NCBI GenBank assembly: GCA_028571685.1
Contig: CM053152.1
Location: 24,126,001 to 24,190,000 of the forward strand
Direction of reading: 5' to 3'
From: Heterohyrax brucei
Taxonomy: Eukaryota; Chordata; Mammalia; Hyracoidea; Procaviidae
DNA: 64,000 nucleotides
Shown: piece after piece, positions 1 to 64,000 of the stretch
How positions within the stretch are numbered: position 1 is the stretch's first letter
Layout of the letters: every line of letters starts with the position of its first letter
Translations under genes and position numbers: made by a program
Notes under the pieces: generated by a model
What the model was told of the DNA's origin: nothing
The model's input: only the letters and a program-made list of their open reading frames with translations
Databases searched by the model: none

Positions 1-325
1 GCCAGTGGGAATGAGATGACTTTGACAGATTTAGGTCAATTGCAATTCATTCCTAGGGATGGGCCTGGGGTACGGACTGCCCTCCACGTGATTGAGGAAT
101 GCCCAATGCTGCCTGAAGGCACTCGGTTCTATTAGGAAAGAAGAGAGGGAGCTGATAAGGAGACTTGATGGATAGGGTCCCACCTCAGCCCCTTGGCTTT
201 CTATTGTGTCACTCTAGTTGTGTCGTTTACTGCAGCAGCCATATTCTGTAAGACCCTGTATGTTTGGGTGTTTCCTTGTTCATTGGCTGTCTCCCCTACA
301 AACCCCACTGCAGCCTCCTTAGAAG
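1..325. other. Single-copy sequence, no gene seen
   Basis: I see no splice-bounded exon, no recognisable repeat and no conserved reading frame here. LAMA3, expected somewhere upstream, was looked for and not recognised. Confidence 0.4.
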
Positions 326-327
326 GA

Positions 328-660
328 TGCTATTGTTACTGCTGCTGTTGAGTCAGCCCCCGCCTCACACACTGAATGACCTATTGCCCATCCTGTGCCA
401 TCCCCAGAATGAGTTGTATGTTAGATCCCTGTGGCCCACAGGGTTTTCACAGGCTGATTTTCAGACGCAGATCACTATGTCTTTCATTCTGGCCTGTCTT
501 AATCAGAAATCTCTGGTGAAACCTGTTCAAGCATCATAGAAACACACAAGTCTCCAGTGATGGGCAGGTGGTAGCTATGCACAAGGTGCATTGGCTGGGA
601 GTCAAACCTGGGTCTCCCTCATGGAAGGTCATAATTCTGTCACCAAGCCACTCATGCCTC
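328..660 (-). mobile_element. tRNA-Gly-headed SINE with RTE-like body
   Basis: The right end (583-657) is the complement of a tRNA-Gly-like head, with the box B complement near 600-612. The body reads, in reverse complement, like the RTE 5' region (aacaggtttcacc, then aatcagcctgtgaaaaccct). The left end matches the RTE/AfroSINE 3' end. Related copies lie at 22,862, 39,418 and 55,435. Confidence 0.78.
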
Positions 661-965
661 ACTATATTGCTTCCTCTTGGCCCACCTATGTTTTCCGTCA
701 TAGCCATGGTAAACAAGTCTGGAAGAGCCCTCGTCGCTTTGCACTGACAGTGTCTAGCACTCTTTAAGCCCTGACTCTACCAGAGCCTGCATGCCCACAC
801 ACGTGCAGGCAGGCTATCTCCACCACCCCAGCGGGTAATGGGAGCTAGTAGATCCATCCTCCCACCTCTGAGTTTAGGTGGGCAATTCTGGAGTTCTGTA
901 TGCTCCTTGGAGTCCCAGTGGACCAGACTCTCATCTCCGTTGCCTACTGTTCATTTGACCCTCAT

Positions 966-1206
966 GATAGGCAGAATAATGCCCCCCCAAAGGTTTTCAT
1001 GGCCTAGCCCCAGAACCTGTGAATATGTTACCTTTCATGGCAAAAGGGACTTTGCAAGCATGTTAAACCAAAGTCCTTGAGGTAGGGAGATTATCCAGTT
1101 GGACCTAATTTAATCACATAGGCTCATAAGAGTAGAGAATCTTTGCCAGGAGAAGGATCAGAAAGATGCAATTTGCTGACTTTGAAAATTGAGGAAGGAT
1201 TCCACA
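966..1206 (+). mobile_element. MaLR (MLT1-type) solo LTR fragment, fossil
   Basis: The text aggcagaataatgcccccc, cctgtgaatatgttacctt and caaaagggactttgcaa is typical MLT1-type LTR. It is non-coding, old and incomplete, and is cut off by an AfroSINE on its right. Confidence 0.82.
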
Positions 1207-1211
1207 AGTAA

Positions 1212-1337
1212 GGAATGCAGGCAGCCTGTAAAACTGCCCCATAAGGTTTCCAAAGAGCAGCCAGTGGATTTGAACTGCTGACTTTTTGGTTACCAGTCTG
1301 AGTTCTTAACCACACGTCATCAGGGCTCCAATCACCT
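1212..1337 (-). mobile_element. AfroSINE
   Basis: The reverse-complement body aaactgccccataaggtttc and the head complement ggttaccagtctgagttcttaac are visible. It is inserted at the edge of an LTR fossil. Confidence 0.9.
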
Positions 1338-1701
1338 GTATTAGAAAGAACAGTATCATTACATGTGTTCAGGACAGAGAACATAGCTATGTACATATAT
1401 GCAGTATATTTTTAAATCCTCAAGAATATGTAGAATATATAGTGCTTCCTTAATGGTTGTCTAGCTCACATGCAGGAGTTGTGCAGTAGTCACAAGTAAC
1501 CACCATGAATTCCAAGAGACTACAGAAGATGTAGTGGTATTAACCATGAAAAACTGTACACAGAAATCGCCGAAGTCCTAGCTACCTCAAGTTTCTTTGT
1601 AACACTCTTTCTGGCACCTATTTGTAAGCCTGTTAGTATCTGAACAAATATAGGTCATTATCCTCTACAAAGATTTAAGGCAAATGCTCTTGCAACTCAT
1701 G

Positions 1702-1955
1702 ATGTTGTTAGTTGCCGTTGAGTCAACTCTGACCTCACATGTAACAGAACACAGTGTCGCCTGGTCCTGTGCCATCTTCATGGATGTTAGTATGTTTGAG
1801 TCCATTGTTGTGACTGTGCTGTCCATCCTTCTTATTGATGGTTTCCCTTATTTGTCCTGTACCAAACACAATGCCCTTTTCTAGTGACTGACCTTTTCTG
1901 ATGAAGTGTCCAAAGTAAGTGAGTCATAAGTGACAGGCAATCTAGCTCTGCCTCA
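1702..1955 (-). mobile_element. RTE LINE, 3' end, inverted
   Basis: It starts gttgttagttgccgttgag, the complement of the RTE terminus, and continues ctggtcctgtgccatcttca and ttgagtccattgttgtgac. It stops where an L1 begins. Confidence 0.85.
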
Positions 1956-1989
1956 GAAATTCTCTTGTGTGCGTCTATCTGTTTTAAGA

Positions 1990-4462
1990 AAAAGTGTCTA
2001 TACCAAATCCATACCATTTACTATAGTCCCCAAGAAGATAAAATACCTAGGAATAAATCTAACTAGAGAAATAAGAGACCTATACAAAGAGAACTACAAG
2101 ACTATACTGCAAGAAACCAAGAGAGACTTACATAAATGGAGAAACCTACCCTGCTCATGCATAGGAAGACTTAACATTTTGAAAATGTCTAGTTTACTCA
2201 AAGTGATCTACATATACAATGCAATCCCAATACAAATTGACATTTTTAATGAGATGGAGAAACAAATCACCAACTTTGTGTGGAAAGGGAAGAAACCCCA
2301 GGTAAGTAAAGCACTACTGAAGAAGAGGAAAACAGTGAGAGGCCTTGCACTACCTGCCAGTAGTCAAAACAGCCTTGTACTCGTACAAAAAGAGACATAA
2401 AGACCAACGGAAGAGAGTTGAGACCCCAGAGATGCCCCATCCTCCTATGAACAGTTGATATTCAACAAAGCCCCTAAGATTGTAAACTGGAGTAAAAACT
2501 GTCTCTTTAACAAATAGTTCTGGCAAAATTGGATATCCATCTGCAAAAAATTGAAACAAGACCCATATCTCACACCTTACACAAAAACCAACTCCAACTG
2601 GATAAAGGACCTAAATATCAAGCCTAAAATGATAAAGATCATGCAAGAAAAAACAGTCAACAAGTTTTAATATGCAGCTTAGGCAGACTTCAAAATCTGA
2701 GAAACAAAGCATGATCAACAGAAGAGAAAATAGATGAATGGTAATTACTAAGAATCAAACACTTCTGCTCATCCAAAGACTTTATCAAAATAATTAAAAT
2801 ACCACCTACAGAATGGAAAAAACTATTTGGCAACTACATGTTGGACTGGTGTCTCATCTCCATAAATTATAGTCAGTGAAAAGGTACTGTAAAATATCAA
2901 CAAGAAAAGGGTAAATAACCCAGTTAAGTGACGATCAAAGGAGCTGGATAGACATTTCACCTAAGAAGACATCCAGGCAGCCAAAAGACACGTGAGGAAA
3001 CGCTCACAATCATTAGCTATTAGAGAAATCCAAATCAAAGCTACAATGAAATACCATCTCACCCCAACAGTCCCACTGCTAGTGGGATTGCAAAATGGTA
3101 CAACCTCTTTGGAAAGCACTTCCTTAAAAAGCTGGAAATAGATATACCATTTGACCCAGTAATTCCACTGCTCAGAACACATCCTAGAGCATCAAGGGCA
3201 GTCACACAAATAGATACACGCACATGAATGTTTACTGCAGCACAGTCCACAATAGCAAAAAGATGGAATCAACCCAGATGCCCATCGACAGATGAATGGA
3301 TAAACAAACTATGGTACATATACTCAAGGGAACACTATGCAGTGATAAAGAACAATGATGATTTTAGAAAGCATCTCTTAACCTGGTTTCTAGGGGAAGA
3401 CATTATGCTGAGTGAAATCAGTCAGTTGCACAAGGAAAAATATTGTATGATACCCCTACTAGCAGGACCTAAAAATAGATGTACATAAGAAGAAAAGACT
3501 CTTTCATGGCTGCAAGGTTGGGGAGGGAGAGAGCGGGCTGGTCATAGATTAGACAGTTGGTAGAAATTTGTTTGGGTGAAAGCAGTGACAGCACACTGAA
3601 AAGAAGATCAGCTTAACTGGTCTTCAACATAAACTGAAAACTCGTCTAATCTTAACCCAATATTGCAAGATATAGTAGCAGGGGCAGTGGTCTGGGAACC
3701 ATGCTCTCAGGGGGCATTGAGGCCAGGTCACATAACTAGCCTATTGCTAAGATAGTCTTCTCCATCCCATATCGGGTTCTTAAAAGCTAGCAAGCTGCCA
3801 TCTGAGACACACTAAATGGTCCCAACTCATCTGGAACAAATAATCACCAGAAACAACAAAGACGTGAGGAAAAAAGAGCCCAGGAGAAAGAATGAATGGG
3901 TGACTGTATCAACATGTGACCAGAAGAACCAGATGGTGCCTGGCCACCAGCAAAGACAGCCAGGATGGGGCACATAATGTTGAGTCCCCGTGGCAACCAA
4001 GAAAAAGAGGGGCACACCTCAAGAACTCCACTAAAAGACCACAATTGATGGTCCAGTGGCCTGGGGGTTCACCTGGGAGGATTGCCCCTAGATCTCTTGC
4101 AGCCCCTGACCAGAAAACATTACTGTGGTCAACTCTTTGAACAGGAATAGACTGGACTCAAGGACACAATGTGACCACATGGTGTGTGTACTTTATGGTT
4201 CTTTGCATCTGTAGGATGCTGTCCTACTAGTCTCTTACTAGATGGGAAAGGAGGGGACAGGAGATTGTTAAGAGGATATGACACATGTAGAGTGAAAAGG
4301 AGGAGTGTGCTGTCACCAGCCAAGGAGGACAGAAGGAGCTGCAGATAGGTGAGCATGCAAATTTAATTTGGATCGTATACTTTCACTTAATCACAGTAAA
4401 AATATATAATAATAATAATAAATAAATAAAATAAAAATTCATTTAGCTAAAAAAAAGAAAAA
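1990..4462 (+). mobile_element. L1 LINE, 5'-truncated, ORF2 end and 3' UTR
   Basis: The frame from about 2,031 gives KKIKYLGINLTREIRDLYKE, then NILKMSSLLKVIYIYNAIPI and [20 protein letters not shown], which is L1 ORF2 downstream of the RT core. Stops and frameshifts interrupt it. After the ORF2 end near 3,487 comes a long 3' UTR, which ends in an A-rich tail at about 4,400-4,462. The family matches the elements at 8,461, 27,845 (inverted) and 36,330. Confidence 0.93.
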
Positions 4463-4464
4463 GG

Positions 4465-4950
4465 TGTCTCTCAATAACAGGTCAGGCAGTATCTCCCTGG
4501 CTCCTGAGTGGGTGGTAGGTAACATCTGCAGAGCTCACTCTGGCTGACAGCTGCTCAGCTTTAGGGTCAGAACACGCCGCTGCAGGTAGCAGGCTGCCGT
4601 CACCCAGGCTGCCTGTCCTGCAGCCGCCGACACTTCCTCTCACCGCTCAATACCGTGTATCTTTAGAAACTGTGGTCTCTCAGAGGAAAAGGTTGTTCAA
4701 AGGAGACAGAATCTGCATCTAATTAGACGGCAAGAAGATCAGCATATAAATATCACCATCCCTCTACGTCTATCCAAAGTCATCAGGAGGGTTACAGGCT
4801 GCTGGCTTCCCTGCTCATGGCGATGGCTTTAGATAAATGTGAGACTGAAACAGGCAGTGGATTCAGGAGAAGCAGGAGAGCCTGAGCCTTGCAGGGCCCT
4901 GCTCGGGGTTGTGGCACACACCAGAGTGGGCCAGGAAGTGGGGCTGGGAT
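4465..4950. other. Single-copy sequence
   Basis: Repeat-free by eye and moderately GC-rich near 4,540-4,640, with no convincing exon. It could be regulatory, but nothing specific supports that. Confidence 0.35.
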
Positions 4951-5132
4951 TGAGATCCTGGTTCTTGGGCAGTGCAAATGGTTAATGAACGCAGGAGGCT
5001 GCAAGTGCAAGCCCAGTCAGAGGCCCCTCAGAAAGTCAGCCACTGGAAACCCTGAGGAGCACAGTTCTACTCTGATTGATACAAGTGGGGTCACCGTGAG
5101 TCAGAACCATCCCAGGGTAACTGGTAAGAGAA
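4950..5132 (+). mobile_element. AfroSINE
   Basis: The head gggcagtgcaaatggttaatg, the body cactggaaaccctgaggagc and the end gtcaccgtgagtcagaacc match the AfroSINE order. It is diverged. Confidence 0.85.
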
Positions 5133-5290
5133 AAGTAGGGAAGGGCTGTGGGGAGAAGGTGAAGAGATGGAAAGGAAGGAGGCAGAGAGAGAAGGCAAGA
5201 GGTGGCAGAAGGGAGAGAGCGAAAGGAGAAGAGACAGGGGTAGGCCCTGCTGAGGGTCTGCAATTGGTTCTGAAGGAAAGTTTTGAGATG
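5133..5290 (+). repeat. Polypurine (GA-rich) tract
   Basis: About 150 bases are nearly all A and G, with few pyrimidines, for example ggaaaggaaggaggcagaga. Such tracts can form triplex DNA. Together with the neighbouring AfroSINE they account for the open frame here. Confidence 0.75.
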
Positions 5291-5696
5291 CGTCAAGTTG
5301 CTCCCTGTTGAGCCGGCAGCTGCCCTCCCTCCTGGGTGCCGGCATTCCCCGGGCCCAGGCCTGTGGTGACTTCAGGTGGGTCAGGCAGTGTTTCACTCAC
5401 AATCCTTCTTCAGTCTCCTGTATTGTGCCTGGTGACAGAGAAGTAGTGACAGACAAATAAATAAACTGCAGAAAAGTATTAGCTAGCTAACGCATTACAC
5501 CTCCGAGAGCGAAATTTCACTCTGTGGGTAGAGCTATACAAACACACCTCACTTTTGTGCTGATCCCACCCTGGTTTGTGTGCAAAGGGCCCAGGCTGAG
5601 TGCAGTTCCACCTCCAGGCCACTGTTGCAGGCTGCCGTCTCTTGCTGAGAGCTTAACATGGTTCTCTCACTTTATGTGAGTCTCTGCTTAAGCCGT

Positions 5697-5833
5697 CTGC
5701 TCAGAAAGTCGATTCCAACTCAAGGCAACCCTTTAGGACAGAATCGAACTGCCCCGTAACATTTCCAAGAAGCTGGTAGATTCTAAGTGCTGACATTTTT
5801 GTTAGCAGATGAATACTTAACCACTCCTAAAAT
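5697..5833 (-). mobile_element. AfroSINE
   Basis: The reverse-complement text agtcgattccaactcaaggc, aactgccccgtaacatttcc and gttagcagatgaatacttaac is the AfroSINE tail, body and head. Confidence 0.9.
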
Positions 5834-5873
5834 TGTGCTGCCATTAATCTAAATATTTATATCTTATCACCTA

Positions 5874-6455
5874 CCTGTCACCTTGTCATATATATTGCGA
5901 TGGCTTGTCTGTTACTGTGATGCTGGAAGCTGTATCACTGATATTTTGAATGCCTGCAGGGTCACCCATGGTGGACAGGTTTCAGCAGAGATTCCAGACT
6001 AAGACACGCTAAGAAGAAAGTTCTGGTGATCTGATTCTGAAAATTCGCCTGTGAAAATCCTATGGATCAGAAAAGAATATTGCCTTGTACAGTGCTGGAA
6101 TATGAGCCTTCTAGGTTGGAAGGCCCTCAAAATGCACAGTGGCCACAGCAACAGACTCAGGAGATACCAATAACTGTGAAGGTGGTGCGGGACCAGAGAC
6201 CTGGTGGTACAGTTGTTAAGAGTGTGGCTGCTGACAGTTTGAATCCACCAAACTCTCCTTGTTTACTCTGTGCAGTGTGGTTCTACTCAGTCCTACGGGG
6301 TCACCATGAGTCAGAAGCAACTGTGAGTCAGAACTGACTCATCAGCAGCAGGTGTGGTTTGGGGTTTTTGTTTGGTGCAGAACCAGGCAATGTTTTGTTC
6401 TGTTGTGTATAGGGTAGCCATGAGTTGAAGCCAACTCCATGGCAACTAACAACAA
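5874..6455 (+). mobile_element. RTE internal-deletion derivative with an AfroSINE inside
   Basis: The left part is the RTE 5' region (gcgatggcttgtctgttactg, catggtggacaggtttcagca). It reaches aaggccctcaaaatgcacag, then jumps directly to the RTE 3' end (aaccaggcaatgttttgttc, gagttgaagccaactccatgg). The coding middle is missing. An AfroSINE at 6,198-6,350 interrupts it. Copies at 44,755 and 53,772 share this architecture. Confidence 0.82.
6198..6350 (+). mobile_element. AfroSINE nested in the RTE derivative
   Basis: The head cctggtggtacagttgttaag, the core gctgctgacagtttgaatcc and the tail gtcaccatgagtcagaagc are visible. It splits the RTE derivative. Confidence 0.88.
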
Positions 6456-6569
6456 TTTTATCTCCAACACTTATGTGCTATAAAGCTCTGGATACATCTC
6501 TTCTAGCGTAGAAACAGTGGAAGAGTATGAAGATTGGTTGTTTACGCTTAATCAATCCCTGGTGCCTAG

Positions 6570-6607
6570 CCAAGCCAAGTCAAGTGCCATCGAGTTGGAT
6601 CCAACTA
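6570..6607 (-). mobile_element. Ultrashort RTE-end insertion
   Basis: The text reads ccaagccaag then tcaagtgccatcgagttgg then atccaac. In reverse complement this is the near-palindromic RTE/AfroSINE 3' end with a TTGGC-type tail. A target duplication is only partly visible (cctag versus ctaatag). Confidence 0.6.
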
Positions 6608-6609
6608 AT

Positions 6610-7035
6610 AGATGCTCAATGATTACTTGATGAGTAAATAGTTTTCCTCTTGTTTATGAAGATGTTCTTGTGTCCTGTTTATTAAGAACAGCGCTGCTTC
6701 GGATTCACGTGTCCACTGGAGCTAGTAATTGACATTGGATTTCAGTTTATTCTTTTCATTTATCTACTAGCAGTGAAAGAGTGGCAAAGCGGGGAGCAGG
6801 AAGACCAAGCAGCTAAAACAAAGAGACTAGGATCATACGAGAAACTCAACTAAGTTTGGGAAGACACTTATCAGGCTACTGTTGTAGGAGCCCAAAACAT
6901 CTGCAAAAACGGTCTCAGACTGTTACATGTTTCAGATATGCATTCTTTCAACTAACAAATGTTTAAGGAGATAGTGTTACAAATTCTGTGTTTCTAGAAG
7001 GGAAGAATCTTGGGAAATCTTTCCAGCTGTGTTGC
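6610..7035. other. Single-copy sequence
   Basis: I recognise no gene or repeat in this AT-rich stretch. Confidence 0.35.
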
Positions 7036-7039
7036 TGAG

Positions 7040-7165
7040 AACACTATTAAACCTGTCTCAGCTTAATGTCATCATGTGTAAAATGAAGCAAGATATAGAA
7101 GGGCTGTTGTGAGTGGGTGTCCGGCAGAATACCCATGACGTAGTTGGTGCTCAATATGTGGTACA
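7040..7165 (+). mobile_element. MIR SINE fragment
   Basis: The text taaacctgtctcagcttaat, catgtgtaaaatgaagcaag, gggctgttgtgagt and tggtgctcaatatgtgg follows the order of the MIR core and 3' half. Confidence 0.65.
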
Positions 7166-7539
7166 TCCTGTACTGGCTGCAAGGTTTACACCAGATCACA
7201 TGTGGAAACAGGGACTGTCCTGTGGGAAGGGGGTGGCTAGATAAAGAAGGCAGAGCTAAGTTAGCCTCCTCTGACCAGTCAGCTCAATGCTCAGAAGCAG
7301 GAGCTTTGCTCTGGGGCTCTATGTAGGCACGGAAAACCAACCCCAGTCTTTACAGAAATGTCACTGAACACTTTGTGCTGCAGTCCAGACCAAATTTTCC
7401 CAAGGTCAGTGTAAGAGTTTTTCCACACCAGAAACCCACCCACACACCCACCCCTTGTATGGAGTAAGCACTCCATAAGTCTATCAGAGTCATCTCAAGC
7501 AGGCTTGATATGACTATTGCAAGCTAGGACGCTGACATC

Positions 7540-7705
7540 TGATAAACCACTTAGTAGGTGTGTGATCTAGGACAAGTTAGTGATCTAGGACAAGTTACCT
7601 GATGTCTCACAGCCTACGTCTCATGTTTAAAAAGGTAGTAACATACTTTATATGATTATCTTAAGGATTAAATATGTATGTATAAAACACTAAATACAGT
7701 CTGTC
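7540..7705 (+). mobile_element. MIR SINE fragment with an internal tandem duplication
   Basis: The strings gtgtgatctaggacaagtta, ctgatgtctcacagcctacg and ttatcttaaggattaaatat follow the MIR order. The 18-bp unit gtgatctaggacaagtta occurs twice in tandem at about 7,562-7,597. Confidence 0.72.
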
Positions 7706-7813
7706 TCTTCTAAGCACCCCTAAATTTTCCAAAGTAGTATTTCTTCTCTGGTGGCATGGAAAAAGGAAGGACATGCTTTGAAAAGTTTACTAATAAGATA
7801 TATTTCCTGAGTG

Positions 7814-8205
7814 TCTTAGTTACCTAGTGCTACTATAACAGAAATACCACTAATGAATGGCTTTAAAGAACAAAAACTTATTTTCTGACAGTATTGGAAG
7901 CTAAAAGTCCAAATCAGGGTTTTGACCGTATTGATGCTTTCCTTGTAGGTAGTCTTAGGCATGTTTTAGTTCCTTGGCTTATAGAGAATTCTCACATGTC
8001 ATCTCTTTTCCTCTGTGTGTATATATTCCTATGTCTCATCTGTTCTTTTTATACCTCAGAAGTGATGAGATTTAGAACCCATCCCACTCAGGTATGACCT
8101 AATTAATGCATCAAAGGAAACCATTTCCAAACAGGATTACATCCACCAGTACAGGGGTTAGGATTACAATGCATATTTTGGGAGGGCAAAATTTAATCCA
8201 GAAGA
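7814..8205 (-). mobile_element. MaLR-type solo LTR, fossil
   Basis: In reverse complement it starts ctggattaaattttgccctcc and ends with a taactaagac-like terminus, the ERVL-MaLR layout shared with the other LTRs in this window. It is non-coding and old. Confidence 0.75.
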
Positions 8206-8712
8206 CCAAGATACTCATTTATTTGATTCATTTGATTGTCCAACAGCAATATGCAAATATACATGTGACAATCCTGGTGACCAGAGAAGCTTTATCCTCA
8301 CTGTGGGACACCTGGAGACAGGGTAAATTCTGCTTCCGTGCTCATGCTTACTTCTTCCTTTGAATTCCCATATTGCTTTCTGGAGAATAACTTAAATGTT
8401 GTCACTGATTCCTCTTGTGCTTAGAATGAGTTTACAACAGCTTTGTTTTCTCAATAGTTAAAACAGGGGCAGAATCAAGGTGGCAGACTAAACACACATC
8501 TCCCTAAATCTATCTGGAAACCAACACCTGAAATGATACTTAAATGGAGCCTTCTGGATACCTAGTGAGCCCTGGGACATGGCATAGGGCTGTTAATTTG
8601 GACTTCATACCACTGAATATAAAACCTCCTCTCCTCCACTAATCCCATTCTCCGTGAGCACAGGCTTGCACAGACAGAAGGCAATTCACCACGTTGATTA
8701 TTTTTTCCTCTG

Positions 8713-8746
8713 TCTTGGATCCAACTCGATGGGACTGGGCTGGGGC
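8713..8746 (+). mobile_element. Possible ultrashort RTE-end insertion in the L1 5' UTR
   Basis: The string ttggatccaactcgatggga followed by ctgggctgggg resembles the RTE/AfroSINE 3' end core and its TTGGC tail. It could instead be part of the L1 itself. Confidence 0.35.
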
Positions 8747-8929
8747 CCGCCAGTAGGCAGAGCTGGCACTTGACTAGTTGCTTGTCTCGGACGCATTGCT
8801 GGTGGGACCAGCAAGTGTAATTGCCATGTTCCGAGAACCTGGCTTTGGACTCTATGCATCTTGGCTCCTCTGGCCTATCTTTCTGCCTTCACCATGTGGT
8901 AGCCATACAGATGTTCTTGTGCAGGATGC

Positions 8930-9335
8930 CATCTTGATCCACTGGGAAATGGAAAAGCCCATTCAGAGGCCCTGGGCAGACTTGGTTCCTAGGCTGGGAG
9001 GTGATGACTGCCAGAGGGATAGTGCTTTTCCAGCAGTGAGGTGGTGTATTGCACAGTGTCACTTGAGGCTGGGGCCTGAGGCGGAGGCTGTAGACTTGGG
9101 GCATCTCTGCACTCTTGGCCTCTCTTTCCCCCTGGAGCCTGGTGCTAGCCAGGAGGCAAGATTGTGCGGAACACCATCTTGTTTCACTGGGGGGTAGAGT
9201 CATCCATACAGAAGCCTCAGCTGGACCTAATTCCTGGGCTGGGAGGCAGTGCCTACCCAGAAGAGACTGCTTTTCTAGCAGAAAAGCAGAATTCTACACA
9301 GTATCACCTACAGCTGGGGCCTGGCAGCAGAGGCC
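8930..9335 (+). repeat. Two tandem 245-bp monomers in the L1 5' UTR
   Basis: Landmarks recur exactly 245 bases apart: ggctgggag at 8,992 and 9,237, and tgcttttc at 9,023 and 9,268. A ggggcctg...gaggc block closes both units. This is the tandem monomer layout of an L1 promoter region. Confidence 0.8.
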
Positions 9336-11220
9336 AACAGGCCAGTAGTCGTTCTGTATATTGAGCTAGTTTATAACATCTGGGGTTCAATACAGAGGTG
9401 CTTACTTTGCCAGCTGGGAAGTGGGACGTATACACCTGAAAACCTGACTGACTTTGAAAGTTGTCAAATACATTTTACTTCTCATTTTAAGACTGCCTAG
9501 AGAAACAACTGTGGTCCATCTTCACAGCATCTCTCCAAGCCTCTATTGACCCACATGCAGCCCCAAAAGCAACAAACGCTGGAGAAAACGGTAACCCAGA
9601 AATCACCCATGGCACCAGAAGACCCCCAAAAGAAACCACTTCAGAACTTCCCAGATGAAAAAGCTTTTCTGAAACTATCAGAAGGTGAATACAAAAAGAT
9701 TATATAGAGAGCCCTCCTAGACCTTATATAAAATGCAGCAGAGCAAAATGAAAAATTAAGCAAACTGTTGAATCTGATGGAACATTGGTACTCTGAAATT
9801 AAATGGATCAAGAACAAAATCAAAGACATAGAAACTTCAATTCAAAGCCAGGAAAACAGAATGGAACAAATGGAAAAGAGACTTTCTGGCTTGGAAGACA
9901 GAGCTACTGACTCCAGCATCTATGAGGAGAAAACAGAAAAAAGAAACAAGAGAAACAAAGAAGCATTAAGAAGCACATGGGACTCAAGAAGTACAATCTA
10001 TGATTAACTGGAGTTCCTCAACAGGGCAAGACACTGGAGAACACAGCAAATATTGTAACTGAGCTGCTGACAGAAAACTTCCCAGAAATTAGGAAATAAG
10101 AGAATATACATATCCAAGAATTATAGAACATCACTGAATATAGATCTCAACAGAAAGACTCCAAGACATATTATAATCAAGCTTAACAAAATGAACCATA
10201 AGCAGAAACTCTTAAAGGCAGCAGGATTCAAAGCAAAGCTCACATTCAGAGGGAAACCCTATAGGCTTTTGTTGTTTTTCTCAGTGGAAGAAATGCTGGC
10301 ATGGAGACAGTCGCATGACACATTCAAAGCCTTGAAGGAGAAGAACTTCCAGCCAAGAATGATATATCCTGCAAAACTATCTTTCAAATATGAAAATGAA
10401 ATAAAGACATTCGTAGATAAACAGAAACTCAGACACTTTGTAGAAACCAAACCAAGGCTACAAGAAATACTGAAAGAATCTCTTGGCTTGAAAGAACAAA
10501 ACCATTAACTTTACGTTTTAGAGGGACACATTGTCCAGAATCCTACTCAGTTAAGGAAGGCTCCCAACACAATAAAAGTTACAATAGTGAAAGAAACAAT
10601 CTGGTGATCATATCATGTAAACTATGATATCATCATATTAAAAAGAGGGATGTACTACAATCATTATAGTGCTTCCAGATGCAGAGGAAGTTGACAAGAC
10701 TGGTAGCAATCAAAATTGGGTTTATATCTAGTTTCTTAAGCAGGATCAAAGGGGCAGCTGTAAAGCACAATAAAGAAGCAACATACCACATCAAGAAATG
10801 TAATGCAGGAGTACAGAACAGATTAACAAGAACAACAGAGAACACATCAACACAAAAATAAACATATCACAATGGCAGCACTGAACACATACCTATTAAT
10901 AATTACGTTAAATGTGAATGGACTGAATGTTCCAGTAAAGAGACATTGAGTGACATCTTGGATCAAAAGACATGACCCATCTATATGTAGTCTACAAGAG
11001 GCTCACCTTAGACTTAAAAATATGAACAAACTGAAAATTAAAAGATGGTAGAATATATATCAAGCTAACAATGAACAAGGAAGAGCAGAAGTGGCAATTC
11101 TGATCTCAGATAAAATTGACTTTAATGTAAAATTCACCACTGTGAACAAGAATGGACACTATTTATTGCTGAAAGTTTCAATACACAAGTAGGACTTAAC
11201 AATATTAAATATTTATGCAT

Positions 11221-11285
11221 CTAATATTAGCCAAGCCAAGCCAAGTGCCGTTGAGTAGGATCCGACTCATGGCACCTAATATTAG
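11221..11285 (-). mobile_element. Ultrashort RTE-end insertion with a 10-bp target duplication
   Basis: A 45-bp insert (11,231-11,275) lies between perfect copies of ctaatattag at 11,221-11,230 and 11,276-11,285, inside L1 ORF2. In reverse complement it reads gtgccatgagtcggatcc, then tactcaacggcac, then a TTGGC repeat tail: the last part of the RTE/AfroSINE 3' end plus tail, and nothing more. Confidence 0.8.
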
Positions 11286-14200
11286 AGAGCACCTAAATAT
11301 GTCAAAGAAATGCTCACTACACTCAAAAAGGAGATAGATCACTCCACAATAATAGTAGGAGACTTCAATACTCCACTCTTAATATTGGACAGATCTTCTA
11401 GAAAAATCTCAGTAAAGCCACAGAAGCCCTACTGCCACAAGCAACCAGCTAGACCTCATCGACATATACTGACATATCCATTAGTGGACAACTACACCTT
11501 CTCCTCCGGTGCACATGGAATAGTCTCCAGAATAGACCATATGTTAGCGCATAAAGCAATTCTCAACAAAATCCATACCACTAAATTAATGCAAAGCATC
11601 TTCTCAGATCATAAAGCCATAAAAGTCTAAATCAATAGCAGAAAAAACATAGATAGAAAGTGGAACTCATGGAAACTAAACAACACCTAGGTCAAAAAAC
11701 CATGGGTTATAGAAGAAATCAAGGATGAAATAAAGAAATTTATGGATTCCAATGAGAATGAAAACACCTCTTACCAGAACCTATGGGATACAGCCAAAGT
11801 AGTGCTCAGAGGTCAATTTATCTCCATTAATACAAGCTTTTGGAAGGAAGAAAGAAACCAAATCAAAGAACAGACCCTACAGCTTCAACAAGTAGAGAGA
11901 GAATAGTAGAAGAACCCCTCAGGCAACAGAAGAAAATTGGTGATCAAAATTAGAGCAGAACTAAACGAATTAGAGAATAGAAGAACAATTGAAAAAATTG
12001 AAAAGACCAAAACCTAGTTTTTGTTAAAAGATCAACAGAATTGACAAACCACTGGCTAAACTTACTAAAAAAAAAAAACAGGAAAGGAAACAAATAACCA
12101 AAATAAGAAATGAGAGGGGAGTTGTCACAGAAGATCCAACAGAAATTAAAAATATTATAACAGAATACTTTGAAAGACTGTACTCTAACAAAACTGAAAA
12201 CCTAGAGGAAATGGACAAATTCCTGGATTTATATCACCTACCAAAATGATCACAGTGTAAAGCAGAACAACTTAATGAACCCATCACAAAGGAAGAGATT
12301 GAAAAAGTCATCAAAAAAATGCCAACCAAAAAAAGCCCGAGTCCAGATGGCTTCACCACAGAATTCTACCAAGCTTTTAGAGAAGAGTTATCTCCAGTAC
12401 TACTAAGACTATTTCACAGTATAGAAAGGGATGGAATACTCCAAAATTCATTCTATGAAGCCAGCAAAACTCTGGTACCAAAGCCAGGAAAAGACCCAAC
12501 AAAAAAGAAGAATGACAGGACGATCTCACTCATGAATCTAGATGCAAAAATCTTCAATAAAATTCTTGCAAATCGAATACAACAACATATCAAAAAAATA
12601 ACCCTTCATGACCAAGTTGAATTCATATCAGGGATGCAAGGCTGGTTCAACATAAGAAAAACAATTAATGTGATCGACCACATAAATAGCACAAAGACGA
12701 GAATCACTTGATCTTGTCTATTGATGCAGAAAAGGCATTGGATAAAGTATAACACCTATTCATGATAAAAAACTCTCAGCAAAATAGAAACAGATGGCTA
12801 ATTCCTTGATCCAATAAGGGTCGTTTATACAAAGCCAACTGCCTATGTCATCCTGAATGGAGAGAGACTGAAACTGTTTCCCTGTAGAACAGGAACTAGA
12901 CAAGGGTGCCCCCTCTTACCTCTCCTATTCAACATTGTACTAGAAGTTCTAGCCAGAGCAATTAGACAAGACCAAGAAATAAAAGGCATCTGCATTGGCA
13001 AAGAAGAACTAAAAATCTCCCTATTTGCAGATGATATAATTGTGTATACAGAGAATCCCAAAGAATCCATAAGGAAACTACTCAAACTGATAGAAGAGTT
13101 CAGCAAAGTCTCAGGATACAAGATAAACATAAGTAGATCAGTAGGATTCCTTTATACCAACGAGATTATTAAGGAAGAATTCACTAAGTCAATGCCATTT
13201 ACTATAGCCCCTAAGAAGATAAAGTACCTAGGGGTAAATTAACCAGAGAAATAACAGACCTTACAAAGAGAACTACAAACCCTTACTATAAGAAACTAAG
13301 AGAGACTTACACAAATGGAGAAACCTACCCTGCTCATGGATAGGAAGACTTAACATTGTCAAAATGTCTATCTTACCCAAAGAAATCCACTTACATAATG
13401 CAGTCCCAATACAAGTTCCAGTGACATTTTTTAATGAGGTGGAGAAACAAATGACCAACTTTGTCTGGAAAGGGAAGAAGCCCTGTATAATCTGTCAGAC
13501 AAACCACAATCATCAGAAGAGAAAATAGATAAATGGGAACTACTAAGAATCAATCACTTTTATCACTTTTACTCATCGAAAGACTTTAGTAACAGAGTTA
13601 AAAGACCACCTACAGAATGGGAAAAAAAATTGGCAACTCTATGTCAGAGCGATGCCTCATCTCCATAATCCATAAGGTACTACAAAATACCAATAAGAAA
13701 AAGATAAATCATCCAATTAAGCGATGGGCAAAGGAGATGGACAGACACTTCACTAAAGAGGAGATCCAGGCAGCCAAAAACACATGCGGACATGCTCACA
13801 ATCATTAGCTATTAAAGAAATGCAAATTAAAATGACAATGAGATACCATCTTACCCCAACAAGGTTGGTCATGAGCCAAAAACTCAAAACAACAAATGCT
13901 AGAGAGGCTTTGGGGGGATTGGAACTCTCCTACACTGTTGGTGGGGTTGCAAAATGGTGCAACCTCTTTGGAAAGCAATCTGGCACTCCCTTAAAAAAAG
14001 GGATATAGATACACTATTTGACCCAATAATTCCACTGTTTGGAATATATCCTACAGAATCGAGGCCATTCACACCAACTGATACATGCACATGAATGTTC
14101 ATTGCCACACAGTCCACAATAGCAAAAAGATGGAATCAACCCAGATGCCCAACAACACAAGAATGGATAGGTAAACATATATTCAATGGAACACTATGCA

Positions 14201-15104
14201 ATGATAAAGAACAACTATGATTGCAGGAAACATCTCTTAACCTGGTTTCAACTAGAGGACATTATGTTAAGGGAAAGTAGTCAGCAACAAAATGACAAAT
14301 ACTATATGAGACCCCTATGAAAGAACTTAAAAACATACTCAGGCATAGAATAAAAGACTTTGATGGCTGCAAGGGTAGGGAGGGAGAAAGGGTGAGGAGG
14401 TTAGGATTTAGATTAGATAGTTAATAGAAATTTGGTTGGGTGAAATCAGTACAGCACACATAAGGAAGAAGATCAGTAATAACTGGACTTCAACACAATT
14501 TGAGTACTCCTCCCATCTTAACCCAATATTGCAAGGACTGAGTAGCTGGGGCAGGGGGCCGGGGACCATGCTCTCAGGTGAAATCAAGGCCAATTGGCAT
14601 AGCTAGCATTTTGCTAATGAGGACTCTCTGCACCCCACATCAGTGAGTGGCATCTGGGGTCTTAAAAGCTGCCAAGCTGCCATCTGAGGGTACAGCAAAT
14701 GGTCCCAACTTAACAGGAATGGATGATTACCAAGGACCAAAATGACATGGGGGAAAGAGAACCCAGAAGAATGAGAGATCCATGTGAATGGGTCTCTACA
14801 TCCACTCCTAACCAGAGAAACTGGATGGTGCCCAGCCACCACCAGTGATAGCTACGATGGAGCTCACAAAATTGAGCATCACTGGCAACACAAGAATAAA
14901 TAAGGGTGCACCCTGAGATCTCCACTAAAAGATCGCAATTAATGTTCCAGGGTCTTCGGGGTTCTCCTGGGAGCATGTCCCCTGGCCTTGATGCTACCCC
15001 TGTCCATAAATTATAATGAATCATTGGACAGCAATGGATTGGACTTAGTGACATAGAGTGAACATATCTTGTGGGAAGTTTATGGTTCTATGCATCCATA
15101 CTCT

Positions 15105-15190
15105 AAACTCATTGGAGCAATTCTACTCTGTCCTGTAGGATCATTATGAGTTGGAATCAACTTGATGGCAGTTAAGTTTGGTTTGGTGTT
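15105..15190 (+). mobile_element. AfroSINE 3' fragment
   Basis: The text attggagcaattctactctg, gatcattatgagttggaatc and aacttgatggcagttaag is the AfroSINE 3' half. It sits at the junction of two L1 elements. Confidence 0.85.
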
Positions 15191-15550
15191 GGATTTGGGA
15201 AGTCCTGACTAGAGCAATAAGGCAAGAAAAAGAAATAAAGGGCATTCAAACTGGTAATGAAAAAGTAAAATGGTGCCTACTTGCAAATGATATGATACTA
15301 TACATAGAAAATACAGAAGACTCCATGAAAAAACTACAGAAACTAATAGAAAGACTCTGCAGAGAAGCAGGGTACAAGATAAGCATACAAAATATCAGTT
15401 GGATTCCTATAGAACAAAAAAGAAAACAACAAAAAGGAAATCTGGAAAATAATATGGTTTATAATAGCCTCTATAAAAAGTTACTTGGGACTAAATCTAA
15501 CAATGGATGCAAAAGACCTATGCAAAGAACACTATGACAACTATTGTAAG

Positions 15551-15575
15551 AAACCAAAGCCAAGCCAAAGCCAAG
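15551..15575. repeat. Short AGCCAA repeat insertion in L1
   Basis: Where related L1 reads gaaaccaagagaa, this copy has extra agccaa-type units. They match the tail of the ultrashort RTE-end insertions without the core. Confidence 0.5.
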
Positions 15576-16514
15576 AGAACTACATAAATGCAAAGGTAGA
15601 CTCAACATTGTGAAAATGACAATCCTACACCAAGCAATCTATAAATACAATGCAATCCCAGTCCAAATACTAACAGCAGTCTTGAAAGAGATGGAAAAAC
15701 TAAACATTAACTTTATGTAGGAAGGGAAGAAACCCTGAATAAGTAAAGTACTAGTGAAGAGAAAGAATAAAGTAGGAGGACTTGCACCACCTGACCTCAG
15801 AAACTGCTATAGAGCTACAGCAGACAAAACAACTCAGAACTGGTACAAAGACAGACGCATTGACCAATAGAACAGAATTGAGAAGAAACATGTAAATCTA
15901 TCCACCTATAATCACCTAAACTTTGACAAGAGCCCAAAGTCCATCAAATGGGGGTAAAAGCCAGTCTTTTTAACAAGTGGTCCTGGCAAAGCTGGATGTC
16001 TTTCTGCAAAAAAATGAAACAACAGCCCTGCCTCACACCAAACACAAAAACTAACTCAAAATGAATCAAAGACCTAAATATAAAACTAAAATTATAGAAA
16101 AAAGAAATAGAATCAATATCAGAGGACCTAATGCATGGCATTAACAGGATACAAACCACAACCATCAACACAAACTCCAGAAGACAAGCTAGATTTCAAA
16201 TCTTCTAAAAAATTATACGCTATGCTTATCAAAAGACATCAACAAATTAGTAAAAAGAGAACCTACAGAGAAGGAAAAAAATTGGCTATGACAAATTCTA
16301 CACAGATGTAATCTCTAAAATGTATACAAAAATTCCAATTTCTCTACACAAAAAGACAAATAATCTCATTAAAAAATGGGCAAAGAAAATGAACAGACAA
16401 TTCACAAAAGACGACAATGGGACACATGAGGAAATGCTCATGGTCACTAGCTTTTAGAGAAATCCAAACTGAAACTATCAGATGCCATCTCACCCTGGCG
16501 TTCCTGGCAAGTGC

Positions 16515-16573
16515 ACGTGCACACACAGACACAGATACACACACACACACACACCAAAAAAAGAAAAAAAAAC
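16515..16573 (+). repeat. (AC)n and A-rich low-complexity tract
   Basis: An imperfect CA run is followed by an A-rich stretch inside the older L1 ORF2. It disrupts that copy and accounts for the spurious Cys/Val-rich antisense frames here. Confidence 0.85.
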
Positions 16574-17347
16574 AGAAAATAACAAATGTTGGAGAGGCTG
16601 TGGGGAGATTGAAACTTAAGCACCATTGGTGGGAATGTGAAATGGTACAACTGTTTTGGAAAACTATATGGCACTTCCTTAGAAAGCTAGATATAGAAAT
16701 ATCATATGACTCAGCAATCCCACTCTTAGGAATATATCCTAGAGAAAAAAGAACTATTTTATGAGTAGACATATGCAGACCCATAACAGTCTAGATGCCC
16801 ATCAACAGATAAATGGATAAACAAATTACAGTACATACATTGGAGAATGACCCAATAATAAAGAATAATGATGTATCTGCAAAGCATCTCACAATATGGA
16901 TGAATTTGGAGGCCATGAGTGAAATAAGTCCATTACAGAAGGACACACACTGTATGAGACAACTACTATAAAAAATCATGAGCAGAGTTGCACACAAAAG
17001 GAAACAATCTTTGATGGCTATGAGGGAGAGAAGGGGTGGGATGCAAAAAACTAAATAAACAATAGGTAAGTGGTAACTTTGGTGAGGGATAAGACAGTAC
17101 ACAGTATTGGCGAAGCCAGCACAACTCGTGCAAGGCAAGGTCATGGAAGCTTCACAGATCCATCCAAACTCCCAGAGATGAACTGCTGGGCTGTGGGGCC
17201 CACGGTCTCAGGGAACATCTAGCTCAGCTTGCACAGCAGAGTTTATTAAGGCAATGTTCTACATTCTACTTCGATAACTGGCTTCCGGAGTCTTAAAAGA
17301 CTGTAAGTAGCCATCTAAGATACTCTACTGATATTGCCCATTGGGAA

Positions 17348-17371
17348 CAAGAAGCCAAGCCGAGCCAAGAA
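17348..17371. repeat. 12-bp GCCAAGCC-type insertion between 6-bp repeats
   Basis: The hexamer caagaa at 17,348-17,353 is repeated at 17,366-17,371 around gccaagccgagc. It may be a tail-only insertion or simple slippage. Confidence 0.5.
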
Positions 17372-17934
17372 GGAAGGAATAAAACTGAAGACACTAGGGA
17401 AAGACTAGGCCAAAGGACTAATGGACCACAACTACCACAGCCTCCCCTAGACTGAGTCCAGTACCACTATATTGGTCCTGGTTACCACCACAGACTGCTC
17501 TCACAGGGATCACAATAAAGGGTCCCAGTCAAGAGCTGGAGAAAAACACAAACAAAATTCTAATTAAAAAAAAAAAAAATACCAGACTTACTAGCCTGAC
17601 AGATACTGAAGATACCTTGAGAATACCGCCTTCAGATACCCTTATAGCCCGGTGATTAACTCACCCCTGAGTCACAGTTCTGCCAAAATTTAGACAGATC
17701 CGTGAAACAAAACAAGAATAAGGGGCACACCAGTCCAAGGAGAAGGAAAGCTGGTAATAGGGAACCCAAAGTCAAGAGAGGGGAGAATGCTGACATGTCA
17801 CAGGGTTGTTAGCTGATGTCATAAACCCTTACTTGTACTAACTGCTCCATGAGAAGCTAGTTTGTTTTGTAAACCTTTATCTAAAGTGAAATTAAAAAAA
17901 GAATTACACAGGGAAGGGTGGGGAGTTATTACTT

Positions 17935-18110
17935 AATGGCTACAGAACTTCAGGGTGATGAAAAAGTTTTGGAAACAGATAATGATGACGGTTGCACAAC
18001 ACTGTGAACACAATTAGTATCACTGAACTGTACAATTAAAAATGGTTACGATGGCAAAGTTTATGAGATGTGTATATATATATGAAGTCATAATTTGTAA
18101 GAGGACAAAA
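17935..18110 (+). mobile_element. Ancient L1 3' UTR fragment (L1M type)
   Basis: The text gggtgatgaaaaagttttgg, tgatgacggttgcacaacac and actgaactgtacaattaaaa is typical ancient L1 3'-terminal sequence. Confidence 0.8.
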
Positions 18111-18750
18111 AAGAGGTTAGACTTGAGTTAACTCTGCTCCATTTCTTTGTCTTACTGTTGCCTCCCCACACGGTAGCAGGGTGGGGTGAGGGCAAGAATA
18201 GCAGGCAAAAGGGCTCACACTTAACCCACTTTTGTGATCTTAAATCATCTCCTTTTGTTCTCTTTCCTCATTGGTAAAAAGCAGGAAATGGGATAATACC
18301 TACATTTCTTCTCAGTTCTAGTAATTCATATGTCTGAGGCTTCTGTCAGAGATAAACTATAATGTCCAATTTCATTAAACCTAACAACAATTAATTAAAT
18401 TACCATCTGTCCCCCTGACTTTAATTTTGGAATTGATCGCTAGCTTTTCCTACCAAGAAAATTGCAGATTTGGTAAAAAGTACTGGGAATACTTGTTCAA
18501 AAGTTACACAATTACTAAAAATATAATCATGCAGGGTTTGTAATAATATGATAAAATCATCTGTTATTGAGTAATAGGAAAAAAGTTTAGAAAATTTTAT
18601 GTATAGTACATCAGTTATGCAAAAATAAGTAGAGAAAAAAGACTACAAAAAATATGGCTAAATGCTAATCATTGTGGTTCAGGGTGTTTTCTTTTCCACT
18701 GTTCTTATTTATTCCAAAATTTATAGGCCCGTATTACTTCTATAGGAATC
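18111..18750. other. Single-copy sequence
   Basis: AT-rich stretch with no repeat or exon that I recognise. Confidence 0.35.
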
Positions 18751-18751
18751 T

Positions 18752-19283
18752 ATCTTCACCATCTGGTACTGCTGCAACAGAAAATACCACAAGTGGATGG
18801 CTTTTATAAAGAAAGTTTATGCTCACAAAGCCTAGTAGACTAGAAGTCCAAATTTAGGGCTCCGGCTTCAGGGGAACATACACTCTGTTGGGTCTGGAGG
18901 AAGTTCCTTGTGTTGCATCTGTCTTTCTTTTGTCTGAGAGCATCTTGGTGCAGGAACCCTAGGTCTGAAGGACAAGCTCTGCTCTCAGTACTACTACCTT
19001 GATGGTATGAGGTCCGCCCTCTCTAGTTGCTTCCCTTTCCTTCTATCTCTTTTAAAACAAGATAAAAGGTGGTGCATTGGAGCAGAGAGGTGACCTTAGG
19101 AAGAGTGTTACCGTTGCACTTTAATCTTCTTTAACATAATCCAAACGATTAACCACAGGAAGAGATTAGGATTTATAGCACAGGAAAGTTACAAAACGGA
19201 GGGCAGTCACATAGTGCTGGGAATTATGGCCCAGACAAGTTGCTGCACACTCTTTGGGGGGACACAATTCAATCCATGACAGG
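18752..19283 (-). mobile_element. MaLR-type solo LTR, fossil
   Basis: The reverse complement begins ctgtcatggattgaattgtg and has the cccagacaagttgctgc and tctggtactgctg landmarks shared with the LTRs at 33,566, 38,735 and 52,238. It is non-coding and looks complete end to end. Confidence 0.82.
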
Positions 19284-19302
19284 GCCTGTGAATAATTACT
19301 TC

Positions 19303-19440
19303 TAGGCAGCCCTGGTGGCTCAGGGGTTAAGAGCTGGGCTGCTAACCCAAAAGTCAGGAGTTCAAGTCTGCCAAGTGCTCCTTGAAAACTCTATGGAGCA
19401 GTTCTACTTTGTCCTATAGGGTTGCTATGAGTGACGATTT
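19303..19440 (+). mobile_element. AfroSINE
   Basis: The head gcagccctggtggctcaggg, the core gctgctaacccaaaagtcag and the body gttctactttgtcctatagg are all present. Confidence 0.93.
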
Positions 19441-19534
19441 TATGTATAGTGGTTTTATATATAAAGGGCGGTGGTTTTCAAACGCTTTTTGTTTTTTCCT
19501 TAGCAGTGAAAGCCTTTCTCCGAATGCAGTATTT

Positions 19535-19728
19535 ATTTGTTGTTACTGTTCAGCACTATTTTGACTCATAGAGGCCCCGGGTGACAAAGTAGAACTGTGC
19601 TGTAGGGTTCTGTGGGCTGTAATCTGTACAGGAGCAGGTTGTCAGCTCTTTCTCCTGCAGAGCCACTGGTGGGTTTGAATCACCAACCTTTTAGTGAGCA
19701 ACCAAGCTCTTAACCACTGTGCACCCCA
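19535..19728 (-). mobile_element. AfroSINE, long form
   Basis: In reverse complement it runs from the head near 19,725 to gactcatagaggccccgg. The extra middle segment (gctgtaatctgtacaggagc) marks the longer subfamily, also seen at 27,350, 31,324 and 46,770. Confidence 0.88.
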
Positions 19729-19736
19729 AACCAAAA

Positions 19737-19905
19737 AACAGACCTGTTGTCACTGAGTCGATTCTGACTCATAATAACCCTATAGGAGAGAGTAGAATTC
19801 TTCCATAAGGTTTCCAAGGAGCAGCTGGTGGATTCAAACTGCTGGATTTTTTTTTTTTTTTTGGTTTGCAGCCAAGCTCTTAACTGCTGCACCACCAGGA
19901 CTTAG
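19737..19905 (-). mobile_element. AfroSINE with an internal T run
   Basis: The tail complement gttgtcactgagtcgattct, the body ccataaggtttccaaggagc, and a 16-base T run inside the head region are visible. The homopolymer is an expansion within the element. Confidence 0.92.
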
Positions 19906-20437
19906 GTATTATGCAAAAGCCAAATACATAAAACAGGCAAAGAAAAGCTACTCTGGTTGAAGAAGGAGACAGAGAATTTGTCTAAAGCCCACCCACATCT
20001 CCTCCTCCTTTAGCTTTGCAGCAGCTCCTGAACCACAGCTGTAAACTCTCTGGGTTCTGAACTGCTAGAAAAGTACAAAAGTGGAAATGCCATAAGAGAG
20101 AGCAAGTTGGAGCCAGTCTGGGAGAAGGTAGCAGTCTCCGATTTGATCATGCTAAACTGGATTGACCTCTGGGATGTCTAAGTTAGCTGTATGGGAACTT
20201 TAAGGAAGATTGATGTTAAAAGTCCTCCTGACACTCTGAGGAGAAGCTGTTCAATTGTTTCTTACCTGCTTCACTGAGAGCCGAAGGTTACATTCTTTAC
20301 ATTCACCACTAGACTTCTAAATTCTCCATGTAACAACCCATGTGCTATGCTGGTGTAGGCAAAGAATCTGCCTTTCTGTGCTAGCTTGAAGAGTGACATC
20401 ACATCATGGACTATGTAAGTTGTGAGACTTCCCACGA
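19906..20437. other. Single-copy sequence
   Basis: No repeat or gene recognised between the SINE pairs. Confidence 0.35.
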
Positions 20438-20640
20438 GTTTCTGGATGGTGCAATGGTTAAAGCATTTGGCTGCTAACCAAAAGTTTGGAGGTTTGAGTC
20501 CACTCAGAGGACTTAAGAAAGGCCAGGCAATCTACTTCCAAAAAAATCAGGCAGTGAAAGCCTTGTGGAGTACAGTTTTGTTCTGACACACACAGAGGCG
20601 CTATGGGTTGGAATCGCCTGGATGGCAGCTGGTTTTTGTT
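20438..20640 (+). mobile_element. AfroSINE, long form
   Basis: The head ggatggtgcaatggttaaag and core ctgctaaccaaaagtttgg are followed by an extra segment, aggcaatctacttccaaaaa, then the end cgctatgggttggaatcgcc. Confidence 0.9.
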
Positions 20641-20815
20641 TTTTGGTGCTTTCCATGTTGGTGTTTTTCTCATCAGAAGACAGCAAGCTACCTGCAAGCC
20701 AAAGTCCCCAAGCCATGAACACGTTGAAATTATAATACAAATGGCTTCTTAACTAACTTTTATCTTTTTATAGGGGGGACTGGGAGGGACTGACTTAAAT
20801 AAATAAATAAAACAA

Positions 20816-20956
20816 AATCCGTTGCCATCCAGTTGATTCTGATTGGTAGAGACCCTCTATCCCCTAGGGTTTGCAAGGAGCACCTGCTGGATTTGGACTG
20901 CCAACCTTTAGGAAGCAGTCGTAGCTCTTAAGCACTATGACACCAGGGTTTCCTCT
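20816..20956 (-). mobile_element. AfroSINE
   Basis: The reverse-complement tail ccgttgccatccagttgatt, the body cctagggtttgcaaggagc and the head end caccagggtttcc are visible. Confidence 0.92.
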
Positions 20957-22040
20957 GGCTTAAAAAGGGTAATCATGTATTCAGAGCATAATATTAAAAA
21001 TCACTGTTAAAAAATACATACAGATTTAAACAAAGCTTCAAACTAGCTCTTTCCAGTTCAAACTCCTGCTGATAATCTGCATTTCTATCCCAGATATACT
21101 GATTCAGAAGATAGAGTTTAGCAAGATTCCCAGGTGATTCTTACGTAGAATAAATTTTCAGAAGCAGTGTCCTGTTGATGATTCTCAGAATTGGTCCCCA
21201 ACCAGCACCACTGGTATCACTTGACGATTTGTCAGAAATGCAAATTCTCAGGAAGGGTTTGAACCAGAACAAGCAAGTTTGAAGCCCTGGATTTGGAACA
21301 GTAGATTTTCTCCGTGAAGAACTAAGAATCTGGCCAAGCATAAAAAGCAAGGAGCATAGCCATCTGAAAGCTGAGCCATTCTTAGGGAGAGGAACAGAGT
21401 CGATCTGTTGCCATCCTAGGGCCATCCAGAGGAGTTACAAATGGAAAATTGGCAAGGAAGAAAAATCTGTCTTTCAAAAGCTGTCGCGTTCCTTTCCCTC
21501 ATCTCGTAGGATGACTTACATATTCTTATTTACAACCTTTTATTTACCTAGCCTTGATTTTGATCAAGAAAGGCACGTGTTCAAACAAAACATTTGGCTG
21601 CCCACGACCCAATTACGACTTGAAAATTAATACTCTTCAGGTGACTCATCAGACATACACAAAAATGTCCTGGAGATAAAATGATCTGTGGGTTATCTGT
21701 CTTCAACTCTGTATTTGTAAAGCAAATATAGTCTTTTAGAATGATTTCCAAACTTAGTAAAAACAGTCTGAAACGTTTACAACAAAATGTTTCAAAGTAA
21801 ATTAGCATGTGAAGGGAAATATCAACGTAAATAAAATGTAAAAACGTACCAAAAGTGAATTTCTCAACTCTTACTGGTCGGATCACCTAAACTACATCCG
21901 AGCTTAGGAGAAGCCCTAATTAATTTATGCCTGTTTGTTGCAGTGAGTAATTACAGTTCTATATGAAAACACCGGTACCCACCTGCATGTACATGTACTG
22001 AATTTTGCTTGCCTCTTGGTTTTCATCTGGCCCTCTATGT
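20957..22040. other. Single-copy sequence
   Basis: This is one of the longest repeat-poor stretches upstream of TTC39C. No exon with plausible splice sites or a conserved frame is apparent. Confidence 0.35.
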
Positions 22041-22044
22041 TTTA

Positions 22045-22200
22045 CTTATGTATTTATGATCTATTACATTAGACTGTACGCACTATATGGGAAGAATTGT
22101 TTTGTTTCTGTTTCATCTGTGGCTGTGTTATCAGGACATAGACCAGGCCTGACACAGTAGGCACTCAATAAATAATTACTGCCTGAATAAAGGAATTACG
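22045..22200 (+). mobile_element. L2 LINE 3' end
   Basis: The text gactgtacgcactatatggg, catagaccaggcctgacaca and gtaggcactcaataaataat is the L2 3' terminus pattern. Confidence 0.7.
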
Positions 22201-22664
22201 TATCTTTTGAAATGTGTTGCATTCTTCAAGTGAAATTCATGCACTTAATAAGATGATGGAAGCTTCTAAAGCCTTCTATTTTCTAAAACAGAGGCCAGCA
22301 TCTTCCGGGGCAGAACCAGGGTACCAAAGAGAAAATTCTAAGGGGAAGGGAAGATCTGATAGTGATCTTAGCAAGACTGCTAGTGAAAAAGGTTAGAAGA
22401 TCAACTACTCGTTAATAAAAGTAACTCTTGCTTTAATACAGGCGAAACTAGAGCAAACTAGAAGCATCTATGAAAATTTATCTTTCACCAGAAGATACTT
22501 AAAGAAGAAAAAAAGATAGTGGACTAATTTTTAAGATACAGATTGTTTGGTTTCCACCAAATGTATTATGTGGCAAGTTATTTCAAAAGAAATGGTCTGC
22601 TGCCAAAAAACATGCTACTACTATATAAACAAAGTTGATAATTGAAAGTAGTGTCAAAGTATGA

Positions 22665-22840
22665 GTTGAAATGAGTCTGACCTTTAGTCAGTGATTAGTA
22701 TGACCTTAGGTTAGTTACTTAACTGCTCTCTGTCTGTTTCCTCATCTACAAAAAGGAGATTTAACAATGATTCTCATAGAAATATTTGACCTTACAGGAT
22801 TGTTCAATGAAGCCATGACTGGCACATGTTATAGAAGCTC
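22665..22840 (+). mobile_element. MIR SINE
   Basis: The text tatgaccttaggttagttac, tgtttcctcatctacaaaaa and ccttacaggattgttcaatg follows the MIR consensus order. Confidence 0.78.
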
Positions 22841-22861
22841 ATAAAAGCTGTCTGTTATGCT

Positions 22862-23200
22862 TTTTGTTATCAGCTTCCAGAGAGACAGGCCCTGACTCAT
22901 GGCAACCCCATGGCACTGGAAAAAAATGCTGCCTGGCCTTGCAACCTCCCTCATTGTATTGTGGATTGGACTGTTGTGACTCACAGTGTTTTCACTGGCT
23001 GATCCTAGGCGGTAAATCACTAGGCCTTTGTGTCCAGCTTGCCTTAGCCTGAGCACTCTGCTAAAACCTGTTCAATATCATAGCAACGAGCGAGCCCACA
23101 CTGGCAGCTGTGCATGAGGTGTATCATTTGGAAAGTGAACCCGGATCTCCCGCATGGATGACGAGAATGCTGCCATTCAACCGCCACTGCTCTCAGCTGT
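22862..23200 (-). mobile_element. tRNA-Gly-headed SINE with RTE-like body
   Basis: The head complement lies at about 23,118-23,195 (gaacccggatctcccgcatg). The body includes the complement of the RTE 5' motif near aaaacctgttcaatatcata, and the left end resembles the RTE 3' end. Confidence 0.8.
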
Positions 23201-23471
23201 TGCAGTCACTGTCAGCTCCTACGTAGTGTGGCTCAGGTATCTGAAGATGTTGTTTTGTATGATTATCTTTCTCTCCTAGATTGTGAACTAGGATAGTAGC
23301 TATTTGCTCTTTTCCAAAGGTTCTGTGCTTTTGTTGGCTTTTCACTTGCTGATCAGTTTATTTATACATCTACTCCTTCATTAGAATGTCAGTGATGTAC
23401 AGCTAGGGATAATTAACTATTCATCATTGTATTGCCAGCCTAGCAGAATACCTGCCTCATAGTAATCCAAA

Positions 23472-23633
23472 CCAAAATCAAGCTCACTGCCGTTGAGTCA
23501 ATTCCAACCCATAGCAACCCTATAGACAGGTAGAACTGCTCCCATAGAGTTTCCAAGAGTGCCTTGTGGATTCTAACTGCTGATCTTTGGGTTAGCAGCT
23601 GTAGCTCTTAAACACTACGCCATCAGGGTTTCA
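23472..23633 (-). mobile_element. AfroSINE
   Basis: The text ccgttgagtcaattccaacc, cccatagagtttccaagag and gggttagcagctgtagctct is the inverted AfroSINE. Confidence 0.92.
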
Positions 23634-24089
23634 CCTTATAATAGGAGTTTGAAAAACATTTTGGAAAGGATAACTATTACCTTAACTAACTATATTTCAC
23701 CCATCCCATAATGAGTACCGCAACAGTAATCGAAACTTCCAAAATAAATGCAGTCAAACACAAAGTCCAGGTGTCCTGTAATGTGGTGAGCTGAGAAAAA
23801 AGAATTGAAAGGCTGAGGCAGCATAACCATTTATGTTTAAAGTTGAGAAAAAATACATTTAAGGTCTGTACCTGGCGACAATGGAATTACTAAAGAACCA
23901 TGTGGAGGAACTCAGTTTACCCTTTTACCGGAAGCAACCAAAATATATAAACCAATGGTTTGAAAGCCAGTAGATATCAGGCAATAAAAAACTGTGACCT
24001 TGAAAGCCAGGAAACAAATGAGGTAAGCTTTAAGATTGGCCTAGTGCATTGCTTTAAGAGGGTTTACAGACTACAGAGCATAAAACGGA

Positions 24090-24790
24090 CATCCAGGAAA
24101 ACAGTGGCAGACTCTTTGAGTGAGGAGATAAAGATGACATCTTGGGAGGCTAAAGGCAGCTGGGGTTTGTAAAACAGACTACAGGAGAGAAGAGCGCTGT
24201 ACAGGGAGGAAGGTATACAGGGAGAAGAGTTTCTGCAAGTATTCAGCTGGACACTGAATACCCAAGGCTGTGGAAAGAATCATCTAAAAGGATTAGAAGC
24301 AACAGTGTCCAGTGCTGAAAACAGGTCTAGGAATAGTATCTGTTCCCACCAGCCAGACATGAAACCACATTATGTACAGTACATTGATAGGGTACAAAAG
24401 ATCTTGTCTACTTTATGGGGAATAATTAATAATTAGACATAGACTATGCACTGATCAATACCCACCTATAATATGAAGACCCAGCAGTAGAAGTTACTGA
24501 AAATGAAACAAGGAAAGAAGAATATTAAAAAGCAAACAGAATATCAATGAGTGGTGGAATGACTTTGAGTGGGTTAATACATATATAACTGGAGTCCCTG
24601 AAAGAGAAGACAAAGACAAGGATATGAAAAAAATATTTGAAGAAATAGTGATGAAATTTTTCCAAACTTGGTGAAAACCATAACCTACAAATTCAATAAG
24701 TTTAATATGAGGGTTTAATAAAGTTATAGGATATGAGATTAATACATGAAAATCAATTTTGTTTCTTTATTCCATTGTAGTGAAATGAAT
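24090..24790 (+). mobile_element. Ancient L1/HAL1 fragment
   Basis: The 5'-UTR-like text ggaaagaatcatctaaaagg is followed by an ORF1-like stretch (cagaatatcaatgagtggtg, ggagtccctgaaagagaaga, atttgaagaaatagtgatg). A short ORF2-like scrap with aggatatgagattaatacat follows. It is heavily decayed. Confidence 0.7.
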
Positions 24791-24859
24791 TCATCCTATG
24801 TGGTCTTTTGCTTTGGTTCTTTGGGAAAATATTTGGAGAGATTTTTTTTTTCCCTAAGC

Positions 24860-25735
24860 TGTAATAAGCTACCTTTGCTCTAGTTTTCCTACCCGGTGAG
24901 TTTGTTACTTTTGTTCAAGTTGATGACTGTTCCTGGACAAGCTATAAACAACTTGGTATGATAATTTTGGTCTGGTCCTGGGCTGTAGCCTGCCCTGTGA
25001 TGGGTGTGTATCTTGCAGGGATTGTTTAATAGACTATGCAAATAAGGTGAATTTGTAGCCCAGCTATGCCTGCTATGCAAAAGAAGGGCCTGTAGCCTAC
25101 CAAGAGAAAATAGGTCAGTTTGCAGCCCTGATTGGTGTGGCGTACTTGAAAATGAACAAGAATATGTGTATTTAAGCAACCAGCCCCATGAAGGTTTGGC
25201 CAGACACAAAAAAGCAAGAAGCCGAAGGAAGAAAGCACGGAGACAGAAACAAAACGAACCTCCTAAAAGAACTATAATTCTGGTGGAGAGTTGTAACACT
25301 GAAGACAGGAGGAGGCCCAGAAGGGGCCTAGTAGCAATGTCAGCAGCAACAAGCCCCAAAGGGGCCCAGCAGGAGACTCAGCAGTAGTAGATGGCGGGGC
25401 CTAGTGGAATGTGTCCTGAGGAGACTAGAGAGGGGTAAAAGGGGTTCTGAGGGGTAGGAGGAGCCTGTCCTCAGGGGGCCAAGAGGAACCTGTCCAAGAG
25501 TAGGCGTACATGGTCAAGAGGAGCTGAGCTTACCTGTAATGAAGAAGGAAGACTTTGCCTACGTGCTTCCTGATCCCAATTCCTGAGTTGTGGCCTGCTG
25601 ATCTTACTCTCAAGTTAAGTTGTACTCTGTTCCTTAATAAACCACTTAGCTGTAAATACGATCTGTGAGTTCTGTGTGGCCATTGCAATGGACTATTGAA
25701 CCCCCTAGAAAAGTACAGAGGACTATGGGAAGCAG
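24860..25735 (+). mobile_element. Probable solo LTR of an endogenous retrovirus, fossil
   Basis: The region has an LTR-like order: a TATA-like tatttaag at about 25,168, a GC-richer middle, an AATAAA at about 25,635 and a short downstream part. The limits read TG...CA if taken as 24,861-25,740. No internal coding region is attached. I could not assign the family, and boundaries are uncertain. Confidence 0.45.
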
Positions 25736-25739
25736 GAAC

Positions 25740-26065
25740 AGATTAACCAGTAAGCAAGGTACTCAGAGAATTGTAGTAAGCAAGATATTCTTGAGCTTAA
25801 TCATGTGTACTTACTAACCTATAATATGCAATTTCATGTGAACAACAGGTGGTATTGTGCACTGCAGATAACTGAGTAAGCACAAGTAAGCGCACGTTTA
25901 CCTTGTTTACTGTATCATCTGTCCCTGGTGGAAGACATGCCTTGCGATGTAACTGGTGAAATATTGGAAAGTGGAGACACATCTGACTTATGCTTCCTAG
26001 GGATCAGCCTTGGGCTGACCTTGATTCATATTATCCCTTCTGAAGTTAGACAGGTACTGATAATC
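25740..26065. other. Single-copy or unassigned sequence
   Basis: It follows the probable LTR. I see no gene and no recognisable repeat. Confidence 0.3.
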
Positions 26066-26069
26066 CTCC

Positions 26070-27030
26070 TCCTCCCACTATTTTACAATTAGCAACAAAA
26101 AAATTGGAAATTGCAATTTAAAAGATACCATTTGCAATAGAATAAAAATTCCAAAATGTTTAGAGATAAGATAAATATGACAAAAGATGTGAAAGTCTCA
26201 TAAAGTGAACACTACAAGACATTGTTTACTATAATTAAAGAACTCTCAAAACTATGACAGAGGAAAACAAAATTAAAAATGGGCAAAAGACAAGAAACAC
26301 AATATAGACTTTCAGACACAGTGGGAAGAAATGGGGGTGCAGATCTAAAATTCTATTAAAAGGTTAGGATTGACATTCTAACATCCTGGAGGGTTCCCCT
26401 GAGAGCATGGCTGCTGTACTTGCTGCTAGCCCGGAGCTGCAACTGGTACTGAAGACAACTCTTCAGACAAAAATCAGACTGGATTATAAGACACGAGGCA
26501 GTTGGAGCAGCTTCTCTATAGAAACAGGACGGGAGGGTGGAGAGTAGGGGACAGGAGTTGATTGTATGAATACAGGAAGTGCAGGGTGGAAAGGAAGTGG
26601 TGTGCTGTCACAGGGTTGGGAGAACAGCTAAGGAAGCATAGAGGTGTGTGTACAGGGTTTTGTACGGCAGACTGACTGGATCATAGACTATCACCTAATC
26701 ACAGGAAATAAAATTTAAAAATTGAACAAAAGATATGAACAGACTCTTTATCAATGAAGATACACAGATGTTGAGTAAGTATATAAAAAGATGTTCAACA
26801 TTACTAGTCATTAAGGAAATACAACTTAAAACCACAATGAGATAGAACAATATGCCTGTTAAAATGACTAAAATTCATACGACTGACCACGCCATGTATA
26901 GGTAAGGATATGGAAGAACTGGAATTCTCACATGCTGCTGATGGGAACATAAAATGATTCAAAACCCTTAACCTTTTGTAAGACAATGAACAGATTTTTA
27001 ATAATAATAACAGTGGTAGTTCCGGCATCT
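26070..27030 (+). mobile_element. Old L1, ORF2 3' region, split by a younger L1 end
   Basis: The left piece ends aaaatgggcaaaaga. The right piece resumes with gaacagactctttatcaatg, cattactagtcattaagga and ctgctgatgggaacataaaa, the standard ORF2 3' order. Between them lies the insert at 26,291-26,726. Confidence 0.78.
26291..26726 (+). mobile_element. Younger L1 3' end nested in an old L1
   Basis: The text gggttcccctgagagcatgg, gactggattataagacacga and atcacctaatcacaggaaat, then an A-rich end, matches the 3' UTR of the window's younger L1 family. It is flanked by caaaaga at 26,284-26,290 and 26,727-26,733, a likely target duplication. Confidence 0.7.
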
Positions 27031-27041
27031 GAATCATAACC

Positions 27042-27183
27042 AGAAAACCAAACCCATTGCCATCGAGTTGATTCTGACTCATTGAGACCCTATAGAACAG
27101 AGTAGAACTGCCTCAGAGTTTCCAAGGAATGCCCGGTGGATTTGAACTGCCACTTAACTACTACATGACCAGAGTTTCCATCT
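27042..27183 (-). mobile_element. AfroSINE
   Basis: The reverse-complement tail cattgccatcgagttgattc, the body agagtttccaaggaatgccc and the head end are visible. Confidence 0.93.
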
Positions 27184-27225
27184 GGCTCCTAGGAAGTGCA
27201 TATCTTCAAGCCTCATAGTTGTGTC

Positions 27226-27795
27226 GGTCTGTCTTCATCACCTAGAGCTACTGTAATGCAAATAGGTAGCTTTAAAGAACATGAATTCATTTTCTTACAG
27301 TTCAGAAGGCAAAAAGCCCAAGTCAGGGTCTTGATTTCTGCCTTGTTCATGTTGTTGGTGAGTGCTGTGGCGTCAATTCCAACTCACAACAACTCATGTG
27401 ATGAGTAGACCTGCCGTATAGGGTTCCCTTGGCTGCAATCTTTTCGTGAGCAGATCTCTACGTCTTTCTCCTGAAAAGCAACGGATGGGTTCAAACTGGT
27501 TACCTTGTGGCTAGCAGCTGAATGGTTAACCACTGTGCTGCCAGGGTTCCTCCTTGTTCATAATCTTTGGCAGTTCTTGGTTGCTTGGCATTCCTTGGCT
27601 TGCAAGGTATCCTCACGTACTGTTTCTTTCTCCTCCTATGTATGTATCTGTGTCTAAAGTCATCTGATAATTCAGAAATGATTAGCTTTAGGATCCACCC
27701 TACACTCCTGTGACCTTATTAACATAACAAAAGAAAAAATAGAATCACATCCGTAGGCACAGGTGTTAGAATTTCACTTCCTATTTTGTAGACAC
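27226..27795 (-). mobile_element. MaLR-type solo LTR split by an AfroSINE, fossil
   Basis: Left part: ctagagctactgtaatgcaa and gttcagaaggcaaaaagccc. Right part: ggatccaccctacactcctg and gtaggcacaggtgttagaa. The layout matches the LTR at 7,814. It is non-coding and old, predating the SINE. Confidence 0.75.
27350..27553 (-). mobile_element. AfroSINE, long form, nested in LTR
   Basis: The tail complement gctgtggcgtcaattccaac, the middle ggctgcaatcttttcgtgag and the head end gttaaccactgtgctgccag are visible. Confidence 0.9.
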
Positions 27796-27844
27796 ACGGT
27801 TCGCTCTACAACAGGGTGTAAATGCACTAAGGAAAGAACTGTAA

Positions 27845-30690
27845 AAATTTTATTTTCTGGTAAGTTTTTTTCACATTTTTTCATTGTGATTAAGAGAAGG
27901 TATACAATCCAAACTAAATTTTCATGCCCACCTATCTGCAGCTCCTTCTGCTCTGCCTGCCCAGTGGCAACACACTCCTGCTTTTTGTTCTATGTATGTC
28001 ACATCCTCTTAACACTATCTTGTCCCCTCTTAGCCACCCTCTCCTCTCCCTTCTAGTAAGAGGCCAGTAGAACTGCAATCTATAGATGTGTGGAGCCATA
28101 AATAACACACCATGGTCACATTGCGTCTCTGAGTCCCATCTGAAAATTTGACCCCCAGTAATGTTTTCTGGTCAGGGGCAGCAGCAGGTCGAGGGGCCAT
28201 CCTCCCAGAAGAACCCCCAAGCAGCTGGACCATGCACTGTGGTCTTTTAGTGGAGTTCTTAAGGTGCACCCCTCTTTTTCTCACATTGCCACTCAGACTT
28301 GACTTTATGTGTTCCACGATGGCTGTCTATGGTGGTGACCAGGCACCGTCTGGTTCTTCTGGTCACATGTTGACCCAGCCACCCATTCACATGAGTCCTT
28401 CTGTCTTTGGGGCTCTTTTTGCCTCATGTCTTTGTTGTTCTTGGTGATTGTTCTGGCTGAGTTGGGACCATTTGGTATACCTCAGATGGCAGCCTGCTGG
28501 CTTTTGAGAACCTAGATGCCACTCACCAACATGGGGTGCAGAAGACTCTCTTAGCAATAGGCTACTTATGCCAATTGGCCTCGGTGTCCCTTGAGACTAC
28601 GGTCCCCAGATCTCCACCCCTGCTACTCTATCCTTGTAATATTGGGCTAAAATTGGAAGACTTTTCAGTTCACGGTGAAGTCCAGTTATATTGATTGTCT
28701 TTCTAGTGTGTTCTGTCACTGCTTTCACCCAATCAAATTTCTATCAACTATCTATTCTATGACCAGCCCTCTCCTTCCCTCCCCCCCCTTGCAGCCATCA
28801 AAGAGTCTTTTCTTCTATACATATGTCTATTTTTAAGTCCTCATAGTAGGGATATCATACAATATTTACCATTGTGCCACTGACCGATTTCATTCTGCAT
28901 AAAGTCTTCCAACTGAAACCCAGTTATGAGATGCTTCCTAGAATCATCATTGTTCTTTATCACTGCATAGTGTTCCATTGAGTATATATACCATAGTTTG
29001 CTTATCCATTCATCTATTGTTGGGTATCTGGGTTGATTCCATCCTTTTGCTACTGTGGGCTGTACTGTAGTAAACATTCGTGTTCATGTATCTATTTGGG
29101 TGACTGCCCTTGATTCTGCAGGATATATTCCAAGCAGCGGGTCAAATGGTATATCTTCTTCCAGCATTTTAAGGAAGTGTTTTCCAAAGAGGTTGTACCA
29201 TTTTGCAATCCCACTAGCAGTGTAGGAGAGTTCCCATCTCTCCACAGCCTCTCCAGCATTTGTTTTGTGTTTTTTGGATCGTGGCCAACCTTGTTGGGAT
29301 GAGATGGTATCTCATTGTAGTTTGGATTTGGATTCCTCTAATAGCTAATGATTGTGAGCATTTCCTCATGTGTCTTTTGGCTACCTGGATGTCTTCTTTG
29401 ATGAAATGTCTGTCCATTTCCTTTGCCCATCATTTAACTGGATTATTTACCTCTTTCCTGCTGATATTTTGTAGTACCTTGAAGACTATGGAGATGGGAA
29501 GCTGGTCTGACATTTAGTTGCCAAATATTTTTCCATTCTGTAGGTGGCCTTTTAATTCTTTTGATAAAGTCTTTGAATGAGCAAAAGTGTCCCCATTTAT
29601 CTATTTTCTGTTGTTTGTGGGGTTTTTTTGTCAGAATTTGAAGTCTGTCTAAGTTGTGTATGGAAGCTTCCATTGCTGACCTTATTTTTTCTTGCATGAT
29701 CTTTATCGTTTTAGTTTTGATATTTAGGTCTTTTATCAAATTTGAGTTAGTTTTTGTGTAAGGTGTGAGATATGGGTCTTGTTTCGGTTTTTTGCACACA
29801 GATATCCAGTTTTTCCAACACCATTTGTTAAAGAGACTGTTTTTACCCCAGTTTACAATCTCTAGGCCTTTGTCGAATATTCACTGTTCATAAGAGGATG
29901 GTGGCATCTCTGGGTCTCAACTCTGTTCCATTGATCTATATGTCTCTTCTTGTACCAGCACCAGACTGTTTTGACTACTATGGTAGTGTAATAAGTTCTA
30001 AAGTTGGGTAGTGTGAGGTCTCCCACTGTGTTCCTGTTCTTCAGTAGTGCTTTGCTTATGTGGGTTTCTTCCCTTTCCAAACACAGTTGGTGATTTGTTT
30101 CTACATATCATTAAAAAATGACACTGGAATTTGTATTAGGATTGCATTGCATATGTAGATCACTTTGGGTAAAATAAACATTTTCACAATGTTAAGTCTT
30201 TCTATCCATGAGCAGAGCAAGTGTCTCCATTTATGTAAGTCTTTCTTGGTTTCTTGCTGTAAGGTCTTGTAGTTCTCTTTGTTATTTTTCTAGTTAGATT
30301 TATTCCTAGGTATTTTATCTTCTTGGGAGCTACAGAAGATGGTGTTGACTTGGTGACTTCTTCTTTGATTATCTCTTTGTTGGTATGGGTGGAGCAGAGA
30401 GAAATAGTGTGCTGTTACCAGACAGGGAGAGCGGTGGAAGCTGCATATAGGTCGGCGTGTAAATTTATATGGGAATGTACGTTTTCACTCAGTCATAATA
30501 AAAAAAAAAAGAAATCCTACTGATTTACTTACATTTGTCTTATATACTCATATTTTGCTGAACTTTTCTATTAGTTCTAGCAGTTTACTTATAGATTCTT
30601 TAGGATTCTCTGCATATACAATCATATCATCTGCGAATAAGGAGATTTTTACTTCTTTGCCAATGTGGATGCCTTCCAATAAGTTTTATT
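27845..30690 (-). mobile_element. L1 LINE, inverted, 5'-truncated
   Basis: The complement of the A tail is near 27,865. It is followed by the 3' UTR complement and the ORF2 complement. Minus-strand frames give [19 protein letters not shown]-like and HISKALLKNRNTVGDLTLPN (29,862-30,080) text. The complement of the FADD box lies near 30,620. Frames are broken. A plus-strand L1 tail sits inside at 30,388. Confidence 0.92.
30388..30511 (+). mobile_element. Very short L1 3' end inserted in opposite orientation
   Basis: About 110 bases of L1 3' end (agtgtgctgttaccagacag, gaagctgcatataggtcgg) plus a pure A run at 30,499-30,510 interrupt the minus-strand L1. Related L1s read continuously across this point. 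Confidence 0.82.
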
Positions 30691-31322
30691 TAGGTGGCAT
30701 CTTTGAAGCAATGCACATGGCAAGAGCGTTTGCTGTTTTCAAACACGCAAGAGACAACGGAAGGACATCTTAGCCAGGCCTGTCCTGCAGGTGGTCCTCA
30801 GAATAGTGAGTGCCCAGTGACTCGGAATCTGACTTCTGCCCAAGAGCCTTCTACCTCCAAATGGGAAGCAGAACAGAATCAACGTGGCCAGGGAAGTGGC
30901 TGTCTCAGAAAAGCTGCATGGAAATTAGGCACTAGAAGGAAAGCAGTGCAACAATCAAACTAAAAAACAGATTACAGAGAGCTACTATAACATCACATGT
31001 TTAGTAGCTACAAATTTTCGTTTTTACTGTTGAGTTCAATGGCACAAAAGCAACAATAATATTTATTTAACATCTGTTATGTGTCAACAGTGTAGTAGTC
31101 ATCTTTCAGGTTCTAAAGCATTGGAATAAATTATATGAGGCAATGAAATTTGCTTTCCAAGAAATCTGTATTATTTAGATACAAAATATACCTATACAGA
31201 ATGAGATAAATGTACTGCAATCTTCCAGGAGACCAAGAAATGGAAGATTACCAGCAAAGGTGCTTCTTTGTGTAAGACTTTATATCCAAGCTTTGTGGCC
31301 ATCAGATCTTTCCTAAAACATT
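30691..31322. other. Single-copy sequence
   Basis: An open frame runs through 30,694-30,963, but its product matches nothing I know and its start lies at an L1 edge. I do not call a gene. Confidence 0.35.
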
Positions 31323-31323
31323 A

Positions 31324-31536
31324 ACCAGTTGCCGTGGAGCTGATTTTGACTCATGGCAACTTCACGTATGTTAGAGTAGAATTGTGCTCCACAGTGTTTT
31401 CAAGGGCTGATTTTTTGGAAGGCAATCACCAGGCCTTTCTTCCACAGTGCCTCTGAGCAGACTCAAACTTTCAACCTTTTGGTTAGCAGCTAAGTACGTT
31501 CATTAACTGTTTGTACCACCTAGAGACTCCATATCA
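31324..31536 (-). mobile_element. AfroSINE, long form
   Basis: The tail complement ccgtggagctgattttgact, the middle aggcaatcaccaggcctttc and the head gttagcagctaagtacg are visible. Confidence 0.9.
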
Positions 31537-32742
31537 AACATTTAACAGATCCCTGTGCTGTTTTTCCATGTCTTACCCAGTAATCCAACATGAACAATGC
31601 AGAGCGCCTACCAAGTGTCTAGTTAACTTGATTGAATAAAGTCACACTGAATAGGGAAAAATGCATTCGGAAGTTCTTTCCTACAGCTGAAATACTCGGG
31701 TAATCCCATCATTAAACAAGCAGTAATTGAGTTCTTATCACATTCTGATTGTGTGCAAAGCTGAATGAAACAGATACGTGGTCACTGTTCTCACGAAGCC
31801 TGGCAGAGAGGGTAGATCCAAAAATAAATATGTAATTACGTATTGCATAACTTGAAAAGCTGTGTATATGCTAAATGACAGAGAAATCTCAATAGGCTGC
31901 CTGGCTGTAATTTTCATTCTCTTTAGAAACAAGAAATGCTCTGCTCCACGGCTGCCTAATCATAGCAGCTCTCCTGTGATTGTGTATTAGTAGTAATTAT
32001 TGCTCTTGACATTTTCATGCTTGGAGTACAGCAACCTGCCTGCCAAGCACAGCCTGCTTCCCCTTCCACGTAACTATTGAGTCATTGGCGACAGGCCAGG
32101 CTGACGTGCAGCCCACAGAGCAGCCAACCACTTCAAGCCAAAAGGCTGTGCTCCTGGAGACGCAGTACAGGAAAGGCTGCCCACACTGCGTCAGGTCTTT
32201 TAATCATACTGGCACACAAAAGTTAACCACAATTGTGTAAGCAGACCCATAATACAGTTGAGGAATAAGAAAGGAGAGTTTTGCTACGACAGCAACAGAA
32301 TTGTGAATTTGCTTTCAGGGCCTTTCTTGACCCTCCTGAACACTGTGCCTCTGCTGCAGCTGCCTACACTTTCTCATTGGGAGGGTCAACTCTGCCACTA
32401 GCTCAGAAAGACGGAGTCCTAAGAATTCTCAGATCTTGTTCCCCAAGTTGCTTTTGTGAGAAGTGGCTTAATGGCACAGGCAGAGTGATAAGCACGAAGA
32501 AGCACTGTGATCTCATTCCATTCTTTGTTGTTATCATGTTTCACAGTGTGGTGGCTAAGATCATCTCTGCTGTTAAAATATCAATGCAAACTGAGAATGA
32601 ATTCAAAGGTCTATCAGTATGAAATGGGCAAGAAGTATAATTGAAAAAATGCTTCTGAAATGAATTTTAACAAAATTTGAGGAGATTTTACCTGTGTCAT
32701 CCTTAAAAATCTCAGCTGACATTTGAACCCACCACTCGCCTG
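31537..32742. other. Single-copy sequence, possibly regulatory
   Basis: This is mostly repeat-free by eye. At 32,070-32,100 it has an AP-1-like tgagtca and an unusually non-AT composition. No exon could be supported. An L2-like scrap near 31,690-31,890 is possible. Confidence 0.35.
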
Positions 32743-33413
32743 TCAGTTTATTGTATGTACTGTGGTTGCTTACGTGTTGTTATGGTGCTAGAAACTCTGC
32801 TGCTAATGTTGTAAATACCGGGAGAAGGTCACCACCCGTGGTGGACAGGTTTTAGTGAAGTTGCCAGAATAAAACCGATTAGGAGGAAGGACTTGGCAAT
32901 TTACTTCTGAAATATTGGCCAGTGAAGATGTTATGGGTATTGGTGGAACATGTCAGATATAGTACCAAAAGATGAGCCCCTTAGGTTAGAAAGTACTCAA
33001 AATACAACAGGGAAAGAGCTGCTTCCTCAAAATAGAGCCAATCTTAATAAAATGGATGGAATAAATCTTTCAGGACCTATACTAGCTGATATGGCATGAC
33101 TTAAAATGAGAAGTATCTGGAAACATTCATTAACAATTAGAATGTGGAATGCACAAAGTTTGAGTCACAAAAAATTGGAAGTTGTCAAAAGTGAAATGGA
33201 ACACTTGAAGACCTAAATCCTAGACACTGAGGAGCTGAAATGGACTACTACTGGCCATTCTGAATTGGACAATCATGTGACCTGCTATGCCGGGAATAAC
33301 AAATTGATAAGGAATACTATTGCATTCACTGTCAAAAAAGAACATTTCAAGATCTATCCTAAAATACAATGCTGTCAGTGATAGGATAATACTCATACAT
33401 CTCAAGGAAGAGC
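32743..33413 (+). mobile_element. RTE LINE, 5' portion (first copy)
   Basis: It starts with the RTE 5' region (tcagtttattgtatgtactg, cccgtggtggacaggtttta), then endonuclease-coding text (gaaatggaacacttgaagac, ggagctgaaatggac). It stops at catctcaaggaagagc, where a second RTE 5' end begins. Confidence 0.85.
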
Positions 33414-36328
33414 AGCGGTGGCTTGCATCTTGTCATGATACTGCAAGCTGTACTACCCACTGGTGTTCAGACACAAGCAGGGTCACCCTGAAATAGATGA
33501 AGTATGAATCTAGAAAAATTGTAAATCATCAAAAAATGAAATGGAATGCATAGACATAGATTGTCATGGATTGCATTGTGTCTCCCCCAAAATGTGTGTA
33601 TTGATTTGACTTGGCTACGAGTTCCAACATGGTGCAATTCCTCCCATGTGTTGTGAATCCTGCCTCTGTGATATTGATGATGGAGAATAGGTAGCAGTTG
33701 TGCTGGGGAGGCAGGACTCAAGTTACCAGCTGTAAGACATAAGAGAGAGAAGTGAGCATAGAGAGTTGGGAACTTCATACCACCAAGAAGCAGCATTGAG
33801 AGCAGAGCACTTCCTTTGAACCTGAGTTTCCTGTGCCGAGATGCTCTCACTGGATTTGGACTCAACCTACCAGACTACGATAAATTCTCTTACTGAGTGG
33901 ACTTATAATTTGTAAATGGATTTGTGGCTTATTGGACTATGTCAATAAAATTTCTCTTCATACAGCCTCCCACTCATGGTATTTCCTGTTACAGCAGTAC
34001 TAGGTGGCTCAAACATATGATATTCTAGGCATTAGTGATCTGTAACGAACTGGTACTGACCATTTTGAATTGGATGATCCTGGAAATGACAACTTGAGGA
34101 GGAACAGTATTGCGTTCATTATCAAAAAGAACGTTTCAAAATCTGTCCTGAAGTATAACACGGTTGGTCATAGGATGACAGGCATATGTTTACAAGGAAG
34201 ACTAGCTAATACAACTGTTAGTCAAATTTACAGACCAATCTCTAAGGCCAAAGATGAAGAAATGAAGATTTTCATCAACTTCTGCAGTCTGAAATTGATT
34301 GAACCTGCAATCAGGATGTGTTAATAACTACTGGTGATTGGAATTCAAAATTTGGAAACAAACAAGAAGGACTGGTAATTGGAAAATATGGCTTCGGTGA
34401 TAGAAATGATGCTGGAGATCACTTGATAGAACTTAGCAAGACTAATGACTTCTTCATGTAAAATATGTTTTTTCACTCACATAAATGGTAACTATCTAGG
34501 CAGATCTTGCCTGATGGAATACAAAGAAATCAAATTTACTATATCTTTATTAAGAAATGATAAAAAAGTTGAATATCACCACTCAGAACAAGGCCAAGGG
34601 ATGACTATGGAACAGACCATCAATTGCTCATATACAAGTTTAAGTTGAAACTGAAGAAAATCAGAAAAAGTACATAACAACTGAAGTATGACCTTGAGTG
34701 TATCCCACCTGAGTTTAGAGACCATCTTAAAAATAGATGCAACGTGTTGAACAGTAATGATCAAAGACCAGATGAGTTGTGGGATGACATAAAGGATGTC
34801 ATACTTTAAGAAAGCCAGGGGTCATTAAAAAGACAAGAAAGACAAAAATGAATGTCAGAAGAGACTCTGAAACTTGCTGTTAAACATCATGCAGCTAAAG
34901 TAAAAGGAAGAAATGATGAAATAAGAGAACTGAACAGAGGATTTCAAAGGGTTCTTGCAAAGAAAAAGTAAAGCATTATAATGAAATGTGCAAAGAGGTG
35001 GAGATAGAAAATCAAAAGGGAAGAACATACTCTGCATTTCTCAAGTTGAAATAACTGAAGAAAACATTTAAGACTCGAGTTGCACTAATGAAGGATTCCA
35101 TGGGGAGTAATATCAAGCTACTCAGGGGGCATAAAAAGATGGACAGAAGAGTCATCATATCAAAAAGAAGTGGTCAATGTTCATTTCAAGAGGTAACACA
35201 TGATCAGGAACCCATGGTACTGAAAAAGCCCAAGCTGCATTAGAAGCTTTGGCAAAAAACAAGTCTCCAGGAGTTGACAGAACGTCCACTAAGATATTCC
35301 AACAAACAGATGCAGCCCTGGAAGTGTTCAGTCATCTATGCTGAGAAATTTGGAAGACAGCTAACTGGCTAATTGATCAGAAGAGACCCATGTTTATTCC
35401 TATTTCACAGAAAGGTGAACCAACTAATTGTGGAAATTATTGAACAATGTTATTAACATTACACACAGGTAAAATTTTGCTGAAGATAATTCAAAAGCAG
35501 CTGCAGCGGTATATTAACAGGGAACGGCCAGAGAACCAAGCTGGATTCAGAAGAGGATGTGGAACAGAGATATCACTGCTGATGTATGATGGATCCTGGA
35601 TGAAAGCAGAGAATGCCAGAAGGCTGCTTATCTGTGTTTTATTGACAATGTAAAGCCATTTGTCTGTTCAGATCATCACAAGTTACAGATTGCATTACAA
35701 TGAATGAGAATTCTGGAACATGTAATTGTGCTCTTGAGAAACCTACATGTACCAAAATGTAATTGTTCAGATGGAATAAGGGGATACTGTGTGGCTTGAA
35801 GTCTGCAAAGGTGTGTGTCAGGGTTGCATCCTTTCACCGTACTTAATCTTTATGGTGAGCAAATAGCTCAAGAAACTGGACTATATGAAAAAGAATGGCT
35901 CTTTAGAACTGGAAGACTCATTAACAACCTGTGTTACGAAGATGACATAACCTTACTTGCTGAAAGTGAGGAGAACCTGAAACACTTACTGATGAAGACC
36001 AAAGACCACAGCCTTCAGTATGGCTTACACATCTACATAAAGAAAACAAAAATCCTCATAAGTACACCAATCAGCAACATCACGTTAAATGGAGAAAAGA
36101 CTGAGGTTGCCAAAGATTCCATTTTCCTGGGATCTACAATCAACAGCCAAGGAAGCTGTGGTCAAAAAATCAGAGACACATTGCATTGGGCAAATCTTCT
36201 GCAAAAGATCTCTTTAAAGTGCTGAAAAGCAAAGTGTTGAAAACTCACTTTGAAGAGTTAGGTGCACCTGACCCAAGCTTTGATATTTTCAATCACATCT
36301 TACACATAAGGAAAACTGGATGGCAAAT
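33414..36328 (+). mobile_element. RTE LINE, second copy, interrupted by an LTR
   Basis: A shortened 5' end (agcggtggcttgcatcttgt) runs into the endonuclease region, then an LTR at 33,566-34,015. The endonuclease resumes, and RT follows: ENQAGFRRGCGTE at about 35,525 and a YEDDITLLAES box, YxDD type, at about 35,932. Stops and frameshifts break it. An L1 cuts it off before the RTE 3' end. Confidence 0.88.
33566..34015 (+). mobile_element. MaLR-type solo LTR inside RTE, fossil
   Basis: It begins tgtcatggattgcattgtgt and passes taccaccaagaagcagcatt and ctgagtggacttataatttg. It ends near agcagtactaggtggctcaa. RTE sequence is contiguous across it, so this is an insertion. It is non-coding and looks complete end to end. 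Confidence 0.85.
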
Positions 36329-36329
36329 A

Positions 36330-38730
36330 AGAAGTAAAAATCTCCCTATTTGCAGATGATATGATTGTACACACAGAGAATCCTAAAGGACCCATAAGTA
36401 AACTACTCAAACTGACAGAAGAGTTCAGCAAAGTCTCAGGATAGAGGACAAACATAAGTAAATCAGTAGGATTCCTTTATACCAACAACGAGATTACTAA
36501 GGAAGAAATCACCAAATCAATATCATTTACTACATAGCCCCTAAGAAGATAAAGTATCCAGGAATAAATCTAACCAGAGAAATAACAGACCTTTACAAAG
36601 AGAACTACAAGTCCTTACTACAAGAAACTAAGAGAGACTTAACATAAATGGAGAAATCTACCCTGCTCATGGATAGGAAGACTTAACATTTAGAAAATGC
36701 CTATTTTACTTAAAACAATCTATTTATATAATGCATTCCCAATACAAATTCCAGTGACATTTTTTAATGAGATGGAGAAACAAATTGCCAACTTTGTTTG
36801 GAAAGGGAAGAAGCCCTGGATGAGTAAAGCACTACTGAAGAAGAAGAACACATTGGGAGGCCTCACGCTACCTGACTTTAGAACCCATTACACTGCCACA
36901 GTGGTCAAAACAGCCTGGCACTGGTACAAAAACAGACAAATAGATCAATGGAACATAATTGAGACCCAGAGGTGACACCATCTTCCTATAAACAGCTGAT
37001 ATTTGACAATGGCCCTAAGACAGTAAACTAGGGTAAAAACAATCTCTTCAACAAATGGTGATGGCAGAATTTGATATCCATCTGCAAAAAATTGAAGCAA
37101 GAACCATATCTCACACCTTATGCAAAAACCAACTCAGACTGGATAAAAGACCTAAATATCCAGCCTAAAATGATAAAGCTCATCCAAGAAAAAGTAGGAA
37201 CAACCATGGAAGTTTTTATACACAAAGTAGACAGACTTCAAAATCTGTTGAACAAACCACAAACAACAGAAGAGAAAATAGATAAATGGGAACTACTAAA
37301 AATCAAATACTTTTGTTCATCCAAAGACTTTATTAATAGAATTAAAAGGCCACCTACAGAATGGTAAAATATATTTGACAGCTCTATGTCAGACTGATGC
37401 CTGATCTCCACAATCTATAAGGTACTACCAAATATCAACAAGAAAAAGATCAATCATCCAGTTAAGCAATGGGCAAAGGGGATGGACAGATACTTGACGA
37501 AAAAGGAGATACAGGCAGCCAAAAAACACATGTGGATATGCTCACTATCATTAGCTATTAAAGAAATTCAAATCAAAAATGACAGTGAGATACCATCTCA
37601 CTCCAACAAGGTTGGCCATGATCCAAACAACACAAAACAACAAACACTGGAGAGGCTGTGGGGAGATCGGAACTCTCCTACACTGTTGGTGGGATTGCAA
37701 AATGGTACAAGCTCTTTGGAAAGCAATCCAGCTTAAAAAGCTGGATCCAGATATACCATTTGACCCAGTAATTCTACTGCTCAGAATATATCCTACAAAA
37801 TCAAGGCCATTCACACCAACTGATACATGCACATGGGTGTTTATCGCAGCACAGTCCACTATAGCAAAAAGATGGAATCAACCCAGATGTACAATGACAG
37901 AGGAATGGATAGGCAAACAATGGTATATATACTCAATGGAACACTATGCAATGATGAAGAACAACGATGATTTTAGAAAACATCTCATAACCTGGTTTCA
38001 ACTGGAGGACATTATGGTGAGTGAAAGTCATCAGCAACAAAAGGGCAGATATTGTATGAGACAATAAGAACTTAAAAACAGACTCACGCATAGAAGAAAA
38101 GACTCTTTGACGGCTTCGAGGGTGGGGAGGGAGGGAGGGCAAGGCGGGAGGGTTTAGATTAGGTAGTTGATAGAAACTTTGTTGGGTGAAATATGGGATA
38201 GCACACATTAGAAAGAAGATCAATATTAACCCGATTTCAACATAACATGATTACTCCTCCCATCTTAATCCAATGTTACAAGGACAGAGTAGCTGGGGTG
38301 GGGGGCTGGGGACTATGGTCTCAGGGGAAACTGAGGCCAATTGGCACAATTAACATTTTGCTAAGAGAGCCCTCTGCACCCCACATTGTTGAGTGGCATC
38401 TGGGGTCTTAAAAGCTGCATCTGTGGGTACAGCAAATTGTCCCAACTTAGCATGAACAGATGATCACCAAGGACCAAAACAACATGGGGGAAACAGAACC
38501 CAGAAGACAGAGAGATCCACGTGGGTGGGTGACTACATCAACTTGTTACTGGAAGAACCGGATGGTGCCCAGTGATAGCTGTGATGGGGCTCACATAGTT
38601 GAGTCTCACTTGCAACACGAGAATAAAAAGGGGTACACTCTGAGAACTCCACTAAAAGACTGAAACTGATGGTCCACCGGCCTTGGAGTTCCCCTGGGAG
38701 TGTGGCCCCTCACCCTGTCCATAAATCATG
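36330..38730 (+). mobile_element. L1 LINE, 5'-truncated
   Basis: It begins at the ORF2 FADD box ([13 protein letters not shown]) and includes [20 protein letters not shown] at about 36,760. Further ORF2 C-terminal text lies in several frames, followed by the 3' UTR. It ends without a tail at an LTR. It was used here as the reference for the deletion in the 8,461 copy. Confidence 0.92.
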
Positions 38731-38734
38731 GAGT

Positions 38735-39193
38735 ACATGTAGCAATTTGGCTGGACTGTGATTCCAGGTATTATATGATGTTCCTAGGTGCTATAAAACC
38801 TGCCTCTATGATGCTAATGAGGGAGGATGGGCAGCAGTTATGTTGGTGGCCCAGGACTTAACTTGCAGGATTATACTGTGCCTTCACAGTATAAAGGAAA
38901 GAGATGCTAGCAGAGAGAGTCGGGGACCTCATACCACCAAGAAGCAGTGCCGGGAGCTGCGTGTGTCCTTTGAAAATGACTGGGGTCCTTGTAAGTCAGA
39001 CATTCCTAGTCCAGCAGAAGACTGATGGCAAAGACCTTCCTCCAGAGCCAACAGAGAAAGCCTTCCCCTGGAAGTGACACCCTGAATTTGGATGGTAAGC
39101 CTACTAGACCATGACAAAATAAAATTTTTCTTTTTAAAGCCATCCACTTGTGGAATTTCTGTTATACCAGCACCAGACGACTAAAACATTCAT
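38735..39193 (+). mobile_element. MaLR-type solo LTR, fossil
   Basis: The text ggctggactgtgattccagg, cataccaccaagaagcagtg and gcccatcc-type ends match the LTR at 33,566, with the polyadenylation-type aataaaattttt near the end. It is non-coding. Confidence 0.82.
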
Positions 39194-39224
39194 TAAAAGG
39201 ACAGAAAACAAAACAAAACAAAAA

Positions 39225-39390
39225 AATCAAAATGGACATCTGAAGAGACTATGAAATTTGCTCTTGAGTGAAGATTAGCTAAAGCAAAAAGGAAAAAATG
39301 ATGAAGTAAAAGAACTGAACAGAAGATTTCAAGGGAGGCTGAGAGTACGAAGTGAAATATAATGAAATGACGAAATGTTTGGAGTTAACA
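39225..39390 (+). mobile_element. RTE fragment, linker between endonuclease and RT
   Basis: The text catctgaagagactatgaaa, gatgaagtaaaagaactgaa and cagaagatttcaagggaggc matches 34,850-34,990 of the second RTE copy. Confidence 0.82.
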
Positions 39391-39417
39391 GAAAATATCT
39401 ATTGTGATATAAATTGT

Positions 39418-39757
39418 ATGCAGGTTATCCCTGCATACAGTTTGTCCCCTGATTCTGGCAATCCTATGCACAGTAGAATGAAACATTGCCTGGTCATGTG
39501 TAGTCCTCATTATTGGTTTGGATTAGACTGTTGTGATTGATAGTTTTCACTGCCTGATTTTCAGGAGTAGACATCAGGCCGTCTTAGTTTTAGTGTGAAA
39601 GCCCTGCCAAAACCTATTGTGTATCACAGCAACATGTGAGCATCCACTAATAGACAGGTGGTGGCTGCACATAAGGTACATTGGCTGGGAACTGGCCAGG
39701 TCTTCTCTGCATAGGAGATAATTCTTCCCCGAACCACCAATGCCCCCTACACAATAG
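39418..39757 (-). mobile_element. tRNA-Gly-headed SINE with RTE-like body
   Basis: The head complement is at about 39,675-39,755 and the body is like the copies at 328 and 22,862 (ccaaaacctattgtgtatca, tagacaggtggtggctgcac). Confidence 0.78.
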
Positions 39758-39904
39758 ATAGTCCTTGTCAGTTGTACTTAAAATGACTGATTATTATGAA
39801 ATATGTAGACTCCTTTCTGAAATCAAATAATTTAGCGTATTGCCACTTACACTGCTTATACTTTTACTAAGTTGAGAATCTATGCAAAATTGACCAAAAA
39901 AGTT

Positions 39905-40128
39905 TTCAATCTCCTTATATGCATGCGAAAGCTGGATAATGAATAAGGAAGACTGAAGAAAAGTTGGTGCCTTTGAATTATAGTGTTAGCAAAGAACACT
40001 GGACCTCCAAAAGAATGGGCAAATTTGTCTTCGGAGAATTGCAACCAGAATGAATGTTCCTTAGAATCAAAGAAGGTGATTCTATGTCTTACATACTTTG
40101 CACATATTATTTCAGGAGAGATCCAAAA
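39905..40128 (+). mobile_element. RTE 3' coding fragment, left arm of an inverted pair
   Basis: The text gcatgcgaaagctggataat, ccagaatgaatgttccttag and attctatgtcttacatact is RTE. It pairs with the inverted copy ending at 41,040. The two share a shortened gaacactggacctccaaaag junction not seen in the RTE copies at 57.1 and 62.8 kb. Confidence 0.85.
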
Positions 40129-40589
40129 AACTCTTTCACATTGTGGATTTCTGTTAAAGCTTGTTTAAAGAGCAGAGCATAGCCCTCCAGCTCTGAGGTC
40201 TAGAATTTCATCTTCTAATATCCTTGAGCTACTGTGAGTGAAAAAGCAGATCAAAGCTCACTTTTCATAAATATTTATGTCACAATTAGCGATGCCATTT
40301 TGAATGATTATTTAAATGAACTCTGTATTACAAACCAAAAGGCCATAAAAAATAAGACACCAGTTTAAGTATCTTGGCAATTACAATAGGAGTGGAATAC
40401 AGGGTGAAATTAAAAATTTGGGTAGTTCATATGACATCACCAATATTCAATCAGAAAGCTTCATATTAATCTTAAATAAACTGTTACAGTTAACGAAACT
40501 GTCACATTAGAGGTTTGGCTGGAGAAATTCTCTGTGGAAAGGCTTTCAAATTTTTAGGTGCATAAGTCTTTGAAAAGGTATGATGCTTT
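40129..40589. other. Spacer between inverted RTE fragments
   Basis: AT-rich stretch with no repeat family or gene recognised. It forms the loop between the two RTE arms. Confidence 0.4.
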
Positions 40590-41040
40590 GGCAATAAAGC
40601 TGTTCTTCTACTCATAGTGACCCTATGTGCAATAGAACAAAACACTGCCTGGCCCTGTGTCATCCTCACAATTGTTGCTAGGCTTGAGTATTGCAGTCGC
40701 TGTGTTTATCCATCCCATTGAGGGTCTTCCTCTTTTTCACTGACCCTCTATTTTATGTCTTTCTGAAGGACTGAGCCTTCCTGATAATATGCCCAAAGTA
40801 GGGTCGCCATGAGTCGGATCCGACTCGACGGCACTTGGCTGGCATGTAAGACATAGCCTCACCTTCTTTGCATCTAAGGAGCATTCATTCTGGTTGCAAT
40901 TCTTCCAAGACAAATTTGTTTGTTCTTTTGGATGTCCAGTATTCTCTGCTAACACTATAATTCAAAGGCACCAACTTTTCTTCAGTCTTCTTTATTCATT
41001 ATCCAGCTTTTGCATGCATATAAGGAGATTGAAAATGCCA
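40590..41040 (-). mobile_element. RTE 3' end, right arm of an inverted pair
   Basis: From left to right it is the complement of the RTE terminus through to the complement of gcatgcaaaagctggataat at about 41,010. A 43-bp RTE-end insertion interrupts it at 40,801. Confidence 0.88.
40801..40843 (+). mobile_element. Ultrashort RTE-end insertion, best-preserved core
   Basis: The text gggtcgccatgagtcggatc, then cgactcgacggcac, then ttggctggca interrupts an RTE that other copies show as continuous. The string gagtcggatccgactc (40,811-40,826) is a perfect 16-bp palindrome. A target duplication is not clear, at most gta. Confidence 0.72.
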
Positions 41041-41667
41041 TGGTCTGATTGAACTCAACAGCATACAATGGAAAACATATCTTCTTCAGTGAAATATCTC
41101 CTCTTGGCTTCTTCCTGTTTTCTACCTGGATTTGGACACTGGGATTTTAGAAAGTTCACCCGGTGTTTCTACTGTGCAGCAATTTTGAGTGGCACTGCCT
41201 CATTATAACCTCTCCACGTTCACACCAACTTGATGGCAAGGGGGTTGGGTTTTTGGGAGTTTTGGTCCACATAGGTATGCTTTAAACTTAAGCTGATAAC
41301 CTGTGCTAATATTAAAATAAGGCCTGTATGGGCTGCAATCCGAGAGAAAAGAAACCAGAGGTGTTTTCCATAAGCTCACATTTATTTGCATATACTCACC
41401 ACAAAGCTGGGAGAATGTCTGAGACTTCCAGAGGATAATTCTGGAAAAGTTGTGCAAATACCTTCCATCTCAGAGTCAATCTGTGTGTGTATGTGTGTGT
41501 ATGTTTTCATATGCACACATAAACATGTATATGAAATGTTAATTCCCAGGTTAAAAACCCTAGACCTAATAAACCAGTATTTCTGAGAACTGAACTTCAA
41601 AATCTGCATATACAGACTGACAATTCCTATTAGGACAGTGACTTGATAGGGAAATTTCCTTGAGTCA
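41041..41667. other. Single-copy sequence
   Basis: It contains a small AfroSINE-tail scrap near 41,205-41,262 and an imperfect TG stretch at 41,481-41,503. No gene seen. Confidence 0.35.
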
Positions 41668-41830
41668 GGAGCCCTGGTGGTGCAGAGGTTAGGAGCTCAG
41701 CTGCTGTCCAGAACAGGTCCGCAGTGAATCCACCAGCTGCTCTCTGGAAACCCTGTGGGGCATTTCTACAATGTCCTACAGAGTCACTGTATATCAGAAT
41801 GGACTGTACAGCAACTAGCTTTGTCGTTTT
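41668..41830 (+). mobile_element. AfroSINE
   Basis: The head ggagccctggtggtgcagag, the core agctcagctgctgtccagaa and the end cagaatggactgtacagcaa are visible. Confidence 0.92.
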
Positions 41831-42011
41831 TTCCTTTTCCTTGAGCCAACTTGGGGCATAGAAATTTGTGTTTTGCTTCAGAGACAAAGGGAACCTAGCG
41901 AGCTCGGTGCTAGGCTGGTCTTCCAGAAGTAACTCTGTCACAGAATCATGCCTCTGTGTTAACAAGTAATTACCTCTGTAAGAGAAACATGTGGCAGTCT
42001 GCTTCTGTAAA

Positions 42012-42105
42012 GATCACAGCCTTGGGAACCCTATAGGACAGTTCCATTCTGTCACATTGTGTCACTGTGAACTGGACTTGGCTCAGACAGCACATAGCCA
42101 CCCGG
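42012..42105 (+). mobile_element. AfroSINE 3' fragment
   Basis: The text gggaaccctataggacagtt, ccattctgtcacattgtgtc and gaactggacttggctcagac is the SINE 3' half only. Confidence 0.75.
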
Positions 42106-42134
42106 CTACTGGGCCTTTTCACAAACAAGCTCCT

Positions 42135-42300
42135 TTAATTCTTATAACATTCCAGTGGTGGATTATTAAATTCTCCGTTGTATAGACAAGGAAACAGGTT
42201 CAGAGAGATCCAGTCATTTGCTCAGTGTCATCATAGAGCTAGTAGACAACAGAACTGGCTGTCCTTCTGAAATCCTCCTTATTTTTGCCTGTTTATGCCC
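42135..42300 (-). mobile_element. MIR SINE, inverted
   Basis: The text gtatagacaaggaaacaggt, gatccagtcatttgctcagt and atcatagagctagtagacaa is the inverted MIR core. Confidence 0.72.
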
Positions 42301-43640
42301 CAAGCTCTAGTTTTCACTAATATTTTACAAGACCTACTTGAGCCTCAATTAAGAGGAAGTCGTAAGAATTTATAAGTATATTTCCGTAGCCGGGAGTGAT
42401 CTAGCTGGTTGCCATCGGTGCTACTGTGACGAGTGCTCCTCTGAACTCGACTTTCTGATGACTTCTCTGGTGCAGCGCTGCCATCTAAACAGCAATCATC
42501 AAGCTCACCAGAAACAGAGAGAGTGAGGCTCACAAGAGCACTGAGGTGGCAAACTACCGTACAGTTTTAAAGATCATTTTGTCCTTACTCAGTAATTAAG
42601 GGGAGAATAAGCCACAGCCTTTAAATACATACTTGTGGCCCTGGCCTCTGCACACACAGCCACCTTTATAACCCTCATTGCCTAGTATTGTTGTTCTTAA
42701 TTCCTGGTTGCCTGCTGTCTTGTCTACTTGAATCTCAGGTGTCATGAAACAGTTTCCTCCTTTCTTTTCTCAGATTGTAAATGGAAGAATTCCTACAAGG
42801 CTCCTAGCTGGCAAGATCAAAGGAAAGAGGAAGGGGTTTCTTAGTCTGAGATGGATTTCCACAGAAAACAAGCCCCAGGAATACACTCTAGCAGACAGAT
42901 CCTGAAGCATAGCTCAGGTATAACGCTCTATGACATTCTCGGAACAGCAAGGTGAAGGGAAAAGAGACGTGAGGCACATAGCAGCAGCAAACGCAGGTGA
43001 CTGTCTCCAACCTGACAGTGGCATCACGAAATCCATGCCTGTTGCTCAGCCAAGTGACCCTCCCTATGGAACCACCACTTCCTGAGGTAGTCCGTCATGG
43101 GAGGCGGTAGGGAATTTATCTGCTGGCTCCTTGCATCTTCTGATTCTCATTGGTCAAAGCCAGCTTCAAGGGGATTCAAATCTCTCTTCTGGGCTGTTGC
43201 CTAGCCCCTCCAGCCAGCTGCAGGGAAGCCAGCTTCTTTATCCCTCAGCAGAGTCATCCCTCTGAACCACAAATAGCAGGCAGAGCCGGGGCCTCCTCAG
43301 GTAGGGTCTGGGCTGCAAAGCTGCTGAGGCACTTGTGTCAGATGGTGTCACAGTGAAAATGATAATGCTGGAAGCAGAGGTTCCTCACTGAGCAAATAGC
43401 CAGGGCCCTGGAGACAGACGGAGCCAAGAAACTCTGGGGAGGCCCAGAACTTGGTTGAATGCAGTGTTCCAATACTGTTCTAGTCTGATAGCTGAGTAAC
43501 AGGGTTACAAGCCATGGGAGCACGCTTTAGCTTTCTTAAGCCAAAATAGAATGTATTGAAACACATTTAAGAGCTTTCCGACGTGGAATGAAGGGCCTTA
43601 GAGAGCAAGCAGCAGGAGACGCAGGACTGAAAAAAGCCTC
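42301..43640. other. Single-copy sequence
   Basis: A long repeat-poor stretch of mixed composition. Short open frames do not resemble proteins I know, and none is flanked by convincing splice signals. Confidence 0.35.
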
Positions 43641-43793
43641 AGTGACATTGAGTCAATTCAGACTCATAGCAATGTACAGGACAGAGAAGAACTGCTCCAT
43701 AGAGTTTCCAAGGAGTGCTTGGTGGATTCGAACTGCCAGCCTTCTGGTTAGCAGATGTAGCCCTTAACCACTGCACCACCGGGGTTTCCAGTT
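43640..43793 (-). mobile_element. AfroSINE
   Basis: The text gtgacattgagtcaattcag, gagtttccaaggagtgcttg and ccttaaccactgcaccaccg is a well-preserved inverted copy. Confidence 0.94.
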
Positions 43794-44754
43794 GCAGGAC
43801 TAGGCTTCAGAAAACCACTAACAAAATGATATATCCTGGAGCAGAGACTCTCCCTACCTTGGCCTGGCTTCACTACCACCCCATAAGACTGTGCACCGTG
43901 TAATGTTCCTCCAAAATAGTACAGAGAGTTTAACGCAAATCTTCCCATTTCTGGGGCTCTTTTGCAGATTGTTAAAGCACTTTGAAGTCACCTGGCAAGA
44001 CTGACTTGGGAATTTGACCTGCATAATCACAGATGGCTCTGCACTGAGATGGACCCCGTATTTGGTTTAATACACTAACACTGCTCTCTTAAAAGTCTTA
44101 ATTTTTGAAAAACGGGTCCTGTGTTTTCATTTCATACTGGGCCTATAAAATATGTACCCAGTCTTGTCCCTTGTTATCACCATAATCCTGTCAGGTACTT
44201 TATTATTATTTGCATTGATGGTGATGAAATCCAAGCTGAGAGAGATTATGCAACGTGATCGAGTTCACCAGTACTATTCAGAGTTGGGCCAAGAACTGAA
44301 GTCTTTGATGAAATGACCTTTGGGTTTCATCTAATTCTGAGATTCTGTAATTCTAGAACCAAGCTAAAAAATGAGAAAATTGTACCTAGTTGCCTTGCCT
44401 GTACTTGGTTATCTTGGCCTAAATTTAACCCCTGAAAATAGACTCAGTGTCTTCTAGACAACATTTGATGTGCCCGGCCTCCTAGCTAAAAGGCTCCTGC
44501 ACCAGCCTCAGCTGATGGTGTTACCATTTTTTAGTCCTCTCTGGCCCACTTTTATCTGTTTCTATAAGACACCATATCTCTGCAGAAACCCAGTTTAGGT
44601 TATAATAGAAACTTCTTGACATTAGTTCTCTGGATGTGCACGCTTAGTGGCGGACCTTGAAAAACACCACTAGAAATCTTGGGTAACCTCTTCCTTAGTT
44701 ACAGGTATTCAGTCTCTTCATTGTTTGGAATAAACCAACACTTCTAATGTGCCT
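43794..44754. other. Mostly single-copy sequence with an inverted MIR scrap
   Basis: At about 44,180-44,350 the text ccaagctgagagagattatg and ttcagagttgggccaagaac resembles inverted MIR. The rest is unassigned. Confidence 0.4.
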
Positions 44755-45118
44755 TCATCACCTATTTATCAGTTTGTTGTACTGTGGTGGCTGGCATGTT
44801 GTTATGATGCTGGAAGCTACTTCACCAGCTCTTTAAAAATCAGTGAGGTCACCCGCGATAGGAAGGTTTCAGTGGAGCTTCCAGACTGAGAGAGAGCAGG
44901 AAAAAAAAAGCCTGATAATTTATTTTCAAAAATTAGAGTTGCAACAGAATATTGTCTGACAGAAGATGAGCCTCCTGGGTCAGAAGGCACTCAAAATACA
45001 GCACGATGGCCACAATGGCCTCAAACATACCAACAACCATGAAGATGGCCCAGGACTGGGCACTATTTTGTTATATGCAAAGTCACCATGAGTTGGAGCT
45101 GACTTGACAACAACTAGC
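44755..45118 (+). mobile_element. RTE internal-deletion derivative
   Basis: It contains the RTE 5' end (tcagtttgttgtactgtggt, ggaaggtttcagtggagctt) and the text gaaggcactcaaaatacagc. It then jumps directly to the 3' end (caacaaccatgaagatggcc, gtcaccatgagttggagctg). About 360 bases, no coding capacity. Confidence 0.85.
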
Positions 45119-46018
45119 AACAACAATCTGACTTTCAGAGTCTCACGATCTCTTTTTGTCATCTCTCTCTTCTCTTTCCTGTCCCTGCTATACCGACGCT
45201 CATCCATCAGTTCAGTTGTTCCTGTCCATCTACTTTTTATCTTTTCACCCAGTTCCTGTTCTTCCATAGTTTTCTAGCATCTTCACAGTTGTTCTCTCTT
45301 TCTGTAGGGATGGGCAGACATCAAGATCAATGTTAAAAGACGAAAAATAAGTAAATAAAAATGTAGGATACAGATTTAAAGCTTACAATTTGATAAGCTC
45401 TCTAGTGTTGTTTACTAGCTCAGAAGCACTAGAGAGTGAATTGACCAGTAGTCGTTTATAGTTTTAAGGACAGTATTGTGTGTATTGGGGAAAACACAAG
45501 TCTTAGCACCCGGGGGCCTTCAGTTGCTTATTTACTAGAGTAGTGGCTGAGCCTGGCACACGGTACCACTCTAATGATCTTTTTGTAGTGTATGAGAATC
45601 TCTTGGTTGTTCACAATGCTTAGAGAGTGCTTTAGGCACAGAGAATGGCAGAAATGCCAGATTCTTGCAATGTACAGAAGATTCCTTCAGCATAAAGAAT
45701 TGTCCCATTGCTTGCTCTCCCACTGCTGGAAAGAAAAAGGCCAGTTTGTGAGAGAAGCAGAGTCCTGAGGTCACTGAGTAAGCTCATGTGTCCCGCCTTG
45801 TGGATGCCTGCAGAGTCATCTTCAGGCAGCATTTCTGCCGTTTAAACCTGTTTGAGTTGGGTTTGGTCACTTGGAATAAGAGGACTGACTACCATATTTG
45901 CACACTGAGGGGATAAGAAGTGGTCTGAATCTCTGCACTTGCTTCCCATAAATTTCTCATCTCTTTCTCATTAAATTAGCCCATTATGTTAAACTAGATG
46001 AGCCTTCCATCTACCCAC
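45119..46018. other. Single-copy sequence
   Basis: It begins with a pyrimidine-rich stretch (45,140-45,300). No gene or repeat recognised. Confidence 0.35.
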
Positions 46019-46019
46019 A

Positions 46020-46545
46020 AACCTGATCATATCATTCCTGTGTCTAAATTCATTATTGGCTCTTCTCAGCCTATACCATACCAAACCTGTTGCCATGGAG
46101 TCAATGGTTTGACTAACAGCAGCCCTAGAGGACAGAGTAGAACTGCCCCATAGTGTTTCCAAGCAGCAATGGGTGGATTTGAATTGCTAACCTTTTGGTT
46201 AGCAGCTGAATTCTTAACTGCTGTGCCCCAGGGGTCCCTAGCCAGGCATATAAAACTGCCACTCCAAACTTGGCCTTCACTGCTATCTGCCTCACACTGA
46301 ACAACCACAATGTTAGAGGATTTCTGTAGTTTCCTGTCTCCATGCCACTGTTCATGCTGGTCACTCTGGAATAGACTTCTCACCTCTTTCCCGTGTACTC
46401 AGTTCAATTATCAAATCTTCCACAGGAAGCCCCCGTTGGATTCCTGCCCCTACTTTGGTACTACTGCAGCACACAACACTTACATTATGACCATTTTCTA
46501 TTAAATTGCCTGCAGGTATGTCTGTCTCACTGACTAGAGTAGGAA
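46020..46545 (+). mobile_element. L2 LINE, split by an AfroSINE
   Basis: The text cctgatcatatcattcctgt before the SINE, and tggccttcactgctatctgc and ccacaggaagcccccgttgg after it, follow the L2 3' order. Confidence 0.65.
46077..46236 (-). mobile_element. AfroSINE nested in L2
   Basis: The text ctgttgccatggagtcaatg, actgccccatagtgtttcca and aaccttttggttagcagctg is the inverted copy. Confidence 0.93.
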
Positions 46546-46692
46546 AAAAAAAAAAAATTGCTGTTGAGTTGATTCCAACTCATCGAGACCCTGTAGGGCA
46601 GAGTAGAACTGCCCCATAGGGTTTTCAAGTTGCGGCGGGTGGATTTGAGCTGCCAGTCTTTGAGCTAGCAGCTTGGCTCTTAATCACAAGTT
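46545..46692 (-). mobile_element. AfroSINE
   Basis: A short A run is followed by gctgttgagttgattccaac, actgccccatagggttttca and gctagcagcttggctcttaa. Confidence 0.93.
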
Positions 46693-46769
46693 CAGGAGTT
46701 ACATCTTATTTGGGTTACATTCCACAGTCCCTAGCATAAGGTGACTGGAACATAGTCAAACTAAACCAA

Positions 46770-46975
46770 ACTAACAGTCTGCAAGTTGAAAGTAGGTTCC
46801 AGCTCCCAGTGATCTCACTGTGCCAGAGAGGACCTGTGCTCTACAGGGTTTTCAACAGCTGGGACTTTTCACAAGCAGATCACCAGAACTTTCTTCAAAC
46901 CGCCTCTGGGTGAATCTGAACAACCAACATTTTGGTTAGTGGCCAAGTGCTTACCCACTTGTGCCACCAGAAAAT
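46770..46975 (-). mobile_element. AfroSINE, long form
   Basis: The middle segment tcacaagcagatcaccagaa and the head complement ttttggttagtggccaagtg are visible. It is diverged at the tail end. Confidence 0.85.
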
Positions 46976-47914
46976 CTGGGAACATAGTAGTCCTTCAAAA
47001 AAAATATTGTTGAACCAATTGGTCCTTGTTATAGATAAAATGGCATGGTTTTTCTGATTTATCTGGTAATTAAGCCATCTTCAACTACATTTGAATAACT
47101 TGAAATACATACAATGCATCATTTTTTTTGAGTGAACATCTAATGTGCATGTGACCACCTGTGAGGCATTTACAGGAAAAAGAGCTTTTTAAAGGAAAGC
47201 AATTTTTCAAATGGTTTGAATCATTGAATCGAAAAAAGGAAAACAATAGAAAAGCTGTCACACGTCTAAAGGAACTAAAATCTTCTGCTTTGCTTACAGG
47301 CCATTCTTAGCTCCCCATGCCAAGTATGGTGGGAAAAGAAACAATGCTGTCTTTAGACAGAGATGAGGTGCCATGTGCCAGCCTAGGGAGATTGTTTCTT
47401 CTCAAAATGGTCAAGGAAATAAGATTGCCTCTGGGCCCAGTGAGCTGTTGTTCTTTGCACTAGTCTTGAGAATGAAGATACTCGTCCCCGTGGTATCTGG
47501 GTGCCAGTTTCTTATCTGTGGATATAAATTGCCTCTTATTTTCTCTTTATCATCTCACACTATACCCTAGTTTTTACGGTTTTCTTGTCCTAGAGGAGAT
47601 GGCAGGTTGAAGAGGGTGAGGGGAAGTGAAGAAATGTATATTTTTAGCCATGGCGCAGCCAAATTTTCTGATTCTTCCTTTGCAACAGAGTTTATAAATT
47701 AATGTCAAGTTAGGAATTCAGTGATTTCGTAGTGTCTACATTCTCCTTCCTTCCTTAATGTGGGCCTGTCTTCTAACCTGGGTATAGGTAGTAGTAGTTT
47801 AAACTCAGGTGTAGAGATCATTGACAAATGCAATGAATAGATTTCTTAAGATACTATATGAAATACTTCTGCTTTAAAAGTCTAAACATTTATCCTACAG
47901 TTAACAATATAACC
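46976..47914. other. Single-copy sequence
   Basis: AT-rich stretch with no repeat or gene recognised. Confidence 0.35.
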
Positions 47915-50563
47915 AGGGAGGTGGAGCCAACATGGCACCTAGACAGATGTGTCATGCTGTCCCTCTGCAACGAAGATCCAAAAAAAACTAAGTAAATAGA
48001 CATTACTCTTGGAACCCTAAATATCAAATGAAGGGACAGAGAAATACACCAAATATGGAATGGAAGAAGAAACTGAAGGAAAGTGGGGAATGAGAGGAAA
48101 TGCAGACAGGAGGTCCCCTGCCAAGGAACTCAACCTAGCTTTGCTATCCTGGAGCAGAGACAGCAACAACCCTGGAACACGGAGTGCGAGAAGGCAACTT
48201 CACTGAACTTCTGACAGAAGCAAGAACAGCCAGTAACTAGAGAAACATGCTTCCCCACCCCTCACCCTCTGCCACCCCCCACCCCTTTCCAGTCGGTCAT
48301 GTTGTGCTGCTTGGCTAGACAGCCACCTGCCCATTGCTGACATGGGCTTGCCCGACCCCATAACTCCTGCTCCTGCTGGACCATTCCTTTTATTCCCCCC
48401 ATTTCTTCCTTTTATTTCTCCCTCCCACCTAGCCCCATACATCACCCTCACCCCTTCTCGCTGGGCCATCCCATGCTACTTGGACTAGAGGGTGACCAGC
48501 TCACTGTCAGCCTGGATTCCCTTATGCACCGTGCACTGACTCCCATTGTACTATTTATTTTTCTCTCTTTTTCTGTTCCTCTTTTTCTTTCTTCCTCCCA
48601 CCTACCCCCATACCTGTCTCTACCCTTCCCAGTGGGCCACACCATGCTGTCTTGGCTAGAGAGCCACAAGCCTGCCACCAATCCCCTCCCCCAGCCAACT
48701 CCTAAAGCACCTTGTTTTTCCTCTCATTTTTTCCTCTTTCTTCCTTTTTCATCTCTCTCCTACAAAACTCTGTATGCCACCTCTACCATGGGTAGAGAGT
48801 TATTGGCCTGCACCACCTCAGGTCCCCTGCCATCACCTGATGGATTCCGCCACACTATTTTTCCACTTTTCATCCTTTTTGGTCTCCCAACAAGCTCCAT
48901 CCACCACCTTCTTCCTTCCTGATGAGCCATGCTGTACCTCTGTGGCTAGAAAGTCACAGACCTTATGCCTCCTACCACCCACCTGCCATCACTACCATCC
49001 CCCCTCCCCATCAGCTTCCGTGTACCCCTGGCAGTCACCTTCTGGTTACCCCTGTTTAACTCTTTGACTTCTTTTTCTTTTCTTCTTCTACCCAACATTC
49101 CCACAGGCCACCCTCCTTCCCCAACAGCCCTCACTGTGCCACTGTGCCCAGAGGATCCCTGGTTCAGGACTGTCACCACACCAGGCCTGCACTTCCCTTC
49201 ACTCCTGCCATTCAACCACCTTCTAAACAGTGGGAAGCAAGCCTATAGCATTCCCCATTCAACACACCCACCTACCTCATGAGGAACTGTGAAAGCCCTC
49301 ACATCTGTGGGCTGACATCAGGAGACAGCTCTCACTCAGTCCTCAGTTACCTCATCAAACCATTGTACAATAAGGGGGCTTGTGTTGCTTGCTGCTGCCC
49401 TGACCACCTGGACACGTGGTGAGGCTATCATGTCCTCAGATGAGCAAGTAGCAAAACATACCTGGCCCACTCATCCTGACACATCAAAGGAAAACAAAGA
49501 GACAGGACAAAACAAACAAACATACAGTCAATAAAGAAAGAAAATAGTACCCTATTGTCCTGGAGATAGTAGTAGATATCAAAATATAAAAAAGCAAGAC
49601 AAGATGGTTCCAGCAAGTGACCAAAATAAAGAATCAGATCACCTTCGAGTGTAAGAAAAGACAGTGGAATTACCTGATATGGAATTCAAAAGATTAATAT
49701 TTAGGGCTCTCCAAGAGGCTGAGAAAGATGTCAGTGAAAATAAAGAAAAAGCCAGGAAAAAAATAGACAAAATGATGGAAAGCAGACAAAAGCAACAAAA
49801 CATATCCAAAATAAAGGAAAATACACAAAGCAATAGGAAAATTATGTAAAGAACAAAATGTCAAAATAAATAAACAGCTAGAAATCCTACAAAAATCAAA
49901 ACCAATCCAAAAGATAACACAGTTTCAAAAATGGACAATGTAACAACAGTTTTAGGAATAAATTTGAAGAAACAGAAGACAGAAGCAGTGAGATTAAAGA
50001 CAAATCTATGATTACCACTTTGAGGAAAAATCAGAGAAAAAAGAACCAAAGAATTATACTCAATACAATTAAGAGCAAAAAACTGAGTATGACTAGAGTG
50101 CTAGAAGAGGGAGAGAAATCAGAGAGAAGATTGCTTGCAGAAAATTCCTCAAATATCATCAAAGAAGAAAAGCTGGCCCTTCAAGAGGCTCAATTAACCT
50201 CATATAGGATAGACACCAGAAGAAAATCATAAGCTGTGTCATGATCACATTTGCCAGAACTAAATAGAAAGAAAGAGTCCTGAAAGCAAGAATAAGAAAA
50301 ATGAAGTTATTTACAAATCAGAAACAGTAAGACTAAACTTTGATTACTTGGCAGAAATTATGTAGATGAGAAGGCTATGAGATGATACACATGAAACCTT
50401 GAATGAAAATAAACAGCCAACCAAGAATAATACATCCTGAAAAACTCTCAAATTTGATAGCAAAATCAGGACATTCCTGATGAACAAAAATTAAGGTAGT
50501 TTATTTTTTAAAAAAGAAACTGACATGGAATATTAAAGGCTGTCCTTTGGTTACAGAAGAAAC
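47915..50563 (+). mobile_element. HAL1-like (ORF1-only) L1 relative with monomeric 5' region
   Basis: It starts gggaggtggagccaacatgg, an L1/HAL1-type 5' end, followed by about 1.3 kb of pyrimidine-rich leader. The ORF1 coiled-coil region lies at about 49,664-49,849 (MELPDMEFKRLIFRALQEAE). An ORF1 middle region follows at 50,008-50,232, then a C-terminal region whose last text is aaaactctcaaatttgatag and atattaaaggctgtcctttg. No ORF2 follows and an AfroSINE abuts the end. The lack of ORF2 favours HAL1 over a full L1. ORF1 is broken. Confidence 0.75.
48288..49000 (+). repeat. Degenerate tandem monomers in the HAL1-like leader
   Basis: The motif TTGGCTAGAGAGCCAC recurs in variants at about 48,311, 48,479, 48,652, 48,788 and 48,942. 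Each is preceded by a ccatgct-like block and a pyrimidine-rich stretch, with a period of about 135-175 bases. Confidence 0.72.
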
Positions 50564-50564
50564 A

Positions 50565-50665
50565 CTGGTATTGTAGTAGTTAAGAGCTAAGGCTACTGAT
50601 CAAAAGGTTGGTGGTTGAAATCCACCAGGCATGCCTTGGAAATTCTATGGGACAGTTCTGCAAAT
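50565..50665 (+). mobile_element. AfroSINE, 3'-shortened
   Basis: The head acactggtattgtagtagtt, the core ggctactgatcaaaaggttg and the body ccttggaaattctatgggac are visible. The 3' part is replaced by unrelated sequence. Confidence 0.88.
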
Positions 50666-50940
50666 CAGGCAGCATGCTTGAGACTTCTACAGGCTGACAG
50701 CAAAAACTGGAAGCCAGGCAACAGAAAGAGTGCAGGATTGAGAAACAGTGAATTCTGCCAGAATGTCTGTTTATACCAGGGATGAAGGCCACATCCCAAG
50801 GAAATTTCCCTTTGAGCTAGCTACTGGCTGCTCATAAAAGATCACCAAATAGGAGATGATTACACAATGTCTTCCAAACCACTAAGAATCATACCTTAGT
50901 TGAGGTGACACATAACATTAACCATCACGTACTCCTAGCC
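50666..50940 (-). mobile_element. Possible old LTR remnant, fossil
   Basis: The end text ggtgacacataacattaacc and atcac recalls the inverted start of mammalian LTR elements. Family, limits and identity are uncertain. Confidence 0.3.
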
Positions 50941-50944
50941 ACCA

Positions 50945-51115
50945 CAGACAGTGGAGTCTGTGTTTAAGCCTCACTCTAACCCTTACTGGCTATATGGCTT
51001 TGGGGATGTTATTAAATTTCTTTGTACTTTTCTTTCAACTGTACACTTAAGATAAAGCCTGACTCCTGAAGTTATTTTGAGAATTAAACAGAACAACACC
51101 TGTTAAGTATTACTT
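50945..51115 (+). mobile_element. MIR SINE
   Basis: The text agtggagtctgtgtttaagc, actggctatatggctttggg and tattttgagaattaaacaga follows the MIR order. Confidence 0.72.
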
Positions 51116-51247
51116 CACACTAGGCTTATGGTGATGGCTGATAGTCCCTCCTTGTAACTTGACCAACAGGCCTTTCCTGCTTTGTGGGCATTCTTCAAGA
51201 TGAGATATATGTATATATGCTTTTTAATTGATAAACTTTTTTTTTTT

Positions 51248-51420
51248 TGGAGCCCTGGTGGTGCAGTGGAAATATTGGTGGTATAATACTTAAGTGCTAC
51301 ATCTGCTAACCAAAAAGGTGGCCATTTGAATCCATCAGGCACTCATTGGAAACTTTATGGAGCAATTCTAATCTGTCCTCTAGGGTCACCATGAGTCAGA
51401 ATTGACTGAACAGCAGTGGA
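51248..51420 (+). mobile_element. AfroSINE with a partly duplicated head
   Basis: The head ggagccctggtggtgcagtgg is followed by a second box-A-like piece, ttggtggtataatacttaag. The normal core, body and end cagaattgactgaacagcag come after it. Confidence 0.92.
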
Positions 51421-51423
51421 TTT

Positions 51424-51580
51424 GAGTGATGCAAGGGTTAAGTGCTAACAGCAGCTAATCAAAAGGTCAGCAGTTAGAATTCACAAGTTGCTCCTTGGAA
51501 ACCTTATGTGTTAGTTCCACTTTGTCCTGTGGGGTTACTATAAATTGGAACTGACTGAATGGCACAATAACAATAAACTT
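51424..51580 (+). mobile_element. AfroSINE, head to tail with the previous one
   Basis: The text tgatgcaagggttaagtgct, cagctaatcaaaaggtcagc and tggaactgactgaatggcac is visible. Only a few bases separate it from the copy before it. Confidence 0.92.
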
Positions 51581-51684
51581 TTTATCTTTTTCTGTTTCAG
51601 ATATATGAAATCAAAGAAAGAAAACCATGACTTCTCTTCTTGCTCTGTAACCTACAGATCAGAAGGATTTGAAACATTTTTAAC

Positions 51685-51848
51685 TAACAGCTTTATTGAC
51701 GTATGATCTATAGACTGCAAAATTCAACTCTTAAAGTATACAATTAGTGGTTTTTCACGTACTTACAGAACTGTGCAACCATTGTTATAATCTAATTTTA
51801 GAACATTTTCAAGCTTCTCCCTAACCTGCGCACCAGTACTTGCTCCAC
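51685..51848 (-). mobile_element. Ancient L1 3' end, inverted
   Basis: The text acagctttattgacgtatga, aaagtatacaattagtggtt and acagaactgtgcaaccattg is the classic inverted ancient L1 3' UTR. Confidence 0.85.
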
Positions 51849-52064
51849 AGTGTAAACTTTGTTGGGGCTACTATCTCAAAGTAACAGATATTTTCCTGAG
51901 TCTGAAAAGTCACGTAGATAACTGTGATCTTCCAGATTCCGGACTCCGAACCATTCTTTTCTTGGTTGTTATGCATATCTGGAGAGTGAAAAATGCTGAG
52001 AAGTGGACTAGGGCATCCAAGGCTATGCCAGGGAAATTTACAGTCTCTAGAGAGCTGAAGGAAA

Positions 52065-52215
52065 CTCTGATGGTATAGTGATTAACGCTATGTCTGCTAA
52101 CCAAAAGGCTGGCTGTTCACATCTGCTGGGCACTCCTTGGAAACTCTTTGGAGCAGTTCTATTCTGTCCTGTAGAGTCACTGTGAATTGGCATTGCCTTG
52201 GTGGCAACTGATTTT
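52065..52215 (+). mobile_element. AfroSINE
   Basis: The text ctgatggtatagtgattaac, tctgctaaccaaaaggctgg and gagtcactgtgaattggcat is visible. Confidence 0.93.
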
Positions 52216-52237
52216 TATGGATGTGTGTCACGGGTGG

Positions 52238-52737
52238 TGTTTTGGTCATCTAGTGCTACTGAACAGAAATACTACAAATGGATGGCTTTAAAAAGAGAAG
52301 ACTGATTTTGCCACAGTTTGGTAGGATAAAAGTCTAAATTTAGGGTGTCAGTTCCAAGGGAAGCCTTTCTCTGCTGGCTCTGGAGGAAGGTCTTTGTCAT
52401 CAGTCTTGCCCTGAACTTGGAGCTTCTGATGGGTAGGGACCCTAGGTCCTTTCCAAAGGATGTGCTGTGCTCCCAGCACAGCATTCTTGCTGGAATGAGG
52501 TCCACAAATCTTTGTTTGTATTCCTTTCCTTTACATCCCAAGAGATTGCTGCAAGGAACAATGTGATCCTATACATTGAGCCCAGACCCACCAACACCAC
52601 TGCCACCAACTGTCCCTAATTAATATAATAGAGGCAGTGTTTACAACTTGGAGGAACATCACAGGAGGCCAGGAATCACAGCCTAGCCGAATTTCTATGC
52701 ACACTTCTCAGGGGACACAATGCAATCCACAACAGGT
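52238..52737 (-). mobile_element. MaLR-type solo LTR, fossil
   Basis: The reverse complement starts tgttgtggattgcattgtgt. Landmarks match the LTR at 18,752, including tctggaggaaggtctttg near the same place. It is non-coding and complete by eye. Confidence 0.82.
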
Positions 52738-53432
52738 GGTGAGCCCCTCTAGGGAAGAAGACTTGTCATATGTCTGTAAATGTCACTAGCACTTAGCCCT
52801 GCTCGTGACGTAGTGGGAGAACTCAGTGAGTACCCCTTGAAAAATCAGAGGATCAGGACCCTCAGCTCCATGTAACTGTTCTCCATACCCGTGATGAAGG
52901 AAATGTTAGCTCCCACTGCTTCCTTAAATGACAGTGTTCTGGATGGGACATCTGGATTGCTTTCTCTCTTAACCCCAGAAGAAAAACACAAGTGATACAT
53001 GTGATGCAGTGTTTTAAATTAGTGCTGATTCTCTCCTTGCAAAGATATACAAGAGATAACTGTAAACATTAGTACACACACAGGATAGAGAAGATACATT
53101 TTTAAAAACTTTGAACTGAATAGTATTATCCATTTCCTTCTCCAATTCTTTGGAGAACCAAACACATATTAATGGCTTGTTACAGCAGAAATAATTCAGA
53201 TTCAGATAAAGAAGTTGAAAGGTATATACTTTTACTTTGTAGTTTTTACACATTCTAAAGAATTCTGCAATTCCTCTTCAATCTGCATCGATGATAGCAA
53301 ACAGGTATTGTTTATATCCGAAACAGTTTAAATTAATCATCTCCATATGATGCATCTGGTGATTTAGTTGCATAGATTTACTTTTAGCTGGATATTTCAA
53401 AATGATAATGTTGACAAGTAAATATGAACAGA
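52738..53432. other. Single-copy sequence
   Basis: No gene recognised. A weak L2-like end is possible near 52,760-52,840. Confidence 0.35.
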
Positions 53433-53706
53433 AAGACTGACTAAATTTGTTGTTTTGTGTTTTTTGGATCATGGCCAATCTTGTTGGGGTGAGGTGGTAT
53501 CTCATTGTTGTCTTGATTTGAATTTCTTTAATAACTAAAGATCGTGAACATGTCTGCATGTGCTTTTTGGCTGCCTGGATCTCCTCTTTAGTGAAGTGTC
53601 TGTCCATCTCCTTTGCCCATTGCTTAATTGGATGGTTTATCTTCTTCTTCTTGATACTTTGTAGTATCTTATAGATTATGGAGATCAGGCAAGACTGACT
53701 AAATTT
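53433..53706 (-). mobile_element. Internal L1 ORF2 segment with 16-bp target duplication
   Basis: A 242-bp internal L1 piece (53,449-53,690) lies between perfect copies of aagactgactaaattt at 53,433-53,448 and 53,691-53,706. In reverse complement it starts tgatctccataatctataag and ends at the internal A-rich site aaaaaacacaaaacaacaa. It lacks the L1 3' UTR and poly(A). Confidence 0.88.
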
Positions 53707-53771
53707 AATTAATATTAGGCAGCAATTGTATAGATTCAGATAATACCTTGGTAATTCAGGTTACCACCACG

Positions 53772-54150
53772 CATCTCAGTTTGTTGTACTGCGATGGCTT
53801 GCATCTTGCTATGATGCTGGAAGCTCTGCTACCAGCATTTCAAACACCACCCCATGGTGGACAGTACTGAGAGGCTTCCAGACTAAGTCTAGGTAAAAAG
53901 GCCTGGTGACCTACTTCTGAAAGTAGCCAATGCAAATGTTATGGATCACAAGAGAATATTGTCCAACTCACCTGCTTCGGACAGGTGAGAGATTGATCAC
54001 TGGAGGGGAACATCACGTTTGGTGATGCTGAGGGCCAGTAAAGCAATGGAGGACTCCCAGGGAGGCGGGCTGACGTAGCAGGCACAACAAAGGACTCAAA
54101 GATGCCGGCAGCTGCAAGCATGATGCTGGACCAGACAACAATTTATTCCG
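53772..54150 (+). mobile_element. RTE internal-deletion derivative
   Basis: The RTE 5' region (tcagtttgttgtactgcgat, ccatggtggacagtactgag) joins a late 3' segment (tgcttcggacaggtgagaga, tttggtgatgctgagggcca). The deletion junction differs from that at 44,755. Confidence 0.82.
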
Positions 54151-54156
54151 TTGCAC

Positions 54157-54228
54157 AGTCAGCCCTCTATATCTGTGGATTCTGCATCAGGGAATTCAAC
54201 CAGTCATGTATTTAAAATACTGTAAGTA
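54157..54228 (+). mobile_element. Possible Tigger-type DNA transposon end
   Basis: The text cagtcagccctctatatctg and gattctgcatcagggaattc resembles a TcMar-Tigger terminal region. It is only a fragment. Confidence 0.55.
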
Positions 54229-54329
54229 AGGTGTCCATGAGCCACAGTCAATCCATTAGTGGCTATAACAATGAGTACAACTTCACTGGCACTTTCACAC
54301 ACCCACCGTTTCATTTTTTTATCTTGAAG

Positions 54330-54460
54330 TTACTGATTATCTTTATATTACAAATGGGGAAAGAGAGAATGAAAGAGGTTAATTCAGCAAGCTGCCCAAG
54401 ACACATACAAGGTGCATTGCAGGCCCAGAATCAAAACGTATGGTTTAGACTCCTCTTGTG
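54330..54460 (-). mobile_element. MIR SINE, inverted
   Basis: The text tattacaaatggggaaagag, aggttaattcagcaagctgc and gcaggcccagaatcaaaac is visible. Confidence 0.7.
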
Positions 54461-55369
54461 TCTCCAGCCCTCCGTCTTGGCACCTCACATTCACGACACC
54501 GCTTAGAAGCAGGCATTGAGCACCTACTAGGTACCCTGCGATGTCCTGGGAAATCTGACTGCCCTTTGAGATTTGGGAGCAAGTCCACTCTGAGAAGTAG
54601 ATATCAGTGCTGCTATGCTTACGTCCAAAATAAGTTTATATATATGTGGTGGGGTGAGCAGAAAGGCATCTCCTTCTTCCTCCTGCAATCAGTGGAGAAG
54701 CCCAATGGTTAGAAATAACTGGCATGGTATCATTTGTTGTGAATTATTGTGGGGAAAGATTAATAATATGTTAGTGTCATAAGGCCAGGGTTTTTAGGAA
54801 CAAGTAAGGTAAAGCTACATGAGTGGAAGGGAAGAATATTTCTTGTTTAGATAAATTTGTTGTTTAGAGGATTCAAGACAGAGATTAGTCATAGTGGTAA
54901 GTATTTTTGATTTCAGATACTCCAAGAGAAAACCAGCCGTTGTGCTGAACAGAATTCCTGAACCATTTAATACCTCTCAACTTCCCCATCGTCTTGGGGC
55001 CAGAGCTCAATCTTGGACCTCGGTTAGGACTCAGCAGACCCTGACCTTGAAGCCAGAGCTAACTTCTCCCTCTACAGGGCAACAATCACTGCCAGAGAAA
55101 AGAAGTATGGACATCTAACAGGTTGCAGAAACACGTGAGTCATGAGAAGGGACCAAGGCAGATGGAGACTTGGTTCTTCCTGTAAGAAGGTGAGAAGGCT
55201 GCAGGCATACAGGAAGAAAAGCATAAAGGTGACAGAAAGAATGTAATGTTCTGCACACCAAGAGAGAACCCACACAAGACTCACCCCACTCAAAGGCTTA
55301 GGCAGGAGCATCACAGCTTGAGCTGCCCATGGGAGGCAAACAGCTAGATGAGCGTCAGAGATTAAACAG
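54461..55369. other. Single-copy sequence
   Basis: No gene or repeat recognised. It holds an overlapping E-box and AP-1-like motif (cacgtgagtcatgag) at about 55,132-55,146. Confidence 0.35.
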
Positions 55370-56035
55370 CATTCCCCCCAAATTATGCTGAAGTTCTAAC
55401 CCCTGTATGTTAATGAGATTATACCAAAGTAGGATGGGGCAGTGGTGATTCAATGGTAGAATTCTTTGCTTCCATAAGGGCATCCCAGGTTCAATTCCGG
55501 GCCAGTGCGCCGCGTGTGCAGATGTCACCACTTGTCAGCAGAGGCTTTGTACTCCTGTGATACTAAAAGGGTTTCAATGGAGCTTCCAGACTAACAGTAA
55601 CTAGAAAGGCCTGGTGAGGTGCTTCGGCAAAATCAACCCATGAAAATTCTGTGATCGCGGTGGTCTGATCCACAATCAATCATGGGTTGGTGCAGAATTA
55701 CACAGCACTTTCTTCCATTGTGCACGGGGTCAACCACGAGTCGGAGTGATTTGTTGGCAGCTAACAACCACAACTGTGGAATGAGAAGGGTCCTGAACCT
55801 AATCCCTTCTTAGTGATGTCTGATAAAAAGAACAAAACGGAAAGAGGGACACTCACCGGGGCCAACAAGCAAGACCCCACAGCAGGGCAAGGAATGCCTT
55901 GGACAAGGAAGGATGCTTCTCTAGAGCCGATTAATGCCCTGATCTGGACTTCGAGCCTCCAAAACTGTGAGACAAATTATTGTTCTTTAAAGCTGCCATT
56001 TATGATATTTTTGTTATGGCAGCATTAGGTTACTA
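55370..56035 (+). mobile_element. MaLR/MLT1-type solo LTR split by a tRNA-Gly SINE, fossil
   Basis: Left part: cattccccccaaattatgct and ctaacccctgtatgttaatg. Right part: gaacctaatcccttcttagt, cctccaaaactgtgagacaa and ttatggcagcattaggttac. It is non-coding, and older than the SINE it carries. Confidence 0.78.
55435..55775 (+). mobile_element. tRNA-Gly-headed SINE, best-preserved copy
   Basis: The head is a recognisable tRNA-Gly-like sequence with box A tgattcaatggta, an anticodon position reading TCC and box B ggttcaattcc, ending ggccagtgcgcc. The body has RTE 5'-region text (ggtttcaatggagcttccag, aggcctggtgaggtgcttc). The end is RTE 3'-like (gggtcaaccacgagtcggag, gcagctaacaaccacaac). Confidence 0.85.
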
Positions 56036-56124
56036 AGAAATGAGGATATGATGGCTCTTTCTCCAGCCCTACTCTTGCCCAGTACTGGAACAATTGTTGA
56101 AACTCTAGCAAACACCTGTCTAGT

Positions 56125-56280
56125 CGGGGCCCTGGTGACACAACGGTTATGCATTTGGCTGCTAACCAGAAGTTTGAATGCACTACTTGCTCCTTAGAAA
56201 CCCTATGGGGCAGTTCTACTCTGCTCTATAGGGTCACTATGAGTTGGAATCAACTTGACAACAATGGGTTTTGTCTGGTT
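56125..56280 (+). mobile_element. AfroSINE
   Basis: The text ggggccctggtgacacaacg, tggctgctaaccagaagttt and gagttggaatcaacttgaca is visible. Confidence 0.94.
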
Positions 56281-56771
56281 TGGGGGTCAATCCTGGTTGG
56301 GATACAGTGGGTTTTCATATGGTTTGGGGAAAGGCAGATGAGGAGTCATCCAAGCAGGCAGGAAATGATTTTCTCCTTTGTGGTTACCACTGTGGTCTGT
56401 AGGGCAGTAATGAGTAACCTCCTGTAGACAACCACCCAGACAGATAAACAGCCAGGAGGATCCCAAGGGTCTCCCATATGTTCATCTGCTTAGAAGCAAG
56501 CTCGCGGCCCACACGACCCTGTCATGTGGCTTTACCTATAAATCCCTGACATCATTTGCCTTCTAATCAAAAACAGTTAACTGAATCTTACTTCACCTTC
56601 AACAGAGTAAAAAGGGTAGAATTCTCTTACTAAAGCTAGCACAATACAAGGAATGAGCTGAAAAGTGAGTGACATCAGTTTCCCTGCCTTCTTGTTTCTT
56701 ACAGTTTTAGACATTTTGTAAACCTGTGTTTATTTCCATGGCTAGACAGCGCAGATTTACAAAAAGACATA
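56281..56771. other. Single-copy sequence
   Basis: No gene or repeat recognised beyond the SINE tail. Confidence 0.35.
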
Positions 56772-57342
56772 TTGCTGTTGTGGTTAGGTGTTATTCATTT
56801 GGCTCTGACTCACAAGGACCCCATCTGCAACAGAACAAAGCAATACCCAGTCCAGTACCGTCCTCACAAGTTTTGCTATTTTTGAACACATTGTTGCTGT
56901 CACTGTCCCAATCCATCTCATTGACAGTTTTCCTTTATTTTGCTGACCCTCTACTTTACCAAGCATGATTTCCTTCTTCAGGGACAGAGACCTTCTGATA
57001 CCTGTCCAGCGTAAGTAAAATGAAGAAGTATTCTGGCTGTACTTCTTCCAAGACAGAATTGTTCATTCTTTTGGCAGTCCGTGGTATATTCAGTACTCTT
57101 TACCAGCACCGTAATTCAAAGTCATCAGTTCTATGGTAATCTTTGTTCATTGTCCAGCTTCATACGAGACAGCTGGAAATATCCATGGCTTGGGTTAGGT
57201 GTTCCTTAGTCCTCAAAGTGACATCTTTGCTTTTTAATACTTGAAAGAGGTCTTTTGAAGTGGATTTGCCTGTGTCATATGACTTTTTGGCTGCTGCTTC
57301 CATGGGTGTTGATTGTGGATCCAAGTAAAATGAAATCCTTGA
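56772..57342 (-). mobile_element. RTE LINE, 3' part, inverted
   Basis: The text gttgtggttaggtgttattc, agtccagtaccgtcctcaca, ttcttttggcagtccgtgg and gattgtggatccaagtaaaa is in RTE complement order. Confidence 0.92.
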
Positions 57343-57536
57343 GTCTACAAGATATTAGGGGACCAGAAGAGGACCTGCCTGAGAATAGAACCACAAAGCA
57401 TGAAGACAAAGAAGAGAATAGAAGGGAGAACTTGGATCTAGACACAGTGGTGAAGTATTTGATGGGACCTCGCCTGGGGGGTCCTCCTACTTGACTCAAT
57501 AAACTCCCTTTTCTGAGTCAGATTGCATCAGGTTTT
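57343..57536 (+). mobile_element. Possible LTR 3' portion, fossil
   Basis: The text gggacctcgcctggggggtc followed by an aataaa signal and gattgcatcaggtttttctg resembles the R-U5 end of an LTR. Family is unassigned. Confidence 0.35.
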
Positions 57537-59048
57537 TCTGTTACTAAGTCATCTCAACTTATAAACTACTTTGTAAACGTTACTACTCGTGTCTAAACTG
57601 CTGATCGTTTGGACGTAACATTTCATTTTCGTAATGAAACACATGAAAAACCACAAAATACTGACAACTCCCAGAAGGGATGTGCAGAAAGGAAACAGGT
57701 TCTTTCCTCCTCTTGAGAGCTTGAGAGTTTCTCTCTTCTCCCCTTCCCACAGCTCTTCTCATTGCCTTGTCTCTCCCTCCCCCTCCTTCTTCACAATTTG
57801 GCACATGTCTCATGAGTATTGACACACCAGAGTCATCCTTCTGTGCCTATCACTCTTTCTCTGCCTACTACACCAGGCTGTTGAAAAGGACCTTGTCCTA
57901 CAAAGTCTGAATAACTGACCACAAAGTTCTTGAGACTGACTTTGCTCAAGCCTCACTCCCCTCTCTCCTCCGCGACCAGGCCTCCAGCACCACTTGTTAA
58001 GAACGTCTACAGTGCTATCAGTTCCTCGAAGTACTGTTCTTTCTTTCTCTGTAATAGTAGGGAAACAGCAAACTGTGCATGGCTGTCTTGTCCAGCTAGG
58101 GGAGAGCAGGGTGTCTCTCAGGTTTGGTATGTATTGCCCTCTTGATTTTCCATCCTGTCAACTAGATTGTTTCAAGGGCTTGGGGGTGAATGTTTCTACG
58201 GGACCAGAATTCAGGCAGATGATTTGTGCTAGGCATCTTGTCGGGGAGACACTCGAACAGGCAATGACTGCATGACCATGGTCCCCTTCCCAGGGATCAA
58301 GACTATGTAAGTTGCATGTGAGCAGTAAAGCCCCCTAAGACCTGCTTTAGAGAGCCCTGGCCATCCACACACATGCACACAGAAATGAACTTACTACTGA
58401 ACGTATGGACACCTCTGTCACGGAACATGGCATTCAGTGCTGTAGGTTTTGGAACCTGTAAACCTAAATCCTCATTCTTAGGATTAATGTTGTTCGGGTC
58501 CAGAGAAACACTGCTTCTTGTCTCTCATCTATGTCCTAAAACAAAAGGTTACAGCATCTAATGCCACTAAGTACTATGACACTACTAATCTTTGAGACTA
58601 AGAACCCTTTTTAAGTTCAGTGTGCTTACATGAAAACATTGAACAACTTGACAAATCCTTCATCTCAGATAACATGAAGGTAAGTATTCTTGTGTTATGA
58701 CATATAGTTTACCAAGGGTGAGAATCACTCATTTTGTTGTTTGTCTTGGCTCCTACTGGTGCTTCTATAGGAAGGTAAGGACGAGGACAGTATTTGCAAC
58801 AGTTACACTCAACAACCAAGGCATTTTTTGCAATACAAACAATTCATATTATTCTTAAATTTTTGTGTATAAGTGTTGGAAATACTGAATAGGTTTAGAT
58901 ACGAGAAAGGGATGGCAAAAATCACAAAACAAGTTATAGTAATTTATATGATAAATTACTTTGTAATACATTTTGTGATAACTGATTGTATTGATTCCAT
59001 TACAACGTTGTACACGACATTTAAAATGCATCATTTATTTCTAAATCT
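57537..59048. other. Single-copy upstream flank of TTC39C
   Basis: This is the longest repeat-poor run close to the TTC39C promoter (0.6-2 kb upstream of the island). No exon is supported. Distal promoter elements are plausible but not shown. Confidence 0.4.
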
Positions 59049-59107
59049 GACTATTACTTAGCCAGCCAAGTGCCGTCGAGTTGGATCTGACTCATGACTA
59101 TTACTTA
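59049..59107 (-). mobile_element. Ultrashort RTE-end insertion with a 12-bp target duplication
   Basis: A 35-bp insert (59,061-59,095) lies between perfect copies of gactattactta at 59,049-59,060 and 59,096-59,107. In reverse complement it reads atgagtcagatccaactcg, then acggcac, then a TTGGCTGGC tail. Confidence 0.8.
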
Positions 59108-59619
59108 AGCATTTTAAAAATAATTCCAGTTGTAAATGCATAATTAGAATAAAAATGTCTCCCACTTAATAAACTACACTCTAAGAACTTCATTACTCAA
59201 GAAAGATGGTCTAATTTGACCTTAAGAGTACAGGGGTGACTATACCAATGTATTTAATAGTTTTCTTAAAATACAGGTGATAGAAATAAATTTTATAGAA
59301 AAACGACGACAAATTATGAAGGTTTGTCCTTACAATATTGCTCATACAGTATCACCAGCCCATTCTCAGAACACTCAGATATATGCAGCAATGATTACAT
59401 TCGCTTGTGTGATACTTTGGTGACATTAGGTCAAATAAAGTATGTACATATTTTTGTATTTTATAGACATGTAGGTATGATTGTCAGGGTGAGAATAGAA
59501 CCCTCTTAAACAGCTAGCTGAATTTACAGCTTTCAAATACTTATATATCTACGGTAGCTGGGCAGCCATTTCTCTTCTAGCCCACAGCACATAGGTCTGG
59601 GGCGGCCAGAGTGGTACCC
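59108..59619. other. Single-copy sequence next to the CpG island
   Basis: AT-rich flank of the TTC39C island. No repeat or gene recognised. Confidence 0.4.
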
Positions 59620-59835
59620 TGATTCAGAACTCTCCGCTCCGGTACCCCAGAGCTGGACTCGGCCCTCAGGACCGCAGGTGCCCAGAGGCTCCGCCCCGCC
59701 GTCCACCGCCTGGGGATTGGTTTCCCCGACCCCAGTGGGCGGCCCCAGGCTAGGGATGAAGTTGGGGGTCACGGAAGCTGGTTTCGCCGGTTTTCTAGCA
59801 CGAGTATCAGAAGCTCGGCGGCCGGGAGTGCCTAA

Positions 59836-60563
<728 letters not shown>

Positions 60564-61080
60564 GACGCGCCCCTGCGCCCCCGCCCCAGCCGCGCACTCC
60601 GCGTGGCCTGTTCACGCGCTTCAAGCCACATCTGGCGCCTAAAAGCCCCCTGCCGTCGCTTCGGTCGTTTACTGACTTTAGGTCCTGGCCCCGATACCCA
60701 CATCGCCTCCCCGGCCTGATCCGGCAGCCCGAGCTTCTGCGCCCTGGCCGCTGTGCCCTTTCCATCGGCACCCCCAGTGAGCTGTCTTCCTCTCCCGGCT
60801 ACCGGCTGCGCGCCCTCTCGCACTCTCCAGTCTCCCACACTTTATCCCAGGCCTCGCCCTCCTAGACGTGTGCCCGGTGTTTGGCTGGTTCTCGTTCTTG
60901 GTTCGCCTTCCGGCCGCCGCTGCCGGCTGTCCGGGAGTCCGTTTGTCTTGGAGCGTACGCGATCTGCGGACGCAGCCAGCCTCAGACTTGCTGTGTCGCA
61001 ACTCCGGCTTGGGAGGGCTTTTCCCTCGTTTGGCAGGGCAGCCTTTGTGACTGCTGGGGGCACATACGCTGCACCGTGCC

Positions 61081-61789
61081 TGTTTCTCTAGCCTTACATT
61101 ACTTTACATCACTGTGCATTCCAAATCCTTTTGTTTGACAACAAATACACATAATCGCCTCGCAGTACAGGAATTGGGATGGGGGTGGGGGAAATCTTAG
61201 CCTAACTCTGCTCCCTCATTTCTCTGCCTGTCCTCTAAAAACTCAGTCCTCACAATGGCTTACTAATGCCATTCATGCAAGTGTATTTCTTATAGATTCT
61301 CTAACTTACAGAGGAAGAAAAAAATGGAGGGTTGTGTATATGTGTGTTTAAATATAAAAATGGTAGGAAAAACTCGTTATGTTCAGTTAATTATTTTTAT
61401 GTCTTAAAAAAAGTGAAAGAACTGAAACTTGGTACCTTCCTTGTGGCTGTGGGGGAGGAATCCTTTCCTTGGGGATCCTAGAACCTGCAAGTTTGTGTTT
61501 GCATTGCGTTGACCAGGCTGAAGGATGTTGATTAGCTGCTCACTAGTAGATGTTTGAGAGCCACATGCCTTCCGCCTTTTGGATTCCGTAGTTTGAGGTG
61601 AGACGAGAAGTGTGCAGTTGTAACTGAGAACCGCATCTGTAAGAAAAGAGACAGGAGAGATGGAGTGAGAACTGAAGTTTTCATAACTCAGTGGTTGCTG
61701 GTTTCTTCTACCCAGCGCTGTGGGTGGCAAAGCAGTTATCACACAGCTACAAAGTTTTCACTAAAGACATTTTACTTTCAGATCAGTTT

Positions 61790-61790
<1 letters not shown>
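61081..61790. other. Single-copy intronic sequence of TTC39C
   Basis: No exon or repeat recognised between the island and the TG run. Confidence 0.4.

Positions 61791-61791
<1 letters not shown>

Positions 61792-61829
<38 letters not shown>
61792..61829 (+). repeat. (TG)n microsatellite, about 19 units
   Basis: An uninterrupted TG dinucleotide run lies in TTC39C intron 1, about 1.2 kb from the exon. Pure runs of this length are typically polymorphic and can form Z-DNA. Confidence 0.95.
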
Positions 61830-61830
<1 letters not shown>

Positions 61831-62250
61831 TCAGAATAGGAAAACTTGCTTAGCTTTACTCAGAAACTTTTATTTTTAAAATACAAGTCTGTTTTCAAAC
61901 CACAGTTTTATCAGTGGCTGATATGGAGGATAGACCTAAAATATTCGTTTGCCTGACAGTTTCTCTTCTTTAGTTTTTAGCCATCTGAACACGTATTTCA
62001 CTATGCATACACCAACAACATCTCAGTATTTCATATACTGTCCTATATTTTTTTAAGATGACCAGAGAATGCTGTATGGGAGCAAGGTGAAGAAGTTCTT
62101 AGGGTCCAACTCACTCTCTTTAGTTGCTAATCAAGGTATCAAAACCCCAAACCATACCCTGTGCTATCAAGTCAGTTACATGACACGTGGTAACCCTATA
62201 CTTGTATATTTTAATACGTCTTTTTCAAAAATGTTCCATTACTTATTTTG

Positions 62251-62405
62251 GAGCCATGGTGGTGTAGTGGTTAAGAGCTTGGCTGCTACCAAAAAGGTCA
62301 CAAGTTCAACTCTACCAGCTGCTGCTTGGAAACCCTATGGGCACTTCTGTTCCATCCTGTAGGAGTGCTGTAAGTTGTAATCAACTCCACGGCAACCGGT
62401 GTGGT
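62251..62405 (+). mobile_element. AfroSINE
   Basis: The head ggagccatggtggtgtagtg and a gttaagagcttggctgct core are followed by the usual ggaaaccctatgg body and a caactccacggcaac end. This is a full-length tRNA-derived SINE within TTC39C intron 1. Confidence 0.93.
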
Positions 62406-62496
62406 ATATTGCCTTAGTACACTTACATCTTGCCTTACATTAGAAGCCTGAAGTAACAGTATTTTTGCCTAATCTAGACAATTTTATCCGCTAACT

Positions 62497-63165
62497 TTAG
62501 TGTTAGTTGCTGTTGAGTTCGGCTTACTCATGATGACTTTATGTATAACAGAAAATAACACGTACTTGTCCTGTGCTATCTTCATGATCTTTCAGTATGT
62601 TTGAGTTGTGTTGTGGCTGTTGTGTCAGCTCAGCTCAGCTCAGTGGAAGTTGGACTTGTTGCCTACCCACTGCTTTACCAAACATGATGTCATTTTCTAT
62701 CCATTGGTCTTTCCTGATAATGTGTTCAAAGTAAACAAGTTGAAATCTTGCTATCCTTGCTTCTAAGGAAGATTTTGGTTGTATATCTTCTAAGACTCAT
62801 TTGTGTGTTCTTTCAACAGTCCGTAGCATATTCAGTATTCATCACCAGCAACATAGTTCCAGTGCATCACTTCTTCTGTCTTCCTTTTCCATTATCCAGC
62901 TTTGGCATGCATATGAGTTTACGGGAAATCTCATAGCTTGTGTCTGATGCATCTTAACGTCAAAGTGACATCTCTGCTTTTTAAATTTTAAAGAGGTCTT
63001 GTAGAGTGTATGTCATTTAATCTCTTGACTGCTGCTTCTGTGGGCATTGATAGTTGACCCAAGTAGAATGAGATCTTTGACAACTTCAGTTTCTTTTTCA
63101 TTTATTAGGATGTTGTTTATTGGTCCATTGTGAAGATTTTTGTTTTCATCACTCTTAATAGATGG
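62497..63165 (-). mobile_element. RTE LINE, 3' part, inverted
   Basis: Reading left to right gives the reverse complement of the RTE 3' half. The end is near gttagttgctgttgagttc, followed by catcttcatgatctttcagta and tccattatccagctttggca, then the segment complementary to the region coding the C-terminal part of the polymerase. It is 5'-truncated and decayed. Confidence 0.88.
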
Positions 63166-63289
63166 CAGATTATGAGTGATAGAAATGTTCTTTCTCATAG
63201 TAACAACTGAAAGATACACCTTCGAAGGTGTTTTCGGGAGTGAAGTGTTCATGGAGGGTTCCTGTACTATGGGTAAGAGCTGTCTGCTT

Positions 63290-63927
63290 GTATCTTGTTA
63301 GTAGTCTTTATGTTTTAGAGCAGTCTTATGTTTATAGAGAAATTGTTCAGAAAGTACAGAATTCTCAAATACCCTTTCTTTCTCCCTACATACAATTTCT
63401 CCTGCTATTAAACCTGGTATGCTGGTGATCATTTGTTGCAATAGAACCAACACTATTGCATTGTTATTAACCTTTGGGTGTTACATTGTAATGTAACACT
63501 GTTTACACTAGAGTTTACTCTTTGGCTGTATAGCTCTGTGTGTTTTTGACAAATGTATAGTGTCATGTGTCCACCATTACAGTATCATAGAGGATAGTTT
63601 CACTGCCTTTGAAATCTCCTCTACACCACCTGTTCTTTCCTCTACCCCTTCTGCTGAACCCCAGGCAACCACTCATCTTGTCATTGTCTATAGTTTTACC
63701 TTTTTCAGAATGTCACAGTTGAAATTACATGGTATACTGCTGTTTTGGGTTGACTTCTTCCACTTAGCATTAATTTATGTTTCCTTCATGTCTTTTGGTG
63801 ACCTAATAGCATATTTCTCTTTAGTGCTGAATAATACTCCACTGTGTGGATGCACCACTATTTGTTTATTCATTCACCTATTGAAGAACATCTACAGGTT
63901 GCTTCCAGTTTTTTGCAGTTGTGAATA
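63290..63927 (-). mobile_element. Old L1 (L1M-type), 3' part, inverted
   Basis: The strings ccccaggcaaccactcatct, cttccacttagcat and gctgaataatactccactgt are characteristic reverse-complement text of ancient mammalian L1 3' ORF2 and 3' UTR. It is broken on its right by an AfroSINE. Confidence 0.85.
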
Positions 63928-64000
63928 AACCAAACCAAACCCAATGCTGCTGAGTTAGTTCTGACCCACAGCAACCCTGTAGGGCAGAGCAGAACTGCTC
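63928..64000 (-). mobile_element. AfroSINE, cut by the window end
   Basis: The text aaccaaacccaatgctgctg, then ctgacccacagcaaccctgt, then gcagagcagaactgctc is the reverse-complement tail and body of AfroSINE. The head lies beyond 64,000. Confidence 0.9.

Follow-up and report, generated by a model that had tools for sequence, protein, structure and literature searches.

Results

A family-like set of hairpin-and-tail insertions in the window

Analysis of the 64-kb window, that is, of the whole stretch of DNA under study, outlined four short insertions that share an RTE-type terminal hairpin, its loop reading GATC, and a CTTGG tail after it. We estimate a probability of about one half that these are target-primed insertions in which RTE-clade machinery used a distinct young source and copying ended just past the hairpin. 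Perfect duplications flank the copies at 11,221 and 59,061, the host was once empty at 11,221 and 40,801, and the four copies have loop and tail in common and carry no upstream body. The RTE machinery, the short-stub mechanism and the single young source are what we infer from the sequence.

The insert at 11,221 occupies exactly 45 bp (11231-11275, minus strand) between perfect 10-bp duplications, ctaatattag, at 11221-11230 and 11276-11285 (both unstranded), as the initial annotation had proposed; an alternative start of the duplication is one base earlier, at C. In a chance test based on 4000 random 42-bp footprints in the window, given the same placement freedom of ±12 bp, repeats of 10 were obtained for 3/4000 footprints and longer repeats for none. 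Read on the minus strand, the insert presents the RTE/AfroSINE 3' terminal hairpin with its GATC loop, then GGCA and finally the tail CTTGGCTTGGCTTGG. This agrees with its earlier description as nothing but an RTE-type 3' end and a TTGGC-type tail, the latter reading (CTTGG)3 on this strand. Likewise, the sequence itself and the scan for upstream bodies revealed neither a tRNA part nor a coding stretch within the 45 bp. A plus-strand orientation, with the palindrome read in the opposite direction and GGCAC followed by CTAA resembling an RTE tail, was dropped because the CTTGG end is common to the four copies and the opposite end is variable.

The host of this insert is a decayed L1 ORF2 (11052-11471, plus strand), interrupted in its endonuclease part between residues 118 and 121. 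The two host pieces were translated by hand before protein comparison. In the 59-aa left piece (11052-11228), where X replaces one stop, 57 of the 59 residues matched L1 endonuclease residues 62-118 (E 5.8e-14), and the first 40 of the 61 residues in the right piece (11289-11471) matched residues 121-160 (E 7.1e-9); the structures matched are presumably those of human L1. The codons for residues 118 and 121 are separated by 63 nt, of which 55 correspond to the insert plus one repeat and 8 to two codons and a small frameshift. Since the endonuclease extends as far as residue 118 to the left of the insert and resumes at residue 121 to its right, the site was once empty. No DNA-level relatives of the host stretch were found within the 64-kb window, and the earlier statement that relatives of this L1 read through without the insert therefore rests on the protein comparison.

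The proposed insert at 59,061 was confirmed as a 34-bp copy of the same GATC hairpin/CTTGG type (59061-59094, minus strand), enclosed by 13-bp repeats (tgactattactta, unstranded) at 59048-59060 and 59095-59107, a length reached by 0/4000 random footprints. Searches of the window returned no relatives of its host.

At 40,801, the insertion itself is borne out by empty paralogues, but the repeat amounts to 1 bp only (A at 40800 and 40844). The 43-bp insert (40801-40843, plus strand) is of the GATC hairpin/CTTGG type, and its 23-base core equals the consensus without differences. An inverted paralogue of its host, delimited by similarity and by reading by eye (39903-40111, minus strand), is empty at the insertion point: it presents 91.7% identity to the host over the 192 bp starting at the insertion point (39903-40094) and, inspected by eye, reads CAAAGTATGTAAG across that point, with no insert. 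By eye, the insert is also missing from two more distant paralogues (about 71%), so that empty sites were recovered for two copies, 11,221 through L1 protein and 40,801 through paralogues. The RTE-like segments at 39903-40094 and 40844-41035 lie in opposite orientation, some 0.75 kb from each other. Other long paralogues are about 70-72% identical, below the 91.7% of this pair, which may have arisen by local inverted duplication or as a 5'-inverted insertion.

The copy reported at 6,570 (6569-6604, minus strand; 36 bp, GATC hairpin/CTTGG type) is probably an insertion, but its repeat is just the 3-bp CTA (6566-6568 and 6605-6607), which is within chance. Its host resembles what we take to be a MIR 3' end, and joining the flanks, with one extra base kept, raised the score against an approximate MIR 3' piece from 24 to 33. 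A free repeat scan returned 3 bp at 40,801 and 5 bp at 6,570, both off the junctions and at chance level.

Within the window, the suggestion of a repeated class hence holds for four copies with a common GATC loop and CTTGG tail, with duplications of convincing length in two (10 and 13 bp); those of the remaining two span 1 and 3 bp. The further site tentatively put forward at 8,713 was not sustained: the sequence is similar, but presents no duplication longer than 2 bp and was therefore not counted as an insertion. This possible degenerate fifth copy (8715-8745, plus strand) is 86.7% identical to the 6,570 copy over 30 bases, begins at the same base and has CpG changes in common with it.

The GATC/CTTGG copies define a separate 3'-end type

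To characterize the 3' ends present in the window, a scan was performed with three 33-base queries bearing GATC, GAAT and GAGC loops, at a score of at least 26. It returned 29 rows, which after subtraction of three opposite-strand rows produced by palindromic inserts left 26 3' ends; the 8,713 stretch, absent from these 26 rows, had come up in an earlier scan with other scoring. Four of the 26 ends matched the GATC query best and carried the CTTGG tail. The remaining 22, several of them with decayed loops, had GAAT (AfroSINE) or GAGC (RTE) as their best query, and inspection by eye detected the CTTGG tail in 0/22 of these other RTE/AfroSINE ends.

The two groups also differ in what lies upstream. 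A SINE/RTE body scoring at least 20 was detected in 21 of the 22 other ends, the exception being 55727 (score 16), with 4 of the 21 scoring just 20-27; the threshold of 20 is the 95% point of 1000 random places, a background that itself contains SINEs and has its 99% point at 40. The four GATC copies scored 10-15, against a background median of 14. An upstream body was hence lacking in 4/4 GATC copies versus 1/22 other ends (Fisher p = 0.0003, for a test framed post hoc). Neither a bodied copy of the GATC/CTTGG 3' type nor a source element for these copies was found in the 64-kb window. Together, these comparisons suggest that the four GATC copies represent a distinct 3'-end type, rather than remnants of the surrounding AfroSINE or CAA-tailed RTE copies.

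Searches with simpler patterns were also performed. When up to 3 mismatches are allowed, the window contains the 16-base hairpin palindrome six times against 0.02 expected, and four of the six are the inserts. Scanning loosely for the junction, over 13 bases with at most 3 substitutions, yielded 19 matches versus 5-14 in 20 shuffles, an excess of about the number of copies already known. Exact patterns of the GATC 3' type in viral and prokaryotic contigs, and of the AfroSINE type in viral contigs, gave 0 matches, results that are uninformative on the host genome.

Two stretches of the window resemble the tail on its own. At 15554-15575, an L1-like stretch contains a perfect two-copy 11-bp tandem, CCAAAGCCAAG, similar to a lone CTTGG tail. 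It may be a tail-only insertion or a local expansion, and its alignment to four further L1 stretches in the window favours neither. On the minus strand at 17354-17369, a tail-like stretch lies between 7-bp direct repeats (CTTCTTG GCTCGGCTTGG CTTCTTG), with no paralogue in the window.

Divergence of the copies

Divergence was assessed over the 23-base core. The GATC copies presented 7/32 differences at CpG positions and 1/60 at other positions, a comparison in which the reference favours low divergence because it was built from the same four copies. The corresponding values were 62/128 and 29/240 for the 16 GAAT copies and 23/48 and 28/90 for the 6 GAGC copies, rows 1713 and 55727 being counted as GAGC instead of GAAT in view of their tail and body. 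The difference between the GATC copies and the 16 AfroSINE-type ends yielded p 0.009 for CpG and p 0.014 for other positions. Ungapped placement misaligns partial copies among both the GAAT (5088, 5707, 6298) and the GAGC ends (22882, 55727, 62508). Removing the three GAAT copies by hand gave 47/104 CpG and 14/195 other differences, still above the GATC type. In this small sample, the four GATC copies are less diverged and look younger than the other ends.

Hairpin structure and target sites

A stem closed by a 4-base loop is predicted for the 44-base consensus (-15.8 kcal/mol). By eye, the 6-bp stem is common to AfroSINE and RTE ends, with different loops. The 59,061 and 6,570 copies, which carry stem CpG changes or lack a 5' part, no longer fold into the hairpin.

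In PMC13295347, RTE-clade elements are described as targeting Tn-TA sites, with insertion at TA and three Ts about 10 nt upstream. Inspection by eye identified this arrangement in both copies with real duplications, where TTT lies 8-14 nt upstream and TA at the first base (tatttaggtgctctc followed by TAAT at 11,221, and tttttaaaatgct followed by TAAG at 59,061); TTT and TA occur together at a random place with a frequency of 0.0079. The 40,801 and 6,570 copies have TA at the junction as chosen and no T run upstream. The 3' flank of the former begins with ATG rather than TA, so its nick would fall between T and A.

Discussion

Proposed target-primed insertion by RTE-clade machinery

We propose the following mechanism for each insert. 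RTE-clade LINE machinery, probably RTE1_LA-like, would act on an RNA whose end consists of a 6-bp stem closed by a GATC loop and, after it, a short (CTTGG)n tail. Priming on this tail would start from a nick beside a TA dinucleotide, and the reverse transcriptase would then copy the tail and the terminal hairpin. Copying would stop no more than about 10 nt beyond the 5' side of the hairpin, or slightly within it, so that the inserts measure 34-45 bp. The narrow length range would reflect RNA held by the enzyme, either as a protected short stub or because copying is given up just beyond the hairpin, and not random truncation along a long RNA.

The distribution of the insert ends is informative in this regard. 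The tail end is common to the copies and the other end varies over about 13 nt around the 5' side of the hairpin. LINE 5' truncation has this polarity, as does target-primed reverse transcription that stops very early. Given that the hairpin is mostly or wholly copied through, a simple block at the hairpin cannot explain the lengths, and the spread of the 5' ends makes a single RNA with a fixed 5' end a poor fit. Against RTE-clade target-primed insertion counts the sample of four copies in one window, two of them without a convincing duplication or T run.

Other explanations

The closest competing explanation, which we regard as quite possible, is 5' truncation of the ordinary kind taken to an extreme: an RTE or AfroSINE subfamily of greater length, bearing the GATC loop and CTTGG tail, would exist elsewhere in the genome and the window would happen to contain only its shortest copies, with the machinery unchanged and no separate class. 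The differing 5' ends of the copies fit this scenario, and the 40,801 copy continues into GGGTCGCC, near the corresponding sequence of AfroSINE/RTE copies in the window, so the source RNA must be at least slightly longer than the inserts. This kind of insertion also has a precedent, since Lepidoptera are known to have truncated RTE 3' ends that carry simple-repeat tails and are flanked by duplications (PMC2887409). These RTEs keep a reverse-transcriptase coding end, according to the same paper, whereas the inserts are 34-45 bp long and noncoding. Ordinary truncation is harder to reconcile with the lack of any bodied copy of this 3' type in 64 kb, where 21 of the 22 other ends are bodied, and to find four copies out of four below 46 bp would presumably be unusual with truncation points distributed over hundreds of bases.

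Mobilization of RNA fragments by L1 rather than RTE enzymes, in the manner of the tailless retropseudogenes of therian genomes, appears improbable. PMC5322556 describes L1 as inserting truncated RNAs with duplications, the second nick falling 8-30 nt away, and tailless retropseudogenes resemble the inserts in being truncated RNA copies with target-site duplications. As portrayed in that source, they differ from the inserts in being L1-dependent, tailless and derived from many RNA kinds, and all four inserts carry a simple-repeat tail and an RTE-type 3' end. Moreover, the clear sites, C/TAAT and T/TAAG, each preceded by a T run at a distance of roughly one helical turn, present the RTE pattern. 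The L1 target pattern is TTTT/AA. Finally, it is very improbable that the copies are DNA-level remnants, internal bits that deletion or conversion spared from longer AfroSINE/RTE elements, for although the repeats of merely 1 bp at 40,801 and 3 bp at 6,570 would suit such an origin, the CTTGG tail is found in 0/22 other 3' ends, two sites carry duplications and the host was once empty at 11,221 and 40,801.

Possible significance

Beyond RTE-clade target-primed insertion as such, we advance more tentatively the possibility of a young class of afrotherian retroposons barely above 50 bp, consisting of promoterless RTE hairpin stubs with a pentanucleotide tail, in which the enzyme would copy only the RNA that it covers. 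If genome-wide counts agree, the inserts would mark the smallest RNA insertable by an RTE-clade enzyme and help define the needs of RTE 3' hairpin recognition. They might also provide homoplasy-poor markers for afrotherian phylogeny, possibly missed by present annotation, and would constitute 34-45 bp indels carrying CpG-rich palindromes. Inserts this short may escape the usual repeat-masking cut-offs, and if the ultrashort class is real its copies could be many and uncounted.

Relationship to known elements

No ultrashort RTE/AfroSINE class appeared among the matches listed for the open PMC literature. The 3' ends of LINEs of RTE1_LA type (PMC3747384, Table 1) share with the inserts the terminal stem and a lead-in similar to GGGTCGCC. 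The RTE-like ends of the window differ from them in their GAGC-like loop and, in 5/6 by eye, a ACTAACAAC-like tail, where the inserts present GATC and CTTGG.

AfroSINEs (AFRO_LA and PSINE1, paired with RTE1) share with the inserts the 3' GAGTCG-loop-CGACTC stem and the GGCA end. Those of the window possess a body, a GAAT-like loop and, by eye, often G/T-rich tails, all of which the inserts lack. AfroSINEs carry a tRNA-derived promoter (PMC3747384, Table 1). In the inserts, the RTE-type hairpin is present with a different loop, and both a tRNA-related promoter part and a body are absent. Nor do they contain the internal Pol III promoter of a strict SINE: at 34-45 bp, the inserts are too short for A and B boxes at their usual spacing. 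The sole Rfam match of the window at the gathering threshold is a tRNA at 55439-55509 (33.4 bits), perhaps the head of a SINE, and it lies away from the inserts.
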